Source: Closterium sp. NIES-65 (taxonomy: Eukaryota; Streptophyta; Zygnematophyceae; Desmidiales; Closteriaceae). Taken from it: a stretch of DNA of 64,000 nt. Positions 1 through 64,000 of this stretch are shown one piece after another (positions within the stretch are counted from its first letter, which is position 1; each line of letters begins with the position of its first letter). The position numbers were made by a program, and so were the translations under genes. The stretch lies in the NCBI GenBank assembly GCA_948144175.1, contig CANXME010002474.1, positions 310,001 through 374,000 on the forward strand, read 5' to 3'. The notes under the pieces are model-generated. The model saw only the letters and a list, made by a program, of their open reading frames with translations, ran no database searches and was not told the DNA's origin.

Positions 1-3000
1 CAAGGCACTCACATTCTCCAATCCACTCGTCCAGGCCACCGTTGGGTAGCATCTCGTAGACGAGAATCTGCTCCATGCGTGCGCCTGGCGATCCATCCAG
101 CGGCGGTGCCTTGCAGTACCCCAGCAGGCGCGCCACGTTCGGGTGACTCCTGGGGGACATCTGAGCTATCTGCAACAGGAGCGGGGTAGGGGAGAGGAGA
201 GGGTGGGGGAGCAAAGGGGTGGGGGTTTGGGTGGAGTAGAGGAATGAAGGACGGAATGTGAAGGGGAGGCGGGAAGGTGAGTGAGTGATAGTTGATGGTC
301 ATGTGCAAGAGCACAAGTGATAGCAGCAACAGCATGAGAAGAAGCTGCCGCAGCAAACGACAGCAGCACAAGCACTGCCGCTCGCTCGCTCGCTAGCCCT
401 CCTCCCCCTGAAAGCTGCTGCTGACCACTGTGAAACCACTGCCCAGCACCCACATGTTCACAGCACCAAATTCTGCTAACTCCCCAACCCACTTCCTTCT
501 GCTAACTAACAAATTCTGCAGCGCCTCAAAAACCGTGTCACTGCTCCCCACCAGCCCACCTCTCTTTGATAGTCGTTGCTGAGCACTTTGGCGCGCTTGA
601 CAGCCCACAGCGTGGTGCCGTCGTGCGGGGACACCCCGCGGTACACATCGTGGAAGGCCCCCGAGCCTATCAGGCTGTCCTCCGACCAGTTGCACGTGGC
701 CCGGCACAGCTCGTCTGGGGAGAACTCTCTCGTTGGTATCACACGCCTCTTGGCCGAGCGGGATAGACTTGATGAGCCTGCCATGTGGTGAAGGAGTGGG
801 GTGGGGGAGAGTGAGGAGAGAGGATAGGAGAGGAGTGCGGAGGAGGAGGGAGGGAGAGAGGGTATAGGACGGAGGGGGGACGAAAGATGGGGTGGAGGTG
901 GGGAGAGCTGGATGGGGCAGGTGTTGGGAGGCGGAAGTGCGAGGGAGGAAGCAAGGAACAATATTGAGGTGGGGGAGCGAACGATAATGAAAGTGCAAGA
1001 GGCTAAAGATGTGGTCCAATCAAACACTCCTTCCCATTCGCGTCCTTCTACTGGGATGAGGATAATGATCCTTACAGTAACATGCTCTACCCATCCTCAT
1101 CCCTCCTCCTAACCTCACCAACTACATCCCGTCACCCCTCCTTCTCCTCCCCCAACCTCCCTCTCCCTCTCCCCCCACCACTCCCTCCACTCCCTCCCTT
1201 CTTTCCACCCAAGTCCATACTGCTGGTGCGCGCAGGTTGCTGCTTCTGCCCCCCCCAGCGCCACCACACGACAGCAGCGAGCAGCATGACAGCAGCGACA
1301 GCGCCCACGATGGCCACGATGCCAGTACTAGACACGCCCGACTGCCGAAGAGGATCCTCCGGGGCCACAGGCGGGCCGGGAGGGGGCGGTAGGGGGTAGG
1401 CGGAAGAGGAGGAGGAGGACTGGGAGTGCCCTGATGAGTTTGCAGGTATGGGGGGTTTTAGGAGCGGCTGGGGCTGGGGCTGGGGCTGGGGCTGGGGAAA
1501 CGGCTGGGGCTGCGGCTGTGGGGATTGCCCTGAAGCTGGTGTTGGTGTTGGTGATGGTGCTGGTGCTGGTGCTGGTGATGGTGATGGTGATGGTGCTGGT
1601 GATGGTGCTGGTGATGGTGCTGGTGATGGTGCTGGTGATGGTGCTGGTGATGGTGCTGGTGATGGTGCTGGTGCTGGTGATGGTGCTGGTGCTGGTGATG
1701 GTGATGGTGATGGTGCCGGTGATGGTAGGGGGTTTGGAAGAGGGGAGGGTGCAGGAGGAGGGCGGCAGGAGGAGCAGAAGGTCGAGCAGAGGCGGCAAAA
1801 GGCGGAGGAGCGAGGAGGGCGTGTTAGGCAGGAGGAGGAGGCGGGAGGACAGGAGATGCGTGTGTCTGAGATATTCCTGGGAGAAGGGCACAGCGATGGG
1901 GCGCAGGGGGGTTGAGGGGTGGTGCGAGGGAGGGAGAACAGGGGAGAGAAGGCGTTGTTTGTGATGGGAGAAGAAAGAAACGGGAAGGATTTGAGTTGCG
2001 AATCGGAGAGACACAGGGGAATAGGTAGGAGGAAGAGAGGGATGAGGTGGGTGGGACAGTGAACTGAATCTGCCATTCACATCATGGCTGTAGAGCACTA
2101 GCCACAGGTACTGATGCATCAGGGGAATCGGATGTGGCACGGAGAGCGAGAGGAGCAGATGAGTGGTGACATGGTGAACGGAGTGACAAGGGGAAGAATG
2201 AGGGGAGTAAGATATGACAGAAGGACCAGGGGCATGGGGAGGAACGGCAAGAGGCAGAGTTGCAGCAGGAGGGGGAGCAGGGAAGAGGAAAGGGGAGTAG
2301 CGGGGGGGGAAATTTCGTGGGGGAGTGGGGAGGGGGAGGGTGAGGGGGAGGGTGAGGAGGGGGGAGGAACGGTGAGGGGAGGGAATGAATGATGGTGATG
2401 GAGCAAGCATACATACAGGAACTGGTGCGACTCTTGAGAATTCTCAAAAGTCGTACCAATGGAGCAAGCATACATACAGGAACTTGAGCCTGGAGAGAGA
2501 GGCGAGATACGATGGCACGGATCCTGACAACTGATTGTGCGACAGGTCCCTGTATCAGACATGTTATGCACCACCATGCCATGCCATACCACATGACACG
2601 TCATGCCATGCCATGCAATGCAGTGCAGTGCCATGCCATGCCATGCAATCATACGATGCCATGGTTTGATATAGGAAACGCGGAGAGCACCAACACCCCA
2701 CCTCATACATACCCCACCCATGAAGCATATGCCTCTATGCTCTACCCTGTTCCCATTCCCTATATTTCTCCCTGTCATTTGCTGCCATGCATACCCATAG
2801 TGCTGTACCTTCATTCTAACAAATACAAGGGCGGATGAAAGAGAGGAAATACAAGAGAGAGGGAAACGGATAAGTAGGAAGAAGAGAGAGAGGTTACAGG
2901 TCGGAGCTGAAAGGGGTCTGCGTGCGACTCACAGTAGTGTGAGGTCAGTGAGGCGTTGTAGTAGATGCAATGGGATGGGTCCACTCAACTGGTTGCTGCT

Positions 3001-3593
3001 CAGATTGCTGATGCCATTGCCATGTGTATACAGCGCCACCATGTCATTCCACACCATCCGACACCATCCCATACCATCGCATACCATCCCATACCATGCC
3101 ATGCCAAGTCATTCAATGTTCCATCCCACGTCACCCCATACCTTGAAATGTCATTCCATGGCATTACCCCCCATGTCATTCCATGCCACACATGCACAGG
3201 AGCGAATCCATGTGAATTAGCAAGTCGGATTAGCTTTGGGGTCATCACTCCCATGCATGGCATGGCATGACATGACATGGCGTGTGCAAGGGGTTCTGAG
3301 AGTATACTTGACATGCAAGTGCTCAGTCAATACGGAGGAGACGTGTAGAACGCAGACGATTGCAGCGTGCAAAGTCGCTCACAGGGTGCAGAGTCGCTCA
3401 CAGGGTGCAGAGTCGCTCACAGGGTGCAGAGTCGCTCACAGGGTGCATAGTCGCTCACAGGGTGCAGAGTCGCTCACAGGGTGCAGAGTCGCTCACAGGG
3501 TGCAGAGTCGCTCACAGGGTACGCAGTCTGTCAAGCTGTTGCAGGGAATTAGGTATTCTCCCTGATAGGTTATTGCTGCTCAAATCACTGCTT

Positions 3594-3676
<83 letters not shown>

Positions 3677-3911
3677 AATGAATGAATTTGCAGGCAGAGG
3701 ATGTCATGTGGCTAGTCCAAGCTGAGGTGAAGTTTACGGACGGACGGATGGACGGATGGACGGATGGACGGACGGATGGACGGATGGACGGACGGATGGA
3801 TGGATGAATGGATGGACGATCAGGTTTTAGTCGTACAGTGCATCAAGGAGTGTTAGAGAGCCAAGAATTGGGGGGATGGAGCCTGCCAGCTCACAGTAGG
3901 TGATAGATCTG

Positions 3912-3990
<79 letters not shown>

Positions 3991-4932
3991 CACAGCATGG
4001 GGATGAGCAGGGTGAAGAATTGAATGGAGCATTGCAATCGAGTTGACTGTATGAGAGCTTTGAGGAAAACCGCAAGCTTGCGCAAGAGGAGGACCGATGA
4101 AACGCGCATATAAGAATGATGTGAGAGGAAGAACGGAAGGCTGGGTAAGGAAAGGTGGGTAACGATTGATATGCATGGCCGAGACAGATTCCGAACGAAT
4201 GGATGCAACCTCAAGAGCAGTTCTGGCGCACTTAGCACATTTCATACATCCGTTCACTCAACCGCATAGAAAGGAGAAGAATGGCATCCATGAAAGCAAT
4301 TTCAAGAACCCCTGTTTGAAGCAAGTAAACTGACAGGTGTGTGAGTTGTGTTAGGTTGCCAATAGTCACTGGTATAGAGCCCAGAGGGTGACCTTGGGAC
4401 GCCACTCTCCTGCCATGGCAGCACATGCATGTGCATGGGGGGCAGGCATGGTATGGCACGATGATACACCATGGCAAATAGCACACAGGAGACTGTCGGC
4501 GAGACAAGTACAGCGTGAGAGACGAGGACGAGACGCGGTCATGGCATGCTTGGGAATGAGGAGTGGTGGGCATGAAGGATGAGATGAGAGAGAAACAGGT
4601 CAGAAAAAGAGTGACGGAAGGGAGGGAACGGAGAATAGGGGGGTTGCGAGAGGAGGGCCTGGGAAAGGTGGGATGGGGTGAGGCGGGAATGGGGAGAGGG
4701 AAACAGTTGAGGCAAGAAAAATACAGCATGGCATGTGTGGATGGGCCTGTGTGGGTGGGCTGGGCCTTACATGGAAGTGATCATGCCGTCGACATCGCAT
4801 GTGAGGCCATGCGCCTCTGCACAATCATCATCATGGTGCCCCCATCCATCAAACGTTGTGCCCCACTGCCGCTCAAACTCCGTCAAGACTGTCACTGCGC
4901 GCACGAACGCACGCCCGCACGCACGCAAACGT

Positions 4933-5014
<82 letters not shown>

Positions 5015-5607
5015 TCCCGAGCACATTTGGTTCAGTCGCACAATGAGCCGCACAACCGCCCAGTCACACACATCCAGTCAACGCAACCAATTACATGAGT
5101 ACATTATCGTTTGCACTACCCAAGTTCTACATCTACCGAGGCTGTGAGCGCACATATGCACTAAACAACTATTTCAACGCGCATCAATCCACCATTGATC
5201 TTCCATGTCATCAGCTGACTCGGGACAGCCTTGGGGGGACGTTTCAACCAGACGGGTCCAGGTAGCTTTCACCGCGTTGGAAGCTAGCCAGAATCTATGT
5301 GATCTCACGCGAATAGAATTCTTGTAGCCTCACGCAAACTGCGAAGCCCTAGGGTCTGTCGCGAGCGGGCAATCCCAGAGCCTGGCGAGAGCATAGACCT
5401 TCTAGGGCTTGACACTAGGCGAGAGTGGAGTGGCGGCATGAAAAGCTTGCTCTCTGGTTGATACTAGGCAGTCACGGTTCACACCAGCGCTACGAACTTT
5501 GCGAATCTGCCCTCACCTTGCGATGGAGCTATGGCCTGCGCGTTAACGCCGCCGCCGCCGCCACCAGTGCCGGCTGGCAGGCGAGACGGCACCGAAGCTG
5601 CGAGCAT
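1..5607 (-). CDS. RLK1: LRR receptor-like kinase, 3' part outside window
   Basis: Cell-surface receptor kinase: secreted LRR ectodomain, one membrane span, cytoplasmic Ser/Thr kinase. Exons read by splice consensus and phase: 5517-5607 (signal peptide), 4771-4894 (LRR N-cap), 4335-4409, 3837-3908, 3516-3587, 2933-3007, 2478-2549 (five LRRs), 1209-1876 (Cys motif, Pro-rich stalk, membrane span), 560-777 and 13-169 (kinase subdomains I to V). All junction phases agree and give 541 complete codons before the window edge. The N-cap has the DDC...GLTCD pattern. The kinase shows GSGAFHDV (about residues 454-461) and AVKRAK with the ATP lysine near residue 477. The third glycine of the usual GxGxxG is His here. 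The start Met is the only in-frame ATG of exon 1 but leaves a short hydrophobic stretch, so the true start could lie further upstream. Ligand unknown. Catalytic loop and DFG lie outside the window. Confidence 0.82.
13..777 (-). CDS. RLK1 kinase exons, subdomains I-V
   Basis: Exon 560-777 carries the glycine-rich loop and the ATP-binding lysine. Exon 13-169 carries [19 protein letters not shown] and [18 protein letters not shown], the alpha-C helix to hinge region. Lengths 218 and 157 nt compare with 148 nt for the second exon in RLK2 and RLK3, and the splice phases are identical. The intron between them (170-559) holds low-complexity purine/pyrimidine sequence only. Everything after the hinge lies beyond the left window edge. 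Confidence 0.82.
1209..1876 (-). CDS. RLK1 stalk and transmembrane exon
   Basis: The exon opens with [11 protein letters not shown], reaches the Cys motif [13 protein letters not shown], then a long [12 protein letters not shown] stalk resembling arabinogalactan/extensin glycomodules, then a Gln/Pro stretch and a membrane span ([20 protein letters not shown], about residues 378-401). The stalk is encoded by a GGTGCTGGTGAT-type microsatellite on the plus strand (about 1540-1725), so its length should vary between alleles. The 5' acceptor (ccctt ctcccag) and the 3' donor (GTGGAA, weak) fit the phases of the neighbouring exons. Confidence 0.75.
2400..2484 (-). repeat. 24-bp direct repeat carrying the exon 3' end and splice donor, with palindromic spacer
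   Basis: Perfect 24-bp copies lie at 2400-2423 and 2461-2484. The right copy spans the RLK1 exon/intron border at 2477/2478, so the left copy duplicates that donor 61 bp into the intron. The spacer holds a near-perfect 34-bp palindrome at 2424-2457 centred on GAATTC. Confidence 0.85.
2478..4894 (-). CDS. RLK1 ectodomain exon block: N-cap plus five LRR exons
   Basis: The exons are 124, 75, 72, 72, 75 and 72 nt. Each LRR exon begins and ends in phase 2, so it is a self-contained 24- or 25-residue repeat of the plant type (LxGxIPxxLxxLxxLxxL). Examples are [15 protein letters not shown] at 3516-3587 and [15 protein letters not shown] at 2478-2549. The introns between them carry (CA)n tracts, CATGC-rich DNA and duplicated splice donors, which are listed separately. 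Confidence 0.85.
2555..2655. repeat. CATGC-type pentamer repeat in RLK1 intron
   Basis: Degenerate repeats of CATGC/CATAC. A related stretch with CATCCCATAC units lies at 3040-3170. Both fall in introns and give only spurious open frames. Confidence 0.7.
3377..3528 (-). repeat. 19-bp minisatellite built from an RLK1 splice donor, 8 copies
   Basis: Plus-strand GCTCAC starts recur exactly every 19 bp at 3377, 3396, 3415, 3434, 3453, 3472, 3491 and 3510. On the coding strand each is a GTGAGC donor preceded by CCT. The copy at 3510-3515 is the donor of LRR exon 3516-3587, and the other seven lie downstream of it in the intron. Confidence 0.92.
3595..3674. repeat. (CA)40 microsatellite abutting a splice acceptor
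   Basis: An uninterrupted CA tract. On the coding strand it is (TG)n ending about 7 nt before the AG at 3588-3589 of exon 3516-3587. Confidence 0.95.
3737..3817. repeat. GGACGGAT-type microsatellite in RLK1 intron
   Basis: Mixed GGAC/GGAT tetramers in the intron between LRR exons 3837-3908 and 3516-3587. Confidence 0.85.
3920..3987. repeat. (AC)n microsatellite abutting a splice acceptor
   Basis: On the coding strand it is (GT)n followed by GCGCGCGTGCAG, the acceptor of exon 3837-3908. Confidence 0.95.
4932..5013. repeat. (CA)n microsatellite in RLK1 intron 1
   Basis: CA tract lying about 37 nt upstream, on the coding strand, of the N-cap exon acceptor at 4895-4896. Confidence 0.95.
5517..5607 (-). 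CDS. RLK1 candidate first exon (signal peptide)
   Basis: This 30-codon exon starts [13 protein letters not shown], has a Gly run and ends NAQAIAPSQ, a plausible signal-peptidase region. It ends in phase 1 before GTGAGG, and phase 1 is exactly what the N-cap exon at 4771-4894 needs. RLP4 has a first exon of the same length, 91 nt. The hydrophobic stretch continues upstream in frame ([12 protein letters not shown]), so the annotated Met may not be the real start. Confidence 0.55.
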
Positions 5608-5770
5608 GAGCGTCGCCAATAGGATTCCGAAGCTACGCTGGCGAGGGATGCACAACGGATTCTTGAATGAACGTGGCAAGCATCTAACGGTTATTAGCTG
5701 TAGCAGATGCAGAAGAGGGCGCGAGAGTGGGAGGGTTGTTGAAAAAGCCGGTCGCGATTGACTCTCTAAA

Positions 5771-5945
5771 CAATGTTGACGATGCTGATGCCGTTGATGC
5801 CGTTGATTCCGTTGATTCCGTTGATGCCGTTGATGCTTTAGATGCCGTTGATGCTTTAGATGCCGTTGATGCCGTTGATGCCGTTGATGTCGTTGATGCT
5901 GTTGATGCTGTTGATGCCGTCGATGCCGTCGATGCTGTTGATCAA
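5771..5945. repeat. 9-bp GATGCCGTT-type repeat
   Basis: About 19 imperfect copies of GTTGATGCC. All units are multiples of three, so a spurious DAV-repeat frame stays open. Confidence 0.85.
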
Positions 5946-6946
5946 GATGTCTCAAAGATGACCGCGACCGGCATTCCATCAGAGAGGATGCGACACGGGT
6001 TCTACTGTCTGGCCGATTGAATTGTCAGGGCGTGACGAACAATATGAGAACAACAGAAAGGTAGATGTGTGACGAGCGCTTAGTGAAAGTCCCTTCGGCG
6101 AGAGATCGTAGATTCAGAGACAAAACTATCCTTTGCAAAGATTACTGATATTGTGTAACTGTAACGAGGGACTGGCGAACCCTAATTACTGCGACAAACT
6201 CCCAGCGTGTGGTAACGAGACGGCGACGCGCTTCGTATCTGCTGGTACTTGACGCCACTACGCGGCAGAAGAGCGTCCACGGGCCTTCATGAACTAAGAA
6301 GCTTGACGACTAATAGAAAAAACTGTCGCTGACTAAGGAGCTATGTCTCGATCACGCGGAATGGTGAGAAGTGACGATGGCGTAGCGGTCTCCGACAATC
6401 AGCCTAGCGTGCATGTTTACAAACAATACATAGTAAAGTTTGCCCTGCTCGTGCGGGGTGGAAAAGGGTTACTAAATAGTGTAAACACATCGCTCCTTGC
6501 TCGTGACAACCCTAATATCCAACATATCTCGTCTGCTGTACAGGTCTTCACCGGCCGAGTCGACCGTTAATTAGAGGACGGAACGTCTGGAAGGAGGGAC
6601 GGGTGAGCTGCGAGGCATAAGTCACACTGTTGCAAGGCGAGCAATAGCCGGGTAGGAGGGACAACTGAGCTATGACTGAGGTATCGAACGACACCGCAAG
6701 AATCAAGGTGATGACAGAATGGCACGGAAAATTAACGGACGGCAGCGGGAAATATATATATACAAAATAATACACTATTACCACATTTACGTTCACGTTT
6801 GGTTTGGGGCCGTGGCTGTTGAGAGTGAACCGACTCCTAAACCGCTCCCAGATAGCTTTTCTGTTGGAATGTTTATTTCCTGCCCGCGTACCCGTGATGC
6901 TCCGGAAAAAGACCGATCTGAGGGCAACACTTCCATACGTGTTTTT

Positions 6947-7124
6947 GGGTTGCGTAGCAACCTTATACATTCGTTTTCACTTTTAGGCTGGCTGATGTGA
7001 ACAGTGATAACCCTCCAAGATTTTGGAAGAAAACACTGTTCACATAAGTTACCCTACAAGTGAAACCAAATGTGTCCAATCATCCATAATCGTCGATAAG
7101 TACGGCGAATGGAATAATTGGACA
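6947..7124. repeat. Cluster of three inverted repeats (MITE-like or structured)
   Basis: GGTTGC-GTA-GCAACC at 6947-6961. An 11-bp perfect stem at 6996-7006 and 7034-7044 (TGTGAACAGTG) encloses a smaller TCCAA/TTGGA stem and is extended outward by about 16 imperfect bp. A third pair, TGTCCAAT near 7073 and ATTGGACA near 7117-7124, has further pairing inside. No target duplication was found. Confidence 0.5.
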
Positions 7125-7283
7125 ATCTCTCCGTACGAATGACGAAACAAAAAAACAAACAAAAAAACAAATCAGCATGACGATCTGAAAGCACACACAC
7201 GATGCATTCGACACACTCCGAAACAGACACAAACTACCTGACCGCACACGAACTTGCTAAAAAGCGTTTGACAATCAAGAATG

Positions 7284-7626
7284 TGTCAAGGCTAATGCTA
7301 AATGCATCGATGATGATGCAACAGAGGTTGATATGGTGCGGAAGGGGCGAGCAAAGCTGCCCCACCGACGATCACAACCCCAGTTGCATACACGAGGCAC
7401 TCAACACCAATCCCCGAAACAGACACAAATGACAACACACAAACTTGCACAAAAACGCTGAACACTAAACAGTTGTGAATGCTTCAAGGCGAATGCTAAA
7501 TGCATCGATGATGCAACTGAGGTTGATATGGTGTGGAAGGGGCGAGCAAAGCTGCCCCACCGACGATCACAACCCCAGTTGCATACACGAGGCACTCAAC
7601 ACCAATCCCCGAAACAGACACAAACA
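7284..7626. repeat. Tandem duplication with 195-bp period
   Basis: The block around 7284-7431 recurs 195 bp downstream with few changes, including one GATGATGATG/GATGATG length difference. No gene is apparent in either copy. Confidence 0.85.
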
Positions 7627-8224
7627 ACACCAACATGTATGGACAGACACATGCAAGCTCACTCACACACACACCTACACACACACACCTACACGCACAC
7701 GCATACAAACACAAAAGCTTACTACCGTTATTGAACATGCAATGCAAGCGTAACGAATGAGCCCAGCCTGTATAAATAATCGTTAATCTGTCCCAGATTC
7801 CCCTCCCTCCCTCCCTTGTCTCCCATCCCCCCCTCCCTTCCAATATCCCCTATTTTATTCGACCCTCCCGTCTCTGTTTACCCTCTCTCAACCCCCCCCC
7901 CCCCCCCCCTTTCTCCACAAGAAAAGCCAAATAGTGCAGCTTGAACTCCCTGCACAAGAAAGCACAAACAGCACAAACAGCGCATGCAACTCACACTCCC
8001 TGGACAAGAAAGCAAAAACAGATAGTGCAGCTGACACTCCCTGCACAAACAAAAACAAACAATCACAGGAATGCAGCCCACCCGAGCACAAGAAACGAGG
8101 TAAGAGTTATAACAAGGCGCTGATGAAGAATAAAGTACAAAAATAAAGATGAGGGACGAAAGCAATCAAATTTGACATCGATTCTGTAAAAGATATCGTG
8201 TCGTCACACATACCACGCCAACAT

Positions 8225-9320
8225 GCACGCAATACCTCGCTGCCACCCTCGCCTTCACCTTGACACTCTCATCCTCACACCTCACTCTCGTACTCACTTT
8301 CCAACTCACGTACACACTATCGCTCCCAGCTTCTGTTATACACGCTCACAGAAACACACACTCCCTGCACTCTCACACTCACACAAAACTCGCATGCACT
8401 AGCACGCACACTCGCACGCACCCTTGCACGCACCCTCGCACTCACCCTCAAACTCATCTTCGCACTCATGTTCGCACATACCCTCGCTCTCACCCTCGCA
8501 CTTACCATTGCACTCACACCCGCACCCTCGCACTCACCTTTGCACTCACTTTCGCACACTCACTTGCACTCACACTCATACTCACACTCACTCTCTCACT
8601 CTAACACTTGCTCTTGCACTGACCCTTGCTCTCACCTTCGCATTCACTCTCGCACTCATGCTCGCACTTCCTCTCGCATTCACCCTCGTACACACACTCT
8701 TATGCACCCTCAAGAGCATGCATGCACTCACTCGCACTCACACCCGCACTCATTCTCTCACACTCTCTCGCACTCACGCTCGCAACCACTCACGAACACA
8801 CAAGTACTTCTAACCGTTCTGAGACACACTCACAGAAACACACACATAAACCCTCACGCTCACCTTCGGACTCGCGCTCGCGCTCACCCTTGCACTCATT
8901 CGAACATGCACACGCACACACAGCCGCTCGTACACTCGAACTCAACTCGCACACACACCCACACTCGCACCTACAGCCACGCCCACACTCACGCTCGCAC
9001 TCCTTCTCTCAGTCCTGCTCGCCCTCACTCTCCCACTCTCTCTTGCACATACTCGTACTCACCCTCGCACTCACTCTTACCCTCACACCACGATCACCCT
9101 TGCATGCACTCAACATTGCAGCCACCAACTCACTCACTCAGCCTCACACTCTCGCACTCACTCTTCACTCACACAAATATACTCTCAACTCTTCTTTGAC
9201 ACTTACAAAAACACACACACCCTTGCATATGTCCTCGCGCTCACCCTCACACACACTCAATCGCACCCTCGTGTTCCCTTGCACTCTACCTCGCACGCAC
9301 ACACACAATCACGCGCGCAC
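8225..9320. repeat. Degenerate CTCGCACTCAC-type satellite, about 1.1 kb
   Basis: CTCGCACTCACCCT and relatives repeat throughout with point changes and no fixed long period. Several spurious Thr/His/Ser-rich frames remain open because of composition. Confidence 0.85.
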
Positions 9321-9619
9321 TTGTCGAAGTAACTAGGAAGAAGTTGGCTTGGGAGCCATGGCTTAGGAGCCTTGGTTGAGTTCGAGTAGTTTTAGTTAGA
9401 GAGAAGTTGAGTGAGTTGAAAGAAAAGAGAGTGGTTTCAGTATAGAGCAGGCAGTACAAATAGGCAAGAAGTATGGTGCACCACCAAAACAGAACGTTAT
9501 ATAACTACAGTGATCTACACTACAGGCAGTTACAAAAACAATATATAGAAATATATATTATTCTTGACAGCACTCACCCTCAAACTCGCCCTCGCACTCA
9601 CACTCGCACTCACTCTCAA

Positions 9620-10112
9620 ACTCGCGCAAGGCGCGAGCGCCCAAGGCGCCAGCGCGCAAGGCGCCAGCGTGCAAGGCGCCAACGCGCAAGGCGCCAGCGC
9701 GCAAGGTGCCAGCGCGCAAGGCGCCAGCGCGCAAGGCGCCAGCGCGCAAGGCGCCAGCGCGCAAGGCGCCAGCGCGCAAGGCGCCAGCGCGCAAGGCGCC
9801 AGCGCGCAAGGCGCCAGCGCGCAAGGCGCCAGCGCGCAAGGCGCCAGCGCGCAAGGCGCGAGCGCGCAAGGCGCCAGCGCGCAAGGCGCCAGCGCCCAAG
9901 GCGCCAGCGCCCAAGGCGCCAGCGCGCAAGGCGCCAGCGCGCAAGGCGCCAGCGCCCAAGGCGCCAGCGCGCAAGGCGCCAGCGCCCAAGGCGCCAGCGC
10001 GCAAGGCGCCAGCGCGCAAGGCGCCAGCGCGCAAGGCGCCAGCGCGCAATGCGCCTGCGCGTTAAGCGCCAGCGCGCAAGGCGCCAGCGCGCAAGGCGCC
10101 AGCGCGCAAGGC
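9620..10112. repeat. 15-bp GC-rich minisatellite, about 32 copies
   Basis: The unit GGCGCCAGCGCGCAA contains the self-complementary hexamers GGCGCC and GCGCGC. The main variants swap GCGCAAG for GCCCAAG. As the period is divisible by three and the unit has no stop, several frames stay open on both strands (AQGAS, RKAPA, RRQRA, AGALR repeats). Confidence 0.93.
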
Positions 10113-11019
10113 TAATGAGGAAACCAATGGGAACGCAATGCTAAAAGGAAACCAATTGGCATAGAAAACTTCCGAAGAAAGTAGAAAACAGGAATTCTCG
10201 GAGGGAGGAGGGAGGAAAATAGGTCCGGAAAACGTAAACGCACCTGAGACAACGGTGCCTCAGAAAACAACGCGCGGTCGGGCAGAAACCCGCGCTCACG
10301 CTCGTGTACCCACCAGAGGCGACGGCGGGAAGGGAGGGAGAGGCGACGGAGAGGAGGAAGGGAGAGGCTATGACGGGGTGGGAGGCAGAGGCGATGCAGG
10401 ATAGGAAGGAGCGGCGACGGCGGCTGAGAGGCAGGCAGAGGAGATGGCGGGGAGTGAGGGAGAGGACACAGTGGGATGGGAGGAGAGGCGACGGCGGGGT
10501 GTTAGGAGAACAGAAAAGCTAACATGGTAGGTAGGTGCGACGGCAGGAACCAAAGAAGAGCAAGAACCAAGAACAAGGAAACAAGAATCAAGAACCAAGA
10601 ATGAAGAAGAGAGGAGCGTCGAATTCGGTTGGACAGGTGTGCAAAGGAAGAATACAAATTCTACTCGTTAGAAGAGTGGATATGTTTTGTTCAGATACAA
10701 GTTGTCACATTGTAGAGACAAGAAATGATTCACCATACTAACTTGATAGTGCAATATAATAAGAAAGCGCAATAAAGTAGATGAAGGTAGAAAATTGCCT
10801 ATTAATAATCGCAAAAAAAATCACCACTCTCCGAATTGTTCCCTGGAAATACTCAAAGCATTTTTATGCGTACAAATATATATATACACATATATAATTA
10901 CTATTCTTCTAAGTAAATACGACCTGATAATCGATTTCCAGAAGTATGATACATTATATGTATGTTTCATATACGAGAAATATACCCTACGCAACCCTTA
11001 CGACGTAAACGTCGAATCT

Positions 11020-11296
11020 TGTTATAAATTGTGAAAGAGAGTGCGCGGAATAACGAATAACGAAGATGTGACTCAATGAACTGACAATACAATGAAGGCA
11101 CGCGCTAATATAGTGGGCCAACCTAGCTAGGCGGGAACCTCGGGAACACGAGGTTGGGTGCAGGTTGGGCAAAGGAAAGGTCGAAGGCGACGCGAGGTTG
11201 CTTCGGCAGCAAGCAAAGCGACCGGACATGCACTTCCGAAAGTTGAGGTTGTACGCGGTTGAGTGAACCCCTAAGGAAAAAGGGTTTTTCCTTACA
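11020..11296 (-). repeat. Gypsy-1 3' LTR
   Basis: 277 bp. Matches 29470-29724 almost throughout but contains an extra 22 bp near 11225-11250 absent from the other copy. Confidence 0.9.
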
Positions 11297-11316
11297 CTAC
11301 CCCCCCCCCCCCCCCT

Positions 11317-11817
11317 TTAAGAAAGGTGGTCAATATCCGCAGCTCGCTTGCGGGCGAGGTAATCACCAAGAAGCGGAGAAGCTTCAAGCGAGGCGGATGG
11401 CACCCAAGTGTCGTCCTCACTAGTGCGGTCAGTCCAGCGGATTAGAAAATCCACGTGGCGTCTAGAAGCATCGAGCCGAACACGATGCGCCAAAATCTTT
11501 GACGGGTCAAGTGTCGTTTCGGGGACAGGTCGGGCTGTCGGGGCGGCGTTCTGGCGCGCGATGTCTGTTGTGGCAGGCATGAACTTGCGAAGGAGGCTGA
11601 CATGGAAAGCGTCATGTATACGCCAATCGTCAGGTAGCAGCAGCTTCGCGGTGACAGGTGTCACCATCTTGATGATCTTGAAAGGCCCACAAAATCGTGG
11701 CCGGAGTTTCGATGGGCCGGGCAGGTGCAGGTTCTTCGTGTCAAGTAGCACTAGTTGCCCAGCTGCCAAGACGAGTTCCCGCCGGAGAAGGTCGGTGTAT
11801 TTACGGGAAGTGGTATT
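11317..11817 (-). pseudogene. Gypsy-1 integrase C-terminus and chromodomain
   Basis: This is the 3' end of gypsy-1 pol, cut from the rest by the copia-A insertion at 11817/11818. It holds the GPFKIIKMVTPVTAKLLLP and DAFHVSLLRKF segment typical of gypsy integrase C-termini, then a chromodomain-like end: DPSKILAHRV, FLIRWTDRTSEDDTWVP, LGDYLARK. Chromodomains of this position guide integration into chromatin in known chromoviruses. The reading continues in gypsy-1 sequence at 25238 once the insert and one copy of the GTATT duplication are ignored. Ends at a stop just before the polypurine tract. Confidence 0.85.
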
Positions 11818-11947
11818 TGTCAAACTCATTATATATACCGTAGCTTGTCTAGGCTATAGTGGGGTAGACCCTATGGGGTATAGTTTCCTAGGGTTTCCTA
11901 CTTTTACCCAACCTTGTGCTAGTTTATTCATTCCTCATTCTTTCACA
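11818..11947 (+). repeat. Copia-A 5' LTR
   Basis: 130 bp, TG...CA, preceded by GTATT and followed by the primer-binding site. Confidence 0.9.
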
Positions 11948-13028
11948 TGGTATAGAACAGGTTCCCTAGTGGGAACGTTTCCTTGGGCCTACCACTGAAA
12001 TTTTTTTTTCTGACCAGAGCGCCAGTCGCTGCTGCCCGAGGCGCGCCCCGTGGGCCGCCCTTCCGTCGAGGTCCCTTAGAGGCCCCTCCCACGGCCCCCC
12101 CTGCCGCCCCTCGCGGCCCCTAGCGGCCCCGTCACCGCCCCTACGCGGCCCCGTAGCCGCCCCTAGCGGCCTCGTCGCCGCCCCATACGCGGCCCCGTCG
12201 CCGCCCCCTACGCGGCCCCGTCGCCGCCTCTCCACCTACGCGGCCCCGTCGCCGCCCCTAAGCGGCCCCGTCGCCGCCCCTACGCGGCCCTGTCGCCGCC
12301 CCTAGCGGCCCCGCCGCCGCCTCCCTACCTACGCGGCCCCGTCGCCGCCCCTACGCGGCCCCGTCGCCGCCCCTACGCGGCCCCGTCGCCGCCTCTAGCA
12401 GCCCCGTCGCCGCCCCTAGCGGCCCCGTCGCCGCCCCTAGCGGCCCCGTCGCCGCCTCCCTACCTACGCGGCCCCGTCGCCGCCTCCCTACCAACGCGGC
12501 CCTGTCGCCGCCCCTACGTGGCCCTGTCGCCACCCCTATGCGGCCCCGTCGCCGCCCCTAGCGGCCCCATCGCCGCCCTCAGCGGCCTCGCCGCCGCCTC
12601 CCTACCTACGCGCCCCCCCTCGCCGCCCCTTGCGGCCCCGTCACCGCTCCCCTCCCTACGCGCCCTCGTCGCCGCCCCTAGCAGACCCTTCAGCCGCCGA
12701 GCAGCCGAGCTGCCGAGCCGCCCGACAGCCGAGCCGCCCAGCAGCCGAGCCGCCGAGCAGCCGAGCCGCCCAGCAACCGACCCGCCGAGCCGCCTAGCAG
12801 CCAAGCCGCCGAGCCGCCCAGCATCCGAGCCGCCGAGCCGCCTGACAGCCGAGCCGCCCGACAGCCGAACCGCCCAACAGCCGAGCCGCCCAGCAGCCGA
12901 GCCGCCGAGTCGCCGAGCAGCCGAGCCGCCGAGCCGCCCTGCCGTCGAGCCACTACTGTTCCTACCGGCGCGCCCCGGCACTACTTACTTGGACTGGTGA
13001 GATCACTCCCAGTTAGGCCACTGCAGTC
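11948..13028 (+). repeat. Copia-A leader with GC-rich tandem repeats
   Basis: Between primer site and gag start there is about 1 kb of repeats: first CGGCCCCGTCGCCGCCCCTA-type units (about 12090-12680), then a GCCGAGCCGCCCAGCA-type array (about 12695-12950). No coding evidence. Copia-B, -C and -D have leaders of the same style but different unit sequence. Confidence 0.8.
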
Positions 13029-14302
13029 ATGGCTACCCCCAATGTTCTTACCTTTGATACTGAGGGTGGTGCTGTTGATTTTGAGGTCTGCGTCGATGAC
13101 CTCCAGCTGTTCCTACAGTGCGATAGGGCGGACGGACTCTCCCTGTTCGATCTCACCTCTGGTGCCTCCCCTGCCCCGCCTGCTACTGCTGACAGCACTG
13201 TTCGCTCACAGTGGGCCACACGCAATGCTGCTGCCCGTCTTGCTGTGCGTTGCCACTTACCGACCACTGAGCGTGCGCACTTTAGCCAGTACAAGAGTGC
13301 TCAGACCCTGTACGACGCTGTAGTTGCACGCTACTCCTCCCCTGCCACTACTGCGCTTAGCCGCCTCATGCTACCGTACTTGTTCCCTGACCTTGCTGCC
13401 TTTCCCACAATCGCTGATCTCATTACGCACCTTTGCACTAATGACACTCGCTACCGCGCTGCGCTTCCTGCTGAGTTCTGCGCCTAGAACCCCCCCCCCC
13501 CATGTACATCACCCTCTACTACATAGTCACCCGGCTCCCTGACTCCCTTCGCTTAGTGAGGGACCACTTCCTCTCAGTTTGCCCCACCACACTCACCGTT
13601 GACCTCCTTGAGGAGCGCCTCATAGCAGCAGAGAAGAGCATAGTCGTTGTAGGAGCCTCTTGTGGTGACCCTCGCACCCCCGTCTTTGAGGGGTGTTCCC
13701 CCTCCCCCCTCTTGCCCTCTATTCCTTCTGCTGCTGCTGCCGACCTCGTTGGTTTCTACGGGGTCGGCGCTGCGTCTGCCCCTAGCGGGAGACGCCGCAC
13801 CGGCAAGGGCAAGGGGGGTAAGGGAGCAGGAGGGGCTGGCGGGGGCGGTGGAGGTGGTGGTGGAGGCAATGGAGGGGGTGGGGGTGGTGGTGGGAGTGGT
13901 GGCGGGGGTGGAGGCGGCGGTGGCAGCAGTGGAGGCGGAGGAGGCGGCGGTGGTGGCGGAGGGAGCGGAGGCGGCGGCGGTGGCGGAGGCGATAGAGGTG
14001 GCGTAGGAGGTGGAGGTGGCGGCGGCGGCGGAGCTGGTCGAGGCTCTGCGCAGAGGAGTACATCCGGTGGTGGTCTGCGCCAGCAGCAGCGGAGTGGTGT
14101 GACCCTGTCCCCTCAGCAGCTTCGTGACTGGTACACTGCGCGTCAGCGCGGTGGGGGTTTTGGTCCCTGCACTTACGTCCTCCGTACCGGCGACCGCGCT
14201 GGTGAGCAGTGCAGGGGCCCGCACTCCACCCAGCGCTGCTTCGGCCGCCTGACGGACGCGTGGCGTCGCCAATTCCCTGAGGCCTCGGAGATCACTCGCT
14301 AA
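13029..14302 (+). pseudogene. Copia-A gag, disrupted
   Basis: Starts MATPNVLTFDTEGGAVDFEV and matches the gag of copia-B and -C. A TAG at 13485-13487 and a poly-C length change (about 13490-13501) break the frame. The second part carries a Gly-rich block and a Cys/His motif CX13CX3HX4C (CTYVLRTGDRAGEQC...H...C near 14170-14240). A TAA at 14300-14302 ends it. Gag packages element RNA in virus-like particles. Confidence 0.85.
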
Positions 14303-14365
14303 GGAGATCTGTCTAGGGCGGGGGTTGTCATCTTTTATCTTGACTATGATGCTATTCTTGCTGCC

Positions 14366-16277
14366 ATGTATGTTGTGTCTACTAGTGAGGAGGGTGACTA
14401 TTACCTGTGTGTTCCACCTGACCCGGGCATTGAGGCTGCTGCTCTAGGTGCTGGTGAGGCTGCTGCTCTAACTGCTAGTGCGCCTGCTGCCCCAGGTGCT
14501 AGTGAGTCTGCTCTCTCAGGTATTACGTCGGCTCAGGCCTTTCACACCTTCATCCTTGACTCGGGTGCTTCCCGCTCCTTCTTTCGAGACCGCACCACGC
14601 TTACGCCGCTTAGTCGGCCGGTTGCAGTCTCCCTTGCGGACCCCTCTGGGGGTCCTGTCCTTGCTAGCTTCTCCATTGTCCTTCCGTGCCCTGCAGCCCC
14701 CTCTGGCACCCTGTCTGGTCTCTACCTCCCCTCGTTCTCTACGAACTTGGTGAGTGGAGCGGACCTACAGGATCAAGGGGTTGACCAGTTCACTCCTGCG
14801 AGTCAGCGAGTGACCCACTGCACGTGTGCTCGGACAGGCCGACACTTGGCCACGTTTACCCGTCGGCCGGGGTCGAGCCTGTATACACTCATTACTAAGT
14901 CTCCTCCGGTTACTGAGTCTGGTCAGGTAGCTGCGTCGAGTCAGGTGTTTGCTGCAGCGTCCAGGTCTGGTCCTGAGTCTGCTCCTTGCTCGTGTCGTCT
15001 CCTGTCCCACCAGACTCTCCTCTGGCACCAGCGCCTTGGTCACCCCTCCCTGCCTCGTCTCTGAGGCATGGCCTCCCGTGTCCTTGTCTCTGGTCTCACC
15101 CGGTCTCTCCCTCCCCTACCTCCGGGGCCTGCCCCTACCTGCGTCCCCTTCGTCGAGGGGCGACAGCGCGCCGCCCCTCACTCCTCCGATTTTCCTCCGA
15201 AAGAGACTCTGCTGCAGACTTTTCACATGGACGTGTGGAGCCCCGCCCGCGTCCGTGGACAGGGTCACGAGCGTTACTTCCTGTTGGTCGTTGACGACTA
15301 CTCGCGTTACACCAAAGTCTTCCCCTTGCGCAGCAAGGGTGACGTCACTGAGGTTTTGATCGACAGGATCCGCGCAGCTCGTCTCCAGCTCACAGAGATT
15401 TTCCGCTCGGACTTTCCTGTTTTGCGTCTGCACTCTGATAGAGGCGGGGAGTTTTTCTCTGCCCGTCTGGGAGCCTTCTGTCCAGCACAGGGCATCCGCC
15501 AGACCTTCACGCTTCCGGCCTCTCCACAGCAAAATGGGATTGCTGAGCGCCGCATTGGCATGGTCATGGACGTCGCTCGTACGTCCATGATCCATGCGGC
15601 TGCCCCCCATTTTCTGTAGCTGTTTGCGGTTCAGTACGCCGCGCATCAACTCAACCTTCAGCCCCGACTCTCCTTGCCAGAGACCTCCCCTGCCTTGTGG
15701 TGGACCGGGAAGGTTGGCGATGCGTCTGTGTTGTGGGTGCGGAGCCTGGGGGTGCCGAGCCTGGGGGTGCCGAGCTTGGTGGCGCTGAGTCTGCTCGTAA
15801 GGCTTATGTTGTCACTGACCCTTCCTTTCAGTCCACTGCTGCGTATGCCTTGGTTGCTGAGCTTGTCGACTTTGCTGCTCGCTGTCGTCTAGACTACGCT
15901 GCTAGTCTTGTTGCTGAGTCTGAGTCTGTTTATCCTCCGTCCGTCGGGGGTGAGTGTGCTCTTAACACGGACGTCCTTGAGGACAGGCAGGAGGAGTTCT
16001 AGTGTTTTCCTTCTGCTTTGCCCCATCTCCTGTCCACGCTGATTGCCCCTGAGGGAGACCCGGATGCACCAGACATCCCGACTCCTCGATCGTACGCCGA
16101 GGCGATCGAGGGTCCCTACTCCTCACAGTGGCAGTCGGCCATGGACGCAGAGATGGCTTCCTAGAAGTCCACAGGCACCTACGTCGACGAGGTTCCCCCA
16201 CCTGGGGCGAACATCGTCAGTGGGATGTGGATCTTCAGGGTGAAGTGGCCGCCTGGCTCTCCGCCTGTCTTCAAGGC
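14366..16277 (+). pseudogene. Copia-A pol, protease and integrase part, with internal deletion
   Basis: Protease DSGASRSFF is intact. The integrase zinc finger LLWHQRLGHPSLPRL and the core LHSDRGGEF are visible. In-frame stops occur at 15062 (TGA) and 15617 (TAG, where homologues have Trp). After about 15715 the reading jumps from the integrase C-terminal region straight to a short GGAEPGGAE repeat and the pre-RT segment VTDPSFQSTAAYALVAEL, so about 1.5 kb present in copia-B and -C is missing. More stops follow (15999, 16162) before copia-B interrupts it. Confidence 0.85.
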
Positions 16278-16282
16278 GCGTT

Positions 16283-16409
16283 TGTCAAACATTATATATA
16301 TTGTTGTAGTTGTTTAGGCTACAGTGGGTTAGCCTATAGGGGGTACACACTTCTAGGTTTCCATATTTGTACTCATTTCATTCTTAGTCATTACATTCCT
16401 TGTTCAACA
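16283..16409 (+). repeat. Copia-B 5' LTR
   Basis: 127 bp, TGTCAAAC...TTCAACA. Confidence 0.93.
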
Positions 16410-17173
16410 TGGTATAGAGCAGGTCCTTCCTAGGACCGTTTTTCCTAAGGGCCCACCACTACCTACCTGCCTATCTGCCTACCTGCCCTAGGGCGCCTCG
16501 ACGTTCACGCCTCTAGAGGCCCTGTAGGCCCCGCACTGTTGCACCTAGAGGCCCCGAATCGGCCCCGCGCCTAACCCTAACGGCCCGCGTCGGCCCCGAG
16601 CTCGTCCCCTAGAGGCCCGCGTCGGCCCCGCGCCTACCCTAGAGGCCCGCGTCGGCCCCGAGCCTACCCCTAGAGGCCCGCGACGGCCCCGTCCTTACCC
16701 CTAGAGGCCCGCGACGGCCCCGTCCCTACCCCTAGAGGCCCGCGACGGCCCCGATCCTACCCCTAGAGGCCCGTGTCGGCCCCCGTCCCTACCCCTAGAG
16801 GCCCGCGTCGGCCCCGTCCCTCCCCCTTACAGCCCGCGTCGGCCCCGTCCCTACCCCTTTCGGACCGCGTCGGCCCCGATCCTCCCCCTTTCGGCCCGCG
16901 TCGGCCCCGTCCCCAACCCCACCCGCTCCCCGCGCTCCCCTTAGCCGCCTCGAACGGCCCCACCTAGACCGCGCCGCCCGCACCGAACAGCCCGGCCCTA
17001 ACGGAACCGAGCCGCCCGAACCGAGCCGCCCGACCCGAGCCGCGCCGCCCGACCCGAGCCGCCCGAACCGAGCCGCGCCACCCTACTTATCCCGAGCCGC
17101 GCCGCCCTACCTGTACCGAGCCGCGCCGCCCTACCTACCTACTGCTCCTACTGCTTTTACTACTGCTGCTACC
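16410..17173 (+). repeat. Copia-B leader with GC-rich tandem repeats
   Basis: Units of the type GAGGCCCGCGTCGGCCCCGT with CCTACCCCTA spacers (about 16540-16910), then CCGAGCCGCGCCGCCC units up to the gag start at 17174. Confidence 0.8.
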
Positions 17174-18265
17174 ATGGCTAGCCCTCCAGTGCTAGCCTTC
17201 GATGCTGAGGGGCGCCCTGTGAAGTTCGACACCTGGCTTGATGACCTACACCTCTTCCTACAGCTCACTGCCAAGGAAGACATCTCGCTGTACGATCACG
17301 CCCTAGGCCACGCTACTGCTCCTGCTGCTACTGCCGACAGCACTGCTCGCTCACAGTGGCAGACTCGTGACGCCCATGCTCGCTTCGCTATCCGCAACTC
17401 TCTGCCGATAGATGAGCGCGAGCACTTTGGGCAACACAAGACTGCACAGGCACTGTACACTGCTGTCGTTGCCCGCTACTCCTCACCGGCTTCTGCTGCT
17501 CTAGGCCGTCTCTCTCTTCCCTACCTGTTCCCCGACTTAGCTTCCTTTCACACTGTCGCTGACATCATTACCCACCTCCGCACTAGTGAGGCTCGCTTCC
17601 GCGCCGCTATGCCTGATGAGTTCCTCGCCACGAACCCACCCCCGCTCTGGATCACTCTCTACCACCTAGTCACGCGCCTCCCTGACTCGCTGCACTCAGT
17701 CAGGGACCACTTCCTCGCTCGCTGCCCCACCGAGCTCACCATTGCCCTCCTCGAGAAGGAACTCCTTGCAGCCGAGACTAGCATAGTCGCTGTAGGTGCC
17801 TCTCGCGGTGACCCCCGCACCCTGTTCTTTGAGGGGTGTTCTCCCTCCCCCCTTCTTCCCTCTGTCGCCTCTGCTGCTGCTGTCGACCTCCTTGGTGCTG
17901 AGAAGGTCGGGACTGCGTCTGCTTCGGGCGGACGCCGCAGCGGCAAGGGCAAGGGGGGCAAGGGCGGTGGTGGTGACAGCGGGGGTGGCGGTGGTGGGGG
18001 AGGTGGTGGCGGGGGGAGTGGCGCGGGTGGGGGAGGTGGCAGCGGTGGTGGGGGTGGCGGCAGCGGCGGGGGAGGTGGCCGGGGCGGAGGAGGTAGTGGG
18101 GGTGGCGGTGGACGAGGCGGCGGCAGGGGTTGGGGTGGTCGAGGAGGTGGTGGCGGGAGTGGTGGGCGTGGCGGCACTGGCGGTGGCCAGGGACAGCAGC
18201 ACACTCCCTCGCCCCAGGAGGTCCGTGAGTGGTACTCTCAGCACGGGGGGGGGGGGTGGCCTTAG
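17174..18265 (+). pseudogene. Copia-B gag
   Basis: A capsid-like region of about 250 residues (starts MASPPVLAFDAEGRPVKFDT) is followed by a KGKGGKG basic stretch and a long Gly-rich tail. A G-run at about 18246-18257 puts the frame out by one, and the sequence continues in another frame with the Cys/His motif CTYVIRTGDRTGQPC...H...C (about 18269-18345). In the relatives gag and pol appear to have been one frame, so slippage in the G-run is the likely cause. Confidence 0.85.
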
Positions 18266-21200
18266 CTGCACCTACGTCATTCGCACTGGTGACCGCACTG
18301 GCCAGCCGTGTGGGGGACCGCACGCCACACAGCGTTGCTTTGCTCGTCTGAGCGACGCTTGGCGTGTTCAGTTCCCTCAGGCCACTGAGCTGCCCCGCTG
18401 GCTTGATCTCCTCAAGAAGGGGATTGATATCTATGCTCTAGATTTTGATGCTATTCTCTCTGCCATGTATGTGATGTCTACTAGTGGAGAGGGTTCTGAG
18501 TACCTGAGTGTCCCGCCCGACCCGGGCATTAGGACGAGTGCGTCTGCTGCTCCAGGTACCCACGTGTCTGCTACCCCAGGTGCTGGTGAGGCTGCTGCTC
18601 TAGGTGCGTGCGTGTCTGCCCCCCCTGGTACTGTGTCGACTGCAGCACTGCACACCTTCACGCTGTATTCAGGTGCCTCTCGCTGTTTCTTTCGTGACCG
18701 CACTGCCCTTGAGCCCCTTGCTCGGCCAGTTGCTGTCTCCCTTGCTGACCCCTCTGGGGGTCCGGTCATTGCGACCTCCTCCACTCTCCTTCCCTGTCTT
18801 GCGGTCCCGTCGGGCACGCTGTCAGGTCTCCACCTCCCCTTGTTCTCCACGAACTTGGTGGCAGGTTCTGCTCTCCAGGACGGGGGTGTTCACCAGTTCA
18901 CCCCTGCCTACGAGCGTGTGACACACTGCACGTGTGCTCGTACGGGCCGCCACTTGGCTACCTTCACCCGGCAGCCGGGGTCGGACCTGTACACACTGAC
19001 TACTGCCTCCCCTCAGGTCGCTGCGTCTGCGTCTGCGTTTGCGTCCGCGTCAGGTCAGCTGTCTGCCCCCTGCTCGTGTCGCTCTCTAGCGCACGAGACA
19101 GTCCTCTGGCACCACCGACTTGGCCACCCGTCTGTGCAGCGCCTTCGTGCCATGCACTCCCGGTACCTTGTCTCTGGTCTTCCTAGGGTTCTCCCTCCTC
19201 TCCCGCCCTCGCCTGCTCCTCCCTGCCTTCCCTGTGTCGAGGGGCGGCAGCGCGCCGCTCCTCACTCCTCCTCGTTTCCCCCGACGACTGCTCCTTTGCA
19301 GACGCTCCACATGGACGTGTGGGGCCCAGCCCGCGTCCGTGGTCAGGGTCAAGAGAGGTACTTCCTGATCGTTGTTGACGACTACTCGCGCTACACCACG
19401 GTCTTCCCCTTGCGCACCAAGGGTGAGGTCCCTGATGTTTTGATCCCTTGGATCCGCAGAGCTCATCTCCAGCTCAGCGAGCGTTTCCGCTCGGACTTTC
19501 CTGTCCTGCGCTTGCACTCTGACAGAGGTGGTGAGTTCTCCTCCGACCTCTTGGCAGCCTACTGTGCTGAGCACGGCATTGAGCAGTCGTTCACGCTTCC
19601 AGCCTCTCCACAGCAGAATGGGGTTGCGGAGCGCCGCATTGGCCTGGTCATGGAGGTCGCTCGTACCTCCTTGATCCATGCGGCTGCCCCCCATTTTCTG
19701 TGGCCGTTTGCGGTCCGGTACGCTGCGCATCAGCTCAACCTCTGGCCCCGTGTCTCCTTGCTGGAGACCTCGCCCACACTGCTGTGGACGGGGGAGGTTG
19801 GCGATGCGTCGCGTTTCCGGGTCTGGGGATCTCGAGCTTTTGTTCGCGATTCGTCTGCGGACAAGCTCTCCTCTCGTGCTGTTCCCTGCGTCTTCCTCGG
19901 CTTTGTTCCGGACGCGCCTGGGTGGCAGTTTTACCACGCCACCTCGCGCCGGGTCTTGCCCTCTCAGGACGTCACTTTTGACGAGTCTGTCCCCTACTAC
20001 CGCCTCTTCCCCTACCGCACTGCCCCGCTCCCACCCCCGCCTCTCTTCCTCGCGCCAGGTGCTGCTGTCGTAGACCCCCTCCCCCCTCAGGGTGCCGCTC
20101 CCTCAGGTGTGTCTCAGGTAGACCCGGTCGAGCCTGTTGAGGTTGCTGTCGACTCTCGTCAAGCTGGGGGTGCTGAGCCTGGGGGTGCGGACGCTGGGGG
20201 TGCTGAGCCTGGGGGTGCGTACACTGGGGGTGCTGAGCCTGGGGGTGCGGACTCTGGGGGTGCTGGGCCTGGGGGTGCGGACTCTGGGGGTGCTGAGCCT
20301 GGGGGTGCGGACACTGGGGGTGCTGAGCGTGGGGGTGCGGTGACTTGGGGTGCTGAGCCTGGCGGTGCTGCGCCAGGGGGTCCTACGCCTGGACGAGACC
20401 TCTCCTCGGAGCAGTTGCGTGAGTGGTACTTACAGTACTGCAGCCTCCGGAGAGGTACCTCTGGGACCAGGCGCGCTACGGAGACTGGTGCTGGCACTTC
20501 TCCTTCTAGTCGTGAGCTCCCCTCTCGTGAGCGGATCCGTGAGTGGTACGAGCGCCGTTGCACACTTCGTAGTGGCGCGCCTCGTCTCACGGACCCTGCT
20601 GCTGCTGGTGCTGCGGACCCGGGCGTTGGAGCTGCTGCTGGTGCTGTGGACCCGGTCGTTGGAGCTGCTGCTGGTGCTGAGGACCCGGGCGTTGGAGCTG
20701 CTGCTGGTACTGCGGACCCGGGCGTTGGAGCTGCTGCTGGTGCTGAGGACCCGGGCGTTGGAGCTGCTCCTGGTGCTGAGGACCCGGGCGCTGGAGCTGC
20801 TGCTGGTGCTGAGGACCCGGGCGTTGGAGCTGCTGCTGGTGCTGAGGACCCGGGCGTTGGAGCTGTGACTGGTGCTGAGGACCCTGGTGTTGGAGTCCCT
20901 GCTGGTGTTGCGGACTCGGGCGTTGGTACTGCCGCTAGTGGCACTGGTGCTGTCCCTGCTGTGTCTGGAGTCGCCGCGCGCCCTCAGCCGTACTTTGTTC
21001 CGCTCCTTCAGCAGGTTCTTGGTCTCTCGCCTCCTCCTGGTCCTCCCCCTCCTTTAGTGTGTCCACAGCCTGTTCAGTCACTGCCTGCTCCTTCTCCTTA
21101 CTCTGGTCCTACTGACGGTCTTACTGAGCGTCGTGAGCCTGCGTCTCGCCCTGCGTCGCCTGTCCGTCCTGCTAGCACTAGTGCTCGTAGTTCGCGTCCA

Positions 21201-21605
21201 CGTCCTCCTCCTGCCCCTGGCACGCACCGGATGTCTCTGCGTCCTTCCACTGCTCCTCTGCGTGCCCCTTTGCCTTCTCCTCCTGAGTCCTCTCTTCCTG
21301 CTCTTGCCGACCCTGAGTCGGACTCTCTTCATGTTGCCAGTCCTACTGTCACGCGTCTCCTTGCTACTGTCGTCACTGACCCTTCTTTTGAGTCCACTGC
21401 TGCGTCTGCCCTAGTTGCTGAGCTCGTCGACTTTGCTGCTCGCTGTCGTCTAGACTACGCTGCTAGTCTTGTCGCTGAGTCTGAGTCGTTTGTCCTCCGT
21501 CCGTCGGGGGTGCATGTGCCCTTGGCACGGACGTCCTTGAGGACAGGCAGGAGGAGTTTCAGTGTCTGGCTGCTGCTTCACCTCATCTCGCGTCTGTACT
21601 GCTAG
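18258..21605 (+). pseudogene. Copia-B pol: protease, integrase, repeat linker
   Basis: After the gag Cys/His motif comes the protease TLYSGASRCFF: the catalytic Asp codon is TAT (Tyr) at 18666-18668, while copia-A and -C keep Asp. Integrase follows with LWHHRLGHPSVQRL, CLPCVEG (HHCC finger), DVWGPARVRGQG, VVDDYSRYT, LHSDRGGEF and SPQQNGVAERR (DDE core). Then a repeat linker GGAEPGGADSGGA... (about 20165-20375) and a second repeat AAAGAEDPGVG (about 20600-20900). A 1-nt deletion near 21490, compared with copia-C, ends this frame. Confidence 0.88.
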
Positions 21606-23215
21606 CCCCTGAGGGAGACCCGGATGCACTAGACATCCCAACTCCGCGCTCTTACGCGGAGGCGATAGAGGGTCCCTACTCCTCTCAATGGCAGGCAGCT
21701 ATGGATGCAGAGATGGCTTCCTGGAAGTCCACAGGCACCTACGTTGACGTTGTCCCCCCTCCTGGGGCGAACATCGTCAGTGGCATGTGGATCTTCAGGG
21801 TGAAGCGGCCGCCGGGTTCTCCGCCTGTCTTCAAGGCACGTTACGTGGCTCGTGGCTTCAGTCAGCGGCAGGGAGTTGACTACTTTCAGACCTTCTCCCC
21901 CACCCCGAAGATGACCACTCTTCGGGTACTCCTGCACGTTGCTGCTCACCGGGACTACGAGCTTCACTCTCTCGACTTCAGCACTGCTTTCTTGCAGGGC
22001 AGCCTGCACGAGGAGATCTGGCTGCGTCGCCCACCTGGCTTCACTGGGTCTTTCCCTCCTGGTACCCAGTGGAGTCTCCGGCGTCCAGTCTACGGTCTCC
22101 GCCAGGCGCCACGTGAGTGGCACGACACACTGAGGACTACGCTGGCGGCACTTGGGTTTGCTCCTTCTACTGCCGACCCGTCGCTGTTTCTGCGCACCGA
22201 CACTTCTCTGCCGCCGTTCTACATCCTCGTGTACGTCGACGACTTGATCTTTGCCACTGCTGACACTGCTGGACTCGCCTACGTGAAGTCCGAGCTGCAG
22301 AAGAGACACACGTGCACTGACCTGGGTGAACTGCGCAGCTACCTTGGCTTGCAGATCACCCGAGACAGAGCACGCCGCACCATTACCCTGACTCAGTCAC
22401 ACATGGTGCAGCAGGTCCTTCAGCGCTTCGGCTTCACGTACTCCTCGCCTCAGGCCACTCCTCTGTCTACTCGCCACTCGCTCTCAGCTCTGCCTTCGGA
22501 TGAGTCCGTAGAGTCGAGTGGCCCGTACCCAGAGCTTGTTGGCTGTCTCATGTACCTGATGACCTGCACACGACATGACCTTGCATACCCTCTTAGCATT
22601 CTTGCGCGCTATGTTGCTCCTGGGAGACACCGACCAGAGCACATGGCTGCAGCGAAGAGGGTGTTGCGCTACTTGTGCAGTACGTTGGGCATGGGGCTAG
22701 TGCTTGGAGGGCGTAGTCCAGTGGTCCTCACTGGGCACGCGGACGCTTCTTGGGCTGACGACCAGGCTACGCAGCGGTCGTCACAGGGTTACACCTTCAG
22801 CCTTGGTTCCGGCTCTGTTTCGTGGCGGGCTACTCGCTCGTCTTCTGTTCTCGGCTCCAGTTGTGAGGCTGAGATCTACGCAGGGGCCATGGCTTCTCAG
22901 GAGCTTCGCTGGCTCACCTACCTGCTGACTGACCTTGGAGAGCCGCCTCGTTCTCCTCCAGTCCTGTACGTTGACAACAAGGCCATGCTGGCCTTGTGTC
23001 GAGAGCAGAGACTGGAGCACAGAACAAAGCACATTGCTCTCCGCTACTTCCTTGCTCGTGAGCTACAGCAGCGTGGTCAGTTGCGACTTGCGTACGTGGC
23101 CTCTGAGGCCAACACTGCAGATGTTTTCACCAAGGCACTTGCGCCTTGTGATCATCAGCGCTGCTGTACCCAGCTGGGTCTTGTGTCTGTCTTGCCTCAC
23201 TTGCTCTCCTCTTGA
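21490..23215 (+). CDS. Copia-B reverse transcriptase and RNase H
   Basis: The frame resumes after the 1-nt deletion and is open to 23215. RT shows WIFRVKRPPGSPPVFKARYV, DFSTAFLQGSLHEEIW and the catalytic YVDD at 22232-22243. RNase H shows LTGHADASWADD, SSCEAEIYAGAMASQELRW, DNKAMLAL and the end TKALAPCDHQR. This is the Ty1/copia order with RT-RNase H after integrase. It copies element RNA to DNA. Confidence 0.9.
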
Positions 23216-23422
23216 CCCTCTTTGTACTGTTACATATATATATCACTGCTCTTGCTTGTTTAGTCTTATATATATATATGTACTCCTGCATGTGAACTGG
23301 CCTTGTGGCCTTGAACTTGTGCTCGGATTGTGTGGTGACGTTGTGATCCACCCTGAGCTTGCTTTGCTTTACTTGACTGGTCTTGTGACCCCTAGTTCTC
23401 CCCCACTTCGCCTATGGGGGTG

Positions 23423-23549
23423 TGTCAAACATTATATATATTGTTGTAGTTGTTTAGGCTACAGTGGGTTAGCCTATAGGGGGTACACACTTCTAGGTTT
23501 CCATATTTGTACTCATTTCATTCTTAGTCATTTCATTCCTTGTTCAACA
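23423..23549 (+). repeat. Copia-B 3' LTR
   Basis: 127 bp, one difference from the 5' LTR (near position 110). Followed by GCGTT. Confidence 0.93.
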
Positions 23550-25112
23550 GCGTTACGTGGCTCGAGGCTTCAGTCAGCGGCAAGGAGTTGACTACTTTCA
23601 GACCTTTTCTCCCACCCCGAAGATGACCACTATTTGGGTGCTGCTGCAGATAGCCGCTCAGCATGACTACGAGCTACACTCTCTTGACTTCAGCACAGCT
23701 TATCTGCAGGGCAGCCTGCACGAGGAGATCTGGCTGCGTCGCCCACCTGGCTTCACTGGGTCGTTTCCTCCTGGTACCCAGTGGAGCCTCCGGCGGCCGG
23801 TCTACGGTCTCCGCCAGGCGCCACGTGAGTGGCACGACACACTTAGGACTACACTTGCGGCACTTGGGTTCGCGCCTTCTACTGCTGACCCGACGCTGTT
23901 TCTGCGCACTAACACTTCGCTGCCACCGTTCTACATCCTCGTGTACGTCGACGACTTGGTCTTTGCCACTGATGACACTGCTGAACTCGCCCACGTGATG
24001 TCAAAGGTGCAGAAGAGACATACGTGCACAGATTTGGGTGAATTGCGCAGCTACCTTGGCTAGCAGATCACCCGGGACAGAGCACAGCACACCATTACCC
24101 TGACTCAGTCACATATGGTGCAGCAGGTCCTTCAGCGCTTCGAATTCACGTACTCCTCGCCTCAGGCCACTCCTCTCTCTACTCGCCACTCGCTCTCAGC
24201 TCTGCCTTCGAATGAGTCCGTAGAGTCGAGTGGCCTGTACCCAGAGCTTGTTGGCTGCCTCATGTACCTGATGACCTGCACACGACCTGACCTTGCATAC
24301 CCTCTTAGCATCTTGGCACGCTATGTTGCTCCTGGGAGACACCGACCAGAGCACATGGCTGCAGCGAAGAGGGTGTTGCGCTACTTTTGCAGTATGTCGG
24401 GCATGGGGCTAGTGCTTGGAGGGCGACGTCGAGTGGTCCTCACAGGTCACGCAGACGCTTTTTGGGCTGATAACCAGGCTACGCAGCGGTCGTCGCATGG
24501 TTACACCTTCAGCCTTGGCTCCGGCTCTGTTTCGTGGCGGTCTATCCACTCGTCTTGTGTTCTCGGCTTCAACTGTGAGGCTGAGATCTACGCGGGGGCC
24601 ATGGCTGCACAGGAGCTATGGTGGCTCACTTACTTGCTGACTGACCTAGGAGAGCAGCCTCGTTCTCCTCCAGTTCTGTATGTAGAGAACAAGGCCATGC
24701 TGGCCTTGTGTCAGGAGCACATAACGAAGCACATTGCTCTTCGCTACTTCCTTGCTCGTGAGCTGCAGCAGCGTGGTCAGCTGCGTTTCGCTTACGTGGC
24801 CTTTGAGGCCAACACTGCTGATATCTTTACCAAGGCACTTCCGCCTGGTGATCATCAACACTTCTGTACGATGCTAGGTCTTGTGCCTACTTGGCCTCAG
24901 TTGCTCACTTCTTGACCTTGCTTGTATTGTGATCTTTCTATACCTGCACTTGCTTGTTTACCTTTATATATGATCTTGCATGTGAACTGGCCTTTTAGCC
25001 TTGCTCTTGTGCTCGGATTGTGTGGTGACGTTGTGATCCACCCTGAGCTTGTTTTTCTTTGCTTGACTGGTCTTTTGACCTCTTGTTCTCCCCCACTTTG
25101 CCTATGGGGGTG
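23550..25112 (+). pseudogene. Copia-A RT and RNase H, downstream of the copia-B insertion
   Basis: Starts at RYVARGFSQRQGVDYFQTF, exactly where the left part stopped at 16277. YVDD is at 23944-23955. A TAG at 24061-24063 breaks the frame, and RNase H follows to 24915 (LTGHADAFWADN, NCEAEIYAGAMAAQ). Ends with TKALPPGDHQ, then a 3' untranslated part and GCCTATGGGGGTG before the LTR. Confidence 0.88.
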
Positions 25113-25237
25113 TGTCAAACTCATATTAGATAGCTTGTCTAGGCTATAGTGGGGTAGACACTATGGGGTACAGTTTCCTAGGGTTTCCTACTGGTACCCA
25201 ACCTTGTGCTAGTTCATTCATTCCTCATTCTTTCGCA
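25113..25237 (+). repeat. Copia-A 3' LTR
   Basis: 125 bp, ends TTTCGCA and is followed by the GTATT duplication. Confidence 0.9.
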
Positions 25238-26417
25238 GTATTTGCCTTGCGAATTGCGTCCGCAACCTTTTCGCGAACTTCCTGAAGTTCTGTCACAAAT
25301 GTTTGTGACCTCGGGACCGGGTTGTCGAGTGTAGTCGCCGTAGGCACCTTCGGGTCCATCCCGTACTTTAAGAAGAACGGGGAGTGATTAGTTGTGCTGG
25401 AGGGGGCGTTGTTGAACGCGAACTCCAGCACGGCGAGCGAGTTTTCCCAGCGAGTAGGGTCGGAACAGTTTGTTTTGATCAGCTGCTCCATCGTCTGATT
25501 GGTTCGCTCGGTCTGGCCGTCCGTTTGCGGGTGGTATGCCGATGAGAACTGTATTCAGACAGCTTTGTGCCGTACTGCGCCCACGTTTCCTGCGAGAATT
25601 TCGACGTGAACTTCGGGTCCCTGTCGCTGATGATCGCTGCGGGGATTCTGTGTAGTCGCACGACGGTCGAGATGAAGAGGTGCGCAGTTTCTTCGGCTGT
25701 GATTGTTGGACGACATGGTGCGAAGTGCGCCATCTTCGTGAGGCGATCGACGACGACGAGAACAGTGTCGTTGCCTGACGGCCCAGCCGGCGGCCCCGTG
25801 ACGAAATCCATCGTCACCTGTTGCCACAGTCGTTCGGGTGGCTCGAGGGGTTGCAGCAGTCCAGCCGGCCGCTGACGTGTCGATTTCATGGCTTGGCACA
25901 CCCTGCATGAGGACACATATCGCTGCACGTCGTTAGCAGAATCAGGCCAATAATATTGACGGTGCAACAACTTTTGGGTTTTATCAACCCCGAAATGTCT
26001 GGAGAGGTTAGAGTCGTGGTCCTCATGAATAAGGAGTTCACGCAGCAGCCTGTAAGCGGGAACCCAAATCTGGTCAGTTCCGGCCTTTAGGTAATAATTC
26101 TTCTTCTGCGTCGTTGCCTGCTGGTGATTTCCAATCGTGAAGAACGGGTCCGTATTGTAGCCATGGGTGAATAGTCCTGTAAGTACCGGGTTCGAATGGG
26201 TGATGAATATTGCAACGGATTGAACTATCGGTCGGGTAAGGGCGTCGGCGATGTTATTCGCCCTTTCTTGTACGTGATGCGGTAGGTGAAGTGGCTCTCC
26301 ATGTAGTCTAGCCACCAAATTTGTCGCGGGTTGAGGTTGGGCTGAGCTCGCAGGTACTGTAGGGACTTGTGGTCCGTGCGAACAGTGACGTCGGCGCCCA
26401 CCAAGTTGCAGCGCCAC
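25238..26417 (-). pseudogene. Gypsy-1 integrase, frameshifted
   Basis: Integrase with the HHCC finger (HEDHDSNLSRHFGVDKT ... CRVCQAMK) and the core MDFVTGPPAG, VVDRLTKMAHF, IISDRDPKFTSKF. Near 25545 the frame is lost (YSSHRHTT instead of a YHPQTDGQTER-type motif) and it resumes in another frame as MEQLIKTNCSDPTRW and EFAFNNAPSSTTNHSPFFL. Its 3' continuation lies at 11317-11817 beyond copia-A. Confidence 0.87.
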
Positions 26418-27991
26418 AGTTTGAATGCGTGTATTATGGCAAGCATCTCGTTGTCATGTATTGGGTAGTTGCGCTCGGCTGACTGCAGCTTGCGTGACTC
26501 GTAGGCGATCGGCTGCAGCCCGTTCCCAAAATCCTGGAGGACTACAGCTCTGATGGCAAAATCTGAGGCGTCGGTGATGACTTCGAACGGCTTCGATGGG
26601 TCGGCGATGCGCAAAACCGGAGGGGAGACGAGAAAATTCTTCAATTCCTGAAAAGCCGCCTCAGCTTCCTCCCCCCACACAAAATTCCTGTCCTTGTGCA
26701 GCAGGTCGATCAGCGGGCCGGTTATCCTCGCCATATTCGAGATAAACCGCCTAACGTAGTTCACGAATCCCAGAAAACTCTGAAGTTCCATGATGTTAGT
26801 CGGGGACTTCCACTCCTGAATGGTCTTGATTTTCGCCAGGTCGATTTTGGTGCCGTCGCGGGAGATGACGTGCCCCAAAAACTCCAACTCCAGCTTAAAA
26901 AACTCGCGCTTAGAGCACTTGGTGATGAGGCGGTTCTCCTGCAACCGCTTAAACACTGCGTCGAGGTCGCGGAGGTGTTGTTCCCTTGTCCTGCTGAAAA
27001 TCAGAACATCGTCCAAATAGACGATCACACACTTGTCGAGAAATTCCCGGAAAATCCTGTTCATGGTCAATTGAAATGTCGAAGGCGCGTTTGTGAGGCC
27101 GAATGGCATCACTGTGAACTCGTAGCTTCCGTAGCATGTGCGAAACGCGGTCTTATGACAGTCGTCGGCGAAGACCCAAATCTGGTGGTAACCGCCACGC
27201 AAGTCGATTTTCGAAACGTAGCGAGCGCCACGAAGTTGATCGAGGAGGTCGTCGGTGCGTGGGATTGGATAGCGAGATTTGATGGTCACCCGGTTGAGCG
27301 CGCGATAGTCGATACACATGTGAAGCCCGCCATCCTTCTTCGGCGTAAACAGTATCGGGGCTGCGAAGAGAGATGTACTGGGTCGGATAAACCCCTTCTC
27401 CAAAAGTCCCTCAATTTGTCGTCGCAGCTCCTCGAGTTCCGGTTGGGTCAACCGCCATTGTGTACGTACAGTCGGCTGCGTGCCAGGCTCCAGCTGGATT
27501 TTGTGGTCCTCGGGGCGTTCGGGTGGCAGTCCAGGTGGTAGGTCGTCGGGAAAGATGTCTGGGTACTGTCGAATCAGCTCCGCTAAATCAGGTGGTACAA
27601 CTGTGCACAGCTTCTCGATGTCCTTTCCGTTGGTGCCGGTTGCCAACTCGCGCAAACATACAGCGAACAGCTGCGCGCCTCGGTTGAAGTGGCGAGCAAT
27701 AGTGATAGCTTTGACGCACGGGGCTTGGATGTAGTCAGGTGTCCATGCATGCAATTTAATTAGCCCCTCGTGCTTGTTGATGCTGCACGATCCCGTTGTC
27801 CAGTCGATGACGGGGTTGTGCCGTCGTAGCCAATCACTTCCCAGCAGCACGTCGCAGCCGTCCAACGTTGTAGCGAGAAACTTCATGCTGAAGCCGAATC
27901 GTCGCCGCATTCGATCCGCACCATCCGTGTCTCTTCCAAAATCGCCAGAGGCGTCCCATCCACGAGGCGAGCGTCGATTTCGGGCAAACAC
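26225..27991 (-). pseudogene. Gypsy-1 reverse transcriptase and RNase H
   Basis: A long open frame. RT blocks: [65 protein letters not shown], and catalytic YLDD at 27008-27019. RNase H: FEVITDASDFAIRAVV, AIAYESRKLQSAE-type, WWLDYMESHFTYRITY. It overlaps the integrase frame near 26240 with a shift and the protease frame near 27980 with a shift, both more likely decay than programmed frameshifts given the other lesions. Confidence 0.88.
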
Positions 27992-28322
27992 CTGTCAAGT
28001 TGCATTTTTTTGCTGTTGCCAAGTTGAAGAGGCTATGGCTGGCCCCTCCGTCGACGAACATTTTCAAGTAATTTTTGAACACTTTGCCAACGACCAGCAC
28101 AGGGTGATCCACATGGTTATCCCCGTTATTCAGCCGAGTGGGATCGATTGCATGAATCGGAACCACTACTCGGTGGGGATGATGGTGTTCGGGCGACAGA
28201 GCACAGTCAGTAAGGGGCCCGTCTGTTACTGACTCTTCCCATTCCCCGACTCTTTCCCGTCGTTCCTCTTCGCCGGCGTTCTCTCGGGGCAGTCTGCATA
28301 TTTGTGACCCGGCTTCCCGCAC
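27834..28322 (-). pseudogene. Gypsy-1 protease region
   Basis: VLVVGKVFKNYLKMFVDGGAS followed by HSLFNLATAKKCNLTG is the retropepsin region with DGGA in place of the usual D(S/T)GA. The frame is lost soon after, and matching sequence continues in the RT frame (CDVLLGSDWLRRHNPVIDW). Confidence 0.8.
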
Positions 28323-29332
28323 TTATAACAAAACCCTGTGTAGGGGCGGTCTAGTGCATGGACTCCGTTGATCGTGGCCCGTTGGGTCTGGCCACGAAAA
28401 TGATTTCCCTCCCGGAAACTCGACCTCGCGTACTGCATCAGCGCGTCCATGGATTCTGCCAACCGTGCTGCTTCCAGGAACGATGTTGGGCGGCATCGGC
28501 GCACCTCATACTGTATCTCGTATTTAAGGTCGCTGGCGTACTTGTCTAACCGCTCCGCTTCCGACATGTCGTCCACTTGGTCGGCGAGGGCCATGAAATT
28601 TGCTTTGTAGTCTTGGACAGATGCCAAATGCGACCAGGTACGCAGCTTCATGCGAGCTTGTTCCGAGCCGGATATGTGCTCGAAGCGATCTCGTAAGGCT
28701 GCGCCCCACTCCTTCCACGTGCGTATCTTAGTCACGCCGAATATCGGTGCTGCCACTTAAGTAATCGTCGTTGAAGTCCCGTCTGCCGCATGTCTCACAC
28801 CTGTCAGGGTCCCCGTGTCCAAGGTTCGGCGCCACCACTCAAGCGCTGCGCCTCGAAGAAGCGAGACCGCATAATTAATACGCGTGGCATCGTCGTTCAC
28901 GCCTGCTGCAGTGAAGAAGACTTCAACGCCGAAAAACCACCCCTTCACTGTAGTAGTCTTGTCCATAGGGTTGAACGGGGGCGGGTTGGCGGGTTTAATC
29001 TTGATCGTCGTTACTGCAATTGGCGCCGCTGCCACTCGCTGCCTATCCTCTTCTTCGAAATCACGTGTGAGCGCGTCCAACGGGTTGCTCACCGCTTGAC
29101 TGTTGCCCTCGCCTTCTTCATCGGGCGACTCCTTACGCGCTTCACCTCGCGTCTGGCATAGCTCGGCGTTTTCTCCTCGTAGTGTTGTCACTTCTCCTGA
29201 AAGAGTCTGCACTGTTGCCTGTAGCTCTGCCATTTGTGCCAGCATCTTGTTCAATGTCTCCTGGTCCATGAGTCGCACGCTTCGTCTGGTGGGCAGAGGG
29301 GTATCCGTGGCCCTCCGGTGAGTGGAAAACAC
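28226..29332 (-). pseudogene. Gypsy-1 gag with an in-frame stop
   Basis: The N-terminal part has a coiled-coil-like segment (LNKMLAQMAELQATVQTLSG), then the capsid-like region with YAVSLLRGAALEWWRR. TAA at 28757-28759 interrupts the frame. The same frame continues to 28226 with LRDRFEHISGSEQARMKL and the zinc knuckle CYKCGKPGHKYADC (CX2CX4HX4C). Contrast this standard knuckle with the copia family's CX13CX3HX4C. Confidence 0.87.
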
Positions 29333-29469
29333 GAACCATCGGAGTCGGGCAGGATTGAATTAACAAACATGCAGCCAACCGTCGTGTAGTCCACTAGACC
29401 GACCACACCCGTGCCACCAAACTACCCTCGAAAAGCGGGGTGAACTAGGAAAGTAGCTCTGATACCAGG

Positions 29470-29724
29470 TGTTATGAGTTGTGAAAGAGATTGCGCGGAA
29501 TAACGAATAATGAAGATGTGACTCTATGAACTGACAATACAATGAAGGCACGCGCTAATATAGTGGGCCAACCTAGCTAGGCGGGAACCTCAGGAACACG
29601 AGGTTGGGTGCAGGTTGGGCAAAGGAAAGGCCGAAGGCGATGCGAGGTTGCTTCGGCAGCAAGCAAAGTGGCCGGTTGTACGCGGTTGAGTAAACCCCTG
29701 TAAGGAAAAGGGTTTTTCCTTACA
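29470..29724 (-). repeat. Gypsy-1 5' LTR
   Basis: 255 bp, TGTAAGG...ATAACA on the minus strand, followed by GG and the initiator-Met type primer site. Confidence 0.9.
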
Positions 29725-29767
29725 CGTGTTACGACCAGACCCCACATGTCCAAGAACATGAACCAAC

Positions 29768-30195
29768 TGTTGGGAACAAATAAGTTAAGCGCCTCTGTCA
29801 TGTCAGAACTCAAGACACAAAGCGAAGCAGCTCAAGTCGAAGCATCGCGAGTCAACCCTCGGAAGTTAACGTAACCGCTGGAGGTTACGTGAAAGTCAAA
29901 GGTCAGCGACCTTTGACCTGACGCAGCGCGACAGCAAGGACAAACAACTGACTCGACATTGAGCAGTTGCCCGAGTCGCACTGTATCGAACCGCAACAGT
30001 AAAAGTAGTTATAATGTCTCTTCATATTCTCTGTACTCATCTATTTATATTCCTGTATCTCTTTGCTTTAACCAACTTACTTTGCCCTCACATACTAGCG
30101 CAAGGTGGTTCAAGGACTTTATTCAACGCTTCCGCTATTACATCACCTACTCAGACTTTAACTCTACAAAGATCCTAGGGCGTTTCAGCCCAACA
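29768..30195 (+). repeat. Copia-E 5' LTR
   Basis: 428 bp, TGTTGGGAAC...CAGCCCAACA. Confidence 0.95.
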
Positions 30196-30438
30196 TGGTA
30201 TGAGAGCAGTTAGAGTTAAAAGTTATTACTTTTCAACACTCAGTACATCAAGAAGACTGTTAAAGAAAGCAGTAGAGGTAGGCGCCATAGCTAGGAAATC
30301 CCTAGCTAGGCAAGAAACAGTTTAGGCAAAAGAGAAGTTCACTAGCAAGAATGAGGATACAAATAGCAAACCCTAGATGGGTTGTACTGGCTATAGAGCA
30401 CCCCACTACAGGCTAGAGAATAACATTCTGACAAAGAC

Positions 30439-30760
30439 ATGTCTGCTAGAAAGGAGAGGAGCTCCTCCAATGGCTCTCCCGGTACTACCCCTACTCCACC
30501 TCCTGTCTCTGGCCTACAGACAGAGGAGGGGACAACGACGAGACCAGCAGCTGGGTCTACGGAAACACCCGCAAACCAAGGCGCGGGTTTCGATCCAAGC
30601 ATGATGGAGAAATTTTTCTCCTTCATGTCCTTCTACGAGCAGCATCAGCAAGGAGTACATGCGCAATCAAACAACAGCAACAACAACAACAACGTGACGC
30701 CTATGAGCCTTGATGGCTCATCCTATGCGCGCGGGAATCAACATCAACAACCTACCGTCC
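30439..30760 (+). pseudogene. Copia-E gag remnant
   Basis: About 100 codons: a Ser/Thr/Pro-rich start (MSARKERSSSNGSPG), a FFSFMSFYEQHQQG helix and an Asn run. The frame then runs out of register just before the protease, and no capsid-sized region or zinc knuckle exists. Copia gag is normally several hundred residues, so most of gag appears deleted. Confidence 0.7.
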
Positions 30761-33700
30761 AAGAAAGACACATGGTTCTTGGACAGTTGCTGCGGACAGC
30801 ACATGTGCTCTTCGGGACGCTTCGTCCAACGTGAACATCAACTTCAACGAGAGGTCGTCATCACAGTCGCCAACAACCAGAACCTGCGCACACGACGACA
30901 AGGAGTAGTACAGCTTCAGTCCAGAGAAACAAACGTTATACTGCATATGTCAAAGGTACTAATCGCGGAGGGACTCGACTACAACTTACTGAGCGTCAGC
31001 CAGTTGATGGCGAAAGGCATTCACTTGGAGGCCGATAGTACCACCCAGGAGTTCAAATTATACCACGGGAAAGGCGGCCTAAACATCGGGAAAGCAGTCT
31101 TGAAAAACAACGTCTTCATCCTCGACTTCGTCCCAGACCTGGGCACCGCAGACGGCGACGCCATCGTGAACTTCGCCGACTGGACGCACCCTCCTGATCT
31201 TGATCCAGACTTCAGCCCGGAAGGTTTCTGGTACTCGCATACCATCCCTGAAGCAGAAAGAACACGCGCGTTAGCAACAATTCAACATTCGGCAGCAGCA
31301 GAAACAACATCGGCAGCAGATGAAACATCATCGGCAGCAGCAGAGACAACATCGGCATCAGCAGAGACAATATCGGCAGTAGCAGAGACATCATCGGCAG
31401 CAGCAGAGACAACATCGGCAGCAGCAGTAGGACCAACGACACCAGTCTTCGTCAACGAAGCACCACCAACACCCGCACAGCAGTTGAAACCAACTTAACG
31501 AGAAGTCCACAGAAGCGCAAACTTCGTCGCCAGCTTCTACTCCAACTCCGACGCGTATCGACGCTCACCCGGACATCGCGCCTACGAAAAAATCTGGCAC
31601 GCACGAATGGGACACCCGAGCAACACAGTGTTAAATAACACGATAAGAGCGGGAGTCCTAGACAAGGACTTCTTACTACTACCCGACGGCAGAGAACTTC
31701 AACGGGCACGAGGGACTTGTCTTACCTGCCCCGAAGCCGACTTACCACATCGACCGTTCACTCCTCATCACAACCCGAGCGCACCCGCGTACGCACCACT
31801 CGAGAAGGTGTACAGCGGTATTCTCTTCAATCGAGAACCAGGACAAGTTACCTACAACTACACGATTACTTTCATCGACGCCGCCACTCGATACGTCTGG
31901 CATCTCAATCTACCCAGCCGCGACATGGCACTCGCAGCGTTCGCCGCCTGGCTACCAGTAGCAGAAAGAGAGTCGGGAGCACAACTGAAAAGCTTCCAGT
32001 CAGACGGAGGAGGAGAATACACCTCTCAGCGATTCAAGCAGTACCTGGCGGAAAGAGGAATCAAGCAACTCCTCTCCCTTCCCTACGCCCATCAGCAACA
32101 AGGTGTCGCAGAACGAATGAACAGGACTCTGCAGAACAGCATGCGCAAATTGTTACGTGGCATGCGGCTACCCAACCACCAGTGGCCTGCAGCAATGGAC
32201 CATGCTGTCATGCTGCACAACTTAATGTCGTCGTCCTCACTCCCGAACAACGCATCACCGCATCTGCTGTGGACAGGGAAACAGGGCAGCACAAAAATGT
32301 TACGAGTTTTCGGGTGCATGGTACAGTACCGACCCCCAGAGGCACGAGCGGGAAGATTTTCACAACGCGCACAGTGGGGACTACACCTCAGCATCGAAAA
32401 GAATTACAACGTGTGGAAAATCTATGACGTCCACTCCAAGGGAATAGTAGCAGCACGTGAGGTGATCTTCTACGAACGACTCACGCTTCAGACGTACCTC
32501 GCCAACTTGCACGAAAATCAGGACCCCACAGGTGGCTTTCATGGTGACCGAGCCTTCGTCTCAGCAGCGGACGAAGCAGACTGGGACGAGCAGAACGTCG
32601 ACAACGCATCAAAAGAAGCCGGACCTCTCCCGTTCTGCTCCGTCAACATCCCCATGGACGAAGAAAATCCTCGCGAAAGCGCCAACGCCAAAGTCTTCTA
32701 TCACTTCGCCGACAATGGTTACGTTACACCTGCGACAGTCAACACCAACGAAGCAAAAAGAATAGGGCCGAATTTCATACCCGACCCAGAAGCGGGAGAT
32801 GAAGCAGCTTATCCCGAGGACACAACACTCCCCCGTTACTCACAGACTGGGCTGCAGATTCTCGGCCTCGTCACCGCAGTCCACGGCCCTCCTCTTCCTA
32901 AAGAGCCTGCGACAGTTCAGCAGGCTCTAGGGGGGGAACACAGGGAGAAATGGCGTGAAGCCATGGACAGAGAATTAAGGGCCTTGGAGGAACGGAACAC
33001 TTGGAAGGTCGTTCCAATTAGCGTGGCAAGAAACAAGACCATCCTTACCGGGAAATGGGTCTTCCGCATCAAAACGAAGGCAGACGGAACAATTGAGAAG
33101 TTCAAAGCACGCTGGGTCGTGCGAGGATTTGATCAGGAACACTGACGGGACTTCACCGAGACATTCGCCCCGGTTAGCCGACACACCTCTCTCCGAATCC
33201 TCCTCCCGATCGCCGCCATGAAGAAAAGGAAACTACGGCAAATCGACGTCGCTAACGCCTTTCTCTACGCACCCGTCGACGCCGAAATCTTCGTTGAGCT
33301 CCCACATGGTACCCACGGGGAACCTAATCAGGTTTGCCAGCTACTGAAATCGCTCTACGGGATCAAACAGGCCCCACGGCTATGGCAACAGCACCTACAC
33401 ACCCGCCTAACTCGCATCGGATTCCGCCAACTGCCTCACAACCAAGGCATGTACCGACTCACCAAAGACGCCAACTACATCCTGCTTATCGTCTACGTCG
33501 ACGATTTACTCTACATCGGTTCTACCGACGACATAACTACCTGGTTCGAAGGGGAGTTGAAGAAGGATCTCACACTCACGGTCTCCACTACCGTCACTCA
33601 GTATCTCGGACTCAACATCCGCGAAGAAGAAAATGCGATCTACCTCAGCGCCGAAAAGTATGCCGACACCATCGCCAAACGCTTCGCGCTCACACCTGCT

Positions 33701-34498
33701 ACTATCTCCACGCCATACCGCTACACGGCAGGGAACGGCAAGGGAAGCTCCGTCTTACTCAAAACCGCCGGAATACGCGACTACCAGCGAAAACTGGGCT
33801 GCCGCCTCTTCGCAGCCGTCACCTGCCGCCCAGACCTGTCCTACTCCGCAAGTCATCTTGCTACCTATCTCAAGAGGCCCGAAGCAGAACACCTGGCAGA
33901 ACTCGACCGCGCTCTTCACTACTTCGTGAGCACCGCAACGATCGGCCTGACGTACTACAAAAACACAACTACGCCGACGAAACTAATCGGCTACGTCGAT
34001 GCCGATCACGTCGGCGACTCAGACAACAGGCGCTCCCGCACTGGCTACATCTACCGCCTAGAACCTATCGGACCTATCTCATGGCAATCGAGCAAGCAGG
34101 AACTAATTGCGCTCTCCTCAGCTGAAGCAGAATATATCGCCCTCTGCTCAGCCACCAAGGAAGGACTCTACCTTCGCGAGCTGCTGGAAGAAGCGAAGTT
34201 AGCCGAGTTACCCAACTTCACTTTGTTCTACGACAACCAATCTGCAATTCGCATCGCCAACAAGAGCGGATTCGCGAACAGAACGAAGCATATCGCCCTG
34301 CGATACTTCTTCGTGAAAGACGAAATCGAGAAAGGGAAACTCGATCTATCCTACTGTCCCACGTCCGAGATGGCAGCTGACTACTTGACCAAGAAACTTG
34401 GAAAACAGAAGTTCGAGTACTGCATGCTACTGACTGGACAAAGCCACGTCACCATCAGCGACACTCCAGAAGCGAAGGGGAGTGTTGGGAACAAATAA
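30710..34498 (+). pseudogene. Copia-E pol: protease, integrase, RT, RNase H with two in-frame stops
   Basis: One reading frame runs from about 30710 to 34498, broken only by TAA at 31496-31498 and TGA at 33143-33145. The protease site reads WFLDSCCGQHM, with Cys where DSG(A) is usual. A SAAAETTSA-type repeat (about 31280-31430) links to integrase: WHARMGHPSNTVL, CLTCPEADLP, FIDAATRYVWH, FQSDGGGEYTS. RT: FRIKTKADGTIEKFKARWV, VANAFLYAP, YVDD at 33494-33505. RNase H: DADHVGDSDNRRSR, LSSAEAEYIAL, NRTKHIALRYF. The final codons cross the polypurine tract and the stop lies 14 nt inside the 3' LTR. Confidence 0.9.
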
Positions 34499-34910
34499 GT
34501 TAAGCGCCTCTGTCGTGTCAGAACTCAAGACACAAAGCGAAGCAGCTCAAGTCGAAGCATCGCGAGTCAACCCTCGGAAGTTAACGTAACCGCTGGAGGT
34601 TACGTGAAATTCAAAGGTCAGCGACCTTTGACCTGACGCAGCGCGACAGCAAGGACAAACAACTGACTCGACATTGAGCAGTTGCCCGAGTCGCACTGTA
34701 TCGAACCGCAACAGTAAAAGTAGTTATAATGTCTCTTCATATTCTCTGTACTCATCTATTTACATTCCTGTATCTCTTTGCTTTAATCAACTTACTTTGC
34801 CCTCACATACTAGCGCAAGGTGGTTCAAGGACTTTATTCAACGCTTCCGCTATTACATCACCTACTCAGACTTTAACTCTACAAAGATCCTAGGGCGTTT
34901 CAGCCCAACA
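34483..34910 (+). repeat. Copia-E 3' LTR
   Basis: 428 bp, about 99% identical to the 5' LTR, followed by CCAAC. Confidence 0.95.
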
Positions 34911-35099
34911 CCAACTACACATCTCAAAGACAACCCTAGGGAGGCAAAACATACAACACGAAAAATACCCTGAGGACATGACACTCTCCAGTCATACGAT
35001 ATTCCAGTAAAAAACAAACTAACTTCTTTTTACATTTGACACTCACATAGACAAATAATCATACCATGACAAAACCAGAATCCACAACAATTATACAAA

Positions 35100-38000
35100 C
35101 TAGTCACTCGACAATCCGTCGCTCGATTGCATCCCTTGGGCCCGAGCAAGCTCCTTGGTGAAATCAATCTCTGTCGATGAAGACTCAAGCTCGCGATCTA
35201 TCTTTTCCGCCATCCGGTTAGACTCGGCCCCAAGGAACTCATCCTTCATCTCCACCAACGCTGTCAGTATCCGGTTCATCGATGGGCGAGAAGCAGTGGG
35301 CATGACAGTGCAGCTGATGGCAAGCTTGGCCATGCGGAGCACCAAATCATCTGGTGCTTGCAAAAGAGGATCCTTGAAGGCCGAGACATCACCAGCTGCC
35401 ACCAGAGGAGCCACCTGGTGTGAATAGTGAAATTGAAGGATGGGAAGCTGCGTCAATGGTGGTTGGGTTTTGGAAGCAATAACCGTCCCTGCTTCACTCA
35501 CCACAGCCACAGCAGGAGTTGGAGTTTCTGCGAGTTGGTTACTAAATAGGTATCGGTCGGACTTGGTGATGGCAGAATCATACAAGGACTATGAGCTCAC
35601 CCAGGTTTTCAGGTTGTGTTGGTCTGAGTCCACCATGTAGACGGCTTTGCGTGCGGTTATGACTGTTAGCATCACGACTCCAAAGCTGCGGGTTTAACAA
35701 TGGCACAAATGAGGGCGTGCAAAGCCATGGATGATATGGAAGGATGCGAATAATGCACAAGGATACAGGCACAAAGCATTGAACAAAGAAACAGACATGT
35801 TTGGAGAGATGCACATAAATGTACAGCTGTGCTGTTTCATGACGCTACTCCATACATGTGCACATAACCCATGCCTGTTCACATCACCCACACCTGTGCA
35901 CATCACCCATACCTGTGCACATCACCCATACCTGTGCACATCACCCATGCCTGTGCACATCACCCATGCCTGTGCACATCACCCATACCTGTGCACATCA
36001 GCCATGGGGGTGGCCTTCTGTGACTTGTAGTAAGCCGGGTCCACATAGCCCGGTGTGCCCATCACCCGCGTCGCAATCACTGACGTGCCCTCACCCATTC
36101 TGACAAGTCCGAAGTCCGCAATCCTGGCCTGTACATTCATTACGCATGCAAGCAATACAGGGTCAGATTTCTGAAAAAAAATAGCTGCATGTGAAGCAGT
36201 TGTTCGAATCTACCTGACCAATGCCACATCACTCGCATACCTGCATCTTGTTGTCAAGAAGCACATTGGCGGGCTTGATGTCGCGATGCACGATGCCAAA
36301 GCCATGCAGGTACTGCAGCCCCTGCGCCATGCCGATCATCACCTCCAGGCGCTGCCTGATCGTCAGCTGCTTGGGGGCGTCTGAGGCATGGCAAAGGTTC
36401 AGGGGGGGAGGTCTTTGCATTAGAGAACGTAAGCACCATGATTCCCGTGCGCGTGACGAAGGTCTTGGTGAAGGGAAGCAAAGCAACGACGAGTGGAGTG
36501 CAGTAGAGTAAAGCAGACTATAGTAGAGTGCAGTAGATTAGAGTAGACTAAAGTAGTGTAGACTATGGTAGAGGAGACTAGAGTAGAGAAGAGTAGACTG
36601 GATTCGAGAAGAGTAGAGTAGAGGAGGGCAGAGGGGAGTATCTCACGGGGTCCAATCCAGCGTTCGAGGTCGCCATTGGCCATGAACTCATAGATGACAA
36701 TCTGCTCGATGCGCTCCGTGGTGTGATTCATGTCGAAGCAGTACCCCAGCAGCCGCACCAGGTTCGGGTGATTCTTGGTCGCCATCTCGTTCACCTGCCA
36801 TGCGCTCAAGCACATGCAAAGGGAGCAACACACTTCCCTCTTGGTATTTATGTACGTGTCATTCATGGCCGTGGTCCCATGTATGTGATAACGGAAGCTA
36901 GAACCCAAGATGTACGCATGCGTGCAAGGCATAAATCAAAGGACACTACAATACGTGTCTAACATATCTGCGCTCTCTCTGGATGGGACCCGAGCATTGC
37001 ATTTGCTTTCTCACCTCGCGCTTGAAATCATTCGTCAGAATTTTGGCGCGTTTGACGGCCCAGGTCTCATGGGGAGCGGTGGGGTTGGCGCCCTTGTACA
37101 CATCCCCGAAGCTGCCGCTGCCAATGCGATTCGCCTCCGCCCACTCGCCCGTCGCTGCCGCCACCTCCGCCAGTGAATACTGCCGGCACACCAACGGACG
37201 TGCCTCCGCCACCGCTGCTGCTGCTGATTCTTCTTGCCTCACCGCTGCTGCCGCCACTGCAGCAGCTGCCACTGCTTCAGCTGCCCCAGCTCCTCCTAGC
37301 TTTGTGTCCAGATCACCAGTTTCTACCCCTCCCTTTCCTGCTTCCACGTCTTTCCCGTCCTTGCCCGCATGCTCTATCCTTGACTTCCGGGCCTTGTGGG
37401 CCCAGACAGCCAGCACCAAGAGGAGAATGAGTCCGACGATGCAACCCACGACGATGCCAGCAATGGCGCCTGACGACAGAGAGCTGCCGGTGCTGGTGCT
37501 GCTGCGGGTGCCGGTGTTGGAGGCTGGAGGTTTCGAGCTGGACACTGCAATCGGTGGTGGCATGGGATGGGTGATGGATGGGAAGGGGAATGGCAACCTC
37601 CATGTGGAGCGAGCACAACCAACAGCAGCAGCGGCATTGCTCACTCACTATCTAATCTTCAGGCACCTGCAAAGAAGGCGTGTGGAATATCTGTTTCGTA
37701 CATGCAACGACAGTCCTAAGAGTGCAAGGCAGCTCAATGGGGGGAAGCCAGGCTTAAGAAAGCAAACACAAGGAGAGGAAACAGTGTGATATCACCACAG
37801 GAGATCAGGGGCTTCAGGAGATTTGGTGGGGAGCCCATGGTAGCGAAAACGACTGGCCACGTGAAGAAAAGGCCCATGCGTAGGGAGGAGCGCCAGTGAA
37901 ATCCAAGGGGAGAGAATGAGCGCCAGTTGTAGGCAGAGGTAGGAAGAGGAGGCTCACTGTAGGAGGGAGAGCAAGTGGCGCAGAAGTTAGGGCAAGATCG

Positions 38001-40427
38001 ACAGAAGCCCGAGGAGTAGTTCTGCGGCACAACGCAGTTGCCAGTCACAGCACAGTCCACTTCGCTGGTTTCAAAGTCCCTGCATGGCGCGGTAGGAAAA
38101 GTGCGTGACGCGCGGGAATATAGTGCAACACAAGCAGTGCGGGTGTATGGTGCCCGGGTGAAGGGCGGCAGGCGTGCAGAAGGCAGGAATGGGAAGGGAG
38201 GAAGGGAAGAGATCAGAGGGTGAGTGGTACAAGACGAGGAATTGGACATTGTTGATCAGAGCACGCAGCGAGGAGGCAAACGGTAGCTGCTCACAACAGC
38301 ACAGGTTCTCCCATCGTCGATTGTGATTTCACATTTTTCAACTCCTCCTCCCCATATCATTGTCCCCACCTCCTCCTTATCCGCCCCTACCTGCCCCAAG
38401 CACTTCACAACAGGTCGCAATATGGCCCACTCACAAATAAACCGAGCCAGGTCAAGGACTTGCCTCTACAGCCATTGTCAGCCACATCTCCTCACACAAT
38501 TCTGCTCGGGTGAACCACCACAGCCTCAACATTCCCAATCTCATTCCCTACCTAGTTCCCACCACAGCGTCCACCCCTCCCTCCCTACCTCTCTCATTCC
38601 CTCCCTCTCCCCCCCTCCCCTCTTTCCTCTCTCCCTCTTTCCGTCTCTCCATCCCTCCCTCCATCCCTCCTTTCCCCCTTTTGTCCCTCCTTCCCTCTCT
38701 CCCTCCCTCGTCCCTCCTCCCGCCCTCCCTTCCTCTCCTCCCTCTGTCCCTTCACTCCCTCCTTCAAGCCTGTGTGCGAGCAGAGCATACCACGTGGTGA
38801 GTGCAGTGAGCGAGCCCATCTGCGCTGGAATAGTGCCGTCGAGATTGTTGTTCCTTAGATTGCTGGAGGGGGGGTGAGCAGGGAGAGATGGAGGTTGGGG
38901 AGTTGGGAGAGGGGGAGAGGTGGAAGAGGGGGTGATGACCGAGGGTGAGAGTGAGAGAGTGTGTGAGACTAGTGCTACGTGGCTACATTACAGTTGAGTA
39001 CTGCCAGTGTTTGTGTGGATGGAAGGAGGGGGTGGGGGGGGGGGGGGGGGAGGGGGAAGGGTGGGGTGCGCAAGTGCGTGTGCCTGTGTTTTGTTGTGCT
39101 TGGAGGAGTGTGCCAGAGGTAGGGAAGCATCGAGGGCATCAGAGTGTGTAGGCATTTGGGCCCGCGTGCACGATGCGGTGAGAGAGCAGTGAGGGATAAC
39201 ACCGCCGCCAGTCCTGGCTTACAGGATCCTGAGGTTGCGGAGGTTGCCCAAGGTGGTGGGAAGGCTGCCGCGTACGCCTGTGGAAGAGAGGTCCCTGCCA
39301 AGCATGCAATCCCGCCCACAAGTCGTTCACAGGTTGCTGGGTTGGTGAGTTGGTGAGTAGCAACGCAGGCGTGATAGCGATTTGCAATGTTCTAGAGGAG
39401 TTTTAAGGGATTTCGCACGTAAGGTTTATGCGAGGGGACGTACAGTTTGGAGAGCAGAGTGAGTTGGCCGATTTTGGAGGGGATGGAGCAGTCGAGAGAT
39501 TGCCATCTGAGGTGCCTGCTTGTTGCCATTTCATTGCAGCATGCAGGGGGGGGGGGGGAAGGGTACAGACGAAACACAGGATTGCCTGGAATATCACAAG
39601 AAAAGAGCCACCTCAGTAGTGGAATCATCAGAAGGGATACATAGGAGGCAAGGGTAAATCCAGGAATAAAAACGGGAACCAAAAAACGTGGGTGGAGCGA
39701 GGGCGCAGACAAATAAAACGTGAAGTACCATCAAGCCAAACCACCCTCGCGGTAACACTGGCCCATGCTGGCACGCACGCGCGTATGCACGGCGAGAGAG
39801 CGGGCGTGCTCCGTGATAGGATTCAGAAAAGGTCTTCACGTGGTGTTCAGACAAGCTCTGATCATACCGTACTATGATACCCGTTGGAATCTGTTAGAGG
39901 GGCTCTGGGATCGTTCCCTAGTTGAGGCTACAGGTGTGGCCTGGGGGTTATGGGTGTGCTACCTACCATACAAGCTTGCCCTTTTAACCCAGTCGGTAGC
40001 ACTGGTAGGCTGGGCCAACACAATCATGGCGGTGGGAGCGTGGACTTACAACGAGACAATGCCGTAAGATGATATCGAGGTGTATGGGGGCGTGGTAAAT
40101 CCGCAGGTTACACCCTTAGAGTAACAGGGGTTCGAGATGTTGATGCTCGTGCGGCATGCGCTGTTTAGGTCGGCCAATGCTTCCACTGAGGCGGCGAGAG
40201 AGGTGCGAGGTTGCGAGAGTGGTGGATGGGTGCATAGATTGGAATTGGATTATGATCGTATCATGATAAGAAACGTTGTGTTCGCCATGCAGAACGCGAG
40301 TTTGAAATACTGAACGGGCATGATATAGCGAGTGTGTCCAAACGTGTCGGCTATGCAAAGAACAAACAGGGCTAGGATGCACTGCTTTTGGTCAGACGTG
40401 GTTGGTGAAAAAAAAAACAAAAAAACA

Positions 40428-40465
<38 letters not shown>

Positions 40466-40593
40466 AGTGTTCTCTGAAGGCATTAGCGCGAACCTTCGTA
40501 GGAAGACTGCGCTTGGACGCGTCGTGTAGCGCGGCTTGTGGCCAAGAGGGTGAGGAGAAGCGACGCGGAAAACAGTTGCATGCCATGCGCCAT
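35100..40593 (-). CDS. RLK2: LRR receptor-like Ser/Thr kinase, complete, 640 aa
   Basis: Exons: 40494-40593, 40050-40185, 39444-39506, 39223-39294, 38791-38862, 37958-38079, 37015-37544, 36647-36794, 36241-36380, 35989-36128, 35601-35685, 35100-35414. They sum to 1923 nt with consistent phases. Signal peptide MAHGMQLFSASLLLTLLA; N-cap with NPCYSKGVTCG; three LRRs (about 79-148); Cys exon with GFCRSCPNFCATC; membrane span about 214-236; kinase with GSGSFGDV 330-337, K353, HRDIKPAN 446-453, DFG 466-468 and GTPGYVDPAYY. All catalytic hallmarks are present, so an active kinase is likely. It perceives an unknown extracellular ligand at the plasma membrane. Copia-E and copia-C lie on either side but not inside it. 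Confidence 0.87.
35875..36007 (-). repeat. 19-bp minisatellite built from the RLK2 DFG-exon splice donor, 7 copies
   Basis: The exon-end string CTGTGC on the plus strand recurs at 35875, 35894, 35913, 35932, 35951, 35970 and 35989, exactly 19 bp apart. Position 35989 is the last base of the DFG exon. On the coding strand the copies read CAG/GTATGG, CAG/GTGTGG or CAG/GCATGG, so four are GT donors and three are GC donors. Confidence 0.92.
36485..36640. repeat. GTAGAGTAGACTA-type degenerate repeat in RLK2 intron
   Basis: AGTAGAGT/AGACTA units in the intron between the HRD exon and exon 36647-36794. A shorter, more diverged relative lies at 52840-52930 in RLK3. Confidence 0.75.
38560..38762. repeat. 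CCCTCCCT polypyrimidine tract in RLK2 intron
   Basis: About 200 bp of C/T on the plus strand, G/A on the coding strand, between the third LRR exon and the Cys exon. Confidence 0.85.
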
Positions 40594-40849
40594 CGCGGAG
40601 TTATTCTCAGTGTCACACGCAGGGAGGTACAGTTCACAACTTGAGGTAGTAGTGTCCTTGTACAAAAGGAAGAGTTGCAAAGGAGACGGAAATGCAGTCG
40701 GAACGGTGGATTCGAAGGTGGTAGAGTGGTAGCTGGGTGTGGAAGAGGAGAGCAGTGGAACAGGTTTTTGAAAATGCAAGTGCACTTGCGTGGATCTTGA
40801 GAGTTGTGGACAGAGAATGGGTCAGGAATGGGAGCTGAGGGAGGTGGAG

Positions 40850-41080
40850 TAACGAATTGACAGGAGAACATCTGGTTTCCAATCGTACGGTTCCCACTGT
40901 TCTGCCACGCTCTGCTGGCGCTGACATTGCGCAGAGCGGGAGAAGGTTCCAGCGCGAATGTGGGATACGTGACGTGGCAGAGCTGTCTCTTTGGAATGGT
41001 GTTGACCAGGAAAAGACGTTGACTCATAAGGACCTCGGGATGAGGACCCGACGGACATCAAGGAACCACCACCAAACCCC
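40850..41080 (-). promoter_or_regulatory. Conserved upstream module of RLK2
   Basis: About 260 bp upstream of the RLK2 start lies a block with relatives at 50340-50520 and 54590-54780. It holds TGACGTGGCA (40970-40979), an ACGT-core bZIP-type box, and the W-box-like motifs TTGACC (41002-41007) and TTGACT (41019-41024). The role is inferred from conservation and position only. Confidence 0.55.
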
Positions 41081-41237
41081 TTCAGATAGAAGCGATAGGG
41101 ACGCTGTCGATACCAGTTTTATGAATTGAAGATGAGGCATTCGCCACCATCTTATATTATTCAGGTTTAAGGTTATATCAAAGTGGGGATACGTAATCAC
41201 CAGCAGCAGAGGAACGAAGACCATATACGCAACCATA

Positions 41238-41365
41238 TGTCAGAACATTATAGCTTATACATTTGTGTAGGCTGTAGTGGGGTAGCCCATAAGGGGTACA
41301 ACCCAATTAGGGTTAGTACTTGTACCCAACTGTTTCATAGTTCATTCATTCCTCGTTTCTTCTCA
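41238..41365 (+). repeat. Copia-C 5' LTR
   Basis: 128 bp, TGTCAGAACATT...TTCTTCTCA. Confidence 0.95.
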
Positions 41366-42280
41366 TGGTATCGAGCAGGTTCCCTAGTGGGAACGATTCC
41401 TAGGGCCCACCACCACGAAATTTTTTTTCCTGCCCGGAGCGCGCTTCGCTCCGGCCCGAGTCGCGCCCCATGTGCTCTCCCTACCGTCGCGCCCTCGCTA
41501 GGCCCTTCACGGCCCCGTCGCGTTGCCCTTAGCGGCCCTCTCACGGCTCCCTAGCGCTGCCCTTACGGCCCGTCGCGCCGCCCTTACGGCCCGTCACGCC
41601 GCCCTTACGGCCCGTCGCGTCCGTCGCGCCGCCCTTACGGCCCCTCGTGCCGCCCTTACGGCTCGTCGCGCCCGTCGCGCCGCCCTTATGGCCCCTCGAG
41701 CCGCCCTTACAGCCCCTTACGGCCCCTCACGCTACCTTTACGGGCCCTCCCGCGGCCCCTTACGGCCCCTCCCGCCGCCCATCGGCCCCTTACGGCCCCC
41801 CCTCGCGGCCCCTCGAGCCGCCTTCCGCGGCCTCCTCACAGCCCGTCGCCGCCCTCGGCGGCCCCTTGTGCCGCCCTTCACGGCCCCTCCGCCACCCTTC
41901 GCGGCCCCTAGCGGCCGATCGCCGCCGTCCCTGAGGCAGCAGCCGCCGCCGTCTCTGCAGCAGCAGTCGCCACAGCTCCTGCAACTGCTGCCGCGGTCGT
42001 CACCAGCAACACCAGCCGCCGAGCCGCCCAGCAGCCGAGCCGCCGAGCCGCCGAGCCGCCCAGCAGCCGAGCAGCCGAGCCGCCCAGCAACCGAGTCGAC
42101 GAGCCGCCGAGCCGCCCAGCAGCCGAGCCGCCGAGCCGCCCAGTAGCCGAGCCGCCGAGCCGCCCTGCAGCCGAGCCGCCGCAGTCACTACCTCGGCCCT
42201 TCCCCCCTGCCTGGTAAGACCAGGGCTTCTGCCACTGCACTACCCTACCATGCTCCTCTCTCTGCTGGTCTACTGCTGTC
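41366..42280 (+). repeat. Copia-C leader with GC-rich tandem repeats
   Basis: CTTACGGCCCGTCGCGCCGC-type units (about 41520-41830), then CCGAGCCGCCCAGCAG units (42015-42180), then unique sequence to the gag start. Confidence 0.8.
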
Positions 42281-43318
42281 ATGGCCACCCCCAGCGTTCT
42301 CGCCTTTGACGCTGAGGGTCGGGCTGTTGACTTTGAGGTCTGGGTAGATGATCTGCAGCTGTTCCTCCAGTGCGATAGGGCAGACGGTCTCTCCCTGTTT
42401 GACCTCACTTCTGGTGCCTCCCCTGCCCCTGCTACTGATGCTGACCCCACTGTTCGCTCACAGTGGGCCACGCGCGATGCTGCTGCCCGCCTTGCTGTGC
42501 GCCGCCACTTGCCTACCTCTGAGCGTGCGCACTTTAGCCAGTACAAGAGTGCTCAGACCTTGTACGACGCCGTAGTTGCACGCTACTCCTCCCCTGCCAC
42601 TGCTGCACTGAGCCGCCTCATGCTACCGTACCTCTTCCCTGACCTTGCTGCCTTTCCCACAGTCGTTGACCTCATTACGCACCTCCGCACTAGTGACACT
42701 CGCTACCGCGCTGCGCTTCCTGCTGAGTTCTGCGCCAAGAACCCCCCCCCCCCCATATACATCACCCTCTACTACATAGTCACCCGGCTCCTTGACTCCC
42801 TTCGCGTAGTCAGGGACCACTTCCTCTCGGTTTTCCCCACCACTCTCACCGTTGACCTCCTTGAGAAGGCCCTCCTAGCAGCAGAGAAGAGCATAGTCGC
42901 TGTAGGAGCCTCTCGTGGTGACCCTCGCACCCCCATCTTTGAGGGGTGTTCTCCCTCCCCCCTTTTGCCCTCTGTTGCCTTTTCTGCTGCGGCCGACCTC
43001 GTTGGTCTTGAGTCGGTCGGTGCGGCGTCTACCCCTAGCGGGAGACGCCGCCCTGGCAAGGGCAAGGGGAGCAGGGGCGCTGGAGGAGCTAGCGGGGGCG
43101 GTGGAGGCGGCGGTGGAGGCGGCAAAGGGGGTGGGGGTGGCGGTGGGGGTGGTGGCGGGGGTGGAGGTGTCGGTGGCGGCAGTGGAGGCGGAGGTGGCGG
43201 CGGCAGTGGCGGTGGGAGCGGAGGTGGCGGAGGTGGCGGCGGTGGAGGAGGCGGTGGCGGAGGAGGTGGAGCTGGTCGGGGTGGCGCTGAGCAGAGGGTC
43301 GGCTCCGGTGGTGGTCAG

Positions 43319-43352
<34 letters not shown>

Positions 43353-43639
43353 GCACTCGTGACATCCCCCCCCCTCAGCAGCTCCGTGACTGGTACGCTG
43401 CACACCAGCGGGGTGGGGGTACTGGTCCGTGCACCTACATCCTACGCACTGGCGACTGCGCGGATGAGCAGTGCGGGGGTGCGCACTCCACCCAGTGCTG
43501 CTTTGGCCGCCTTACGGACGCTTGGCGTCACCAGTTCCCGGGGGCCACTGAGATCCCCCCCTGGGGCGAGCTGTCTAGGGCGGGAGTAGCTGTCTTTGAC
43601 TTGACTTTGATGCTATTCTTGCTGCCATGTATGCTGTGA
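42281..43639 (+). CDS. Copia-C gag
   Basis: An open frame starting MATPSVLAFDAEGRAVDFEV. It has a capsid-like N-terminal half, the basic stretch RRRPGKGKGSRG, a long Gly-rich block, a Gln run and the Cys/His motif CTYILRTGDCADEQC...H...C (CX13CX3HX4C, about 43429-43505). It is the only gag of this family in the window without an internal stop. A 1-nt deletion near 43605, relative to copia-A and -B, separates it from pol. Confidence 0.87.
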
Positions 43640-46600
43640 CTATTAGTGATGAGGGTGACTGTTACCGGTGTTTTCCGCCCGACCCGGGCATTGAGACTGC
43701 TGCTCTAGGTACTGGTGAGGCTGCTGCTCTAGGTGCTAGCAAGGCTGCTGCTCTAGGTGCCCGTACGTCTGCTCCATCAGGTGCTGGTGAGTCTGCTCTC
43801 TCAGGTACTGCGTCGGCTTCGGCCTCCCACACCTTCACCCTTGACTCGGGGGCTTCTCGCTCCTTCTTTCGAGACCGCACCACACTCACGCCGCTTGGCC
43901 GGCCAGTTGAAGTCTCTCTGGCAGACCCCTCTAGGGGTACGGTCCTTGCTCACTTCTCCACTGTCCTCCCGTGTCCGGCGGCCCCCTCTGGCACCCGGTC
44001 CAGTCTTTACCTCCCCTCGTTCTCTACGAACTTGGTGAGTGGTGCTGACCTACAGGATGCGGGGGTTCACCAGTTCACTCCTGCGAGTCAGCGGGTGACC
44101 CACTACACGGACGTTCGGAAAGGCCGACACCTGGCCACGTTTACACGTCAGCCGGGGTCGAGCTTGTACACATTGACCGCTGTGTCTCCTTCTGTCACTG
44201 CATCTGGTCAGGTAGCTGCGTCGGGTGAGGTGTTTGCTGCAGCGTCCAGGTCTGGTCCTGAGTCTGCCCCCTGCTCGTGTCGCCTCCTGTCTCACGAGAC
44301 TCTCCTCTGGCACCACCGCCTTGGTCACCCCTCCCTGCCTCGTCTCCAAGGCATGGCCTCCCGTCTCCTCGTCTCTGGTCTTCCCCGGTCCTTCCCTCCC
44401 CTTCCCTCGGGGCCTGCCCCTGCCTGCGTCCCCTGTGTCGAGGGGCGGCAGCGGGCTGCCCCTCACTCCTTCTAGTTTCCTCCGACAGAGGCCCCGCTGC
44501 AGACGCTTCATATGGACGTGTGGGGCCCGGCCCGCGTCCGTGGACAGGGTCACGAGCGCTACTTCCTGCTGGTGGATGACGACTACTCGCGTTACACCAC
44601 AGTCTTCCCCTTGCGCAGCAAGGGTGATGTCACTGAGGTGTTGATCGACTGGATCCGTGCAGCTCGTCTCTAGCTCAGGCAGAGCTTCGGCTCGGACTTT
44701 CCTGTTATGCGTCTGCACTCTGACAGAGGCGGAGAGTTCTCCTCTGGCCTTCTGTGAGCCTACTGTCGTGCACGAGGAATCCGCCAGACCTTCACGCTTC
44801 CGAACTCTCCACAGCAAAATGGGATTACTGAGCGCCGCATTGGCATGGTCATGGACGTCGCCCGTACGTCCATGATGCATGCGGTTGCCCCCCATTCTCT
44901 GTGGCCGTTTGCGGTTCGGTACGCGGCGCATCAGATCAACCTTCAGCCCAGGGTCTCCATGCCGGAGACCTCCCCAGATTTGCTGTGGACGGGGAAGGTG
45001 GGCGATGTGTCTACGTTCCGTGTCTGGGGATCTCGGTCGTTTGTCCGCGACTTGTCTACGGACAAGCTGTCCCCTCGTGCTGCTCCTTGGATCTTCCTTG
45101 GCTTCCCCCCTGACGCGCCAGGGTGGCAGTTCTACCACCCCACCTCTTGCAGTGTTCTGTCCTCCCAGGACGTCACGTTTGATGAGTCAGTCCCCTACTA
45201 CCACCTCTTCCCCTACCGCACTCCTTCCGTCCCCCCGCCACTGCTCTTCCTTGTGCCAGGTCCCCCCCCGGTAGACCCCCTCCCCCCTCAGGGTCCTGCC
45301 CCTTCAGGTGTGTCCAAGGTAGACGCAGTCGAGCCTATCGAGGTTACTGGTGACTCTGGTGCTGCTGAGGGGGCTGAGCTTGGGGGTGTTGACTCTGGGG
45401 GTGCTGAGCGTGTGGGTGCTACGCCTGGGGGTGCTGAGCCTGGGGGTGCTACGACTGGGGGTGCTGAGCCTGGGGGTGCTACGACTGGGGGTGCTGAGCC
45501 TGAGGGTGCTACGACTGGGGATGCTGAGTCTGGGGGTGCTACGCTTGGGGGTGCTGAGCTTGGGGGTGCTACACCTGGAGGTGCTGAGCCTGGGGGTGCG
45601 GAGCCTGAGGGAGCCGGGCCTGCTCGTGTGGCGTCTGACAGTGCTGTGCCTGGAGGTTCTCCGGGTGCTTCGTCTCGGCGGGAGCCACTCTCTCCACAGG
45701 AGCTGCGCGAGTGGTTTGCCCGGCGTTGGAGGCGTGCTGCTGGAGCTGGAGGTTCTTCGACTGCTGAGGGTGCTGGTGCCGCGGGTCCCGGAGGTGCTCG
45801 TACTGGGAGTACTGGAGCTGCTGGGCCTGCGGGTACGACTGAAGCTGGAGCTGCTGAGGGTGTTGGCGCTGGGGCTTGTGCTGTCGGTCCTGGAGGCGGT
45901 CCTGCTGGGGGTGCTACTAGTGCTGCTGGAGGTACTGGAGCTGGAGGTGCTGCTGGCACTGGTGCTGCCGCTGGGGGTACTGGTGCTGTCCATGCTGTGT
46001 CTGGAGTCGCCGCGCGGCCTTGGCCGTACTTCGTTCCGCTCCTTCAGCAGGTTCTTGGTCTCCCGCCTTCTACTGGTCCTCCTCCTCCCTTAGAGTGTCC
46101 ACAGCCTGTCCCGTCACAGTTACAGTTACAGCCGGCCTCCCCACTTCCTGCTCCTTCTCCCTACACTGGTCCTACTGGAGGTCTTGCTGAGCGTCGTGAG
46201 CCTGCGTCTCGCCCTGCGTCACCTGTCCGTGCTGCTCGCACTAGTGGTCGTGGTTCGCGTCAGCATCCTCCTCCTGTCCCTGGCACGCACCGGATGTCTC
46301 TGCATCCGTCCACTGCTCCACTGCGTGCCCCTTTGCCTTCTCCTCCTGAGTCCTCTCTTCCTGCTCTTCCCGACCCGGAGTCGGACTCGCTTCGTGCTGC
46401 CAGTCCTACTGTCACGCGTCTCCTTGCCACTGTCGTCACTGACCCTTCCTTTGAGTCCACTACTGCGTCTGCCCTAGTTGCTGAGCTCGTCGACTTTGCT
46501 GCTCGCTGTCGTCTAGACTACGCTGCTAGTCTTATCGCTGAGTCTGAGTCTGTCTGTCCTCCGTCCGTCGGGGGTGAGTGTGCCTTTGGCACGGACGTCC

Positions 46601-48279
46601 TTGAGGAAAGGCAGGAGGAGTTTCAGTGTTTGGCTGCTACTTCACCTCACCTCGTGTCCGTACTGCTTACCCCTGAGGGAGACCCGGATGCACTTGACAT
46701 CCCGACTCCGCGCTCTTACGCAGAGGCGATAGAGGGTCCCTACTCCTCTCAGTGGCAGGAAACTATGGACATAGAGATGGCTTCCTGGAAGTCCACAGGC
46801 ACCTACATTGACGAGGTCCCCCCGCCTGGGGCGAACATCCTCAGTGGCATGTGGATTTTCAGGGTGAAGCGGCCGCCGGGTTCTCCGCCTGTCTTCAAGG
46901 CGCGTTACGTGGCTCGTGGCTTCAGTCAGCGGCAGGGAGTTGACTACTTTCAGACCTTCTCTCCCACCCCGAAGATGACCACTCTTCGGGTACTGCTCCA
47001 CGTAGCTACTCACCGTGACTACGAGCTGCACTCTCTTGACTTCAGCACTGCTTTCTTACAGGGCAGCCTGCACGAGGAGATCTGGCTGCGCCGCCCACCT
47101 GGCTTCACTGGGTCTTTTCTTCCTGGCACCCAGTGGAGCCTCCGGCGGCCAGTCTACAGTCTCCGCCAGGCACCGCATGAGTGGCACGACACACTGAGGA
47201 CTACGCTTGCGGCTCTTGGGTTTGCTCCTTCTACTGCCGACCCGTCGCTGTTTCTGCGCACCGACACTTCTCTGCCGCCGTTCTACATCCTCGTGTACGT
47301 CGACGACTTGGTCTTTGCCACAGCTGACACTGCTGGACTCACCCACGTGAAGTCCGAGCTGCAGAAGAGACACACGTGCACTGACCTGGGTGAACTGCGC
47401 AGCTACCTTGGCTTGCAGATCACCCGGGACAGAGCACGCCGCACCATTACCCTGACTCAGTCACACATGGTGCAGCAGGTCCTTCAGCGCTTCGGCTTCA
47501 CGTACTCCTCGCCTCAGGCCACTCCTCTGCCTACTCGCCACTCGCTCTCAGCTCTGCCTTCGGATGAGTCCGTAGAGTCGAGTGGCCCGTATGCAGAGCT
47601 TGTTGGCTGCCTCATGTACCTGATGACCTGCACACGACCTGACCTTGCATACCCTCTTAGCATTCTCGCACGCTATGTTGCTCCTGGGAGACACCGACCA
47701 GAGCACATGGTTGCAGCGAAGAGGGTGTTGCGCTACTTGTGCAGTACGTCGGGCATGGGGCTAGTGCTTGGAGGGCGGAGTCCAGTAGTCCTCACTGGGC
47801 ACGCGGACGCTTCTTGGGCTGACGACCAGGCTACTCAGCGGTCGTCACAGGGTTACACGTTCAGCCTTGGTTCCGGCTCTGTTTCGTGGCGGGCTACTCG
47901 CTCGTCTTCTGTTCTCGGCTCCAGTTGTGAGGCTGAGATCTACACCGGAGCCATGGCTGCACAGGAGCTTCGCTGGATCACCTACCTGCTGGCTGACCTC
48001 TGAGAGCCGCCTCGTTCTCCTCCAGTGCTGTACGTAGACAACAAGGCCATGCTGGCCTTGTGTCGAGAGCAGAGACTGGAGCACAGAACGAAGCACATTG
48101 CTCTTCACTACTTCCTTGCTCGTGAGCTACAGCAGCGTGGTCAGCTGCATCTTGCGTACGTGGCCTCTGAGGCCAACACTGCTGATATCTTCACCAAGGC
48201 GCTTGCGCCTTGTGATCATCAGCGCTTCTGTACTCAGCTGGGTCTTGTGCCTGCCTTGCCTCACTTGCTCACCTTTTGA
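43606..48279 (+). pseudogene. Copia-C pol: protease, integrase, repeat linker, RT, RNase H, with four stops
   Basis: A single frame from about 43606 to 48279 carries TAG at 44473-44475, TAG at 44671-44673, TGA at 44755-44757 and TGA at 48001-48003. Protease TLDSGASRSFF is intact. Integrase: LLWHHRLGHPSLPRL, CVPCVEG, DVWGPARVRG, LHSDRGGEF. The linker has GGATTGGAEPGGA-type repeats (45370-45620) and a Gly/Ala stretch. RT has YVDD at 47296-47307. RNase H has LTGHADASWADD and SSCEAEIYTGAMAAQ. The stops fall in integrase and RNase H, so the element is not autonomous. Confidence 0.9.
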
Positions 48280-48491
48280 CCTTGCTTGTACTGTTGAATA
48301 TATATATACACCTGCTCTTGTTTGTCTAGCCTTTAATATATATGTACTCCTGCATGTGAACTGGACTTGTGGCCTTGAACTTGTGCTCGGAATGTGTGGT
48401 GACTTTGTGATCCACCTCGAGCTTGCTTTGCTTTCCTTTGCTTGACTGGTCTTGTGACCCCTTGTTCTCCCCCACTTTGCCTATGGGGGTG

Positions 48492-48619
48492 TGTCAGAAC
48501 ATTATAGCTTATACATTTGTGTAGGCTGTAGTGGTGTAGCCCATAAGGGGTACAACCCAATTAGGGCTAGTACTTGTACCCAACTGTTTCATAGTTCATT
48601 CATTCCTCGTTTCTTCTCA
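48492..48619 (+). repeat. Copia-C 3' LTR
   Basis: 128 bp, preceded by GCCTATGGGGGTG and followed by CCATA. Confidence 0.95.
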
Positions 48620-49760
48620 CCATAATCCCTGCAATGCCTGCATTTTTCAATTTTCTTGCGTATCCGCACTTGGATGACACTGGAAATAGAAAACCAGAGA
48701 GGCAAAGGCGGTGCAATTAGGGAAAACTATGATGTGGGTGGGTGGTGAACGATGTGAAATGCATTGGAAGTGATCGAGAGTATGGAAACCTGGTATGCAC
48801 AAGCGAGAAAGAATTCAAACGAGGAATCATTGGTGAGGCATGAAGTTCATCAACGTTTGGATACATGGAAAAGTAGCAGCGCCCTAAGGCGCCTCCAGCG
48901 AAAGATAACGTACTGTTAGAAGGGTTGCAAGAAGCTCTGAAGTCCTTTCACGGGCCAGAGAGTGGAGAATCTATATTTTGATGGACCACACAATCCCCCC
49001 CAATTTGCCAAACGCATGAAGTTATTCCAGTCAATGTTCCTGGTAGGCGATGGTGGAAGAGTGCATGTGCGATTGGGTGCAATGATAGCAATTCAGTCCG
49101 TTAACCAACTGGGATAAAATGACATGTTTTCTTGGTGGGTCAACGCACCCATACCCCTTAAGGAAGACAACTGTAGCCCTTGGGAATCCACTTCGAGTCA
49201 TTTCAGCATCCACTTCCAACACAGGGAGGGGGGGAGGGATAGATGGAGGGAGGGCAGAATCATTGAGAAAGAGACAGCAGCCTTGGTTAGATGCTCTCAA
49301 GGTTGCGGCCAGCGTATTGTAGACCACTTTGATTATTCATGGCCTAGCAGGGTTCTCCATATGGCACGCCTAAGTCAGAACGATTATCTTCCCCACGCCA
49401 CTCTCATTCCCCACTCCTTCTCTCTCTCCTCTTCCATCTCTCCCCCTCTGCCCCTCTGTCTCGCCCCCTCTCCACACATTTCAATGTAGCTCTAACATGG
49501 AAAACATCCTTCCCAAGGAGGCAGGAAAGGTGCCTTTAGTTCGCTGGGAGTGAATGAAGGGCGGCAGATGGGCATGGGGCATGGAGCATGGGGCATGTGG
49601 CATGGAAAACCCAGGAGAGATGGTTTGTGTTGCGATCAGAAGTTGATCGTAACCCAGGATCTGCTCTGGTAGGTTCGCACGTAGTAGATAGTGTTGGTGG
49701 GCCCGTGACCTCAATAGCAGAGTGAATGTAAAATGCTTGAGATGATAAAAACATGCAAAT

Positions 49761-50096
49761 ACAACGATATAAATATGAGTACAAGGGAATTCGAAACGAC
49801 CTAACTAGCCATGTACTCTAAGGGGTACATTCCCTTATTCAAATGCATCCCAACCGTTCGGCGCGTACAGTTTCGAAACTGTTCCCGCCAAAACCATCCT
49901 CCTTGCAGTTGTTCGATGCCGTTTGCTTCCGACGGTTCAGATGTGCTGTAACCGTCCGACTCTTTGATTCAATTCCAACCGTCTGACGCTTTGCGTTCGT
50001 TCCCGATATTGTGCGTACCTCGCTACGGTGAGGAGTGCTTAGTAATATCGAATGTTACTATTCGTAACAGTTTGGACGCTTTCAAGGAGAATAAAT
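49761..50096. other. Non-coding stretch between RLP pseudogene and solo LTR
   Basis: No gene seen. Short imperfect repeats of AACCGTCCGAC and its complement occur at about 49848-49995 (CCAACCGTTCGGCGC, CGACGGTTCAG, AACCGTCTGACGC). Their meaning is unknown. Confidence 0.4.
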
Positions 50097-50227
50097 TGTC
50101 AAACAAATATGCTTAGGTTATTTATCTAGGTTGTAGTGGGGTAGCCACTATGAGGTACAACCCCTTGTTCCTATTTTGTACCCAACTCTCTCGTAGTCAT
50201 TCATTCACTGCTCCTACTCTCTTGACA
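50097..50227 (+). mobile_element. Solo LTR of the copia-A/B/C/D family
   Basis: 131 bp, TGTCAAAC...CTTGACA, with the family's GTAGTGGGGTAG core. Flanks TAAAT (50092-50096) and TAAAC (50228-50232) match at four of five bases. No internal region is present. Most simply the product of recombination between two LTRs. Confidence 0.85.
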
Positions 50228-50339
50228 TAAACATGAAGGGACGGAGGAAGGGCAGGATATATGCAATAATCAGATGTTCTATTTGAAAAGGATTGGAATC
50301 AAGGAAGCAGTGGTCCAACCACTCTACAGAACCACATCT

Positions 50340-50520
50340 CGAAAAAATGGTTTTCTATTGTAAGGTGCTCACTGTTCTGCCGCACTTTGTTGGACCATGC
50401 TGACATTGCGCCGGTACAGGAAAGTTTTGAAGCTAGCAGGAATGCAAGAGACATGACGTGGCACAGTTGACGGTTTCGAGTGGTGTTGACCAGGATTAGA
50501 CGTTGACTTGAACGAGCCTT
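50340..50520 (-). promoter_or_regulatory. Conserved upstream module, copy upstream of the RLP pseudogene
   Basis: Homologous to 40850-41080, with TGACGTGGCA at 50454-50463, TTGACC at 50486-50491 and TTGACT at 50503-50508 in the same order and similar spacing. The gene it once served has lost its first exons. Confidence 0.5.
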
Positions 50521-51282
50521 GGGATGACAAAACAATTTGGATGTTGGAACCTCGAAACAGATTTTGTTTTTGGGCACGTTGTAAAAAAAGAGTGACTCCT
50601 GTGCACCACCCAGCCCGGGCCGAGAGGAATAGCCATTTGCAGGGTGAAGGCCAGGTAAAATCGGCGGATCACTATACTAAGCTGAGTGAAAATCGACGTA
50701 CTCTCTGAAGCTGAGGATTTTAGCAACTTAGCCAAAATCTTGGCCTGTCATGGACTTAGCCCTTTTTGTTGCCAAAACTAGTGCGGCGTCGTTCTTCTCT
50801 CAACCAGAGAAAAATCACGAACTAACTTCAACTCTGCATTAAGGTGTGTGGCAGAGTTCATAGACAATACATCTACAATACTCGGGCCGCGCCGGAAACG
50901 CACAGACCCTGCCCCAGCCGTGCAAAAAAAAAAAACACCACCCTGAGATGGTCCGAGTTCTAATCCTGTTATCAGGCTATTTGCAGAGTGGGCTCCAAAA
51001 TCTGCCCGGATTTGCAGAATAGACCAAGTAAGAAACCCTGCAAAGATTTGCCCTGCTCGGGATTTGCCGTGGAGACCAGTTGTCCCCAACATGAACTTAT
51101 GCTTCAAGAAGGTACAAGCATAAGGACTCAAGAAGATAACACACTACAAAACGTGACCACGACTTGCACCCGCAACCATACTCGAAGCACTACTATTCAA
51201 CTGTACACACCACAAAGTAGACATAACATATTTACATTGTTAACTATAAGGCCTTCAGCATTGTACTCGCTTCCGGTAAAAA
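50521..51282. other. Intergenic stretch 3' of RLK3
   Basis: No coding evidence. Contains an A-run at about 50926-50937 and unique sequence. Likely holds the 3' untranslated region of RLK3. Confidence 0.4.
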
Positions 51283-54200
51283 CTACTTGCAACTGGACAA
51301 CCCATCGCTAGAGTTCATCCCTTGGGCCCGAGCAAGCTCCTTGGCGAAGTCAATCTCTGCAGATGAAGACTCAAGCTCGCGATCTATCTTTTCCGCCATC
51401 CGGTTAGACTCGGCCCCAAGGAACTCATCCTTCATCTCAGTCAAATCTGTGAGTATCCGGTTCATAGATGGGCGAGAAGCAGTGGGCATGACGGTGCAGC
51501 TGATGGAAAGCTTGGCCATGCGGAGCACCAAATCATCTGGTGCTTGGAGAAGGGGATCCTTGAAGGCCGAGACGTCACCCGCCGCCACCAGAGGAGCCAC
51601 CTGGTGAATTAAGGATGGGAAGGAGGATGTGTCAACTGGTGGTTGGAACTTGAAAGCAATAAGCTTCCCTACTTCACTTACAACCACTGTCAAGAGTTGG
51701 TATTTCTGTGCGTGGGTTGAAGATAGCGCAACAGAGTTTTCTAGATTGTTTCCAGAATGCAGGTCATTACCTTTTTGGTGATGGCAGAATCATACGAGGA
51801 CTATGAGCTCACCCAGGTTTTCAGGTTGTGCTGGTCTGAGTCCACCATGTAGACGGCTTTGCGGGCTGTTAGGACGGTCAGCATCACGACTCCAAAGCTG
51901 CGGGTTTAACAATGGCACAAATGAGGGCGTGCAAAGCCATGCATGATTTGGAGGGATGATAATGATGCACAGGGCTGTAGATCATGATCAAAGGAATAGA
52001 CATGAGAGGAGAGATACAGACAAATGTGCAACTGTACTTTTCTGTGACCTTATGTAATCTGGCTGTGTGTGCAGTTGTTATTCATGCACATCAAGAAAAC
52101 TAGAAAAGGTGACCAGAAACATCCACTCATCACCACCACTCAGCCTCACCTTACGCATCTTACAAACCAGTGGATATCAGCAGTTCCCACGCACATCACC
52201 CATGCCTGTGCACATCACCCATACCTGTGCACATAACCCATGCCTGTTCATATCACCCACACCTGTGCACATCACCCATACCTGTGCACATCAGCCATGG
52301 GGGTGGCCTTCTGTGACTTGTAGTAAGCCGGGTCCACATAGCCCGGTGTGCCCATCACCCGCGTGGCAATCACCGACGTGCCCTCACCATGCCTCACCAG
52401 CCCAAAGTCCGCTATCCTGGCCTGTGCTTGGATGGATTTACGCACAATAGCAACACAGAGCAGGCACAAGGAAAAGGACAACAGAATCACAGCATACTGT
52501 AGGCTTTGTTTGTTTCCCAGAAAGAAATAAGAAAAAGAAGGGTTGGTACGGCACTCCTCCTGCACCTGCATCTTGTTGTCAAGAAGCACATTGGCAGGCT
52601 TGATGTCGCGATGCACGATGCCAAAGCTATGCAGGTACTGCAGCCCCTGCGCCATGCCGATCATCACCTCCAGGCGTTGCCTGATCGTCAGCTGCTTGGG
52701 GGCGTCTGAGGCATGATGGATGCACCAAAGGGAAAACACAAGAATCCCAAACCTTCAGTTGTTGAGACTGGAAACGGAAGCACAGAGGGTCAAGTGTGCA
52801 TGAGAAAGAGTTGGGTCAAAGGCAACAAAGCTAAGAGGAATAGAGTCGATTAAAGAACAGTAGAGTAAATTAGAGCAAAGTGGAAAATAGCGGAAAAAAA
52901 GTGACTAGAGTAGAGTGGTAAAGAGGGTCAAGTGTGGAAAAGAGTGGAGTATCTCACGGGGTCCAATCCAGCGCTCGAGGTCGCCATTGGACATGAACTC
53001 ATAGATGACAATCTGCTCGATGCGCTCCGTGGTGTGATTCATGTCGAAGCAGTACCCCAGCAGCCGCACCAGGTTCGGGTGATTCTTGGTCGCCATCTCG
53101 TTCACCTGCCATGCGCTCAAGCACATGCAAAGGGAGCAATACACTTCCCTCTTGGTATTTATGTACGTGTCATTCATGGCCGTGGTCCCATGTATGCGAT
53201 AACGGAATCTAGAACCCAAGATGTACGCATGCGTGCAAGGCGTAAATCAAAGGACATTACAATACGTGCCGAACATTTCCGTACTCTCTTTGGATGGGAT
53301 TGGAGTATTGCATTTGCTTTCTCACCTCGCGCTTGAAATCATTCGTAAGTATCTTGGCGCGTTTGACGGCCCAGATCTCATGGGGAGCGGTGGGGTTGGC
53401 GCCCTTGTACACATCCCCGAAGCTGCCGCTGCCAATGCGATTCGCCTCCGCCCACTCACCCGTCGCTGCCGCCAACCTCCGCCAGCGAGTACTGCCGGCA
53501 CACCGCTGGATGTGCCTCCGCCACCGCTGCTGTTGCTTCTTCTTGCCTAACGGCTGCTGCTGCCACAGCAGCAGCCGCCATTTCTTCAGCTGTCCCAGCC
53601 TCCCCTGTCTCTGTGTCCATGTCACCAGTTTCTGCTCCTGCTTTTCCTGCTTCCACGTCTTGCTCGTCCTTGCCCACATGTTCTTTCTTCTCTGCCTTCG
53701 TCTTTCTGGTGCAGTAGACCCAGACCGCCAGCAGAAGGAGGAGGAAAATGAGTGCGAACACGCCACCCACGACAATGCCAGCAGTTTCGCCTGACACTGC
53801 AAGTGATGGCATGATGGGTGGTGGATGAAAGGGAGAGGGGCAAATTGTTGTTTGAGTGGTCACATGCAGGCAGCGGCAGCAGCAACAGACGCTGTGGTAG
53901 ACAGAATATCCAGGTACACGTGGTGGAAGTGGTGTGTCCACGTGGCATGTGTACAAAACAGTGACGCGAACATCACTTTCCGTGTCACTCCAGTGTGACA
54001 TTTTGTGTGGAATTACGCAGTTTCGACTGAAACTTTCCGTGATTTTCAAGTAACAAACGCCTTGAATCTTTCATCCATGACGGGCACGGTTCATGACATC
54101 TTGTACTTGCATTTTCCGCGATCGTTCCATATTTAAGTCGTGCAAACAAAAACCAGTGTCAGACGTGTTGGCGGGTGGAAACGAACAAAACGCTATCATC

Positions 54201-54300
54201 CACTGTAGATAGACTGCGCGTGTAAGATTCTGGAGCGCGGATCGTGGCAGGGCGAGGAGGAGAAGCGAAGCAGAAACAGCGGCGTCACGCCACGTGCCAT
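51283..54300 (-). pseudogene. RLK3: RLK2 paralogue lacking its ectodomain, frameshifted
   Basis: Kinase exons line up one to one with RLK2: 53326-53796, 52958-53105, 52566-52705, 52282-52421, 51813-51897, 51283-51600, all splice sites kept. HRDIKPAN, DFG and GTPGYVDPAYY are intact. An extra A near 53474 (GCCGCCAACC against GCCGCCACC in RLK2) shifts the frame between membrane span and kinase. The membrane span (GIVVGGVFALIFLLLLLAVW) is present, but only about 500 bp separate it from the presumed start at 54300, and no N-cap, LRR or Cys exon is there. The start exon (MARGVTPLFLL) is one base short against RLK2. Either a recent pseudogene or, less likely, a source of kinase-only protein from an internal start. 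Confidence 0.8.
52206..52300 (-). repeat. 19-bp splice-donor minisatellite in RLK3, 5 copies
   Basis: Exon-end strings at 52206, 52225, 52244, 52263 and 52282, exactly 19 bp apart. 52282 is the DFG exon border. Same unit as in RLK2, with fewer copies. Confidence 0.92.
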
Positions 54301-54589
54301 CGCGCCACTCACGACAGGGGGATACTACTACTCACTATCGTCGCTCTAGCAAAACGACTGCGTGACGGGGGAGACGGACGGAAAATTCGTCGGCGCGGGG
54401 AGTTGAAGGTGGCTCAATGGTGTCCGGGTGTGGAAGAGGAGAGCAGTGCTGCAGCAGATTTTTTATGTGCGCTTTAGTGGTCTCAAAATGCCACAAGAAC
54501 TTATTGAAATGCTTGAGGGTGAAACTGGAGAGAATGGATTGGGTTGGGAGAAAGGGTAGGGGAGGAACGCAACTTGAACGAGAATTTGT
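54301..54589. other. RLK3 5' flank between presumed start and upstream module
   Basis: Unique sequence without coding signs. It aligns loosely with the RLK2 5' flank at 40594-40850. Confidence 0.4.
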
Positions 54590-54780
54590 TTTCCAATTGT
54601 ACGGTTCCCGCTGTCCCGCCGCGCTCAGCTGGTCCACGCTGACATTGCGACGCCGAGCAGGAGAAGGTTCTGGTGCCAGCGCGAATGCGGGATACGTGGC
54701 GTGGCAAAGTTGTCGATCTGGAGTGGAGTTGACTCAAAAGGACCTCGGGATGACAGAATATGCCCAGCTGGATATCCACC
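54590..54780 (-). promoter_or_regulatory. Conserved upstream module of RLK3
   Basis: Third copy of the module. The ACGT-type box is changed (TGGCGTGGCA) and one W-box-like TTGACT remains at 54729-54734, so this copy has eroded together with its gene. Confidence 0.5.
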
Positions 54781-54859
54781 TGGGGACCCGACAGACCTCA
54801 AAGAACCACCAGGAATTCCCATCTTACGGCGCGATAGAGACGCTGTCGATACAGATTCA

Positions 54860-55628
54860 TCAATTGGAAATGAGGGATTTCCACCCCCCTTTGATTAGCA
54901 ATATTACTACAACCATATGAAAAGTTTTCAGTTCTTCCACTAGCTGAACCCCTTTGAGATTTGCAGGATATAAACAATGTACAATACTTCTCGAAAAGGA
55001 AAATACACATATTAAGTGAGTGAGGCTGAGGCAATACAAATGGAGCGGTGTGAAGTATCTGCCAGGCGGATTTGCCGTTCTGTAGCTCAAAACCGTGACC
55101 TGGGAAATCTGCCAACACGCAAGCTCGAAAGCATAGCTGCAAAAAAAAATCAACCTGAGATTAGTGACATCAACTTGTGGGTTAAAAGTCAATGGTTGGT
55201 AAAAAGGGTGTGTAAAGGATTGAGTTGAGTACACTCTTATCTTACCCAGGTTATCACGCTGAGATATGTGGCACTTAGATCGCAGGGTTGTGTCTCCCAC
55301 TGATAAGTTGATTGCATTGAGGTGCTTAAGTGTTGGTTGCAAGGTTCTTTTCACCCAACACATGCATGCACCACATAGATGGGGTAGCACACAATTGCTG
55401 GTGCTGCTTTTGAATGTCTGCCGATTTGTGTTAAGCACAGATTCCCCTGCTGCCATTTCTCCTGCACCTGCTCCTTTGCTTGCTGCCATTTCACCTGCCG
55501 CTTCTTCTGCCCCACCACCACAGCACTTCGCAAACAACCATCCAGTAACCCTCCCTGCTCCCCCCCTCAGGGCCTCTGCCTTCTCCCGCCTCTCCTCCCG
55601 CTGCTCCTTCACGCAATTCTAAGCGATG
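54860..55628. other. Stretch between RLP4 stop and RLK3 upstream module
   Basis: Probable RLP4 3' untranslated region and intergenic DNA. A minus-strand frame is open here but has no conserved motif and lies after the RLP4 stop. Confidence 0.4.
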
Positions 55629-58492
55629 CTATGCAATCACCAGCAGCAGAGGAACGAAGACCACAGACGCAACCATAATCCCTGCGATGCCTGGGTTGCT
55701 TAGCTTGCTCATGTACCCGGATCTGCTTGACACTGGAAATAGAAAACTAGAGAGCAACGGAGGTGCAACCACGGAGAGCTAGGATGCGGGTGGGTGGTGA
55801 ACGAGGCGATTGGCATGGGGGATGAGCGATCATACGGAAACCCGGTGTGCACAAACGAGAAAGCAGTTAAGCAAGCATGTATTTTTAGAGCATGACATTT
55901 TTTTCCGGAAATGTCTGGATCCACGGAAAAGCAGCAGCGTGCTCAGGCGCCTTTCGAGGTGCCTCTTATGTAAGCAGCAGCAGCAGCAGTATGAGGCATG
56001 ATAACGTACTGTTGAAAGGGTTGCAAGAAGCACAGAAGTCCTTGCACGGGCCACAGAATGGAGAATCTTTATTCTGTTTTACCACGCAATCTCCTCCGCT
56101 GGCAGGACACGTGAAGCTATTCCAGTCGAGCTTCCTGGCAGGGGATGGTGGAGGAGTGCACGTGCCATGAGGAGGGGAGGGGACAGAGGGAGGGAGGGAG
56201 GGAGGGAGGGAGGGAGGGAGGGAGGGAGGGAGGGAGGGAGGGGAGAACCATTCAGAGGGAGCAGCCTTGGTAAGATGGACTCAAGGCTGCTGCCAGAGCA
56301 TTGTAGACCACTTCGATTGAGTCATGCCCAGCAGGGCATTCCATACAGCATGACTCAGTCGGAAAACGTTGTTCTTCCCCACGACATCGTTCTTGTTCTC
56401 CACTCCCTCTCCCTCCCCTTCCATCTCTCCCCCTCTCCTCCCCCTCTCTGCCCCTGCTTCCTGCCCCCTCTCTTCGTTTCAGCGCAGCTCTTACAAGGTC
56501 ATCATCTTCCCCAAGAAGGCAGGCAGGGGGCCGGACAGCTGATTTCCTTGGAGCTCGCTGGGGGAGGATGAAGGGTGGCAGAGGAGAAGGGGCATGGGAT
56601 GGGGCATGGAAAATTCAGGGGAAATGGTTGGGCGCTTTCAAGGTGAATGGTGTTATCTGCCCATGATGCGAGGTGTCTCAGATGTAGGTCAGATGGAGAG
56701 ACTGAGTCAGTCAGAAGCAGCAGCAGCCAATCGAAAGTGTGGCCTTTTCTCTCTGCCTCTGGAGCATTCCCGAAAGACTTACACTCCAGGAGCGCCGTAG
56801 GAGCGGGAGATGTTGCCTATACCCAAAGGAATGCTGCCTGTGAGCTGATTAATCGAGAGGACCCTGCATCACGATGTATACATGTGCTTACACGAAACAT
56901 GAGCGGGCAGATGAGGGCCTCAGTATAATTTATTCCTGGCCATCTTTTGTTACTTTCTAACCTCCACCCTTATTTACTAGCCTGCACGTGGTGGCCTTTC
57001 TTCACCTTCCACTAGCATTAAAATAAAAAATAAAAAAAGCATTAGCGTCTAGCCTAATCAAGTGGACAGAGCTTGTGTAGGGGATGTAAGGCAGATAGAT
57101 GAAGATGCTTGTGATTCATCCCATGTTTTTGCCTTATATGTTTCTCTGTGAAGGCTTACATGTGAGTGAGGTTTGCGAGTTGTGAAATCCACGAAGGAAT
57201 GCTGCCAGTGAGCTGATTTCCCGATAGATCACTACGCACAGGATATTGGGGAGGATAAAGAGTAAAGTCAGAGAGAGGGAGAAAAGCTAGAGTGAGAAGA
57301 AAACGAATAGAACTAGAATAGCCGATGAGGCAAGTGAAGAGAGGACGAGCGGACTTACTGATCCATTAACGTCGTCATGCTGGAAATACTGTCTGGTATG
57401 CTTCCCGTGAGCTTGTTGTTGGTCAGGTACCTGCAAGCAATGGCACATGGCACCGCACCGGCGGGGCAGGGCAGGGCAGGGCAGGGCATTCCTCAGCTCA
57501 CCATACAGCGCTTCCCCACAGACGCACAACGGGCACCAGGAGCGGTGAAGGGAGTCAAATGGAAGCAACGCGCCAAGGCGGCACATGCACAGTCGCGCGC
57601 ACGTAGTGAGACACGGCGGTGGTGGGGCGACGAGAGGGGACGAGGCGGGTCGTACAGTCCGGTGAGTCCAGCGAGCTTGCTGATGTTGTACGGGATGCTG
57701 CACTGCAGGGAGCGACCTTCCAAGTTCCTGGAAGAAGGGAGTCGCACGATAGCAAGCGTCATGCACTCGCCATGCAAAAGCCATGCAAGCGCCAATGCCG
57801 TGTCATCCAATGATGCCATGCCAAGCCATACAGATCCATGGAACGGCAGCAGGCGCAGTGAGGTGGGTGACTTTCGGGAGTATCATGTAACAGGTGTAAG
57901 CAACATTGACAACAAGGAGCATGTGGCATAGAGCGCAGATGCGATGGGATTCACAGATTGCAAGGCGTCGCCGCACAACAACTAAGTAGTAGTAGATACA
58001 TGTTGCCATGAAGGAACATAATCTTATCCCATGGGTGATGCGATGGCCATGATTTCTGGCTTGATGCGATGCGATGTGATGTGACTAACTCACAGCGAGT
58101 TGACCATGCCGCGGTCGTTGCAGAGAACGCCTTTCACGGAGCAGTAGGACGAGTTGAAGGAGTCTGTCAGGCCGCAACTGTCCCGAATTTCTTGCAGCAC
58201 ATTGGCTGCGCAGGCACCCACAGGAAGAGTGACAAGGGCAGGGCTAGCCCGAGAGAAAGTTGCTGGAACAAGATCATGTCGTGGGCAACGTCTCAAGAGA
58301 CATCATGCAATACATCAAAAGAAGCTGTTGTGGTCGTCTCAGCCTGAGCCGCAGGGATTGAGGGCTAACCGCACCTTGAGAGGTACCGCACCTTGAGACC
58401 TCTTGTAGGCCGTCGTGTTGCACAGGCACGAATAGGGCGAAAAGGAGTGTATCGCGTCGGGGCATGAAACAGCCACTAAGCTGTTTTGGCAT
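55629..58492 (-). CDS. RLP4: LRR receptor-like protein without kinase, complete
   Basis: Exons: 58375-58465 (or to 58492 with an upstream in-frame Met), 58094-58205, 57656-57727, 57359-57430, 57160-57231, 56783-56863, 56495-56557, 56010-56134, 55629-55732. Phases agree and give 263 aa (272 with the upstream Met). Signal exon MPRRDTLLFALFVPV; N-cap with SSYCSVKGVLCND; five LRRs (such as DLSGNQLTGSIPSWI); Cys exon with PFCGPCKDFCASC; membrane span GIMVASVVFVPLLLVIA, then TAG at 55629-55631, so there is no cytoplasmic tail. Such RLPs act in plants by pairing with an RLK, and the neighbour is an RLK in both copies of this unit. The gypsy-2 LTR lies close upstream and may have displaced the promoter. 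Confidence 0.82.
56186..56241. repeat. (GGGA)n microsatellite in RLP4 intron
   Basis: About 14 GGGA units between the Cys exon and LRR exon 56495-56557. Confidence 0.92.
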
Positions 58493-59116
58493 AGTAGTAG
58501 TAGTAGTAGTAGGAAGCGTTCTTAGGAGAATTTCAGGATGAAAGTAGTAAGATAGCTTTACAAGAGATCATATGATGGCATACATTTCAGAGATGCATCC
58601 TAATATACTAGGATACTAGCATGGGCGCCTCGAGCTGGTCGCTCAGGTCGCCATTATTATTCCTAGAGCTAACAACAGCAAGGCATAGTCACTATGATTA
58701 TTTACAAGAGATACTAGCCTTGTTGTCATATCCTAGAACCAATAAGCATAGCCTAGGAATTCACTAAACACATGGGCAGAGACTATTTGTCTTGTTGTCG
58801 TCCACACTTTAGTAGATAATGATGATCATGAGCACCGTTGGAAGTAGCCATAGCTGTACGAAGCTATGCTTGCTTGTGATGTCAATTGTTTTGCTGCGCT
58901 GTTGGAGTTCTCTGCCGTGTTGTGTCCAGCACTAGCGTGCTCTCTGGAATTGTTCCCAAGGTTGGAAACTGAGAATTACGAGCCGCACAATTCAATGTTG
59001 GATTCCAACATTGAATTCCCGAAATGTACTTAGGGCGTGTTCCGAATTCTGGTTCGGATCACAAGGAGCTGAGTTGGCGAAATCGAGGGAGGCGAGATCA
59101 CCTTCGTCTTGTTACA
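58493..59116 (-). repeat. Gypsy-2 3' LTR, left edge uncertain
   Basis: The LTR start is clear: TGTAACAAGAC on the minus strand from 59116, directly after the purine run GAGAGGGGAGTAA (59117-59129). The other LTR is outside the window, so the left edge cannot be set by comparison. A TAG trinucleotide run at 58493-58513 lies near the likely edge and the RLP4 first exon. Confidence 0.6.
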
Positions 59117-59859
59117 TTACTCCCCTCTCCAGCAAGCACCGTCCTCGGTGCTTGAGCAGATGCAAGGTAGCTCTGAAGGGCTCTCTGGGCATTCTGAAGG
59201 CTTGTCTCGGGTATCCAGAGGTTGTGAGAGGAGTCTTTTCCACGCCACTTAACAAGGAAGTAAGTGCCGCGAGGAGAGGTTTCATGGGACAGAATTTTCT
59301 CAACCTCAAAGAGATCAGGGTTAGATGTGAACATAGGAGGCCGAGGAGGCAGAGGTAAGAGGGGAAAGTGGGCTGGAGGAATGTGGTAAGGACGTAGGAG
59401 CTGAACGTGAAAAACAGGGTGTATGTTGATGTGTGGTGGAAGTTTCAAGCGATAGGTGAGAGGAGAGAGAACTTGGGTGATGATGAAAGGGCCGATGAAA
59501 CAAGGTGTAAGCTTACGAGTGAGACCTTTCTGCAGCAAGGGAAGGTTAGTGGTGGAGAGAAGGACTTGGTCACCTACGTGGAACTGAATGTCACGACGGT
59601 GTTGATCGGCGTACCGGATCATTCGATGTTGGGATTTGAGCAAGGAAGCGCGTGCTGCTGCAATGGTCTTTTCCCGAGTGGAGAGGAATTTGGCTGCTGG
59701 TTTGGTGTCACTGCTGCGTACGAGAGAAGCCGGTGTGCGAGGCTGCTGCCTTGTAGCGAGGAAGAAAGGGGTTTGTCCCGTGGCGAGGTTCACCGTGTTG
59801 TTGTAGGAGAATTCGATTGATGGCAGGTGCTGGTCCCAATCGTTTTGCCGTGCACTCAC
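59098..59859 (-). pseudogene. Gypsy-2 integrase C-terminus with chromodomain
   Basis: Starts after a TGA in the integrase frame (about 59885). Contains SIEFSYNNTVNLATGQTPFF, VLLSTTNLPL, FIGPFIITQVLSPLTYRLKL and HPVFHVQLLRPY, then a clear chromodomain: FEVEKILSHET, YFLVKWRGKDSSHNLWIPE, LQNAQRALQSYL. In known chromoviruses this module binds modified histones and steers integration. The last codons cross the polypurine tract and stop inside the LTR. Confidence 0.88.
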
Positions 59860-59886
59860 GCATGCACGCAGGGCATCTTCAAGGGT

Positions 59887-60972
59887 TCAGTTCATCCTCT
59901 CGGTCTGCCCATCGGACTGAGGATGGTAGGCAGTGGAGAGACGAATCTTGGTGCCCAATCTGTTGAAAAGGGACTGCCAAAATCTGCCAACAAACCGAGA
60001 ATCACGGTCACTGATTAGTACGGAAGGAATGCCATAGAGGCGTACCACCTCGTTGAAGAAGAGATCAGCGACGTTCTCAGCTGTAGCGGTGGTGGAGGTA
60101 GGGAGGAAGTGTGCCATCTTGCTGAGTTTATCTACCACTGTGAGGATAGCGTTGTGATGGGAGGAGGTGCGGGGCAGATCTGTGATGAAATCGAGTGTCA
60201 CATGAGTCCATGGGAGTTGAGGGATTTCCAGAGGGTGTAGGAGGCCGTAGGGTGCAGCGTTGCGAGCCTTGTTGCACTGGCATGTGTGGCAGCTGCGTAC
60301 GTAGGAGCGGACATCTCGAGAGAGCTTGGGCCAGAAGAAGTTGGAAGAGATGGCAGCAAGTGTTTTGTCCACTCCGAAGTGCCCATTCTGGTCATGATGC
60401 TCGCGTAGCAGGATGTGACGAAGCTTGCGCTCTGCGGGGACGCAGATGACTCGAGAATCTGCCTTATACCAAAAGGGGGATTCGTAGAAGACAGATTTAT
60501 CATCAGCAGCAGAGTAAAGATAGAAACGGTCACGACGATACCCTTTGGTGAACTTCTTGATGAAACTTTCGTCCCATGTGACGCTTCCGATGGTGGTGAG
60601 CTGAGGTTGAGGAGGCCGGGTCAAGGAATCAGCAGGGTTGAGGCGGCCAGCGCGGTACTCAATTTTCAGCTCCGGTACGTACTGTTCCAGGTACTCCATC
60701 CGTCGGGCTTGCCTCGGGGTGAGATGGGGCTGCGTCTTCAGGTATTGCAGGGTGCAGTGATCGGTTAAGACAGTGACGGGCTGCATGTGAACATAGCAGC
60801 GCCACTTCTTGATTGCATGGACGATGGCCAGCGCCTCGCGATCATGAGTAGCATAGTTGCACTCGGCAGGTTTGAGTTTCCGGGATTCGAGGGCGATAGG
60901 CTGAAGGCCATGCCCTTGATCTTGACAGAGAATTTCACCCGTTGCAACCTGAGACGCATCTGTCCATATCAC
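59887..60972 (-). pseudogene. Gypsy-2 RNase H and integrase core
   Basis: RNase [37 protein letters not shown] and LTDHCTLQYLKTQPHL. The HHCC finger is HILLREHHDQNGHFGVDKT ... CHTCQCNK. The integrase core has VTLDFITDLPRTSS, VVDKLSKMAHFLP, LISDRDSRFVGRFW and TAYHPQSDGQTERMN. TGA follows directly. It is in a different frame from the RT upstream. Confidence 0.88.
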
Positions 60973-62671
60973 GTAGGGAAGGGAGGGGTTGGGTAGGAGA
61001 AGAGGTTAGTGCACACTTGAGAGCATTGAAGGCAGTTTGCTGGTCAGATTCCCAATGGAATGGTTCAGTTTTGCGAAGAAGGTTGGATAGGGGAGAGGTG
61101 ATGGCAGCAAAGTGTCGAATGAACTTGCGGTAGTAGTTGGCAAGACCAAGGAAGGCTTGCACTTCCTTGATAGAGGTTGGCTCCTTCCATTCCCTTATGG
61201 CGTTGACTTTGGAAGGGTCCATAGCAAGCTGGTTGTGTGAGATGATGTGGCCCAGGAAAGGAATTGAGGGCTTGGCAAACCCACACTTGCTCTGTTTGGC
61301 AAAGAAACGATGCTCACGAAGCCGTGTGAAGACTTGCCTTAGATGCTCGGTGTGTTCCTTCAAGGATTTGCTATAAATCAGAATGTCATCGATGAAGATG
61401 ATGACAAACCGGTCCAAGAAATCCCGAAAGACACTGTGCATCAAGGACATGAAGGTGGCAGGGGCATTCGTTAGTCCGAAAGGAAGTACGAGAAACTCGA
61501 AATGCCCATACCGTGTTCGAAAGGCGGTTTTCTTGATGTCTTCATCAGCGACACGCACTTGATGGTAACCGCTTCGTAGGTCCAGCTTGCTGAAAATTGT
61601 GGCCTCACCAAGTTGATCAAAGAGTTCTTCCACTCGAGGTAGCGGGTAGCGATTCTTGACGGTGATTTTGTTGAGCGCACGGTAGTCAACGCACATGCGC
61701 ATGCTGCCATCTTTCTTTTTTACGAAGAGAATCGGTGCTGCATAGGGAGAGGAGCTGACGCGGATGAAGCCCTTCTCAAGAAGCTCCTCCAAATGCTTCT
61801 GAACTTCTTTCAGCTTGGCAGCGCTCATCCGGTACGTAGCACAAACGGTTGGTTCAGCACCGAGTTGCAAGATGATGCGGTGATCGATGGCACGCTTGGG
61901 AGGAAGTGAAGAAGGAAGATCAGCAGGGAAGATGTCTTTGAACTCATTGATAACCTGTTGAATTTCAGAAGGGATTTCATCAGCCTTGGGAGGGGAACGG
62001 AGAATAGGAGTTTCTGAAATTTGATTAAAAAAACAGAGGAAGAATTGAGAGCTTGGGTCCTTGAGCGATTTTTTTAGTTGCCGTTTTGAGAGGAGGTTGC
62101 AACAAGTGGGGGTAGAGGAGGAGGAGGAGGAGAAGGTAGGTAAGGAGATGTCTCTTCCAGAGTGAGAGATGGTGACGGTTCCAAGGGTCCAATCAATCTT
62201 GGGGTTTTTAAAGGAAAGCCAGTCACGTCCAGGAATCACTTCATGGTCTCCAAGAGATGCTTGCTGAAACTGAATTTTGTCTCTGTAAGGTCCAATGGTG
62301 CATGAAACAGGAAATGGTACTCGTCCGCATGAGATCGAGGTTCTGTTCGCCATCAACACTATTTGAGGTAGGGAATCAGTTAGAGTTGGGAGGGAAAGCT
62401 TGGAGAGTATAGAGGAGGAGATGAAGCTAGAGGAAGCACCACTGTCAAGTAGGGCTTTCACTTTCTGACCGCGAATCAGCATAGAAAGGAGAAGGGGTTC
62501 AGAGGGGTTACGATTTTCAAGAGAAGAGATAGTGGGGCAGGTATAGTCACCAGAAAGTTGCCCCGAGTTTACTGGCGGCTTGAGTTTCCCGGCGTCGGAA
62601 GGATGGGGGGCAGATTGTTGCGCTGGCGGCATACTTTCCAGATGTGCCCTTTCTTGCCGCACTTGTAGCAT
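60935..62671 (-). pseudogene. Gypsy-2 protease and reverse transcriptase
   Basis: Protease [89 protein letters not shown], and the catalytic FIDD at 61385-61396. The thumb/connection follows with [19 protein letters not shown]. The frame is lost near 60965 at the start of RNase H. Confidence 0.9.
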
Positions 62672-63252
62672 ACGGCAACAGGCCTCGGGTTCCTCTTCCT
62701 CTTCTCCATCAGGTCCAGGTCCATAGGTGCAGGTTCTTGCAGATTTGAGTCCGTTGGAGTAGAGGGCTGGTAGGAGGGAGCAAACGGGAGGAACGGGCTA
62801 CGAGGAAAGCGAGGCTTGTTGTATGCGTAATGGACAGCATCATACCGTTCAGCCACGCGTATCATTTCCTCGAGCGTAGAGCAGTCCCTCAGCTCGACCT
62901 CCATGCGCACGTTCGTTTTCAGCCCGTGCTTGAAACGATCCATCCGTTCAGCATCGGAAAGGTCCAGGATCTCTTGAGCGATGTCACGGAAGCGAGAAGC
63001 GTATTCTTGAACAGATTTGAGCTGCTTCAGAGTAGCCAAGGAGTCTCGTGCTCGGATGTTCGGGTTCACCGGTTGAAAGGTAGCAGTGAAGACTTGCTTG
63101 AATTGATCCCATGACTGGATGGTCGCATGCACGGATTGCCACCAAGTGATAGTAGATCCACGAAGAAGGGTGCCAGTGAAAGCAGTCCACTCGGCAGGAA
63201 CTATGTGACTTAGGAGCAGGTATTGCTCAACAAGAAATAGCCAACGGCTCAC
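62569..63252 (-). pseudogene. Gypsy-2 gag, 5'-truncated by copia-D
   Basis: Capsid-like sequence with LLRGSTITWW, FKQVFTATFQP and LATLKQLKSVQEYASRFRD, then a zinc knuckle [14 protein letters not shown] (CX2CX4HX4C). The N-terminal part must lie to the right of copia-D. The Met at 63250-63252 lies next to the insertion and need not be the real start. Confidence 0.85.
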
Positions 63253-63265
63253 GACACGTTGGTTT

Positions 63266-63396
63266 TGTCAGATTATTATAGCTGATGCATGTTTGTAGGC
63301 TATAGTGGGGTAGCACATATGGGGTACAGTTTGCTAGGGTTGTATTTGTACCCAACTTTGACTTAGTCAATTCATTCCTGTTCATTCCTTTCACAT
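63266..63396 (+). repeat. Copia-D 5' LTR
   Basis: 131 bp, recognised by the shared core TATAGTGGGGTAG and by the TG...CA ends. Confidence 0.9.
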
Positions 63397-64000
63397 GGTA
63401 TAGAGCGGGTTCCCTGTGGGAACTTCGCCTAGGGCCCACCGAAGCGCGCCCCGAGGCGCGCGATCCTTTTTTTTAGCGACCCCCCCGAGTCGCCCTTCCC
63501 CTGCGGCCCCGCCGCCCTTCGTTCGCGGCCCCGCCCTTACGTCGCGGCCCCGCCACTAAGTCGCGGCCCCGCCACTAAGACGCGGCCCCGCCACCCAGTC
63601 GCGGCCCCGCCGCCTACTCGGACGCGGCCCCGCCGCCTGCTAAGACGCGGCCCCGCCGCCTGCTAAGAAGCGGCCTCCGCCGCCTGCTCAGCCGCGACCC
63701 CGCCGCCCGCTACGACGCGGCCTCCGCCGCCTGCTCAGCCGCGGCCCCGCCGCCCTCTACGACGCGGCCTCTGCCGCCTGCTCAGCCGCGGCCCTGCCGC
63801 CTCCTACGACGCGGCCCCGCAGCCTGCTCAGCCGCGGGTGCTTCCAGCGGCCCTCCGCTGCATCCTGACGGCCCGCCGCTGCACCCTGCGGCCCAGCCAC
63901 TGCGCCTGTCCCGGCTCCGCCACTGCACCCTGACGGCCCCGCCGTCCCCTGTCTCGACCCCACCGCTGCACCCTGACGGCCCCGCCGTCCCTTGTCCCGG
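63266..64000 (+). mobile_element. Copia-D: 5' LTR and leader of a further family member, right part outside window
   Basis: LTR 63266-63396 (131 bp, TGTCAGATTATT...TTTCACA) preceded by GGTTT, then primer site TGGTATAGAGCGGG and a leader of GCGGCCCCGCCGCC-type repeats with CTGCTAAGA/CTGCTCAGC spacers up to the edge. The gag start is not reached. Inserted in gypsy-2 gag in opposite orientation. Confidence 0.9.

Follow-up and report, generated by a model that had tools for sequence, protein, structure and literature searches.

Directly behind the DFG exon of RLK2 the 5' splice site is repeated several times over, and the question raised by this locus is which of the copies is at work and what the others are there for. 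RLK2 is one of the minus-strand receptor-kinase genes with LRR-like exons that lie among retrotransposon-like open frames (by eye) in the window, by which is meant the whole 64,000-nucleotide stretch of Closterium sp. NIES-65 DNA that was analyzed. The reading preferred here, with a probability of roughly 0.8, is that a minisatellite was seeded across the exon-intron junction, that its first donor is in use and that the downstream copies are tolerated passengers. The source genome assembly comprises 874 Mb in 2400 contigs; for the C. psl. complex, PMC10407611 puts genome size at an estimated 454-1,188 Mb and describes numerous genes in multiple copies. A copia-like retrotransposon (29768-34910, ORFs by eye) ends ~190 bp from the RLK2 stop; its end repeats (29768-30195 and 34483-34910) are 99.1% identical over 428 bp, which implies that the element is young.

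The kinase part of RLK2 (minus strand) is assembled from an exon with a transmembrane-like segment and the P-loop (37015..37544), a kinase exon reading VNEMATKNHPNLV... (36647..36794), the HRD exon (36241..36380), the DFG/activation-segment exon (ARIADFGLVR...KSQKATPMADVH + AG; 35989..36128), whose phase-2 end is placed by continuity with the next exon and by alignment with FERONIA, and that next exon, (C)FGVVMLTVITARKAVYMVDSDQHNLKTW (35601..35685), which follows the acceptor CCGCAG|C. LRR-like exons (e.g. NNLDGTIPAQMGSLTAL) and a hydrophobic segment have been read by eye only. The spliced kinase exons match Pfam Pkinase at 3.3e-39 and have FERONIA as best PDB match (3.6e-45); the Lys, HRD and DFG motifs are intact in the translation (WAVK, HRDIKPAN, ADFG), and the exons are predicted to splice to an intact plant-type kinase.

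For a survey of the family, 40 of 314 candidates were scored; of these, 38 lie outside the window, where ~1.2 kb was retrieved at each and 10 kb at 20 of them. Together with the window, the 20 loci yield, with one duplicate dropped, a set of 23 genes with a full-length DFG exon match of >70% identity (RLK1, whose DFG exon is degenerate, falls outside it). The query that found the loci contained the array and the genes are not independent, so that the p-values given below are a guide only. At the exact homologous place all 23 members examined, RLK2 and RLK3 included, have GT (in RLK2, 35987..35988, minus strand); 18 of them lack a TRF array over it, and 10 have neither an array nor a tandem exon copy. 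When the first donor of RLK2 is joined to CCGCAG|C at 35685, the protein reads ADVH-S-FGVVMLTV and lines up with SDVYSFGVVLFEAL of FERONIA; the match of ADVH-S-FGVVML with SDVYSFGVVLF makes the protein continuous across this donor. The FERONIA alignment and the GT in 23 of 23 genes thus uphold the exon border on which the first-pass annotation had relied, and we infer that the exon-proximal donor makes the functional receptor mRNA.

As delimited by TRF, the array runs from 35850 to 36005 (period 19, 8.2 copies, 91% matches, score 256); it takes in exon bases 35989-36005, and so crosses the exon-intron junction. The exon ends (minus strand) ...CCC ATG GCT GAT GTG CAC AG and is followed directly by GTATGGGTGATGTGCACAG and more units; its last 19 bases, CCATGGCTGATGTGCACAG, agree with the unit at 16 of 19 positions (counted by eye), which implies that the exon end, with the junction, belongs to the repeat. 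Seven 19-bp units of the type GATGTGCACAGG(T/C)ATGGGT (35867..35999, minus strand; TRF and pattern search) each carry a donor-like CAG|GT or CAG|GC, and beyond them lies a decayed eighth, TATGTGCACATGTATGGAG (35848..35866, minus strand), with CAT|GT in its place, making 7 of 8 units with a potential donor of the CAG|G(T/C) kind. The last base before each donor is 35989 (GT), 35970 (GC), 35951 (GC), 35932 (GT), 35913 (GT), 35894 (GT) and 35875 (GC), with 35856 preceding the GT of the eighth. Seven donor copies at a 19-bp period directly after the activation-segment exon, three of them with GC (35970, 35951 and 35875), are what the first-pass annotation had described for 35875-36128 (the DFG exon plus the array through unit 7); all this is found, and the eighth unit is to be added. 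With up to 3 mismatches allowed, the unit pattern has 12 matches in the window (7 in RLK2, and 5 at 52198-52292, in RLK3) as against 0.02 expected.

Reading past the first donor leads at once to a stop: R-Y-G is followed by TGA (35981-35979; 35979..35981 on the minus strand, from translation), as the annotation had stated. This TGA lies inside unit 1, ahead of donor 2, so that donors 2-7 would all encode one identical truncated kinase, its product ending ...ADVHRYG, before subdomain IX. The proposal that later donors make kinase-truncated receptors therefore keeps its truncation and loses its series of variants. By the usual rule, a stop with exon junctions downstream makes a transcript an NMD target; transcripts from donors 2-7 would have such junctions and would probably be targets. 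A stop within 4 codons past the DFG junction occurs in 10 of the 23 family members, 2 of which are among the 10 genes with no tandem copy. In duplex energy with U1 the first donor of RLK2 (-7.7 kcal/mol) is matched or nearly matched by the later GT copies (-7.7, -7.7 and -7.1); the GC copies come to -5.6 and the eighth unit to -1.9, the median of 31 donors in the window being -5.4. Donor strength thus singles out none of the GT copies; position and homology do.

The same junction carries the same array in RLK3, 16 kb away, which is absent from the first-pass annotation. This 19-bp array (52191..52298, minus strand; TRF) stands at the end of the RLK3 DFG exon (52282..52421, minus strand) at the homologous junction, 52282 being the last exon base. 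Array length differs, with 8 units in RLK2 and 5 plus a degraded sixth in RLK3, and RLK2 units 1, 6, 7 and 8 correspond to RLK3 units 1, 2, 3 and 4 at 19, 19, 18 and 17 of 19 positions. This correspondence implies that the array predates the duplication of the two genes, or was exchanged between the copies, and that its length has changed since. RLK3 (51290-54340, minus strand) has kinase exons 95-98% like those of RLK2 in protein; its P-loop exon has one extra base and is split between two frames, and no LRR matches were seen between its N-terminal-like part and the transmembrane segment. It is probably a decaying copy.

Elsewhere on the same contig (C2176) a fresh eight-unit 19-bp array is found at C2176:624244 (L009/L049), and decayed 19-bp arrays occupy the same junction at C2176:579199 (L010/L050), 601822 (L015/L055) and 665107 (L016/L056); in these three some downstream donors are now GG, GC or TT, others are still GT, and the first donor is intact. 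Other periods also occur at the DFG junction. In L065 the array there has a period of 16 bp (13.6 copies); in L057 the period is 42 bp, and a shortened copy of the exon forms the unit. In the L017/L018 pair (99.5% identical) the 42-bp array has 8 units in one member and 7 in the other. Among nine locus pairs compared across contigs, eight are 99.2-100% identical over the aligned part, and the ninth (L042/L043) is 64% identical; the near-identical pairs look as if two haplotypes, or recent large duplicates, were both in the assembly. In a tree of 23 kinase domains the 19-bp DFG arrays fall into two groups with array-less genes between. Loss, gene conversion or a second origin is then needed, and this counts against the minisatellite reading.

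The DFG donor is not the only one so equipped. In RLK1 an array of 19-bp units, GTGAGCGACTCTGCACCCT, with a diverged exonic first unit (3363..3533, minus strand; TRF 3363-3520) starts at the donor of an LRR exon (CCCT|GTGAGC), in a sequence unlike that of RLK2; the claim that an unrelated sequence in RLK1 forms a second 19-bp donor array is borne out, with the LRR-exon donor as its place. L057 also has a 19-bp array at an LRR donor, its unit agreeing with that of RLK1 at 15 of 19 positions by eye. At the HRD exon donor, L052 and L054 carry 22-bp arrays (7.2 and 11.0 copies); in these related genes the exon end and GTCAGT are almost invariant and the spacer varies. A 24-bp array stands at the IX donor of L057, and a 29-bp array (2.2 copies) at the C exon donor of L058. 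The significance that the first-pass annotation attached to a period common to RLK1 and RLK2 gains no support from this comparison: a common cause is unsupported, since period 19 is found in 8 of 112 arrays of the loci examined (the RLK1, RLK2 and RLK3 arrays being 3 of the 8) and other donors of the family carry periods of 16, 22, 24, 29 and 42 bp. In RLK2, 19 bp may come from the spacing of ATG(G) between exon position -17 and intron position +3 (by eye).

RLK1 has further peculiarities. Another of its LRR exons has a second copy of its donor region 61 bp downstream (2398-2483, minus strand); between the 25-bp copies lies a 36-bp near-perfect palindrome (TGGTACGACTTTTGAGAATTCTCAAGAGTCGCACCA). 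The RLK1 kinase runs beyond the window into L047 (C2176:305000-310500), where HRD is intact, NLG replaces DFG and the activation segment is shortened; to judge from these residues it looks like a pseudokinase.

Whether donors are favored over other positions depends on the measure. TRF arrays cross 8 of 112 donors versus 1 of 113 acceptors (p 0.019, genes non-independent), the acceptors being those of kinase exons; the sole acceptor array, in L058, has a 145-bp unit, and the IX and 42-bp DFG arrays of L057 fail the strict cover rule and are outside the 8. The DFG donor lies inside a TRF array in 5 of 23 genes versus 3 of 89 for other donors (p 0.009, with non-independent genes and an array-bearing query), an enrichment that counts against regarding the copies as passengers. 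In the window, 4 of the 31 donors and none of the 29 acceptors have a copy of at least 17/20 within 300 bp (RLK2 and RLK3 sharing one array among the 4), and 6.5-8.2% of random positions in the window genes reach the same cut, so there is no clear donor excess. A 20-base copy test over the 23 genes gives 12/112 donors, 9/113 acceptors, 7.8% of exon interior and 20.6% of intron interior, with no junction excess. For donor-like words in the units of arrays the count is 25 of 195 on the strand of the gene and 20 on the other, as against 11.0 expected by shuffling, and neither strand is clearly preferred. TRF coverage of the 23 genes is mostly intronic: 14% of introns (4577/32762 positions) as against 0.4% of exons (57/15429).

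Three housekeeping (CCT) loci are as duplication-rich as the RLK genes. TRF covers 13.6% of these loci taken whole, versus 10.0% of RLK kinase spans, and a close local copy exists for 29% of 1095 20-base positions in CCT versus 15% of 3930 in RLK. Partial self-copies lie nearby outside the exon for 12 of 16 CCT and 26 of 136 RLK exon segments, CCT exons being here profile-match segments (PF00118) unconfirmed as exons; one such match in L071 (C1626:723752-723874), itself a partial copy of the first exon, was dropped. Exons flanked by partial self-copies are seen in the CCT loci L069, L070 and L071, and also in L057, L058, L062, L064, L066 and L068. Upstream copies mostly carry the exon start and downstream copies mostly the exon end. 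Some extend well into the intron, like plain tandem duplications (the second segment of L070, the third of L071); in others similarity ends close to the splice site or exactly there, despite 90-95% identity in the exon part. An example is the third segment of L069, where the copy on the upstream side and that on the downstream side overlap by the same 9 bases. Copies that end at the splice site, as in L069, are unpredicted by plain tandem duplication and count against the minisatellite reading.

Selection on the downstream copies has been judged from deviations from the consensus. In ten arrays pooled, downstream units deviate in the donor core at 16 of 567 positions versus 48 of 840 elsewhere (p 0.013), which counts against the passenger reading; GT itself deviates in 6 of 126 cases, about as often as the remaining positions. 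In the HRD 22-bp arrays the donor core deviates in 1 of 144 cells versus 20 of 208 others, and in the units of RLK2 and RLK3 variation is greatest at the +2 base. This count leaves out the decayed L010, L015 and L016 arrays, RLK2 unit 8, RLK3 unit 6, the L065 units past the ninth, and L058, and leaving out decayed arrays and units favors conservation. Since units also copy each other, the pooled count does not decide.

How the minisatellite could have arisen is readily pictured. A short tandem duplication, with a unit made up of the last 11 exon and first 8 intron bases, would have placed a second 5' splice site within the intron, and the array would then have grown and shrunk by slippage or unequal exchange. 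Downstream donors would be tolerated because the upstream copy still works; they look like a by-product of a genome rich in short tandem duplications, and if used now and then they would yield a single truncated transcript, probably a target of NMD. On the simplest reading, arrays would arise all along introns, those across a donor being tolerated and those across an acceptor removed, since splicing may there choose an additional AG upstream. No such donor/acceptor difference is seen in the 20-base copy test (12/112 versus 9/113). Support for the minisatellite comes from the relatives that are losing downstream donors yet keep the first, from the 8 versus 7 units of L017/L018, from the arrays elsewhere, and from TRF repeats being mostly intronic, with CCT controls as rich.

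A regulated array, in which later donors are used on purpose, to make a truncated receptor or to tune RLK2 mRNA through NMD, is judged unlikely from the sequence. The downstream GT copies are indeed about equal to the first in U1 pairing; every later donor leaves, of the 303-nt intron that follows the DFG exon, more than the shortest homologous intron among relatives (104 nt); and the core is somewhat spared in the pooled arrays, most clearly in those at HRD. Set against these are the three GC donors among RLK2's seven, with the +2 base as the greatest difference from RLK3, the partial loss of downstream donors in L010 and L015/L016, the 18 of 23 genes that do without a TRF array over the DFG donor, the single truncation that is all later donors would add, and an array retained in RLK3 despite its divided P-loop exon. 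That units serve as AG|GT points, acceptor and donor in one (whether for recursive splicing or for intron birth through AGGT duplication), seems very improbable: most read CACAG|G(T/C), as that scheme would have it, but the unit has no polypyrimidine tract, and a spacing of 19 bp leaves no room for an intron. That the RLK2 intron itself was gained through AGGT duplication was also considered and rejected, the intron position being common to array-less relatives. A boundary-crossing tandem duplication is reported to have given rise to an intron in potato (PMC4974935), and this speaks for such a route.

A structured RNA switch built from the self-complementary GTGCAC of successive units (present in 7 of 8 RLK2 units) is hardly credible, and was rejected, as the folding energy equals that of shuffled sequences (z 0.06). 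Misassembly, to which tandem repeats are prone, is scarcely a better candidate; the three named 19-bp loci are all on one contig, but the arrays at C2176:345847, 362191 and 624244 differ in unit order. Beside the passenger minisatellite there is, finally, the doubtful idea that in this genome 5' splice sites are preferred minisatellite seeds and that selection keeps some arrays, whether to hold redundant donors in reserve or to set the balance of full-length against kinase-dead receptor. If true, one RLK family would hold at least six distinct donor arrays (DFG with 19, 16 and 42 bp, HRD with 22, IX with 24, LRR with 19), and perhaps also the 29-bp array of the C exon, against one acceptor array (the 145-bp unit of L058). 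The family can be thought of as a natural experiment: several of its junctions carry similar donors, up to ~13 of them, 16-42 bp apart, and close relatives occur with and without arrays. It bears on how the spliceosome chooses among equal neighboring donors, and on whether the most upstream always prevails. To judge from the surroundings, duplication of exon edges into the adjoining intron is frequent in this genome.

Boundary-crossing duplications have precedents. The RdRp gene of potato is reported to have gained an intron by tandem duplication across an intron-exon boundary (PMC4974935); RLK2 shares the boundary-crossing duplication, but has no new intron, and its intron position is common to array-less relatives. 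In recent human segmental-duplication paralogs, according to PMC2812944, minisatellites (on average 30-bp units, four times repeated) alter gene structure, and those at exon-intron boundaries may form novel introns; in RLK2 the exon keeps its form and its frame, and there is no sign of a new intron. Among the top matches in the open literature (titles and the starts of abstracts), no report of donor arrays in an alga appeared. The closest counterpart is human, a minisatellite of the 6-16 gene (IFI6/G1P3) that is reported to span an exon-intron junction. It reportedly provides multiple splice donor sites (Turri, Cuin and Porter 1995, NAR 23:1854). Two downstream repeat units of IFI6 serve as donor sites, as stated in PMC4526556 (the minisatellite title is also cited in PMC2572611). 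In both systems minisatellite units carry splice donors, used in IFI6 and potential in RLK2; the difference is that IFI6 is an interferon-induced gene for which use of several donors is reported, whereas RLK2 meets a stop at once past the first. On the evidence of its sequence, the RLK2 array most likely belongs to the same kind as that of human IFI6, a minisatellite seeded at the junction, with the first donor in use.
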